From a virus: 23,419 nt of DNA. Below the pieces are notes generated by a model, which saw nothing but the letters and a program-made list of their open reading frames with translations, was not told where the DNA came from and ran no database searches. The first letter of the stretch is position 1. Each line of letters opens with the position of its first letter. Below, piece by piece: positions 1-23,419 of this stretch. The stretch spans positions 1 through 23,419 of the IMG/VR virus record IMGVR_UViG_3300021090_000671; one strand, 5' to 3'. Position numbers and translations under genes: made by a program.

Positions 1-336
1 AAACTTCACGGCTGCGATGACCTGGGCGTTCGTGGGGCTGGTCGTGCTCTCGATGGTTTGCAGGGTGGCGATTGTGTTCTGATATTCGGCTTTGAGTTGC
101 TGGCGGTCGATTGAGTAATCGGCGAAGTAGGCTTGTTCTTCGGCGGTCTCGGCCTGGTTGAATAATTCCTCGAGTTGAGTGTCAGATAGATTGCTGTCTA
201 CGGAAATGTAGCGTGCAGTGGTTTCGTCTGGTCGTGTGACTTGGTAGAGTTCAATTTCTGCGGTTTCATCCAACTTTTGCGCTCGTAGGATTGCAATAGC
301 TTTTGAGATATTGTTTGGATTGTCGAATTGTCTCAT
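1..336 (-). CDS. Hypothetical tail-associated protein, C-terminus cut by window edge
   Basis: The reading frame opens at ATG 336 and is open to the left edge, so 112 codons are visible and the C-terminus is missing. The start overlaps the stop of the tailspike gene by four bases (ATGA), and an AGGAGG Shine-Dalgarno lies just upstream around 343-350, so translation is probably coupled. The protein begins MRQFDNPNNISKAIAIL and is acidic and largely helical in appearance, with an EEQAYFADYSIDRQQLK stretch that could form a coiled coil. I recognise no domain. Its position directly after the tailspike suits a tailspike accessory or assembly factor, but that is an inference from gene order only. 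Confidence 0.75.
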   Translation of the reverse strand, partial: MRQFDNPNNISKAIAILRAQKLDETAEIELYQVTRPDETTARYISVDSNLSDTQLEELFNQAETAEEQAYFADYSIDRQQLKAEYQNTIATLQTIESTTSPTNAQVIAAVKF

Positions 337-2237
337 ACGTATTGTCCTCCTGTTGCGGTTGAGCCTGCCGCATTACCTGGAAAGAAGTTTGCTCCGCCGC
401 CTGCTACCAGTATTGCCGCGTTGGTGGTCACAGAATATCTTGAGCCTGTTGCTGATCCTGAAAACGTTGAAGCGCCTCCCTGTGCAACTCCTGTATGCTC
501 TGCAACACAGAATGCCGTTGAGAATGCTGGTGTACCTGTTAGTGTGTATGCTACTGATTCAAAATAGACAACAGCATTTGTTGATGCGTAGACGTGGACA
601 TTTGCTCCACCTGAAATTGTGACAGGGGTCTCGATCCTGACAACTCCCTCGAATGCTGCCAGCACATGAAATACAAATCCTGTTGAAAAATTGATATTGG
701 ATAGGGTTATAGCCGCGCCATTGATGCAATAGAAGCCGATTGCATTTGAGGAAGTGGCATTTATGACTTTCAAATCCTTTACAATAAAAGTTATGCCTGT
801 GGATAATTTCTCAAAGCCTCCGTCGATCACGACATTGGCAGGCGTGCCGCTATTTCCTTTGATCGTCACTGTGCCGCTGCCCAATGGGTTCTTGAGAATA
901 ACCCAGCTTGTTACATAGGTCCCGTCTGCTACCTGAATTGTCACATCATACAAACTTGTGTCCAGTGTCGCAACCACGTCGACGGCTTTTTGCACGGTCA
1001 GGAATGCGCCACCTGCTGTGTTTGCGAGTCCGTTATTGCTGTCGCTTCCGTCTGTTCTAACATAGTAAGTCCGCGCGGCGGTGAGTTGCTCTCTGACGCC
1101 AATGTCTGCGGCTGTGTGCGTATGGTCGTCAATGGATTCCATTGCGGCCTGGATGTTGTTGTCGTTGGCGTCGAGAATGCCGTCGAAGTTGGATGTATTG
1201 AGCGGGGTATAGGGCGCGGCGGCCTCAATGGTACCTGGCATGGCTCCGCCTTCGGTTCCCTTTGCCCAATTATAGGAACGTACATAAATACGCCAGGGGA
1301 TCTCCTTGAGTTCGTAATCGAATTCTTCCTCGACCTGCATGTTTCCCTGAACGGTATCGAGTATTCCGTGTGTTGGATATTTTTCAAGGGTGAATTTGAA
1401 ACGGTCGAAGGATAGATATTTTAGATGCGGCGCGATGGCTTCCACCTCGAAGTCGAGTGATGAGAAAATACCTGGTGCGGAGGCTGTGCTTTCGAGATAG
1501 CCGAGGTTCCATAGCGGGTCGGTTGTGGCTCCTGCATAGTGGACTGTGTTTACTTCATCGCGGTATAAAAATCTGCGCTTGGGTGCCACGTCGCCGCTGA
1601 ATGATTTGAGCTTTTGCAGGGTCAATGTGTGGTCTGTTGCGCCCGCGGGGTCTGTGGCAATTGCCCTGAACAGGATTTCATCGCCTCCGTTGTCACATGC
1701 GAAGATAATGTACTTTTGTTTGAGCATGTTCAGGACGCCGTTTGCTCGATTGAGGGTCAGGACTTTTCCTGCTCCTAAAAATTGATATTGAAGCCAGTCG
1801 GCTGTTGGGTCGTCAAAGACTGCGGTTTTGCCAAAGGCCGTGCAAAGGTCTGTGATGACGTTTTCATAAGTGTCATCGCCTGCGGCTGTGTATTTTGTCT
1901 CTGGCAACATGCAGGCGGTGATGTATTGAAAGATTCCGTCCCAATATTCGGATGTTCCATAGTAATAGCTTGAGTTGATTGTGTAATTTACGCCTGCGAT
2001 GGTCACGCCGCGCGTGACTTTGAATTCAAAGTCTTGGGGATATGAAAAGCCGGTATAAGTATCGCCTGCGAGGTCTACCCATTTTGCGGTGAGATTGATT
2101 CCTGAGAGTTTGAATTGGACAGGTTGAACAGTTTCGAGAATACTCGCGCCTACTTCCTTGACGGTCAGTAAAAAATAGGGCGTAAATGAGCCGCTATTGA
2201 GTGCGGCTGTTAGTTCTGCGGGAAGTGTTCTCGGCAT
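333..2237 (-). CDS. Tailspike / receptor-binding protein with C-terminal beta-helix
   Basis: 634 residues. Residues 1-320 form a mixed alpha/beta region that begins like phage tail proteins (LPAELTAALNSGSFTPYFLL) and could attach to the virion. A linker with DDHTHTAADIG near 370-380, a common fibre motif, leads into a right-handed beta-helix-like part from about 390. It opens with TYYVRTDGSDSNNG, the usual entry strand of phage pectate-lyase-fold spikes, followed by short repeated strands rich in V, I, T and G. The C-terminus ends in GSTATGGQYV, as in many phage fibres. The expected role is host surface binding, possibly with glycan cleavage; I cannot see catalytic residues. The start ATG 2237 lies three bases past the preceding gene. 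The assignment as a spike is fairly secure; the fold of the N-terminal half is not. Confidence 0.75.
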   Translation of the reverse strand: MPRTLPAELTAALNSGSFTPYFLLTVKEVGASILETVQPVQFKLSGINLTAKWVDLAGDTYTGFSYPQDFEFKVTRGVTIAGVNYTINSSYYYGTSEYWDGIFQYITACMLPETKYTAAGDDTYENVITDLCTAFGKTAVFDDPTADWLQYQFLGAGKVLTLNRANGVLNMLKQKYIIFACDNGGDEILFRAIATDPAGATDHTLTLQKLKSFSGDVAPKRRFLYRDEVNTVHYAGATTDPLWNLGYLESTASAPGIFSSLDFEVEAIAPHLKYLSFDRFKFTLEKYPTHGILDTVQGNMQVEEEFDYELKEIPWRIYVRSYNWAKGTEGGAMPGTIEAAAPYTPLNTSNFDGILDANDNNIQAAMESIDDHTHTAADIGVREQLTAARTYYVRTDGSDSNNGLANTAGGAFLTVQKAVDVVATLDTSLYDVTIQVADGTYVTSWVILKNPLGSGTVTIKGNSGTPANVVIDGGFEKLSTGITFIVKDLKVINATSSNAIGFYCINGAAITLSNINFSTGFVFHVLAAFEGVVRIETPVTISGGANVHVYASTNAVVYFESVAYTLTGTPAFSTAFCVAEHTGVAQGGASTFSGSATGSRYSVTTNAAILVAGGGANFFPGNAAGSTATGGQYV

Positions 2238-2240
2238 GAT

Positions 2241-2891
2241 CTACTGATCCCATGTGTGATATTGATCATTCCATGCGCGCTGGTCCGGCTCTCCGACTGC
2301 TGGTTTGCGATAGCGCGCGGCGGTTGCCATTCGCAAAGCGAATGCGGCTCCGAAGTAGGCCGCCAATTCCCTGTAATTGTCTGATTGATCCTGGCTGAGA
2401 TTGATTGATTCCACGCGTGACACGGCTCGGCTGTAGATTGCGAAGTAGGCTCCGCCGTCGATCATGGCTTGATTGTCCTTTTTTCGGAGTGTGCTTTCGA
2501 CCTCGGAGTCCAGTCCGTTGATGGTCTGCTCTTTGGTGTATCGGACGATGAGTGTCTCGGCCGTGGTCACTGGCGCGCGGAGCCGAAAGAATACGCGTTC
2601 ATCTTCGATGTATGGATCGTAGGTTAGGGAGATGTCGAGTTCGTCGTTATTATCTCCCTGCCTGAGCACGTCCATGATCTCGCAGGCTTCGGCGTCCTCG
2701 TCCGAGAGTTCGTATACACGTTGACTATTTATGCCTGTGATGGTGACGGCCAGCATTTGGGGAACGCGTAGGTTCCATTCGCTGAGTGCCTGGCGTATGG
2801 CGGCTGTGCAGGTGCCGGTTGTGAAGATGGTCCCGTCATCGCCGAGGATGGCTTGTACTTTTGAAATGAGAGTGGTCAATGAGTCGCTCAT
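2241..2891 (-). CDS. Putative neck/connector-like virion protein
   Basis: 216 residues, ATG 2891 with AAGGA eight bases upstream. The N-terminus (SDSLTTLISKVQAILGDDG, then TAAIRQALSEWNLRVP) has the pattern of phage head-tail connector and adaptor proteins: a helix, an acidic loop, then a helix that counts off inputs along the gene. The middle is beta-rich and the C-terminal third is helical (AYFAIYSRAVSRV, YFGAAFALRMATAARYR). It lies between the 374-residue virion protein and the tailspike, so an adaptor that mounts the spike or closes the neck is reasonable. No sequence motif proves this; it could equally be a baseplate or tail completion protein. Confidence 0.5.
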   Translation of the reverse strand: MSDSLTTLISKVQAILGDDGTIFTTGTCTAAIRQALSEWNLRVPQMLAVTITGINSQRVYELSDEDAEACEIMDVLRQGDNNDELDISLTYDPYIEDERVFFRLRAPVTTAETLIVRYTKEQTINGLDSEVESTLRKKDNQAMIDGGAYFAIYSRAVSRVESINLSQDQSDNYRELAAYFGAAFALRMATAARYRKPAVGEPDQRAWNDQYHTWDQ

Positions 2892-2921
2892 GGTTTGTCC
2901 TTACTTCGTCCACTATGGGTG

Positions 2922-3272
2922 TTATTTGCGTTTGTTTGGTTTGGTGAAGATGGCATATCCATATTCAAACGAGGTTTGAGAGTCGAGGTTTGGTTTGTCG
3001 AATTGCATAAACCAATTATTCGGTGTGCTCTGGTAGAGCGCGCCACCTGTGCCCTCGAAGAGTCCATCTTGTCTTGGTGTGTCTTTGGCTGTTTTGGGTT
3101 TCTCGAGGTTTTCTTCTGGCTCGTATATTTTTCCACTGCTTCCGCGAAAGATGCTTTCGGCTTCGATGTATTTACCGATAGGTAGAGGGTTTATGTTTTC
3201 GCCTTTGCCTTTGATCGTGCGAAATTTACTGCCTGCGTATGGGTTGTTGATGAAGATAATTCTGCGTGTCAT
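2922..3272 (-). CDS. Hypothetical virion-module protein
   Basis: 116 residues from ATG 3272 (MTRRIIFINNPYAG). A GTG at 3314 would add 14 residues but would overlap the preceding gene by 19 bases. The ATG 3272 start overlaps in ATGA fashion with the stop of an 8-codon mini-ORF that itself begins right after the preceding stop, which favours reinitiation at 3272. The protein is polar, with YAGSKFRTIKGKG, a P/K/E-rich middle and an aromatic C-terminal part (NWFMQFDKPNLDSQTSFEYG). I do not recognise a family. It sits among virion genes and is probably structural or an assembly factor. Confidence 0.6.
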   Translation of the reverse strand: MTRRIIFINNPYAGSKFRTIKGKGENINPLPIGKYIEAESIFRGSSGKIYEPEENLEKPKTAKDTPRQDGLFEGTGGALYQSTPNNWFMQFDKPNLDSQTSFEYGYAIFTKPNKRK

Positions 3273-3295
3273 TTCGATAAACTCAATGCGAGCAT
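3269..3295 (-). other. Possible reinitiation mini-ORF (MLALSLSK)
   Basis: The ATG at 3295 follows the TAA of the 374-residue gene directly (TAAATG) and is preceded by a good Shine-Dalgarno (GGAAGGAATT) inside that gene. The frame stops after eight residues at a TGA that overlaps the ATG of the next gene (ATGA). The layout could hand ribosomes from one gene to the next. It may also be chance; the peptide itself shows no feature. Confidence 0.3.
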
Positions 3296-4420
3296 TTATA
3301 GTAATTCCTTCCACGATAGGCCGATTGCTACATCGCTGTTGGCGGTGGATTCGGCTGTTACAATGATCGCTTCGCCTGGTGACAGTATGATGTCATCGGG
3401 CAAGGCGAAATTTCCCTGATCATCCTTCGCTGCTTCGAGGGAAAATAATAGTTTTGCGTTCGATACCGTCGGCGTTCCTGTGTATTGCCTGGCAATGGAT
3501 GTATCCGCGTTGATCACGGCATTGGTTCCGCCGCTGATCGTGCATCGTTTGATTCGGAATGTGGCTATCTTGGTTCCGTCTGTGGAGTAGGTTATGTGTG
3601 TTGGCATTAGGAGGGCGCGGTTATTGCCTGTGCCACCGAACACGTCTGCCATGTTTTCTATGGCGAGTACGACTCTTTCGGCTCCTGTTGTGTATGCGAG
3701 TCCCGCGCGGTACGCCTGTCTGATCCCTGCCTGCTCTCGTTTGCCGAATACGAATGCAGCTGCGTTGCCTATGGTGAGTGTGGTATCTATGACGCTGCCG
3801 CTGTTGAGATTGCGCGCCCAAATGGGCAGGGATGGATTGAGCAGGCTGGCAAGTGTGTCTGTGTTGGCATATTTGATCTTGTGGATTGGCACAAGGATGC
3901 CTACGTGTCGGTTCTCTATCGAAAAAATGATTTCTCCGGCTCCGAGCCATTGGAAGGATATGGCGTAGATGTTGAATTTGAGTGGGTTGAACTTGGGAAT
4001 ATTCGAGATGTGGGACAGGTTTGTCTCACGGTTGTTTACGACTTCGCCTGTGGCTTTCGATCTTCGGTTGATCCCGAATGTCCCGCCGTTGTACTCGAAG
4101 AAGAACCCATCTTCCGCGTTTCCATATCCAACTTCCTGTAGATTGTTTGTTGCAGGCGTGCCAAACTTTGCTGAGAATGTAATTTGTAATCCCTGTCCAC
4201 TGACATAGCGCGCGGGGCGTCTGGATTTTAGGATTGCGCTTCCGTTCGGGTCGGTGCTTGTTTTCAGAAGCGCGGCACTGGCTGCTTGGGTGATGGTCCC
4301 ATTGTTGGCAAGGGTCGCGATGGCAAGTTCGGGGTTGATGTTGTAATGGAACGAGAAGTAAGTAAGCAGGCTTTTCTCTGCGACTTGTATCTCTCCGAAT
4401 GGGGCTACGGGAAAGTCCAT
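3296..4420 (-). CDS. Virion structural protein, probably tail or baseplate appendage
   Basis: 374 residues, ATG 4420 with AAGGAAAT upstream. It is strongly beta-rich with few charged clusters, as in tail appendages. Visible stretches include SGQGLQITFSAKFGTP, GYGNAEDGFFFEYNGGTFG and FNIYAISFQWLGAGEIIFSI, typical of a jelly-roll or laminin-G-like sandwich: an EDG-FFF-YNG hairpin followed by a strand-W-strand core. The C-terminal part (AIIVTAESTANSDVAIGLSWKELL) looks like a small beta domain common at the end of virion appendage proteins. The exact role is unknown; its place between the holin-like block and the tailspike favours a tail or baseplate component. No enzymatic motif is visible. Confidence 0.6.
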   Translation of the reverse strand: MDFPVAPFGEIQVAEKSLLTYFSFHYNINPELAIATLANNGTITQAASAALLKTSTDPNGSAILKSRRPARYVSGQGLQITFSAKFGTPATNNLQEVGYGNAEDGFFFEYNGGTFGINRRSKATGEVVNNRETNLSHISNIPKFNPLKFNIYAISFQWLGAGEIIFSIENRHVGILVPIHKIKYANTDTLASLLNPSLPIWARNLNSGSVIDTTLTIGNAAAFVFGKREQAGIRQAYRAGLAYTTGAERVVLAIENMADVFGGTGNNRALLMPTHITYSTDGTKIATFRIKRCTISGGTNAVINADTSIARQYTGTPTVSNAKLLFSLEAAKDDQGNFALPDDIILSPGEAIIVTAESTANSDVAIGLSWKELL

Positions 4421-4431
4421 GTTTTATTTCC

Positions 4432-4566
4432 TTAGATAATCAGGGAGAGTGTGACGAATGCCAGTCCCGCATTTGTCCAGTTGATGCCTGATGGCGCGGC
4501 CTTTGTGAATGCGCCGATGGTGAAACAAATGACTGCAAGGATGAGAATGAGTAAATGTGTGTTCAC
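4432..4566 (-). CDS. Small two-helix membrane protein (44 aa)
   Basis: GTG start at 4566 with a strong AAAGGAG six bases upstream, 45 codons, stop at 4432, eleven bases before the next gene. The protein MNTHLLILILAVICFTIGAF followed by a short polar KAAPSGINWTN turn and GLAFVTLSLII is two hydrophobic segments joined by a polar loop. This is the shape of a tiny holin or antiholin, but many phage micro-proteins look similar. It is too short for routine gene calling. A hairpin-rich 146-bp spacer separates it from the upstream holin-like gene at 4713-4937. Confidence 0.6.
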   Translation of the reverse strand: MNTHLLILILAVICFTIGAFTKAAPSGINWTNAGLAFVTLSLII

Positions 4567-4604
4567 GTTTTCTCCTTTCGGATAGGTATCAAAAATCTTG
4601 TTGT

Positions 4605-4628
4605 GCGGGCTTGTGTTGTTTAGCCCGC
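4605..4628 (-). other. Hairpin (possible weak terminator)
   Basis: A 7-bp perfect stem (GCGGGCT / AGCCCGC, 4605-4611 and 4622-4628) with a 10-base loop lies in the spacer. On the minus strand it is followed about 13 bases later by a run of five T. The gap is long for a classical intrinsic terminator, so function is uncertain. Confidence 0.35.
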
Positions 4629-4658
4629 CCCAATACTCGGCTCTGATAATTCAGAACG

Positions 4659-4695
4659 TTCTACGGTCTGTTATTTTGAGTAACAGACCGTAGAA
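4659..4695. other. 15-bp perfect inverted repeat (strong hairpin)
   Basis: TTCTACGGTCTGTTA at 4659-4673 and its exact complement at 4681-4695 enclose a 7-base loop. The hairpin begins 17 bases after the stop of the holin-like gene at 4713. No T tract follows on either strand, so it is not a standard terminator. An mRNA stabiliser, a processing site, a transcription attenuator or a protein-binding dyad are all possible. Confidence 0.7.
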
Positions 4696-4712
4696 TTTGC
4701 ATGTTTGAATGG

Positions 4713-4937
4713 CTATTCTGGCGGCGTGCGTAAACTGCCCTGATGCTTCATCATTTGTTCGACTTTCCATTTTCTGATCTGCGGTGTGATGTCGAACACT
4801 TTCAGGATGGCTAGGATCAATACAAGCAGCACGCCCGCTTCAAGTTTGTACGGCGTGAAATATGCTACCAACGCGGCGATTACATAGGCAAGCGATTGCC
4901 AGAATGCGAGGGTGTAAAAGAATGGGGGTAGGTTCAT
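4713..4937 (-). CDS. Holin-like small membrane protein
   Basis: 74 residues. Two hydrophobic segments (about residues 8-27, FYTLAFWQSLAYVIAALVAY, and 34-49, GVLLVLILAILKVFDI) are joined by a short turn FTPYKLEA and followed by a charged tail (RKWKVEQMMKHQG). Two helices plus a charged C-terminus is the plan of class II holins, which permeabilise the membrane to release the endolysin. The only recognised endolysin, the GH25 protein at 10671-11882, lies almost 6 kb away, so the lysis genes are not grouped. The start ATG 4937 overlaps the stop of the preceding gene by four bases. Holin is the best guess; topology alone does not prove it. Confidence 0.5.
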   Translation of the reverse strand: MNLPPFFYTLAFWQSLAYVIAALVAYFTPYKLEAGVLLVLILAILKVFDITPQIRKWKVEQMMKHQGSLRTPPE

Positions 4938-5269
4938 TTTTTTGTCTTTGCCTTTCTTGTGGATTTGATCTCGAGTACTTCGCGTTGCGTGAATGGTTCT
5001 GGCGCTCTGGGGGCAAGGGGGGCTGGCTCACCTTCAGGAGAGGCGGCGACGTACTCGGAGCCGCCGACAGAGCCGATCTCCTCGGCTTTTTCTTTTGCGC
5101 GCGGTGCGTCGGGGTCGGTGGTCTCAAAGCGTAGTTTGCGACCATCCACCAGAATGATGACGATCTCCGTTCCGTGGAGTACCGCGTCCAGTAGTTCGGG
5201 CTTTTCGGTGCCTAGCTGCTCGATCTGTTGCAGGTAGCGCGTGGCTACCTCTCGCGCGATCTCGTCCAT
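4934..5269 (-). CDS. Hypothetical late protein with VDGRK motif
   Basis: 111 residues, ATG 5269, weak AAGAG Shine-Dalgarno. The N-terminal 60 residues (REVATRYLQQIEQLGTEKPE, then TEIVIILVDGRKLRFET) form a helix plus a beta hairpin; residues 70-111 are disordered, rich in A, P, E and K, with a basic tail RKAKTKK. The neighbouring gene at 5272-5631 carries the same hydrophobic-VDGRK motif in a similar position, so the two may be distant paralogues. Its place after the capsid-associated genes and ahead of the holin-like gene suits a small assembly or tail-completion factor, but I recognise no family. Confidence 0.65.
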   Translation of the reverse strand: MDEIAREVATRYLQQIEQLGTEKPELLDAVLHGTEIVIILVDGRKLRFETTDPDAPRAKEKAEEIGSVGGSEYVAASPEGEPAPLAPRAPEPFTQREVLEIKSTRKAKTKK

Positions 5270-5271
5270 TA

Positions 5272-5631
5272 TTAGCTCTTGGTTTTACTAGTGGCGGCGA
5301 CTTTGGAAGGAACGTTGGCGGGGGTTGTTTTTCCGTTTGCAATTGCGCGCAGAGTTTTGGCGTGTTCCTTCGCTCTGTTCATTACCTCGTATGCTGTGCG
5401 CTCGGCTTTGACTGCCTTGTTGTATTCGGTTTCGGCTTCGACTGCTTGCCCTTCTGCCTGCTCTGCTTCGGCGCGCTGGATGCGCTTTTTTGTTCCGGCT
5501 TCCTTTTCCTCGCTGATCTTGCGTCCATCGACCATGATGATCGTTAGGGCGTCCTCGTCCTCGTGGAAGTCGAACGGGATGCCGCCGTACTTCTCCGCGG
5601 CTTTGAAAATGTGTTCAGGGATTTGTTTCAT
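5272..5631 (-). CDS. Hypothetical coiled-coil late protein with VDGRK motif
   Basis: 119 residues, ATG 5631 with GAGG upstream. The start (MKQIPEHIFKAAEKYGGIPF) leads to ALTIIMVDGRKISEEK, then a long charged helix of about residues 42-95 rich in A, E, K and R (RIQRAEAEQAEGQAVEAETE and on) that should form a coiled coil, and a basic tail. The shared VDGRK strand links it to the next gene downstream. Such coiled-coil proteins in head modules are sometimes scaffolds or chaperones; here the capsid fusion already contains its own scaffold-like segment, so the role is open. Confidence 0.65.
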   Translation of the reverse strand: MKQIPEHIFKAAEKYGGIPFDFHEDEDALTIIMVDGRKISEEKEAGTKKRIQRAEAEQAEGQAVEAETEYNKAVKAERTAYEVMNRAKEHAKTLRAIANGKTTPANVPSKVAATSKTKS

Positions 5632-5634
5632 GAT

Positions 5635-6147
5635 CTATATCCTCAAGTCGAAATTGGCAACCGCGGCCAGCATGTCGAGGGTTGTTGTCGCGGCTTTGTC
5701 GAATGTCAGTTCGACAAGTACCTCAACATCGTTATCCACCCAAAATGGGGTGGTGATGGTGAGTGTCATTTTGTGCTGGTCCACGTCGATGCGCTCGCTT
5801 GCTCCATCGTGGCCGCTGTCGTAGGTGAATGTCTGCGGGGCAATGACTGCGACTTCTCCGTCCGCTCCGCGCGTGACCTTGTTGACAACTGCTGCCATTG
5901 CATCACAGGCCGCGATTAGGATTTCAAAGTCGATCTCTATGGATTTGAGATAAGCGCCTTTGAGTGCGCTGCTGTTGGATGGCAGGGTTATTGGGATGGT
6001 GACAACAGACACTTCATCGGTGGCGGCTACGTGTTTGGCGATTGTGCCTGCGACCTGGCCCGCCGCGAATGTCCATGTTCCAACGACGCAATGAAACAGG
6101 GTCGGCGGGATGTACTGGCTCATGTGGGTGTCGTGTATAAAACCCAT
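5635..6147 (-). CDS. Capsid-associated protein, paralogue B
   Basis: 170 residues, beta-rich. It is a clear paralogue of the C-terminal 170 residues of the gene at 6155-6838: both contain HDTHMSQYIPPT, PSNS-ALKGAYLKSIE, NKVTRGADG and DQHK in the same order, and both end in AVANF-LR. The tandem pair directly follows the major capsid gene, the usual place of head decoration or stabilisation proteins. Two paralogues could make a hetero-oligomeric decoration, or one may be a minor form. The start ATG 6147 follows the preceding stop by seven bases with AAGG/AGG upstream. No known fold is certain; virion structural is the safe label. Confidence 0.6.
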   Translation of the reverse strand: MGFIHDTHMSQYIPPTLFHCVVGTWTFAAGQVAGTIAKHVAATDEVSVVTIPITLPSNSSALKGAYLKSIEIDFEILIAACDAMAAVVNKVTRGADGEVAVIAPQTFTYDSGHDGASERIDVDQHKMTLTITTPFWVDNDVEVLVELTFDKAATTTLDMLAAVANFDLRI

Positions 6148-6154
6148 GGTAGAC

Positions 6155-6838
6155 CTAGAGCCTTAGTGTGAAGTTTGCGACCGCGCCAAGCACGTCATTG
6201 GTGACGGTTCCGCCTGCGACGATCGTCATCTTCAACAGATAATACACATCGTTGTCGATCCACTCGGGCGTTGTGAGTGTGACCACGCATTTGTGCTGAT
6301 CTTCATCGGCTGCGTCGGTGGCTGCTGTTAGGTCTTGTGTGACCGTGACGGCTGAGACAACTGCGACCGATCCGTCTGCGCCGCGCGTGACTTTGTTCAA
6401 TGCAAATGTCACGCTGGTTGCTACGGCAAGCAGGCATTCATAATCCACCTCGATGGATTTTAGATAAGCGCCTTTGAGCGCGTCGCTGTTCGAGGGTAGC
6501 ATGATCGGGATGTAGATCACACTCGTTTGGGCTGCGGCCGCGCGGTGGAATGCGATTGTGCCGCTGACCGCGCCTGCGGCCTGGGTGAATGTTCCCGTTA
6601 TGCCCATCATTGCGGTGGGCGGGATGTACTGGCTCATGTGGGTGTCGTGAACGTAGCCGCCCAATTCAGGATAGCGATTCATCCTTTTGAATTTGAGCGC
6701 GATATAGGCTCTGAGCATCGCAATGTCATTGCGGAGCCTCCGATCTGTGAACACCAGCGGCAGAAGATTGTAGAAAACCAATCCGCCTGCGATTGCCAGT
6801 AACAGGGTTGCGATTACGAATTCGAGGAAATTTCCCAT
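6155..6838 (-). CDS. Capsid-associated protein, paralogue A, with N-terminal membrane segment
   Basis: 227 residues, ATG 6838 with AAGGAG ten bases upstream. The C-terminal 170 residues are a paralogue of the next gene (shared HDTHMSQYIPPT, LPSNSDALKGAYLKSIE, NKVTRGADG, DQHK). The N-terminal 55 residues are extra: a hydrophobic helix at about 6-30 (EFVIATLLLAIAGGLVFYNL) followed by a basic helix (TDRRLRNDIAMLRAYIALKF). A virion beta domain fused to a membrane anchor is unusual. An internal ATG (MNRYPELGG) would give an anchor-free form, but its AAAAGG is too close for a good ribosome site. The gene may be a fusion of a small membrane gene with a duplicated capsid-associated gene. Confidence 0.6.
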   Translation of the reverse strand: MGNFLEFVIATLLLAIAGGLVFYNLLPLVFTDRRLRNDIAMLRAYIALKFKRMNRYPELGGYVHDTHMSQYIPPTAMMGITGTFTQAAGAVSGTIAFHRAAAAQTSVIYIPIMLPSNSDALKGAYLKSIEVDYECLLAVATSVTFALNKVTRGADGSVAVVSAVTVTQDLTAATDAADEDQHKCVVTLTTPEWIDNDVYYLLKMTIVAGGTVTNDVLGAVANFTLRL

Positions 6839-6871
6839 GATGTTTACTCCTTATGGGTTGGACTGGATGAT

Positions 6872-6905
6872 CTCCATGGGCGGCTTCCGTTTTCCGCCCA
6901 TGGAG
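6872..6905. other. 12-bp perfect inverted repeat after the capsid gene
   Basis: CTCCATGGGCGG at 6872-6883 pairs perfectly with 6894-6905 around a 10-base loop, in the 113-bp spacer between the capsid fusion and the next late gene. A weaker stem (CATCGC/GCGATG) lies beside it at about 6917-6941. No T run follows the large stem on the minus strand. It could attenuate or process the late mRNA so that capsid message exceeds downstream message. Confidence 0.65.
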
Positions 6906-6951
6906 TTGCTTGATCACATCGCTCTATTGTGCGATGCGGGATCTAAAATAC

Positions 6952-8451
6952 TTATCCGCCTACGTTGGATTTGTGCAGTGGGAGGTCATCTGCCACACCA
7001 ACGGTTACGAACTGACGAACTTTGATTCGGCTCTCGTCATTGGCGAACATGGCGGGGTCTACCTCACTGGACGCCGAGAAGATCTGAGGCTTGACGCCGA
7101 AGATCTCGCCGAGCATGATGCCTGGGCGGAGTTTGGGGTCGATCACTGCTGCCCAATCGGTTGCATCTGTCCATTCAGGGACAGGAACGGGGTCGACGCG
7201 TCCGCCCCAACGCACGCTGGCGGTGGCTGGCACGTTTTGCGCCTGTGCATCCCAGCGTGGGACGAATAATGCTTCTGCAGCTGCGATGAGGTCGGCTGGT
7301 ACAAGGCATATGGATGGTTTGAGTCCCTGCGGCTTGCCTGTGCCATAATATCCGGTTGCGTTTTTGACCATGAGCTTTTTCTTGTACATGGCTGTGGCAA
7401 CTGCGTTCCATGCGGTGTAGTCTGTGCCGAGGGCTGTGGTCAGGAGGTTGACATGTCCGCCAGCTGTGGTTTGTGCCGTGGCGTTGAACAAGGCTCCACC
7501 ATCGGTCATGACTGGACCTGCTGCGCTGTTCTGTGTGAAGACGGCCGCGACCTGCTCCGAGATATTACGCATACCTGCGAGCGCGCATTCTCTCGGCATT
7601 CTTACAAATGCGCGTAAGTCGTCGTTGATGACGGCTTCGATGGTCAGGGGGGCGTATCCACCGTACTTGCCCCACTCGGAAGTTTCCTTGATGTCGCCGA
7701 TAGGTAGTTCGGTGTACTCTCCGCGCTCTGCAACGATTGGCAGGCTTGCGATGGTTCCGGTGCGGACCCATGTGGCGGTCTTTAGGTTGACGAAATGCTC
7801 GATGGTGACGATCTTCATCCACCATCCGTAGGAGTTTTCAAAATCCTTCCACGCGTCGATCAGCATTTTGTTTTGCACGTTTGCCACGATGCCGGGAAAA
7901 TTCGCGCTGACCAATGCGAATTCAGGGAAGTAGCCGCCTGTAAATTGCTCATCGCCTGTTGCCAGTCGATAGGCTTCGTTGATGCCTGCGAGTTTGTGGA
8001 CTTTGATCTTGGCTTCCTCTGGTGAGCGTTCCACACCGAACAAGTCTTCGAGCGCGATTCGGAATTGATCCCTGTTCGATAATCCGAATTCGTAATGTGC
8101 GCGTCCCGGTCCTTGCACGTTTGCGCCTGCGGTTAGGGCTGCGAGTTCCTCGCGGGCTTCGGTGATGGCGGCTGTCAGTTCGGTTGCCTTGAAGGCGCGT
8201 CCTGCGAATTGCTTGCGGACGCGCTTCTGCACGACTTCGGGTAATCTGGATGATGCGAGTCCGCTGTTGAGCAGAAAATCGCATTGCGCTACAAGAACGG
8301 CGTTGCTCTCGGCGAGTTGGGCTTCGAGTGCATTCATGCGTTCGGTTTCGCCGAGTAGCTGCGCGGCTGCCTGGCGATTGACTTCGATCTGAGTCAATGT
8401 GGGGTCGGCGTTGTTCTCGGACAACGCCTCGGTTGTGGTTTCTTCGGACAT
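6952..8451 (-). CDS. Nested scaffold-capsid product from an internal start
   Basis: In the same frame as the protease-capsid fusion, ATG 8451 (Met176, MSEETTTEALSEN) is preceded by AAAAAGGAG with eight bases spacing, as good as any start in the window. Translation from it would give 499 residues: scaffold-like segment plus capsid, without the protease. Phage lambda uses the same trick in gene C/Nu3, where an internal start makes the scaffold in excess. This would solve the stoichiometry problem of a 1:1 fusion, because capsids need hundreds of capsid subunits and few proteases. That it is used is inferred. Confidence 0.6.
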   Translation of the reverse strand: MSEETTTEALSENNADPTLTQIEVNRQAAAQLLGETERMNALEAQLAESNAVLVAQCDFLLNSGLASSRLPEVVQKRVRKQFAGRAFKATELTAAITEAREELAALTAGANVQGPGRAHYEFGLSNRDQFRIALEDLFGVERSPEEAKIKVHKLAGINEAYRLATGDEQFTGGYFPEFALVSANFPGIVANVQNKMLIDAWKDFENSYGWWMKIVTIEHFVNLKTATWVRTGTIASLPIVAERGEYTELPIGDIKETSEWGKYGGYAPLTIEAVINDDLRAFVRMPRECALAGMRNISEQVAAVFTQNSAAGPVMTDGGALFNATAQTTAGGHVNLLTTALGTDYTAWNAVATAMYKKKLMVKNATGYYGTGKPQGLKPSICLVPADLIAAAEALFVPRWDAQAQNVPATASVRWGGRVDPVPVPEWTDATDWAAVIDPKLRPGIMLGEIFGVKPQIFSASSEVDPAMFANDESRIKVRQFVTVGVADDLPLHKSNVGG

Positions 8452-8976
8452 GGTTGTATCTCCTTTTTGTCCTTGAACTAACGCCGAAAGGAATTTCCCT
8501 CCGCGCGCGGGGTCGATGACCACGTCAACAGATTTGACGCGGATAACCTTCGTGACTTCCCGTTTTGCGTTGAGTTGTACATTCAAAACGGTGGAAAATC
8601 CTACTGCTTGCATGATTGCCTGATTGCCTTTGGCTGCATCGCGGACGGCTAGAAGGATGTCGGCTGCGGGTCCGCCTGGTTTGAGTTTGAGTTGTATTCC
8701 TCGCTCGGTTTCGCTCCACGTGGGCATGTGGATCGTGCCTGCGAGGTCTCGCACGGATGGGCTCTCGAGAAAGCCTGCATGGTCGATGAATACGGGTTTG
8801 TCGGCATACAGTGGCATTGCATCCATCAGCACGGCTCTGCTGAATGTGATGTTGTGGCCTTTGGCTTCGCCTTCGGATATGGCGAGCATATCGAAACCCT
8901 CATCGGTGGCCGTGGCTTTGAGTTGGAAAATGAAATCCGATGGACTGCTTGACGTAGTGGTGTTGGGATTCGGCAT
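6952..8976 (-). CDS. Fused prohead protease - scaffold - major capsid protein
   Basis: 674 residues. Residues 1-170 look like an S78-type prohead protease: KPVFIDHAG with candidate catalytic His66 and QAVGFSTVL with candidate Ser128. Residues 176-280 are a helical, charged scaffold-like segment (QIEVNRQAAAQLLGETERMN). From about 285 to 674 follows an HK97-fold capsid subunit of the Mu gpT-like type, with LTIEAVINDDLRAFVRMPRE and a C-terminal domain ending PLHKSNVGG. Known protease-capsid fusions process themselves during head maturation; here cleavage should remove protease and scaffold. ATG 8976 overlaps the preceding reading frame (TAATG) and is preceded by two tandem AAGGAG sites. A strong internal ribosome site at codon 176 should give a second, protease-free product. 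Confidence 0.85.
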   Translation of the reverse strand: MPNPNTTTSSSPSDFIFQLKATATDEGFDMLAISEGEAKGHNITFSRAVLMDAMPLYADKPVFIDHAGFLESPSVRDLAGTIHMPTWSETERGIQLKLKPGGPAADILLAVRDAAKGNQAIMQAVGFSTVLNVQLNAKREVTKVIRVKSVDVVIDPARGGKFLSALVQGQKGDTTMSEETTTEALSENNADPTLTQIEVNRQAAAQLLGETERMNALEAQLAESNAVLVAQCDFLLNSGLASSRLPEVVQKRVRKQFAGRAFKATELTAAITEAREELAALTAGANVQGPGRAHYEFGLSNRDQFRIALEDLFGVERSPEEAKIKVHKLAGINEAYRLATGDEQFTGGYFPEFALVSANFPGIVANVQNKMLIDAWKDFENSYGWWMKIVTIEHFVNLKTATWVRTGTIASLPIVAERGEYTELPIGDIKETSEWGKYGGYAPLTIEAVINDDLRAFVRMPRECALAGMRNISEQVAAVFTQNSAAGPVMTDGGALFNATAQTTAGGHVNLLTTALGTDYTAWNAVATAMYKKKLMVKNATGYYGTGKPQGLKPSICLVPADLIAAAEALFVPRWDAQAQNVPATASVRWGGRVDPVPVPEWTDATDWAAVIDPKLRPGIMLGEIFGVKPQIFSASSEVDPAMFANDESRIKVRQFVTVGVADDLPLHKSNVGG
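8449..8464 (-). promoter_or_regulatory. Internal ribosome binding site inside the protease-capsid gene
   Basis: On the minus strand AGGAG (8460-8464, inside AAAAAGGAGA) lies eight bases before ATG 8449-8451. In the fusion it encodes the linker QKGDTT between protease and scaffold, the place where a start for a protease-free capsid would be useful. Confidence 0.65.
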
Positions 8977-9278
8977 TAGGTTCTCCTTCTTTCTCCTTGT
9001 TTGATACCCTGGCAGTTCCAGTATTGGATTGTGCGCACGGTGTTTAGGTTGTGTCGCGCGATCTGTTCTGCCAATTTGTCTGTGAATTTAGGTTTGGTCA
9101 TTCCTGAAAATTCCTGTCCATTTTCGTTGAACGTTGCTGCCTTCGTACCGAAGGTGACATATTCAATTCAGGTGTAGGGATGCGCCGCAACGTAGCGGAA
9201 GAGTTCCGACTGGCCGATATAAACCAGTCGTTTGTTTTTGGTGTTTTGTCCGGCGTTTGCAGGTCGTGGGCCTGGCAT
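8976..9278 (-). pseudogene. Small late gene interrupted by one in-frame TGA
   Basis: From ATG 9278 (AAAGGAG 12 bases upstream) the frame encodes 36 residues, MPGPRPANAGQNTKNKRLVY and on to VAAHPYT, then a TGA at 9168-9170. The same frame continues without any further stop for 63 residues (IEYVTFGTKAATFNENGQEF, later a basic tail GIKQGERRRT) and ends in TAATG on the capsid start. If the TGA were TGG the joined protein would be 100 residues and look natural (YT-W-IEYVTFGTK). The second half has its own ATG at 9101 with a moderate AGGA, giving a 41-residue product. TGA is a normal stop elsewhere in the genome. A nonsense mutation, readthrough, or two separate micro-genes are possible. No family is recognised. 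Confidence 0.5.
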
Positions 9279-9320
9279 GGTTTCGATACGCTCCTTTCAG
9301 TCGCTACTCAACCCGAGTGG

Positions 9321-10667
9321 TTATTCTTCTTCCTTTGTGTCGCCTGGGTCTGTGCCTGGATCTTCCACTACTGCGGGTTGTTGTTCGGTGGGCTTCACAA
9401 GCGGCTTGCGCTTGATCTTGGGTACTTTGCTTTCATCCCAAACTTCGGCGAACATCTTGTAGACGAGCCTCATAAATTCTTTTGGCTCGATGGCTTCGCG
9501 GTCGTACATATCGGCGAGTTGTGGATAGGCTCGGCCTAATGCGAGCGCGAGTGTTGCATTGTCACGCTCGGTGATGTCGGGTCCTTCGACCCATATCTTC
9601 GCTTTTGGTTTGTCTTTGCCTGCGACCTTTGCGGCGACGCGTCCCATGTCGATCAACATTTCAAAAAAATCATTCTGTGTTTCTTCGAGTGTGCGGAAGG
9701 TCGGCGTGCCTGCGGCTTCGGCTGTGGTGCTGATTGCGCTTTCGCCTTCGGCGTGCCAGTGCATCGGCTGGCCTGCTCCATCCATGATCATTTTCTTGAT
9801 CGCTGTTCCGTCCATGCTTGCGTCGAAGGCGTCGAGGTTTGCGGACAGGATGCCGTATTTCTCTCCTGAGTTTTCGTTGAGTACGAGTAGGCTTCCTGGC
9901 TTGGGTGGGTTGGCGTTGAGATATTTCTCTCTGGCGCTTCGCTCGCTTTCGTTCGCATATAGTCCACTTACGACATACATGAATACGGTTCGGAATCTAT
10001 TGAGCCTGACCCGATCTTCGAGCCATGATGAAAACCGTCCTATCCATACCAGCAGCGGAGATAGGTCGGCTTCCCCCCAGGGGCTTCCTACGGGCTGGTT
10101 GCTGGCGAAGTGCATCATGAACGTGGTTTTATCTGTGCCGTCGCTGTAGGCGTTCCATTTGTCAGTTTTGGTTTCGTCCTTGAAGTAGCCTATTTCCTGT
10201 TCTACATCGTTTTCGGTTGTCTCGATATCCTCGATCTTCTCGGCCGGCGTAGCTCGGATGATGGTCATTCCATCGGCTTGCACATTGAACAGGAAGAATA
10301 GATTGCCGGTGCGGGTGTCCTCATCCTTCCAGCGTTTGACGTTGCGGTTGAATCGGTTGAGTGGATGGTTCCACCATTGGGTGAGGAAGTCCTGAAGCGC
10401 GGGGTCATCGCTTTTGATCGTGAGTCCCTTGCCAACGACAAAGGATGTCATGAGTTTGACAATTCGCCTGGCTATTGGATTGACGCGCCATGCGCGCATT
10501 GATTCCGCAAATACCTTTTTGCGATCCCATGCGCTGCGGCCTTCGTACAGGTTGGATAATCCGCCTGTGAAAAAATTATTATCCCGTTCGGGGCTGAGCG
10601 CGAGCGATGCTTCGAGCGCATCATTGAGCATAGAGATTTGGTTTTCGAGTTGTTTTTTAGTGGGCAT
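9321..10667 (-). CDS. Portal protein
   Basis: 448 residues. The protein has the layout of siphovirus/Mu-type portals: an N-terminal helical region, WRVNPIARRIVKLMTSFVVG (the conserved entry helix with N-P and R-I-V), a wing with WWNHPLNRFNR and GNLFFLFNVQADG, a stem and crown with MMHFASNQPVGSPWGEADLS, then IKKMIMDGAGQPMHW. The C-terminal tail is acidic and proline-rich (DPGTDPGDTKEEE). It forms the dodecameric ring through which TerL pumps DNA. ATG 10667 follows the lysozyme stop by three bases with AGGA upstream. The order TerL, lysozyme, portal, protease-capsid is standard apart from the inserted lysozyme. Confidence 0.88.
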   Translation of the reverse strand: MPTKKQLENQISMLNDALEASLALSPERDNNFFTGGLSNLYEGRSAWDRKKVFAESMRAWRVNPIARRIVKLMTSFVVGKGLTIKSDDPALQDFLTQWWNHPLNRFNRNVKRWKDEDTRTGNLFFLFNVQADGMTIIRATPAEKIEDIETTENDVEQEIGYFKDETKTDKWNAYSDGTDKTTFMMHFASNQPVGSPWGEADLSPLLVWIGRFSSWLEDRVRLNRFRTVFMYVVSGLYANESERSAREKYLNANPPKPGSLLVLNENSGEKYGILSANLDAFDASMDGTAIKKMIMDGAGQPMHWHAEGESAISTTAEAAGTPTFRTLEETQNDFFEMLIDMGRVAAKVAGKDKPKAKIWVEGPDITERDNATLALALGRAYPQLADMYDREAIEPKEFMRLVYKMFAEVWDESKVPKIKRKPLVKPTEQQPAVVEDPGTDPGDTKEEE

Positions 10668-10670
10668 TTT

Positions 10671-11882
10671 CTATCCTGTCACCGCGCCTAGGTCGGCTTT
10701 GTGGATCCATACTACCTTGGGTGTCTCTCCCGACTGGTAGCGGATATCCTTGGGGAATGCGTAGGCTTTGCCGCCTGCGGTGTAGGCTATGTGTGTGATG
10801 GTGCAGTCGATGGCTCGCCAATCGCGGTAGGTGTTGATCTTGTCGGCCTCGGAAAAGCTGCTCCATACGGGATGACCTGGGATGAGCTGCCAGTAGTCAA
10901 AGACCGTGACTTTGTTGAGTGTTGCCCAGAGGGTCTCGAGATTGACTTCGTTGTCGTCTGGCGACTTGTAGACTTTTACCAATCCGTTTGGGTTCGGGTC
11001 ATTCTCTGTGACCTGGTACGTGGTGCGCCCGTCATTTGTGGGCGGAGGACTGCTGCCTCCGTCTGGCAGGCTGATCCCTTTGATTGCAAGGCCGATCTCG
11101 CCGAGTTTCTCGATTAGTTGATTCCATTGTTCGGGGGTAATAGGCATGTCGTCCTCTCCTGGTGTGGGTTCGGGTTCGTCGATTTTGAAGTGGCTCCGCA
11201 TTTGTTGAGCCGTCCCATTGAAAACATTTAGGTCGCAGGCGGTTGGGCGTGTGACTCCGTATAGTGGCCCGTTGCCTTTGCTGGTGTACTGCCATAAATC
11301 CCAGCCTGCCGTTCGGCTTGTTGGGTTCGAGGGTGTGCCGTTCGGGTTTGGAATGTTGAACCATTGCGCCTGCCATAGTCCGATGCTATTCCAGTCGATC
11401 CCAAATTTCGCTGCGCTCGGGGTGATATAGGTCTTGTATATATTCAGGGATGTGTAAAGCAGGCATTCCTTCCCTGTTCGATCCTGTATGTAGTGAATCC
11501 ATTTCCATGCTTCATAAGCAAAGTCCAAAGTCAGGGCGTTGAAAGAGGCCTCGAAGTCGCAGGCGAAGAAATGATAGGCATACGGCGACACGATCTCGAG
11601 AAATTTATCGGCCTGTGTTTTCCATGCGCTTCCTGAATTTAGGTAGTGATAGGCTCCGCCGATCCCGACCCGCATCACACCTTCGATGAGGCTCGCAAAC
11701 GCCTCATCGCGTGTGGTTCTGTAGCTTGCGCGCTGGATCACGAAGTCAAGTTGTCCTGCGGCTGTTTCGGGTGTGAATTTCTTGTCATACTTCGATACGT
11801 CGATGCCATGTGCACGCGCGCTGACGACTGCTCCCTGTGGGAATAGTGAAAAGTAGGCGGAGTGTGTAAAGCTAGTAAGCAT
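10671..11882 (-). CDS. GH25 lysozyme (endolysin-type muramidase)
   Basis: 403 residues. Residues 25-225 match the GH25 muramidase fold: HGIDVSKYD with Asp28, LDFVIQRASYRT, GGAYHYLNSG, and FFACDFEAS with the catalytic-type Asp109 and Glu111, then GWDLWQYTSKG and CDLNVFNG. The enzyme would cleave the MurNAc-GlcNAc bond of peptidoglycan. A linker (EPEPTPGEDD) leads to an unrecognised domain of about 150 residues, rich in W and Y, perhaps for cell-wall binding. There is no signal peptide. The start ATG 11882 overlaps the TerL stop with GAGGA eight bases upstream. An endolysin between TerL and portal is unusual; a virion-associated lysozyme acting on DNA entry is an alternative. Confidence 0.85.
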   Translation of the reverse strand: MLTSFTHSAYFSLFPQGAVVSARAHGIDVSKYDKKFTPETAAGQLDFVIQRASYRTTRDEAFASLIEGVMRVGIGGAYHYLNSGSAWKTQADKFLEIVSPYAYHFFACDFEASFNALTLDFAYEAWKWIHYIQDRTGKECLLYTSLNIYKTYITPSAAKFGIDWNSIGLWQAQWFNIPNPNGTPSNPTSRTAGWDLWQYTSKGNGPLYGVTRPTACDLNVFNGTAQQMRSHFKIDEPEPTPGEDDMPITPEQWNQLIEKLGEIGLAIKGISLPDGGSSPPPTNDGRTTYQVTENDPNPNGLVKVYKSPDDNEVNLETLWATLNKVTVFDYWQLIPGHPVWSSFSEADKINTYRDWRAIDCTITHIAYTAGGKAYAFPKDIRYQSGETPKVVWIHKADLGAVTG

Positions 11883-13359
11883 TTGACATTTCCTCGAGTG
11901 CGTCTGGCTGTTCTATGATTATGGTCTCGGATGGTACATACCATTCGAGTTTGTCGAGTTCGGATGTGAGTGCGTCGGCGGTGATGTGGTCATCGTGAAT
12001 GAGTTGCCCATTTGCTCCGCGTGTTCCATCCTTCACTCCCCACCGCATTGTCTTTGCTGGTCCTATCAGGATCTCGCTTTCGCAGTTGGCGTATTGCTCG
12101 GCGATTGCCTCGGATGGGTCGCAGTCTCGGAATCGGCCCGTCTCGATCATGCCGATAAATGCGTATCCCATTTCGCTTTTGACCTGCTGTGTAAACTTGA
12201 CGGCTATTGTTTTGGTTGGATATTTCTTTGCACACATGCCCCAAAGTCCCTCGCCTACGCCCGTTGCGTCGATGACAAGGTATTGCATGTTCCATGAGCT
12301 CATGAGTGCGTCGATCGTGCCGAAGATGGAAACATGATTGACGCCCTGAAATTCGAGTCTTTTGACTCGGCGATAGATGGGCGCTTGCAGGGTGTCGAGA
12401 CTGGATAGGTCAATGTCTGTGATGCCGATGGTCACATAGTCGCGGCCCGGGTTGCCCATACCATCGAGGTTGAGCAGGGCTTCGTCCTGTCCGCCCACGT
12501 CCATTGTCAGCGCGTAGACGTGACCTTCTATCGGCATTTCCTGCTTGGGTTGATCTCCGATCATCAGGGCGCGACGTGCGGCATTGAACATGCCTGTCAG
12601 TTCGTCGATCTCCTCGCAGAAGTATTGGGTCTTGACGAGTGGATGTTGTCTGCCGAGTTTCTTGATCTCTCCGTCCACGAATCGGCCGTAGGCAGGCACG
12701 ATCTTTCTAACTTGGTCGGCTGTATACAGGAACACGCGTTTGATGCCGTCCTTCTTTTCGAGTTCTCGAGCGGCTCGCATTTCACGCGCGAGCAGGGTCT
12801 TGCTTGTCCATGTGGTTCCAATGATCAAGCGGGTTGCGTTCGTGCTGGCGGTCATGGGGACGAAACGTTTATCGTAGATGGCGGGTTCGATGTCCTGGGC
12901 TTCGTTCACGACAAGCAGGAGTGATGCAACTGCTCCAACAACGTTGGCGGCGGCGTCTGCCGATAGGAACGAAGTGACGCAGTTGCCGATCATCCGCATG
13001 AAGTCAGAGCGTTTATCCCACAGGGTTTTGGTCAGGAGGTTGCCGTTGAGTCGTTTTTCGAGTCGGACGATGGCATTGATCGTCTGCGGCTTGTAGGTGG
13101 GATTTGCGACGACGATTCCCACGTCGCGGTGTGCGAATAAGAGCATGAGCCATGAGAGCAGGTTTGCGAGTACTTCGTCCTTGCCTGCCTGGCGTGAAAT
13201 GATAAGTACGATGGTGAGACCTTGTTTCTTTCGGATCGAGTCGGCGATTGCGCGGGCGGGTTCCAACTGGTATGGGCGCATCTTCAGCCCTCCCCCGCGC
13301 TCGGTGAAGGTGTCGAACTTCTTTACGATCTGTTTGATGGTCTGAATGAGTGTGCTCAT
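11872..13359 (-). CDS. terL: Terminase large subunit (packaging ATPase/nuclease)
   Basis: 495 residues from ATG 13359, which overlaps the preceding TGA (ATGA). A longer upstream frame exists but overlaps that gene and looks like a shadow. The ATPase half has a Walker A-like motif IISRQAGKDEV at about 54-63, typical of TerL (R-Q-x-G-K), and a Walker B-like LLLVVNEAQD at about 147-156. The nuclease half begins near GHVYALTMDVGGQDEALLNL, with the first metal-binding Asp, continues with YLVIDATGVGEGLWG, and has a late acidic HDDHITADAL site, as in RNase-H-like terminase nucleases. It drives DNA into proheads through the portal and cuts it. The N-terminus RGGGLKMRPYQLEPARA is the usual adenine-binding entry. 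Confidence 0.9.
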   Translation of the reverse strand: MSTLIQTIKQIVKKFDTFTERGGGLKMRPYQLEPARAIADSIRKKQGLTIVLIISRQAGKDEVLANLLSWLMLLFAHRDVGIVVANPTYKPQTINAIVRLEKRLNGNLLTKTLWDKRSDFMRMIGNCVTSFLSADAAANVVGAVASLLLVVNEAQDIEPAIYDKRFVPMTASTNATRLIIGTTWTSKTLLAREMRAARELEKKDGIKRVFLYTADQVRKIVPAYGRFVDGEIKKLGRQHPLVKTQYFCEEIDELTGMFNAARRALMIGDQPKQEMPIEGHVYALTMDVGGQDEALLNLDGMGNPGRDYVTIGITDIDLSSLDTLQAPIYRRVKRLEFQGVNHVSIFGTIDALMSSWNMQYLVIDATGVGEGLWGMCAKKYPTKTIAVKFTQQVKSEMGYAFIGMIETGRFRDCDPSEAIAEQYANCESEILIGPAKTMRWGVKDGTRGANGQLIHDDHITADALTSELDKLEWYVPSETIIIEQPDALEEMSNAY

Positions 13360-13490
13360 GATAATAATATTGCCAGGAGACATGTGATAATCAGTCCCAA
13401 TACGAGTGGTGCAATGAAGGCCAGGGCGGCTTTGAATGCTTCGCGGTCGGCTTCTTTTTGTTCTTCGGGAGTGCGAGTGTTGAAGTTCAT
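13356..13490 (-). CDS. One-helix membrane protein between terminase genes (44 aa)
   Basis: ATG 13490 overlaps the TerS stop (ATGA) and its own TGA overlaps the TerL start (ATGA), so three genes are chained by four-base overlaps. The product starts with a charged helix (NTRTPEEQKEADREAFKAAL) and ends in one hydrophobic helix (AFIAPLVLGLIITCLLAILLS). The perfect double coupling is strong support that it is translated despite its size. A pinholin, antiholin or membrane anchor is possible; no family is recognisable. Confidence 0.7.
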   Translation of the reverse strand: MNFNTRTPEEQKEADREAFKAALAFIAPLVLGLIITCLLAILLS

Positions 13491-13972
13491 AATCCCATCT
13501 CCAAACGTAATTCTTCGAGTGCCTCGGTGATGGATTTCTCAACGGCTCCGCCTTTGCCTTTGATCAGGTAGTGCGTTCGTTCGAGGGTTGCGAGGGATTG
13601 GGTCATAAGAGTCAGGGTGTTGAGTTGCTTTAGATAATGGTCGTCGCGCGTGTTGCTGTCGGTTCCGTCTTTGCCCTTGAAATACACAACAGAGAAATTT
13701 AATTGCTCGGTGAGCCTGTCCATGCATACGCGTAGCAGGTCGATCTCGCTTTCGATGGAATGCTGTTCGCTCTCGGCAAGGCGCTCGCTTTCGCTCTCAT
13801 TGAATCGGCTCGAATAAAAACCATGCTTTTCTGCATTGTTATTGCCTGGCTGCGCGCCGGGTTTGCGGCCGTTCTTGCCTTTGGATTTGCGACGACGAAC
13901 GGAGGAGCGCCCAGCAGGAGGCGGCGTACTCGCCGCCGACGGAGCCGATTTCCCGTTTTCCTTTTTTTGCAT
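13487..13972 (-). CDS. terS: Terminase small subunit-like protein
   Basis: 161 residues. After a basic, disordered N-terminus (RRRKSKGKNGRKPGAQ) comes PGNNNAEKHGFYSSRF, the signature of a family of small terminase-like proteins (G-x-x-x-G-N-x-N-A-x-K-H-G-F-Y). The rest is helical, with a middle SIESEIDLLRVCMDRLTEQ and a C-terminal QLNTLTLMTQSLATLERTHY helix pair that should oligomerise. TerS recognises the packaging site and presents DNA to TerL, two genes downstream and linked by ATGA overlaps. The Shine-Dalgarno is weak. The family motif plus position make the call good; no classical HTH is evident. Confidence 0.75.
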   Translation of the reverse strand: MQKKENGKSAPSAASTPPPAGRSSVRRRKSKGKNGRKPGAQPGNNNAEKHGFYSSRFNESESERLAESEQHSIESEIDLLRVCMDRLTEQLNFSVVYFKGKDGTDSNTRDDHYLKQLNTLTLMTQSLATLERTHYLIKGKGGAVEKSITEALEELRLEMGL

Positions 13973-13975
13973 CGG

Positions 13976-14323
13976 CTATCGCTTTCGTTCGGTCGCGGCT
14001 CTGAGCAGGTCTTTTGTAATGCCCATGCGTTCGTAACGTTCCTCGGACTCTCGTTCGTGCTCGGCAAGTTTGTTCATGATTGCATTGTGTGACAGTTTGA
14101 TCTCACTAATAAGCTGCTGGTTGAATGCTGCGTAGAGTTGCAATACATCGTCGCTGTGTTTGATCTGCCGATCCTGCATATCTTTTTCGTGCACTTCCCT
14201 TCGGCTTTCGAGTGTCGTGGCGTTGGTTATCCTGCGTTCCTCGCGTTTGGCGTCCAGCAGGATATACAGGATGACAAAGCCGAGGTAGGGTGATGCTTCG
14301 ATGATCTTGCTGATAACATCCAT
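13976..14323 (-). CDS. Membrane-anchored coiled-coil protein
   Basis: 115 residues from ATG 14323, overlapping the preceding stop (TGATG). One hydrophobic segment at about 11-26 (SPYLGFVILYILLDAK) is followed by a long charged helix (REERRITNATTLESRREVHE to KDLLRAATERKR) with heptad character. An N-terminal membrane anchor plus a coiled coil resembles phage holin-like XhlA/BhlA proteins and i-spanin subunits. Being the second gene after the early terminator, it may be one of the first late genes. The lysis role is only a topological guess. Confidence 0.6.
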   Translation of the reverse strand: MDVISKIIEASPYLGFVILYILLDAKREERRITNATTLESRREVHEKDMQDRQIKHSDDVLQLYAAFNQQLISEIKLSHNAIMNKLAEHERESEERYERMGITKDLLRAATERKR

Positions 14324-14544
14324 CACGACATGACCAATTTTCCAGACACGCGGAATCGGACGTTGCTTCTGGGTGTCTCTCGAATTCGAGCATTCAGATA
14401 GATTGCAAGGTTTTCTGCGACCTCATTTGTGAGTTCGATGTCGACGGTGGTGTTTCGATCTCTCCCGATGTAATCCATCTGAATTTCTGTTTCAAGTGCG
14501 ACGACATATAACGTGATGGGTCTTGGTTGTGCGGGTTCTGGCAT
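14323..14544 (-). CDS. Hypothetical protein, first gene after the terminator
   Basis: 73 residues from ATG 14544 (MPEPAQPRPITLYV) with AAGGA seven bases upstream. A longer frame beginning at 14574 would run through the terminator hairpin and is rejected. The protein looks like a compact beta-rich fold (VVALETEIQMDYIGR, TTVDIELTNEVAENL, NVRFRVSGKLVMS). I recognise no family. It lies only about 10 bases beyond the T tract of an intrinsic terminator, so there is no space for its own promoter; it must be reached by readthrough or antitermination, or from a promoter inside the terminator region. Confidence 0.65.
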   Translation of the reverse strand: MPEPAQPRPITLYVVALETEIQMDYIGRDRNTTVDIELTNEVAENLAIYLNARIRETPRSNVRFRVSGKLVMS

Positions 14545-14555
14545 GGGTTCCTTGG

Positions 14556-14588
14556 AAATAAAAAAGCCGCGCACATTAGTGCGCGGCT
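14556..14588 (-). terminator. Intrinsic terminator at the early/late boundary
   Basis: A perfect 10-bp GC-rich stem (AGCCGCGCAC, 14579-14588 on the minus strand reading into 14565-14574) with loop TAAT is followed on the minus strand by TTTTTTATTT. This is a textbook Rho-independent terminator for the leftward region above it. The next gene begins about a dozen bases later. Confidence 0.9.
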
Positions 14589-14656
14589 GGCTTTGAAGGC
14601 AGTCGCCTTGTCCACTTCGGGGCTCTGGCGCGGGAGTGGCGGTTTTGGGCAGTATA

Positions 14657-14839
14657 TCACAATTGCGATAACAGTTGTTTCATCGCTCGCAAAAATGCAC
14701 TCCATCTATTTTGTTTTATTTCGTGGCTTGCTTCCAGGAGCCGCCGAATCTCCCTGATTTCTTTGGTCACATCCTGCAATGCCTCGAGTCCCTGATTGAT
14801 GGCCTTTGTCCGGTCGGTGATTGGCGGCTCTGCTTCCAT
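14657..14839 (-). CDS. Small helical protein
   Basis: 60 residues, ATG 14839, almost entirely helical and charged (TKAINQGLEALQDVTKEIRE, then IRRLLEASHEIKQ and FLRAMKQLLSQL), so likely a coiled-coil dimer. It follows the preceding stop by four bases; the Shine-Dalgarno is poor, suggesting coupled translation. It is the last gene before the terminator; 67 bases between it and the hairpin hold nothing recognisable. Function unknown. Confidence 0.55.
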   Translation of the reverse strand: MEAEPPITDRTKAINQGLEALQDVTKEIREIRRLLEASHEIKQNRWSAFLRAMKQLLSQL

Positions 14840-14843
14840 GGCT

Positions 14844-15149
14844 TTATCCGAATTTCAATCGTGCCATGCGCTGTGATGGCACTTTGCCTGTGATTGTGTA
14901 CCTACCTCCCTGCTGGATTGGCGTGGGTAGGATGCGCGGTGTGTCGTATGGGAAGTACTTGATGATGGTGTCCCATTCCTGCATGGACGGGAACGTTTCA
15001 TAGCGCGTGAGTGTGATGGTCACCTGGTTGTCTGCGGCTGTGAGTTCCACGCGCAAACCTCCTTTGCTGAGTCTGCGGACGATCTTTGTCCCGGCTTTGG
15101 CTTTTGCTTCGGCGAGTTGATCTTCAAGGATCTGTGCTAGGCGTGGCAT
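14844..15149 (-). CDS. Hypothetical protein
   Basis: 101 residues, ATG 15149 with GGAG close upstream. An N-terminal helix (MPRLAQILEDQLAEAKAKAG) precedes a beta-rich domain (GGLRVELTAADNQVTITLTR, later GGRYTITGKVPSQRMARLKF). The central TFPSMQEWDTIIKYFPY is rich in aromatics. It lies directly after the cytosine methyltransferase with a four-base gap, so the two are probably co-translated. I do not recognise a family. Confidence 0.65.
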   Translation of the reverse strand: MPRLAQILEDQLAEAKAKAGTKIVRRLSKGGLRVELTAADNQVTITLTRYETFPSMQEWDTIIKYFPYDTPRILPTPIQQGGRYTITGKVPSQRMARLKFG

Positions 15150-15153
15150 GATA

Positions 15154-15693
15154 TTACTCCTTTGATGGGAACATGTGAATGGTTGATTGTGCGACTTCTG
15201 CGATTATTCTTGAAATTTTTTCTGGTACCTTTGCGCGCTCGGCGCGTTGCTTCGAGCCGAAGGATTCCTTTTTCCTGTATCTGATTGTGAACTGTGCAAG
15301 CGGCATGTTGGTCCATAGATGAAACGCGCCGTAATTGATTGTCGACTTTCCAAAATACAGCTGCGCCCCTCTGACGTTCTCGATCACCCAGAAGAGCGGG
15401 CTGCTCTCTTTGATTATTCTTCGGCATGCCTGGTAAATGTCCAGGTCTGGCGTTTTGCCTGTCCTGCTCCATGGCATGCTTTCCCTGGCGAATTCGTCAC
15501 ATGGAGGAGAAAACCACATCAGGAGTGGCTGGCGTCCGTGGTAGGACCACGTTCGCAAGTCTGCGACAATATCAGGCTTGAATGACGGCTCCATATCGAG
15601 AGTGATGATCTCCCAACCCATCGAACGCCATGCCTGGCTCGCTCCTTTGAGTCCACAACATGCGTCAATACCGAGTGGTTTATTCATTTTCAT
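15154..15693 (-). CDS. C5-type DNA cytosine methyltransferase-like protein, short
   Basis: 179 residues from ATG 15693 (MKMNKPLGIDACCGLKG); Met3 is an alternative start. Motif I is GIDACCGLKGAS at 8-19 (S-adenosylmethionine site), followed by WEIITLDMEPSFKPDIVAD. Motif IV, FSPPCDEFARESMPW at 61-75, carries the catalytic Cys65. Motif VI, WVIENVRGA, holds Glu105. The target-recognition domain of full-length enzymes is absent; the protein belongs to a short phage-type group. It may methylate cytosine in phage DNA to evade restriction, or act on a single nucleotide context. The start overlaps the preceding gene by 14 bases, and no cognate nuclease is seen nearby. All key catalytic motifs look intact. 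Confidence 0.8.
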   Translation of the reverse strand: MKMNKPLGIDACCGLKGASQAWRSMGWEIITLDMEPSFKPDIVADLRTWSYHGRQPLLMWFSPPCDEFARESMPWSRTGKTPDLDIYQACRRIIKESSPLFWVIENVRGAQLYFGKSTINYGAFHLWTNMPLAQFTIRYRKKESFGSKQRAERAKVPEKISRIIAEVAQSTIHMFPSKE

Positions 15694-16063
15694 CGCTCTT
15701 ATGGATTGCGTTTCCGTGTCGGTGCTCGTTGGTCTCGGCAATGATAAGTTTGTCATTGGCTATGAGGTTGGCTATTTTCCGCATCTGCTCACGGAATTGA
15801 GTGATTGAATTTCGGCTCAGCTGTGTGATGAACATGGCCGCGTCCTTTTCGACGGCGTTGATCGCCTTCTCTGCGAGCGCTAGTGTGACCTGATACCTGC
15901 GGACGGATATGGTCAGCGCTTGGTTGTCGTCGAAGAGTTCGGCGAGTGCCTGGCGCTCGGCTTCCCACTGTTCAAAGGCTTCTTTCGGGTCCTCGGTGTG
16001 ACCACCTGTCATAAGGTCGGCGAGTTCTTCGATTGTGCGGGCGTTGGCTTGGAGTGGGTTCAT
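15680..16063 (-). CDS. Hypothetical helical protein
   Basis: 127 residues from ATG 16063, in ATGA overlap with the preceding stop. The sequence is helical and charged (ARTIEELADLMTGGHTEDPK, EQWEAERQALAELFDD, then a long helix through AEKAINAVEKDAAMFITQLS). It resembles the many phage early proteins with an N-terminal helix pair and a C-terminal coiled coil, but I see no diagnostic motif. Its stop lies inside the methyltransferase start region, so both are translated from one message. Confidence 0.6.
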   Translation of the reverse strand: MNPLQANARTIEELADLMTGGHTEDPKEAFEQWEAERQALAELFDDNQALTISVRRYQVTLALAEKAINAVEKDAAMFITQLSRNSITQFREQMRKIANLIANDKLIIAETNEHRHGNAIHKSDENE

Positions 16064-16263
16064 GCTCGCCTCATGGTTTCCATGTAGGATTGACACACTT
16101 CCGATGTACAATCTTTGATCTTTTCAGCCACGTGTTTCTCGTCATGGTATCTCTTCGCGTAAAATGCGGCGATTTCTTCGAGTTTCATAATCCTTATGGC
16201 TTGGATCGTTATAAGCCGCGTGTCCTCGGCGTGTTGATCTAGGAGGTCTTGAATTGCGCTCAT
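16060..16263 (-). CDS. Small helical protein
   Basis: 67 residues, ATG 16263 overlapping the HTH gene stop (ATGA), and its own stop overlaps the next gene in the same way. The protein is helical (IQDLLDQHAEDTRLITIQAI, KLEEIAAFYAKRYHDEKH) with two cysteines near the end (DCTSEVCQS). It has no recognisable family. The pair of overlaps is good evidence for translation. Confidence 0.6.
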   Translation of the reverse strand: MSAIQDLLDQHAEDTRLITIQAIRIMKLEEIAAFYAKRYHDEKHVAEKIKDCTSEVCQSYMETMRRA

Positions 16264-16592
16264 GGCATATCGTCCTTATTGAGTTCGTAGGTTTGCAGGA
16301 TGATGTTATCCTGCCCTGTGGGTCCCAAACCCTGCCACCATCGGCGGTGTGCAGGCTTCGGCTTCGGTTTGGCTCTTTGCCTGTTCTTCCTGCGCGCGCT
16401 GAGGAACATTTTCCTTCGTATCTCTCGCAGGCCTGGCGTTGTGTCGTTTGGCTCCTTGCCATCGGTCAGAAGCTCGAATACATATCTGACATTGACGCCG
16501 ATCTGCTTCGCAAGTACGTGGTAGCTTTTAGCCTTCTTGAATTTGGCCGCGAGTTTGGGCGGTGTGTTGGGGTGAATGTAGGGTTGAGTCAT
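16260..16592 (-). CDS. HTH DNA-binding protein
   Basis: 110 residues from ATG 16592 (MTQPYIHPNTPPKLAAKFKK), four bases after the preceding stop; the upstream extension of this frame overlaps another gene and is a shadow. Residues about 11-45 (KLAAKFKKAKSYHVLAKQIG, NVRYVFELLTDG) read as a helix-turn-helix of the XRE/Cro-like kind, in which VNVRYVFELL would be the recognition helix. The C-terminal half is very basic (SARRKNRQRAKPKPKPAHRR), fit for non-specific DNA or RNA binding. A role in transcription or replication control is likely; whether it is the lysogeny repressor is unclear. Confidence 0.6.
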   Translation of the reverse strand: MTQPYIHPNTPPKLAAKFKKAKSYHVLAKQIGVNVRYVFELLTDGKEPNDTTPGLREIRRKMFLSARRKNRQRAKPKPKPAHRRWWQGLGPTGQDNIILQTYELNKDDMP

Positions 16593-16596
16593 GGCG

Positions 16597-16803
16597 TTAG
16601 TCCGGTGGGCTTCCTGTTGGGTGGTAGAAAAACACATCATATATCTTTGTTTCCTGCAATATGGTTTCAGCTTTTGGCGACCATTCAATCCATTCGCCGT
16701 GTCTGGTGAGAACTTCTTTGTTGCCGTTACTGTCTTGTCGCATGACGACAACGGTTTTATTTGCCGTGTTGACTTTTACGAATACAACGTAGTGTGGACT
16801 CAT
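16597..16803 (-). CDS. Hypothetical small beta protein
   Basis: 68 residues from ATG 16803, in ATGA overlap with the lipoprotein gene stop. The sequence is rich in alternating hydrophobic strands (HYVVFVKVNTANKTVVVMRQ, then ETKIYDVFFYHPTG) and has one WIEW pair. It looks like a small beta-barrel or sandwich, but I find no family motif. It is followed at four bases by the HTH gene. Confidence 0.6.
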   Translation of the reverse strand: MSPHYVVFVKVNTANKTVVVMRQDSNGNKEVLTRHGEWIEWSPKAETILQETKIYDVFFYHPTGSPPD

Positions 16804-17111
16804 CGGCACACTCCTGCAACTGCAAGGCATTCCCTGATCTCCCCCACTTCGATCTTGTGTGGCTTGCGGGTCTGTACAGGCGCGCCGCGCGGGATTTCAT
16901 TCCATTCCTCGGGGATTGTAAAGACTGCGCCTGCAGGGTTTTCTGATAAGGAGGCGGGGCTTTGCTTAGCAAAGTCAACCGCCGAAGGTGCCGATATCCC
17001 GTCGCCTGAAGGTGTTGGGTCCACTATCGGTGTGATGGTGGTCTCAAGGCAGGCAAGGGAAATGATTAGGAAGAGCACGATCATTAGTGTGAGTGTTCTA
17101 AGGTTCTTCAT
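16800..17111 (-). CDS. Predicted lipoprotein
   Basis: 103 residues from ATG 17111 (ATGA overlap with the preceding gene). The N-terminus is a signal peptide: MKNLRTLTLMIVLFLIISLAC, with two basic residues, a hydrophobic core and a lipobox-like SLAC ending at Cys21. The mature part is low in structure (TPIVDPTPSGDGISAPSAVD) and ends with RGAPVQTRKPHKIEVGEIRE. Phage lipoproteins made early commonly block superinfection by other phages (for example Llp of T5); Rz1-type spanins are also lipoproteins but belong to lysis modules. Position in the early region favours a surface or exclusion role. The lipobox is slightly off consensus at -3. Confidence 0.6.
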   Translation of the reverse strand: MKNLRTLTLMIVLFLIISLACLETTITPIVDPTPSGDGISAPSAVDFAKQSPASLSENPAGAVFTIPEEWNEIPRGAPVQTRKPHKIEVGEIRECLAVAGVCR

Positions 17112-17305
17112 GGGGTCTCTTTTCTTTCCATTCTCCATATGGCTAATCCGAGCGTTTGACCTTCGACTTCAATTGCCTGCCTGACGTGTGCTCTGATGTA
17201 TTCTTCTGTGACCCATGATAGCCTTGCCAGGTTATTGGCTTTGGGTTTTCTGATCCCTTCTTTTTTTAGGGCTTGCATGTTTTTTTGGATTTGATCTTCT
17301 AGCAT
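17108..17305 (-). CDS. Hypothetical small basic protein
   Basis: 65 residues, ATG 17305 with AAAGAGAG upstream. It is helical and basic (DQIQKNMQALKKEGIRKPKA, VTEEYIRAHVRQAIEVEG) and reminiscent of small DNA- or RNA-binding proteins, but there is no firm motif. It is the first gene after the AT-rich dyad at 17322-17337, which could be an operator, and begins a chain of at least six genes linked by overlaps or four-base gaps. Confidence 0.6.
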   Translation of the reverse strand: MLEDQIQKNMQALKKEGIRKPKANNLARLSWVTEEYIRAHVRQAIEVEGQTLGLAIWRMERKETP

Positions 17306-17397
17306 TTGAATCTCTCTTTTTAGTATATTTATATACTTTTCAGTATGCAGTAGTAGGGCCTGTGGAAAGAATGGAAAGAATCGGCTTACTCTACCGT
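17306..17397. promoter_or_regulatory. AT-rich control region with dyad
   Basis: This 92-bp gap holds AGTATATTTATATACT at 17322-17337, a dyad with six paired bases on each side, placed 17 bases before the start of 17108-17305. It could contain a leftward promoter -10 (TATACT) and an operator, but no good -35 is seen. The first copy of the CTGTGGAAAGAAT repeat (17360-17372, with an extra ATGGAAAGAAT at 17371) lies in the same gap. Confidence 0.4.
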
Positions 17398-17599
17398 TTA
17401 CTCTACAATTCTTTCCACAGGACAGTTAGGAACAACTAGGAACAAGTGGGGTCTTTCTGTGGAAAGAATAGGTTCTGTCTTTTGAAGTTGTCTGACATTG
17501 TGTACAACTGCCATGTTGTTCCATTCTCTCCACTTTTTGCCTGTGTACAACTTTACGGTAGTTTGAGCCATTTTTCAGGGTTGTTCCATTCTTTCCACA
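17359..17599. repeat. Cluster of inverted and direct repeats across gene boundaries
   Basis: The 13-mer CTGTGGAAAGAAT occurs exactly at 17360-17372 and 17457-17469 and as its complement at 17408-17420; near copies are at 17523-17533 and 17588-17599. The first two opposed copies extend to a 14-base inverted repeat (17359-17372 and 17408-17421). GTTGTTCCATTCTYTCCAC is repeated at 17515-17533 and 17580-17598 with one mismatch, TGTGTACAACT at 17499-17509 and 17542-17552, and GGAACAA twice at about 17429-17445. The units fall in two genes in different frames and orientations and in the spacer, so the constraint is on DNA. CTTTCCACA is one base from the DnaA-box consensus TTWTNCACA. Confidence 0.65.
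17398..17571 (-). CDS. Small early protein (57 aa)
   Basis: ATG 17571 lies three bases after the preceding gene's TGA and the frame runs 57 codons to TAA at 17398. The product (MAQTTVKLYTGKKWREWNNM, then VVHNVRQLQKTEPILSTERP, ending LVVPNCPVERIVE) has normal composition and no low-complexity stretch. The Shine-Dalgarno is weak (GGAACA), suggesting coupled translation. It is below a 60-codon cutoff and the stretch would otherwise look intergenic. No family is recognised. The repeat cluster runs through its coding sequence. Confidence 0.6.
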   Translation of the reverse strand: MAQTTVKLYTGKKWREWNNMAVVHNVRQLQKTEPILSTERPHLFLVVPNCPVERIVE

Positions 17600-17943
17600 A
17601 CTGCGGCGTCGAACCTGCCTGCGGGTGATGCGACGGCTTGGTTTTTGAGCATTACTTCCATTATGATCACTGCACAGTCTACCGAGTTGTAGAGTACGCC
17701 GCGTCCCTGGCTGACTAACAAGGGATGATCCATCTCGATGAGTGATGCGATGAGTAGGGCCATTGGAAGGAGTCGGCGTTTGGTTGCTATGGTGTGGTGG
17801 TGTGCGTAGTCGCCGTTACACCACGCTGTTCCTATCTCCTGGCGTTCTGCGATGGTGGTCACTTCCTTGCCGTGGTCGTCTATGTAGCATCTGATCACCT
17901 CGTCGTCGAGGGTATTGCTTTGGTTCTGTGGTTTGCGTGGCAT
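17575..17943 (-). CDS. Hypothetical early protein with start-associated leader
   Basis: 122 residues, ATG 17943 directly preceded by the shared leader AAGGAGAACCCTCACA and by a 12-bp hairpin. The N-terminus is polar (PRKPQNQSNTLDDEVIRCYI), the middle has ERQEIGTAWCNGDYAHHH and a hydrophobic helix LLPMALLIASLIEMDHPLLV, and the end is helical (VDCAVIIMEVMLKNQAVA). No motif is diagnostic; the HHH and Cys residues could bind a metal. Its control by the shared leader places it in the same translational set as five other early genes. Confidence 0.7.
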   Translation of the reverse strand: MPRKPQNQSNTLDDEVIRCYIDDHGKEVTTIAERQEIGTAWCNGDYAHHHTIATKRRLLPMALLIASLIEMDHPLLVSQGRGVLYNSVDCAVIIMEVMLKNQAVASPAGRFDAAVVERMEQP

Positions 17944-17987
17944 TGTGAGGGTTCTCCTTGCCCTCCGCCGGAGGACCGGCGGAGGGC
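17944..17987 (-). promoter_or_regulatory. Start-associated leader 1 with upstream hairpin
   Basis: On the minus strand a perfect 12-bp stem (GCCCTCCGCCGG with 4-base loop, 17960-17987) ends exactly where AAGGAGAACCCTCACA (17944-17959) begins, followed at once by ATG. No T run follows the stem, so it is not a terminator; the stem abuts the Shine-Dalgarno and could control ribosome access. Confidence 0.75.
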
Positions 17988-17994
17988 TGAATGC

Positions 17995-18154
17995 TTATGT
18001 CTCCCCGCGCGTGGGGGAGGACATAGCTCTTTGCTTCCGTTTTTTATAGCGGTTCTCATGTGTGGTGTTTTTATATTTCTTCGTTGGTATTGTGGTCTTG
18101 AATTCTTCACCACATCCGCAGGCGCATATTTTGGTTATCGGCTTTCGGCGCTTG
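17995..18154 (-). pseudogene. Zinc-ribbon-like C-terminal frame lacking its own start (probable frameshifted tail)
   Basis: The last 50 codons of this frame, KRRKPITKICACGCGEEFKT and on to HENRYKKRKQRAMSSPTRG, look like real protein: a C-x-C-G-C-x-x-x-F zinc-ribbon start followed by a basic stretch, as in small phage zinc-finger proteins whose second Cys pair is here absent. No ATG, GTG or TTG lies in a sensible place in this frame; further upstream the frame reads like a shadow (R/P/S-rich). It begins just where the frame of 18135-18395 ends and is -1 to it. So the two are probably one gene of about 135 residues broken by an indel, or joined by a frameshift. Confidence 0.5.
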
Positions 18155-18395
18155 CCAGTGAATTCGGCTCGTTCATGAAGCTGAGTAACGTGGCTATCGC
18201 TTCCTGCTTTGGGATGTTGACTTCTGGATCCGCCGTCTCTACGTGCTTGCATGGCGTCGGCGTCAACCATTCCCAGCCCTCGTTTCGGCAGGCTTTGCAC
18301 CACCAACGTTTGCGGGATCCGTCTGGCATATCCTCCCAAGCCATCAGCGCGGGGCTGGTGTGTGCTGCCTGCGCTTGGCTGATCGGATTGGACAA
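18135..18395 (-). CDS. Cys-rich hypothetical protein (probable N-terminal part of a frameshifted gene)
   Basis: 86 residues from TTG 18395, with GGTGG eight bases upstream; an in-frame ATG at 18344 would give 69 residues. The sequence SRKRWWCKACRNEGWEWLTP has a C-x-x-C knuckle with a further Cys-His (PCKHVETAD), which could bind zinc; the end is helical (PKQEAIATLLSFMNEPNSL). The frame stops at 18135 where a second open frame with CxCGC begins without a start. Joined, they would make a two-zinc-site protein, which is plausible for a regulator or a small nuclease-like protein. Confidence 0.55.
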   Translation of the reverse strand: MSNPISQAQAAHTSPALMAWEDMPDGSRKRWWCKACRNEGWEWLTPTPCKHVETADPEVNIPKQEAIATLLSFMNEPNSLASAESR

Positions 18396-18412
18396 GCGCG
18401 TCCACCAATCCT

Positions 18413-19174
18413 TTATTCGGGTTGAAAAGGGATTTTCGGCGCGTGCGCCTCATCCTTTGGGTCGTGGTACGTGGGTCCTGGCTTGGGGAATGGTTGTTCT
18501 GCGGTGGGGCGGGGGAGTTTCGAGAAGATCGGCTCTTTGCCTGTCAGATACGGGTATTGAAACGTTGTGGGATTGGCGGGGATGATCGGCATTCGAGAGT
18601 CTGCGAGGATGGGAATATCGAGGTCGCGTTTGACCTGGGCGATGATCTCGTTCCGCAATGTGATTGCGAGATTTACTTTCTCGGTATCTAGTGCTGCGGT
18701 TGCCTGTTTCCTTGCCTCGGTTACGATCTCACCGCGTGCTATGCCTACTTCGATCTTCTCGCTGATGTCGGGCGCGCTGCCGTGGTGGGCATAGATTAGG
18801 GCGGCTTGAAGAATTGTTGCGCCGATAAAGATATACACAATCCATTGAGCGATGCGTGCGGTCTGGTCTGGTGTCAGGGTTTGCCCGCTGAGTAGGACTT
18901 CGGCTGCTACCATGCCGAGTGTGCCGAGAAAACCTGCGAGGAAGCCGATGGCTGAGACTGCATATTGACCTGTGCTCTTTGAATGGAACACGAATGCAAG
19001 CGCCCAGGTTATCGCGGCAATGTCGAAAAGCACGAGTCCCCATATCTGGTTGCCGAAGTTGTTTGGGAAGATGCGTTGCATGGCCTGGTAGGTGAGCGAC
19101 ATTAGCAGGCCGATGATTGCGATGCCGAATGCGCCGAAGATGTAGGCTGTTGTTTGTGCTAATACTTTTTTCAT
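18413..19174 (-). CDS. Four-helix membrane protein with cytoplasmic tail
   Basis: 253 residues, ATG 19174 in ATGA overlap with the wHTH gene and preceded by the shared leader. Four hydrophobic helices lie at about 9-31, 45-64, 71-94 and 108-130 (for example IWGLVLFDIAAITWALAFVF and QYAVSAIGFLAGFLGTLG). The remaining 120 residues are a charged helix (SEKIEVGIARGEIVTEARKQ, TLRNEIIAQVKRDLD) and a proline-rich tail (PRPTAEQPFPKPGPTYHDPK), presumably cytoplasmic. Early phage membrane proteins often act in superinfection exclusion or anchor replication at the membrane; nothing in the sequence decides. No family is recognised. Confidence 0.75.
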   Translation of the reverse strand: MKKVLAQTTAYIFGAFGIAIIGLLMSLTYQAMQRIFPNNFGNQIWGLVLFDIAAITWALAFVFHSKSTGQYAVSAIGFLAGFLGTLGMVAAEVLLSGQTLTPDQTARIAQWIVYIFIGATILQAALIYAHHGSAPDISEKIEVGIARGEIVTEARKQATAALDTEKVNLAITLRNEIIAQVKRDLDIPILADSRMPIIPANPTTFQYPYLTGKEPIFSKLPRPTAEQPFPKPGPTYHDPKDEAHAPKIPFQPE

Positions 19175-19395
19175 GGTGTGAGGGTTCTCCTTATCATTTT
19201 ATAAATTCGGATGGGCACAGGTTTGCTCCTGATTCGCTTGATCACTCCCTGCGCTTCGAGTTGCAGGTAGTAGGATCTCACTAGGGACGAGGAGTTTATG
19301 CCTGTGATTGTTTGAACGGCTCGGATGGTTGGCGGGATGGCATTCTCCCGCCAATACTCCTTGATCGCCGTGAGGACTCTATCCGAGTTGGTCAT
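19171..19395 (-). CDS. LexA-type winged helix-turn-helix regulator without peptidase
   Basis: 74 residues, ATG 19395. The sequence DRVLTAIKEYWRENAIPPTI followed by RAVQTITGINSSSLVRSYYL and LEAQGVIKRI aligns in layout with the LexA N-terminal DNA-binding domain (helix, N-G/A-x-P-P-T-I-R, helix-turn-helix, L-E-x-x-G-x-I-x-R wing). The serine peptidase half of LexA is missing, so RecA-driven self-cleavage is impossible; it would act as a small repressor or anti-repressor. It is two genes from the divergent int promoter region and so could govern the int/early switch. The last codons (MIRRTLTP) are the shared leader of the next gene, read in frame. Confidence 0.7.
   Translation of the reverse strand: MTNSDRVLTAIKEYWRENAIPPTIRAVQTITGINSSSLVRSYYLQLEAQGVIKRIRSKPVPIRIYKMIRRTLTP
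19177..19192 (-). promoter_or_regulatory. Start-associated leader 2
   Basis: AAGGAGAACCCTCACA followed by CCATG of the membrane protein gene. This copy lies within the coding end of the wHTH gene. No upstream hairpin is seen. Confidence 0.75.
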
Positions 19396-19605
19396 TCACG
19401 CCACAACAAGCGCTGTGACCTGGTACTTCTGTTTTCCGCCTGGGATGGGGTTGGGGATTACCGAGATTGCCTGAGCGGTATTCAAGACTTCTTCGTGAGT
19501 GTTCACGACTTCCAATAGCTGCCCAACATAGCAGGGATTGTCTGACATCACCTTTATTGTTGTGTTGAGCTTCTGCGACCTTCCTGAATTCGAGTATGCT
19601 TGCAT
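19396..19605 (-). CDS. Hypothetical early protein
   Basis: 69 residues from ATG 19605 (MQAYSNSGRSQKLNTTIKVM), directly after the leader AAGGAGAACCCTCACA. An in-frame ATG at 19644 would translate the leader itself and lacks a ribosome site, so the shorter form is chosen. The protein is beta-rich (TIKVMSDNPCYVGQLLEVVN, QKYQVTALVVA) and unknown. It is the first gene of the leftward operon on this side of int, sharing the divergent intergenic region. Confidence 0.65.
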   Translation of the reverse strand: MQAYSNSGRSQKLNTTIKVMSDNPCYVGQLLEVVNTHEEVLNTAQAISVIPNPIPGGKQKYQVTALVVA

Positions 19606-19621
19606 TGTGAGGGTTCTCCTT
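19606..19621 (-). promoter_or_regulatory. Start-associated leader 3
   Basis: AAGGAGAACCCTCACA followed at once by ATG of the 69-residue gene. Upstream is AT-rich (CATTTTATCTC) with no clear hairpin. Confidence 0.75.
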
Positions 19622-19773
19622 TTGAGATAAAATGGATTTGACATCGGCTCGGTGGCGATTACCGTGAGGGTTCTCTACGCTGAGCCGGTGTTACGTTGCT
19701 CCCACATGTCCCGATGTGGGATGTTCAACAGGGCGGGGGAGGACTGCCCTGATCAAACCTATGGAGGTACATT
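19622..19773. promoter_or_regulatory. Divergent intergenic region between int and the leftward operon
   Basis: The gap holds a degenerate leader copy (minus-strand AGAGAACCCTCACG, 19663-19676) enclosed by CGGCTC at 19645-19650 and GAGCCG near 19681, but no gene follows it. Two further short stems lie toward int: CCCACAT/ATGTGGG at about 19701-19720 and CAGGGC/GCCCTG at about 19728-19750. They may shape the int leader mRNA or bind regulators. I cannot point to a convincing -35/-10 pair on either strand. Confidence 0.5.
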
Positions 19774-20607
19774 GTGAACAGGGAAAATGTGGAACGCTTT
19801 TTGGCGTCCCACTCATACGCGAAGAACACGCATGATCGGTATTTGCGGGTTCTCGGCTCTGCGTATGAGTTGCCTGTCGGTTGCTGGCAGGCGGTGGATC
19901 TGATCTCGTTCTGTGTTCGGCCTGAGTGGGGGAATTCACAACAACGGGTAGCGTTGTATGCTTTTCATAAATACATTCGTTGGAGGTGGGGGGATGATCA
20001 CGCGGCTTTGTCGGCTCGTATCAAGCAGGTCCGCCCGAAGATGCAGAGGGTCTTGTCTGCATCGAAGGCGTTGGAGTTGCTGGCCTCGTTTGATACGTCG
20101 ATGTCAGCTGGTGCGCGTGACCTGGCTATTTGTGCGGTGGCTCTGGATACGGGTTTGCGGTGTTCGGAGTTGTGCTCTCTCGCCCTGGCTGACGTGGATT
20201 TGCATCAAAGAACTTTGCAGGTCATCGTCAAAGGTGGGCAATGGGGGAGTGGGGTTTTCTCTCCACATACCGCGCAGTACATTGCTGAGTGGATCGCATT
20301 TCGCAAGCCCGCCGATGGAGTCGGCACGTTGTTTCTCTCGCTTCAAAACCAGCATAAGGGATGGGCGCTCACGCGCGAGGGTTTGCAGGGGATTGTCAAA
20401 CGGTGGGGGTTGCGGATTGGAATTCGATTGTCTCCCCATGATCTGCGGCGCTCGTTTGCGACACTTGCAACGATCTTCGGCGCGCCGTCTCGGATTGTCC
20501 AGCAGGCGGGCAGGTGGTCGAGCATTACAATGGTCGAGCTTTATACGCGCCGTCTGGATGCGTCGGCGATTGAGCCGTTTTTGCCTGTCTCGCATCTGGT
20601 GAAATAA
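19774..20607 (+). CDS. int: Tyrosine-recombinase integrase
   Basis: 277 residues, GTG 19774 with GGAGGT upstream. An N-terminal SAM-like core-binding domain (about 1-90, NRENVERFLASHSYAKNTHD) precedes the catalytic domain. The active residues are visible: Arg129 in ALDTGLRCSEL, Lys153 in VKGGQ, His222 and Arg225 in HDLRRSFAT, Trp248 in GRWSS (in place of the second His), and the nucleophile Tyr257 in VELYTRR. No arm-binding N-terminal domain is obvious, so it is a small, XerC/D-like size. It would join the attP at 20609-20654 to the host tRNA-His attB. It is the only rightward gene and converges on the xis cassette. The set of catalytic residues is complete. Confidence 0.93.
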   Translation: MNRENVERFLASHSYAKNTHDRYLRVLGSAYELPVGCWQAVDLISFCVRPEWGNSQQRVALYAFHKYIRWRWGDDHAALSARIKQVRPKMQRVLSASKALELLASFDTSMSAGARDLAICAVALDTGLRCSELCSLALADVDLHQRTLQVIVKGGQWGSGVFSPHTAQYIAEWIAFRKPADGVGTLFLSLQNQHKGWALTREGLQGIVKRWGLRIGIRLSPHDLRRSFATLATIFGAPSRIVQQAGRWSSITMVELYTRRLDASAIEPFLPVSHLVK

Positions 20608-20608
20608 G

Positions 20609-20654
20609 CAACATACAAGTAGATGTTGTGGGTTCGAGACCCATCAGGCACCCT
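20609..20654 (+). other. attP candidate containing the 3' end of a tRNA-His gene
   Basis: Twenty bases after int lies GTGGG TTCGAGA CCCAT, a perfect T arm (20628-20644), then the 3' acceptor strand CAGGCAC and C73 (20645-20652). Discriminator C73 after a GGCAC acceptor end with this T arm matches bacterial tRNA-His. There is no anticodon or D arm, so this is only the 3' fragment that an integrating element carries to restore the tRNA. Just before it, CAACAT and ATGTTG (20609-20614, 20623-20628) form an inverted repeat around 8 bases, possibly an Int core site. Confidence 0.8.
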
Positions 20655-20717
20655 AACTATTCGGTTGTAAAGGTACGGGCTTTCAGGTCTACCTTTCGGC
20701 TGAATGGTTCGCCGATC

Positions 20718-20754
20718 TCGCTCCTCATGTTCGCGCATGGGGAGCGATGGTTTT
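20718..20754 (+). terminator. Possible terminator of int
   Basis: TCGCTCC at 20718-20724 pairs with GGAGCGA at 20741-20747; inside, CATG pairs with CATG around a TTCGCG loop. On the plus strand TGGTTTTA follows, a short T run. This is a moderate intrinsic terminator placed about 110 bases after int, facing the convergent xis cassette. Confidence 0.45.
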
Positions 20755-20920
20755 ACGCAATATTGCGTTTGATCTTTCTAACTGCGTATCTTGAAGTGAT
20801 GACTTTGAATCCGTCTGCAAATTCGACAAGGATTGAGTTCATCTTTCCGCGTGCCAGTATTTTGCATGGTTGGCCTTTTCGATCTGGTAATCTGGATTTC
20901 CAAAACCATATGTGTGTCAT
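20753..20920 (-). CDS. Small phage protein of the RGKMNSxLVEFxDG type (55 aa)
   Basis: ATG 20920 overlaps the stop of the preceding small gene (ATGA); 55 codons to TAA at 20753. The product MTHIWFWKSRLPDRKGQPCK, then ILARGKMNSILVEFADGFKV and TSRYAVRK, looks like the small phage proteins with R-K-G-x-x-C-x-x-L-A-R-G-x-x-N-S-x-L-V-E-F-x-D-G-x-x-V-x-T-S-R, which have no assigned function as far as I know. It ends the cassette nearest the attachment site. The pattern is distinctive and the composition natural, so I trust it despite its size. Confidence 0.75.
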   Translation of the reverse strand: MTHIWFWKSRLPDRKGQPCKILARGKMNSILVEFADGFKVITSRYAVRKIKRNIA

Positions 20921-21096
20921 TTGGGATTGAGTCCTGCTATTACAAAGACGATCACAACAAAGAAAAGGATAATTGCAGTTTCATCATTCTCGGCCTGGCC
21001 GATTTCTCGGGTTCGTTCGTTCGCCAAGTATGCGGTCAATTTCTGCCAATGGGATGCGATAAACGCTCTTGCTATTTGGGTCCATCTTGTAAGCAT
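20917..21096 (-). CDS. Tiny membrane protein overlapping xis out of frame (59 aa)
   Basis: ATG 21096, GAGG about ten bases upstream, 59 codons to TGA 20917, which overlaps the next gene's ATG. The first 37 codons lie inside the xis-like gene in the +1 frame; the rest is beyond it. The protein is an amphipathic N-terminus (MLTRWTQIARAFIASHWQKL), a charged link TREIGQAENDE and one hydrophobic helix TAIILFFVVIVFVIAGL. Both overlapping frames read as natural protein in the shared part. The ATGA overlap with the next gene supports translation. A start at TTG inside (LANERTREIG) would give a shorter, 36-residue form with only a limited overlap. Confidence 0.5.
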   Translation of the reverse strand: MLTRWTQIARAFIASHWQKLTAYLANERTREIGQAENDETAIILFFVVIVFVIAGLNPK

Positions 21097-21190
21097 GGAT
21101 GGTGCCTCGATCTATCATGCGTCTGATTGTGCGCGCTGAGACTTTGAGTTTCTCGGCGGCTTCTTCGGTGGTAAGGGTGGTGTCGCTCAT
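20984..21190 (-). CDS. xis: Excisionase-like HTH protein
   Basis: 68 residues, ATG 21190 in ATGA overlap with the gene before. The sequence TLTTEEAAEKLKVSARTIRR, MIDRGTIHAYKMDPNS, then VYRIPLAEIDRILGE is the HTH_17 / excisionase family pattern: helix-turn-helix of MerR type, G-x-I-x-A-x-K wing, and RIP-x-x-E-I-x-x-x-L. Such proteins serve as recombination directionality factors or as regulators. Its place next to attP and facing int makes an excisionase role likely. It lies in a cassette with its own consensus promoter, so its expression could be switched separately from int. Confidence 0.8.
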   Translation of the reverse strand: MSDTTLTTEEAAEKLKVSARTIRRMIDRGTIHAYKMDPNSKSVYRIPLAEIDRILGERTNPRNRPGRE

Positions 21191-21372
21191 TTGATCTCGA
21201 CTGTATCCGTTGCGATGGCTTCGGCCAGGGTGTTGATCTGGTCGTCGTAACGGCCGTCATAATCGAATTGTGTCAGTTCCTTGTACATGATCTTGATCAG
21301 GTCTTTGAGCGCAAGTCTGACATTGAGCTGCCTTAGCTGATCGACCTTTGAGAATGTTTGTTCTGGTTCCAT
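21187..21372 (-). CDS. Hypothetical protein, first gene of the xis cassette
   Basis: 61 residues, ATG 21372. No Shine-Dalgarno is present; the ATG lies about seven bases after a consensus -10, so the mRNA should start at or very near the ATG (leaderless). The product is helical and acidic (PEQTFSKVDQLRQLNVRLAL, KDLIKIMYKELTQFDYDGRY, then DQINTLAEAIATDTVEIK). No family is recognised. Its stop overlaps the xis start, so leaderless translation would also set xis expression. Confidence 0.7.
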   Translation of the reverse strand: MEPEQTFSKVDQLRQLNVRLALKDLIKIMYKELTQFDYDGRYDDQINTLAEAIATDTVEIK

Positions 21373-21378
21373 GTGTAG

Positions 21379-21407
21379 ATTTTACTCGGTCAGTTGGGAC
21401 GTGTCAA
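21379..21407 (-). promoter_or_regulatory. Sigma-70-type promoter of the xis cassette
   Basis: On the minus strand TTGACA (21402-21407, full consensus) is separated by exactly 17 bases from TAAAAT (21379-21384, five of six). The start site, about seven bases on, falls at the ATG of the next gene. This is the best promoter in the window. Confidence 0.85.
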
Positions 21408-21582
21408 GTGTTTGGGGAAAGTCGTGGGGGAGTCGTCGGGTTTCCTGTCCGTGGGTGGGAGTGGACCGGTAATGGGGAGGTGGTCGGGCGGAGTCAAACC
21501 CAAACCCAAAAGCAAAACCGAATCCCTCCCCGCTGGACACGAAGTGCGAGCCGACAGGCTCGACGCGATTTTTGGAATTTGG
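21408..21582. other. Intergenic stretch with strand-biased composition
   Basis: No credible gene is seen. The plus strand is G-rich to about 21490 (GTGGGGGAG, GTGGGTGGGAG, TGGGGAGG) and then C/A-rich (AAACCCAAACCC, CCCTCCCC), so the far ends could pair. CGAGCC/GGCTCG at 21547-21562 followed by a T run at 21569-21573 might be a weak rightward terminator. Upstream activator sites for the promoter at 21379-21407 could also lie here. Confidence 0.4.
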
Positions 21583-21612
21583 ATAAAAACAGCCCGCATT
21601 TCTGCGGGCTGT
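21583..21612 (-). terminator. Intrinsic terminator of the right-hand operon
   Basis: A perfect 10-bp stem (ACAGCCCGCA / TGCGGGCTGT) with a 4-base loop is followed on the minus strand by TTTTTAT. It lies about 20 bases past the stop of the gene at 21633 and separates the right operon from the xis cassette promoter. Confidence 0.9.
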
Positions 21613-21632
21613 GGATCCTGGCTGGTGTGGCT

Positions 21633-22124
21633 TTATCCTTCCGGCGTTGGCGGCTTTGTGTTGCCCGCTATGATCTCTTTCGATACGTATCCGTCAACGT
21701 TTGGATATTCCGGTGCTGTCGGTGATATTCTCAATACTTCCTGCTTTCTGTGCTCGCCTATGTAGATGATGATCTTCTTCCCTATCACTTCGCCGATTGT
21801 CTCGGCTTTGGTCGCCTCCATCAGGCTCGCTACGTCTACCTGGGTGGAAAGAAGATAACCGCGCGGGAATGGGGCGCCGGTCTTGGTTTGGAAGTATAGA
21901 ACGGGCTGCACTATTACGCGCGGTTTTCCGTTTGGGTTCCTGCTGTCGGCCGTGGCTGAGTCAAGGTCTTTGGGGTTGGGTATCGTATCTTCGGGGGCAA
22001 TACGCGCAATGGTGACGGCGAGTTGCTGCACATGCCAGCGGACTTTTAGATCCTCCACTTTCAAAAAGCGCGAGGGGTGCAGGTCCATAAGTGGAGTTTT
22101 GGGGTCGTAGGTTTGAGTGGTCAT
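21633..22124 (-). CDS. Early protein resembling phage GK-I-x-LY family proteins
   Basis: 163 residues from ATG 22124 after the shared leader; a longer frame upstream runs through the leader hairpin and is rejected. The sequence LHPSRFLKVEDLKVRWHVQQ, then VIVQPVLYFQTKTGAPFPRG, TIGEVIGKKIIIYIGEH follows a pattern common in phage early proteins near recombination or single-strand DNA-binding genes: H-P-S-x-x-L-K-x-x-D-L, a V-L-x-F strand, and G-K-x-I-x-x-Y. The function of that group is not known to me; an OB-fold or DNA-metabolism role is a guess. It is the last gene before the terminator. Confidence 0.65.
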   Translation of the reverse strand: MTTQTYDPKTPLMDLHPSRFLKVEDLKVRWHVQQLAVTIARIAPEDTIPNPKDLDSATADSRNPNGKPRVIVQPVLYFQTKTGAPFPRGYLLSTQVDVASLMEATKAETIGEVIGKKIIIYIGEHRKQEVLRISPTAPEYPNVDGYVSKEIIAGNTKPPTPEG

Positions 22125-22125
22125 T

Positions 22126-22162
22126 TGTGAGGGTTCCTTTTGCCCGTGACAAGGCGACGGGC
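22126..22162 (-). promoter_or_regulatory. Start-associated leader 5 with upstream hairpin
   Basis: AAAAGGAACCCTCACA precedes AATG. The stem GCCCGT/ACGGGC (22142-22162, 9-base loop) abuts the AAAAGG. The stem sequence has nothing in common with those at leaders 1 and 7, while its position is the same. Confidence 0.7.
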
Positions 22163-22182
22163 GGCGCGCATAGTGGAGTGGT

Positions 22183-22410
22183 TTATAGTCCTGGGTCGGC
22201 GTCGCTAAATTCGTCGAATTCCTGGGTATAGGTGGATTCTTCGTCGTCGTCGGTGAGCTTCCACCAACGATCACAGCAAACATCCTGCTCGTAGTAATTG
22301 CCGTCTAGGTCATATCGTCCCATGTATATATGACCTTTCACGGTGTTTGTGTTTCCTACCTGCTGCTCATCGAGGTTGGCAGGTTTCTTGCATTTGACTA
22401 GTTTTTGCAT
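22183..22410 (-). CDS. Acidic hypothetical early protein
   Basis: 75 residues, ATG 22410 after the shared leader. The N-terminus is basic (MQKLVKCKKPANLDEQQVGN), the middle aromatic (GHIYMGRYDLDGNYYEQDVC, CDRWWKLTDDDEESTYTQEF) and the C-terminus very acidic (DEFSDADPGL). The acidic, aromatic composition recalls small phage DNA-mimic or inhibitor proteins, but that is only a hint. No family is recognised. Confidence 0.65.
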   Translation of the reverse strand: MQKLVKCKKPANLDEQQVGNTNTVKGHIYMGRYDLDGNYYEQDVCCDRWWKLTDDDEESTYTQEFDEFSDADPGL

Positions 22411-22427
22411 TGTGAGGGTTCCTTTCT
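22411..22427 (-). promoter_or_regulatory. Start-associated leader 6
   Basis: AGAAAGGAACCCTCACA followed directly by ATG of the acidic protein. Upstream is CCAGACCCA without a clear stem; a TATAAT nearby (about 22437-22442) overlaps the previous stop and has no -35, so it is not taken as a promoter. Confidence 0.7.
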
Positions 22428-22437
22428 TGGGTCTGGA

Positions 22438-22671
22438 TTATACACAAAAGAATTTACGCGGGCTGGCTTCGTTTGATTCAAGCCAGCAATCAAAGGCGGC
22501 TCTGTCTCGCTTTTCGAGTTCATCCATCAGCCAGCCGCGGACGGTCGGCAATATGTCGCTCATGGGTTGTTTCTCGGCTTCTTCCCAATCTGCTATGAGT
22601 TCGTAGGTCGTTCGCTCGGCGACCATTGCGCGGGCTTTGGTTTCGGATGGGTGCATGGGTTGGGTGTTCAT
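22438..22671 (-). CDS. Hypothetical helical early protein
   Basis: 77 residues, ATG 22671 with GGAGG upstream, overlapping the preceding stop (ATGA). The protein is helical and acidic (ETKARAMVAERTTYELIADW, EEAEKQPMSDILPTVRGWLM, DELEKRDRAAFDCWLES). It resembles many small phage proteins with a W-L-M-D-E-L-E-K-R-D segment; no function is known to me. It uses an ordinary Shine-Dalgarno, not the shared leader, although its neighbours on either side use the leader. Confidence 0.65.
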   Translation of the reverse strand: MNTQPMHPSETKARAMVAERTTYELIADWEEAEKQPMSDILPTVRGWLMDELEKRDRAAFDCWLESNEASPRKFFCV

Positions 22672-22874
22672 TTCGCCTCCGTAAGTGTTGCTAGTTGTGC
22701 GATGATTTCGCGCTGTGTGAGTTTCAGTTGGTCATGCTTTTCAAAGTCAAGGCCGCAGGTTGTGATTTCTCGGCGCGTGGTGTCGAGTGCGATGATCAAC
22801 TGTTCGCGCTGTGCCTGGCGTGCCTGGGCTGCCTGGCTGACGCTGGCTTTCCAATTCTGGCGGCGCTCAGTCAT
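22668..22874 (-). CDS. Hypothetical coiled-coil protein
   Basis: 68 residues, ATG 22874 in ATGA overlap with the gene before and its stop in ATGA overlap with the gene after. The sequence is one long charged helix (NWKASVSQAAQARQAQREQL, then DQLKLTQREIIAQLATLTEA), so a coiled-coil dimer is likely. No motif is diagnostic. Overlaps on both sides support translation. Confidence 0.6.
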   Translation of the reverse strand: MTERRQNWKASVSQAAQARQAQREQLIIALDTTRREITTCGLDFEKHDQLKLTQREIIAQLATLTEAK

Positions 22875-23158
22875 TGCACACTCTGATACTGGATAAACTC
22901 AAGGCTGGCCGGGTTGCTGATTTTCGGCGCGCCGAAGGATTGCAACACTTCGCCGTTGGCGTATTTGAGCGCCACATTTTGAACGTCTTTGAATTGGATT
23001 CGGATGGTGAATAATGAGCCGTGTAAACGCACTTCCAGCCACTGCGTTTGACTATTAGCTTCGATCACTTCACACTCGCGCCAAAAGCCGAGAATGAGAG
23101 CGCGGCACATGAGCGAGATCTGACCTTTACCTTCGGGGGGGATATTGAGGAATAACAT
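22871..23158 (-). CDS. Hypothetical early protein with leader
   Basis: 95 residues from ATG 23158 (MLFLNIPPEGKGQISLMCRA), right after the shared leader; the in-frame extension upstream would translate the leader as RRTLT and is rejected. The sequence has beta strands (QWLEVRLHGSLFTIRIQFKD) and a C-terminal EVLQSFGAPKISNPASLEFI. It looks like a small beta-rich domain. Unknown function. It is the first gene after the SLOG-like gene at the right edge, with a 63-bp spacer that holds two hairpins. Confidence 0.65.
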   Translation of the reverse strand: MLFLNIPPEGKGQISLMCRALILGFWRECEVIEANSQTQWLEVRLHGSLFTIRIQFKDVQNVALKYANGEVLQSFGAPKISNPASLEFIQYQSVQ

Positions 23159-23188
23159 TGTGAGGGTTCTCCTTGTGGCTTGCGCCAC
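23159..23188 (-). promoter_or_regulatory. Start-associated leader 7 with GCAA-capped hairpin
   Basis: AAGGAGAACCCTCACA precedes ATG 23158. Immediately upstream on the minus strand GTGGC-GCAA-GCCAC (23175-23188) forms a 5-bp stem with a GNRA tetraloop that abuts the Shine-Dalgarno. Confidence 0.75.
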
Positions 23189-23200
23189 TATGTAATTTGA

Positions 23201-23219
23201 CTGTGCAAACGCTGCACAG
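23201..23219. other. 7-bp inverted repeat after the SLOG-like gene
   Basis: CTGTGCA and TGCACAG surround a 5-base loop three bases after the stop of the gene at 23222. No T run follows on the minus strand (TCAAATTAC), so it is either a weak terminator or part of the leader region. Confidence 0.45.
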
Positions 23220-23221
23220 AT

Positions 23222-23419
23222 TTAGCCGAAAAATTGAAGTTGTGCGTTGTGCCAGCCATAGCAGGCGAAACCGAAAAACTCACTTGAAACCCAGTTACCC
23301 GCGCATGATGGGATTGGGGCGGGTGGTGTGGCTGAAAATACCCAGACGGGAATACCGGCATTGACGGCCTCACGCGCGACGGCCAAAGAGCCTGCGCCCG
23401 GCTCGAAGAAAACTGCATG
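23222..23419 (-). CDS. SLOG/DprA-like protein, C-terminal fragment
   Basis: The minus frame is open from the right edge (65 residues visible) to TAA at 23222; the N-terminus lies outside the window. It has AVFFEPGAGSLAVAREAVNA, then GIPVWVFSATPPAPIPSCAG and SSEFFGFACYGWHNAQLQ. The pattern hydrophobic-x-G-x-G-S-x-x-x-x-x-E-A-x-x-x-G-x-P-V-x-V-F is that of the Rossmann-like SLOG/DprA fold, in which the G-x-G-S loop binds nucleotide and the E-A helix follows. In phages such proteins are of unclear role (nucleotide-derivative sensing or DNA-binding). The longer frame in another phase over this stretch (S/P/H-rich) is a shadow. It has no ATG in view because it is cut. Confidence 0.65.
   Translation of the reverse strand, partial: HAVFFEPGAGSLAVAREAVNAGIPVWVFSATPPAPIPSCAGNWVSSEFFGFACYGWHNAQLQFFG

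Follow-up and report, generated by a model that had tools for sequence, protein, structure and literature searches.

Antisense RNAs are used by temperate phages and their satellites to control early or antirepressor expression, as exemplified by the P4 CI RNA and the P22 sar RNA. Mycobacteriophage L5 carries stoperators, which are DNA sites for a protein repressor that are numerous, dispersed, oriented, and phage-specific. According to the summary of Citron and Schuster (1990) in PMC12197685, phages P1 and P7 make an antisense RNA, C4, whose complementary sequence probably lies in loops and pairs with a phage mRNA in the region of its ribosome-binding site; small differences lead to heteroimmunity. 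Cluster K mycobacteriophages contain a start-associated sequence (SAS), which is a short asymmetric sequence that includes a Shine-Dalgarno sequence (SD) and stands in one orientation before many non-structural gene starts; its consensus in these actinobacterial phages is GGGATAGGAGCCC, and about half of the copies have 17-bp inverted repeats upstream, the ESAS subset (PMC3203893).

Here we describe a set of early gene leaders and a putative antisense RNA matching them in a 23,419-nucleotide stretch of viral DNA from an IMG/VR record (the window). As with C4, the predicted loop of this RNA is complementary to ribosome-binding regions of phage mRNA, over 10–12 nucleotides in six leaders, but C4 is summarized as acting on one mRNA, ant (PMC12197685), and the window loop fits up to six distinct gene starts. 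Unlike C4, it is also encoded elsewhere in the genome, divergently upstream of an integrase gene, in phages of Chloroflexota, and without an Rfam match. A cmscan search of Rfam with window positions 19590–19800 and positions 9790–10010 of the related locus L169, at E values up to 5, returned no C4 model, and no Rfam family was matched by the window RNA. We propose that it works like the P1/P7 C4 RNA, on many genes, without being a member of the C4 Rfam family as judged by cmscan. The P4 CI and P22 sar RNAs differ from it in that their targets number one or two, lie within a single transcript, and form no co-evolving set of many starts. The leaders could act as a set for immunity, like the L5 stoperators, although the evidence here (the G.U/A.C asymmetry) favors RNA-RNA pairing at ribosome-binding sites. 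The initial annotation had likened the leaders to the Cluster K SAS, which holds as an analogy (PMC3203893). Both are short, conserved, and directly 5′ of non-structural starts in one orientation, whereas the window leaders read AAGGAGAACCCTCACA instead of GGGATAGGAGCCC, and a putative cognate RNA can be identified for them from the sequence.

Early Gene Leaders

Exact copies of the leader AAGGAGAACCCTCACA are found on the minus strand at positions 17944–17959, 19177–19192, 19606–19621, and 23159–23174, and a form that is two bases shorter, AAAGGAACCCTCACA, precedes the starts at 22124 and 22410 on the same strand. All six leaders lie in the non-structural region, 0–2 nucleotides 5′ of an ATG (17943, 19174, 19605, 22124, 22410, and 23158). 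The leaders are listed with the predicted energy of their duplex with the loop of the stem-loop SL1 described below.

17944..17959, minus strand: leader a, target, before the gene 17943–17575; −25.4 kcal/mol
19175..19192, minus strand: leader b, target, before the membrane-protein gene 19174–18413; −25.4 kcal/mol
19606..19621, minus strand: leader c, target, before the gene 19605–19396, the divergent neighbor of the RNA gene; −25.6 kcal/mol
22125..22141, minus strand: leader d (short form), target, before the gene 22124–21633; −20.6 kcal/mol
22411..22425, minus strand: leader e (short form), target, before the gene 22410–22183; −20.8 kcal/mol
23159..23174, minus strand: leader f, target, before the gene 23158–22871; −25.4 kcal/mol

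The six repeated leaders directly before gene starts that were reported in the initial annotation are thus confirmed, all on the minus strand. When the window was scanned for AAGGAGAACCCTCACA with up to three mismatches, five matches were obtained, as compared with a mean of 0.17 and a maximum of 1 in shuffled sequences. Between 17.9 and 23.2 kb, 6/6 of the start-associated leaders are directly 5′ of non-structural gene starts, and the exact sequence ACCCTCACA occurs six times in the window, each time preceding the ATG of a leader gene. The leader generally abuts the ATG as had been stated, except at 19174, where CC stands between CACA and ATG, and at 22124, where there is one extra A. A degenerate copy without a gene is indeed present at 19663–19676 (tagagaaccctcacg), and the structural genes in 1–17 kb have ordinary sites, with just AAGGAGAACCTAATG at the capsid gene (8976), in agreement with the description of the late genes.

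The initial annotation also considered the leader to be conserved beyond the needs of the Shine-Dalgarno interaction. The SD proves to be the less conserved part: both short forms and the gene-less copy have lost GGAG bases and kept GAACCCTCAC, which is present in all forms. Because the SD bases are lost there while GAACCCTCAC stays, the conservation of the leader does not appear to serve mainly ribosome binding. An ordinary ribosome-binding site with a conserved spacer was rejected, since the SD varies, GAACCCTCAC is constant, and the gene-less copy has no start. A small AGG/CCT hairpin inside the leader was set aside because it is not retained in dialect B (see below).

Palindromes are seen 5′ of some leaders; they are not common to all targets, and no shared consensus was seen. 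The AlphaFold model of target protein d is poor (mean pLDDT 48.6). An HTH gene at 19395 starts at the stop codon of gene c, and because of this position it may be controlled through coupling to gene c.

A Predicted Stem-Loop RNA beside the Integrase Gene

When read on the plus strand, the gene-less copy lies inside the loop of a predicted stem-loop, SL1, upstream of an integrase gene. The features of this region are as follows.

19628..19633, plus strand: −10 box TAAAAT, predicted promoter of the antisense RNA/integrase transcript; a TANAAT-type box is found in nearly all of 33 loci
19639..19693, plus strand: SL1, with a 16-bp stem (19639–19654/19678–19693) and a 23-nucleotide loop (19655–19677), from fold z score, covariation, and G.U/A.C counts
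19664..19675, plus strand: anti-leader GTGAGGGTTCTC in the SL1 loop, with 12 contiguous bases complementary to leaders a, b, c, and f and 10 to d and e
19699..19721, plus strand: SL2 hairpin CTCCCACATGTCCCGATGTGGGA, predicted fold
19729..19751, plus strand: SL3 hairpin CAGGGC...GCCCTG, predicted fold, shortly 5′ of the integrase ribosome-binding site
19774..20607, plus strand: tyrosine integrase gene, downstream of the RNA (Pfam Phage_integrase, E 3.9e-26)

The stem of SL1 starts 5 nucleotides after the −10 box, and its loop carries GUGAGGGUUCUC, which is complementary over 10–12 nucleotides to all six leaders. Within the window, these leaders are the only complements of at least 10 nucleotides to the loop. 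The predicted duplex energies with the loop range from −20.6 to −25.6 kcal/mol for the six leaders and from −6.9 to −16.6 kcal/mol for fifteen other starts. The strand of the integrase, here the RNA strand, has a predicted folding energy of −64.6 kcal/mol (z = −5.52), and the opposite strand has a z score of −2.07. A GTCCCGA-type SL2 loop occurs on a different stem in several relatives, and SL3-like CAGGC-GGGGG-GCCTG hairpins occur in many. An RNA-binding protein or a small RNA had been suggested to set early translation; the small RNA is now strongly favored, being encoded opposite the gene-less copy, and no support was obtained for the protein.

Covariation, Strand, and Target Specificity

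Across 29 phages, stem pairs 1–14 are 93–100% paired, with three or four Watson-Crick types per position. With G.U and A.C given equal scores in the search, their ratio on the integrase strand was 56:3. The G.U pairs lean toward the integrase strand in 25 phages and toward the opposite strand in none, with a strand p value that is only indicative because the phages are related. The 56:3 ratio argues that the integrase strand is the RNA.

In 23 phages, the loop matches gene starts of its own phage over at least 10 nucleotides, 48 starts in all (17 phages have two or more), among which a few represent alternative frames at a single site; the number expected from loops of other dialects is 2.0, and that from reversed loops is 0. 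A scan of all fetched loci by hairpin geometry only, in which some loci overlap, yielded 81 hairpins, and a start match was found for 36 of the 81 as compared with 1 for reversed loops. The mean duplex energy of the leaders is −20.9 kcal/mol with the own loop and −11.1 kcal/mol with other dialects, and the own loop is the best of all dialects in 19 of 22 cases, in a matrix that is partly biased because the targets of the L-numbered phages were picked by loop match. The own-loop start matches, the geometry scan, and the complement search in the window are fairer tests of the targets.

Leader Dialects in Related Phages

The capsid protein of the window has 75 relatives in viral contigs, and related prophages are found mostly in Anaerolineae and other Chloroflexota genomes, so the host of the window phage probably belongs to this group. 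A search of relatives for the leader, as the initial annotation had proposed, bore it out in part: some phages share the leader, and others keep the system with different leaders, each matched by its own RNA loop. The window leader (dialect A) stands before several small genes in G001, G003, G004, and G008, and dialect B, GGAGAA[AT]CCAGCA, before several small genes in G005, G009, and G010. Gene f has leader A in the window and in its G008 ortholog and leader B in the orthologs of G005, G009, and G010. G003 (leader A) and G010 (leader B) share 75% identity in the membrane-protein gene, and the terminase of G003 (85–91% identity) places this phage in the B group, yet its leader is of dialect A. 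Because orthologs have different leaders and the terminase and dialect of G003 disagree, the leader appears to belong to the phage rather than to the gene and to change in concert.

The dialects of leader and loop change together (AACCCTCAC, AATCCAGCA, GTCTAGC, and others). The complement of the leader is found as the loop sequence GTGGTAGGGACTCC in L169, GTGACTATTCTCC in L185, GTGATAAGTTTCC in L174, and GCTAGACTCC in G020. The SL1 stems of G003 and G010 are nearly identical, but the loops differ, each matching its own leaders, and the geometry scan of L189 revealed two SL1s that have one loop sequence on different stems. Among 396 class members searched, one prophage, in an Anaerolineae genome, has the RNA in the same arrangement, with loop GTCGCAGGTCC opposite leader GGACTTGCGAC and a single G.U pair between them. 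The same integrase was not found in 29 genomes with homologous capsids, and a 9-mer start-motif scan of more distant prophages returned mostly ordinary SD words. As candidates for a dialect-linked protein, the excisionase-like, d, and 14844-gene families of the leader-bearing phages were compared, and no family was observed to vary in step with the dialect.

In six phages of dialects A and B, the gene-less copy is situated beside the integrase or in the corresponding place, within an inverted repeat. On the integrase strand of each, a −10 box is followed after 5–9 nucleotides by SL1 with the complement of its own leader in the loop. This anatomy of box, stem, and loop is kept in about 33 related loci, most of which were found through an integrase-family search and thus form a sample that is not independent of the integrase; the loop matches the phage's own leaders in most. 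The box is TAAAAT in 18 of 33 loci, and the distance from box to stem is 5–9 nucleotides in nearly all, with 22 nucleotides in L182.

SL1 is predicted to head the integrase transcript in most phages. In G003 no integrase lies beside it, and integrases of this family were not detected in the contigs of G003 and G010, both of which may be incomplete, or in G018, which was added by the hairpin scan. The isolated SL1 of G003 and the lack of such an integrase in the G003 and G010 contigs suggest that the RNA is probably useful by itself, without the integrase. No SL1 was found in L176, which has another type of upstream region, and the stem-loops of L167, L192, and L086 have no start match of at least 8 nucleotides. 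The integrase-adjacent SL1 of L186 and L188 matches little, and a second SL1, 500–700 nucleotides upstream, matches starts by 12–14 nucleotides. In G001, G005, and L171, one mismatched base separates the SD part and the specific part of the pairing.

Discussion

The structure of the RNA, its strand, the promoter-like box, the complementarity, and the joint change of loop and leaders can be read from the DNA, and it is very likely that this temperate phage encodes a structured antisense RNA that blocks translation of a six-gene early set. Transcription of the RNA would start at a sigma-70-type promoter, whose −10 box lies at 19628, and proceed toward the integrase gene; the product would be either a 5′ leader on the integrase mRNA or a separate small RNA. 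SL1 would display GUGAGGGUUCUC, the complement of the leader GAGAACCCUCAC, which reaches from the Shine-Dalgarno sequence almost to the start codon. Pairing over 10–12 contiguous base pairs would mask the ribosome-binding site, halting translation of all six genes together. We infer that the RNA is transcribed, that it represses rather than activates, and that it has a role in lysogeny or immunity. As it would share a transcript with the integrase in most phages, its synthesis would fall in the set-up of lysogeny, and the early lytic genes would probably be held down while the integrase side is expressed, during establishment or maintenance. If the RNA persists, dialect-specific immunity would follow. 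The need for the RNA to fit its targets would make loop and leaders change together into phage-specific dialects.

The leaders and the gene-less copy might instead be DNA sites for a phage repressor, comparable to the L5 stoperators, with the inverted repeat as an operator at the integrase promoter. Like immunity-specific operators, the sites are phage-specific, have no symmetry, and all point one way; one copy lies 30 nucleotides downstream of the promoter box, and a LexA-like HTH gene is among the targets. However, the excess of G.U over A.C (56:3) and the covariation of the stem are RNA-level signatures for which double-stranded DNA sites have no need, the stem that presents the loop is free in sequence, and the HTH gene is not common to all the phages, which makes this explanation improbable. 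We regard as similarly improbable a reverse action, in which the early mRNA leaders bind the integrase leader RNA as a sponge, so that integrase expression or the stability of the RNA is controlled and early translation is hardly affected. Several leaders could titrate the SL1 RNA, which is predicted to head the integrase transcript in most phages, but the match always spans the SD to the start of early genes, as a translational repressor requires, and G003 has SL1 without an adjacent integrase. Least credible are recombination or duplication remnants (mobile ribosome-binding-site cassettes) or a spacer preferred by the host, with no trans factor. Such remnants would agree with the position of the leaders at gene starts and with the differing gene content of relatives, but the joint change of loop and leader largely refutes them: orthologs bear different leaders according to the phage, each fitting its own loop, and SD bases are lost in the short forms and the gene-less copy while the remainder is kept.

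Turning from these alternatives to the antisense RNA, it is possible, with a chance somewhat short of even, that this single RNA and not a protein repressor is the immunity determinant that silences the early genes. The dialects would then be immunity groups, and a switch between them would take concerted changes in one loop and several ribosome-binding sites.

In the Cluster K phage Anaya, one SAS copy has the opposite orientation and lies in a 385-bp intergenic region that has matches in 177 mycobacteriophage records. A candidate hairpin, GCGCGG-CCTCCTATCC-CCGCGC, is present in this region in Anaya, Ganymede, Niklas, and Guanica15 and with small changes in Amelie. That this hairpin could display an anti-SAS loop is only a lead, because Pixie, Keshu, Hammy, Yuna, and Shandong1 lack the GCGCGG/CCGCGC hairpin. 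A candidate anti-SAS loop of Anaya, CCUCCUAUCC, lies at 59.7–60.1 kb.

In literature searches of incomplete coverage, no earlier description of an RNA of this kind in these phages came up. The antisense repressors known from phages mostly act on one or two targets, and here one loop fits up to six ribosome-binding sites. The co-evolution of loop and targets into many dialects in about 30 phages would be a natural record of specificity switching between RNAs. The putative RNA would account for the start-associated leaders of this phage group, and it offers a testable hypothesis for the unexplained start-associated sequences of the Cluster K mycobacteriophages. If it sets immunity, it would be an RNA counterpart of the repressor/stoperator system.

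Palindromes and Hairpins around the Leaders and the Integrase Gene

Several of the leaders, the start-adjacent sequences of the early genes on the minus strand, have palindromes or hairpins immediately 5' of them. These and the other features of the window considered here are as follows.

17960-17990, 23175-23190, 22142-22165: leader-upstream palindromes
19729-19751 (+): CAGGC..GGGGG..GCCTG hairpin
20628-20655: GTGGGTTCGAGACCCATCAGGCACC, resembling a tRNA 3' end

The arms of the leader-upstream palindromes are CCCTCCGCCGG/CCGGCGGAGGG, GTGGC/GCCAC, and CCCGT/ACGGG, and at leaders of the related loci L111 and L115 the palindromes are GACACGTGTC and GGCACGTGCC. Comparison of the window, L111, and L115 leaders revealed no common sequence among these palindromes.

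The CAGGC..GGGGG..GCCTG hairpin is situated a short way 5' of the integrase ribosome-binding site and is found again at the equivalent position in many relatives (L166-L195). Directly past the integrase stop codon, GTGGGTTCGAGACCCATCAGGCACC is a likely attP core.

Repeats in Related Phages

Locus L189 contains SL1, the stem-loop with a leader-complementary loop, twice in tandem (about 9295-9360 and 9821-9880), with an identical loop, GGTCTTCGTGGTTGATCTCC, and unrelated stems. The SL1 region is also present twice in L174, in inverted relative orientation (about 2076 and 5535), which is probably an assembly artefact of that record. A short dispersed repeat, CCTGTCTGC / CTGCCTGTG, occurs in L117/L118 (genome G010, up to 28 copies) and L108 (G003). 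In the more distant relative L089, a CCCGTACGGAGGTGA-like sequence ahead of four start codons is possibly a further start-associated sequence.

Cluster K Mycobacteriophages

A single reverse-oriented start-associated sequence (SAS) lies within a short G+C hairpin in a conserved intergenic region of Cluster K mycobacteriophages, at 34872-34883 of L208 (59871-59882 of the Anaya record) and also in L210, L211, L213, and L217. This hairpin is absent from Pixie, Keshu, Hammy, Yuna, and Shandong1. Because one reverse-oriented SAS sits in a G+C hairpin, an antisense RNA may explain the SAS of Cluster K as well.
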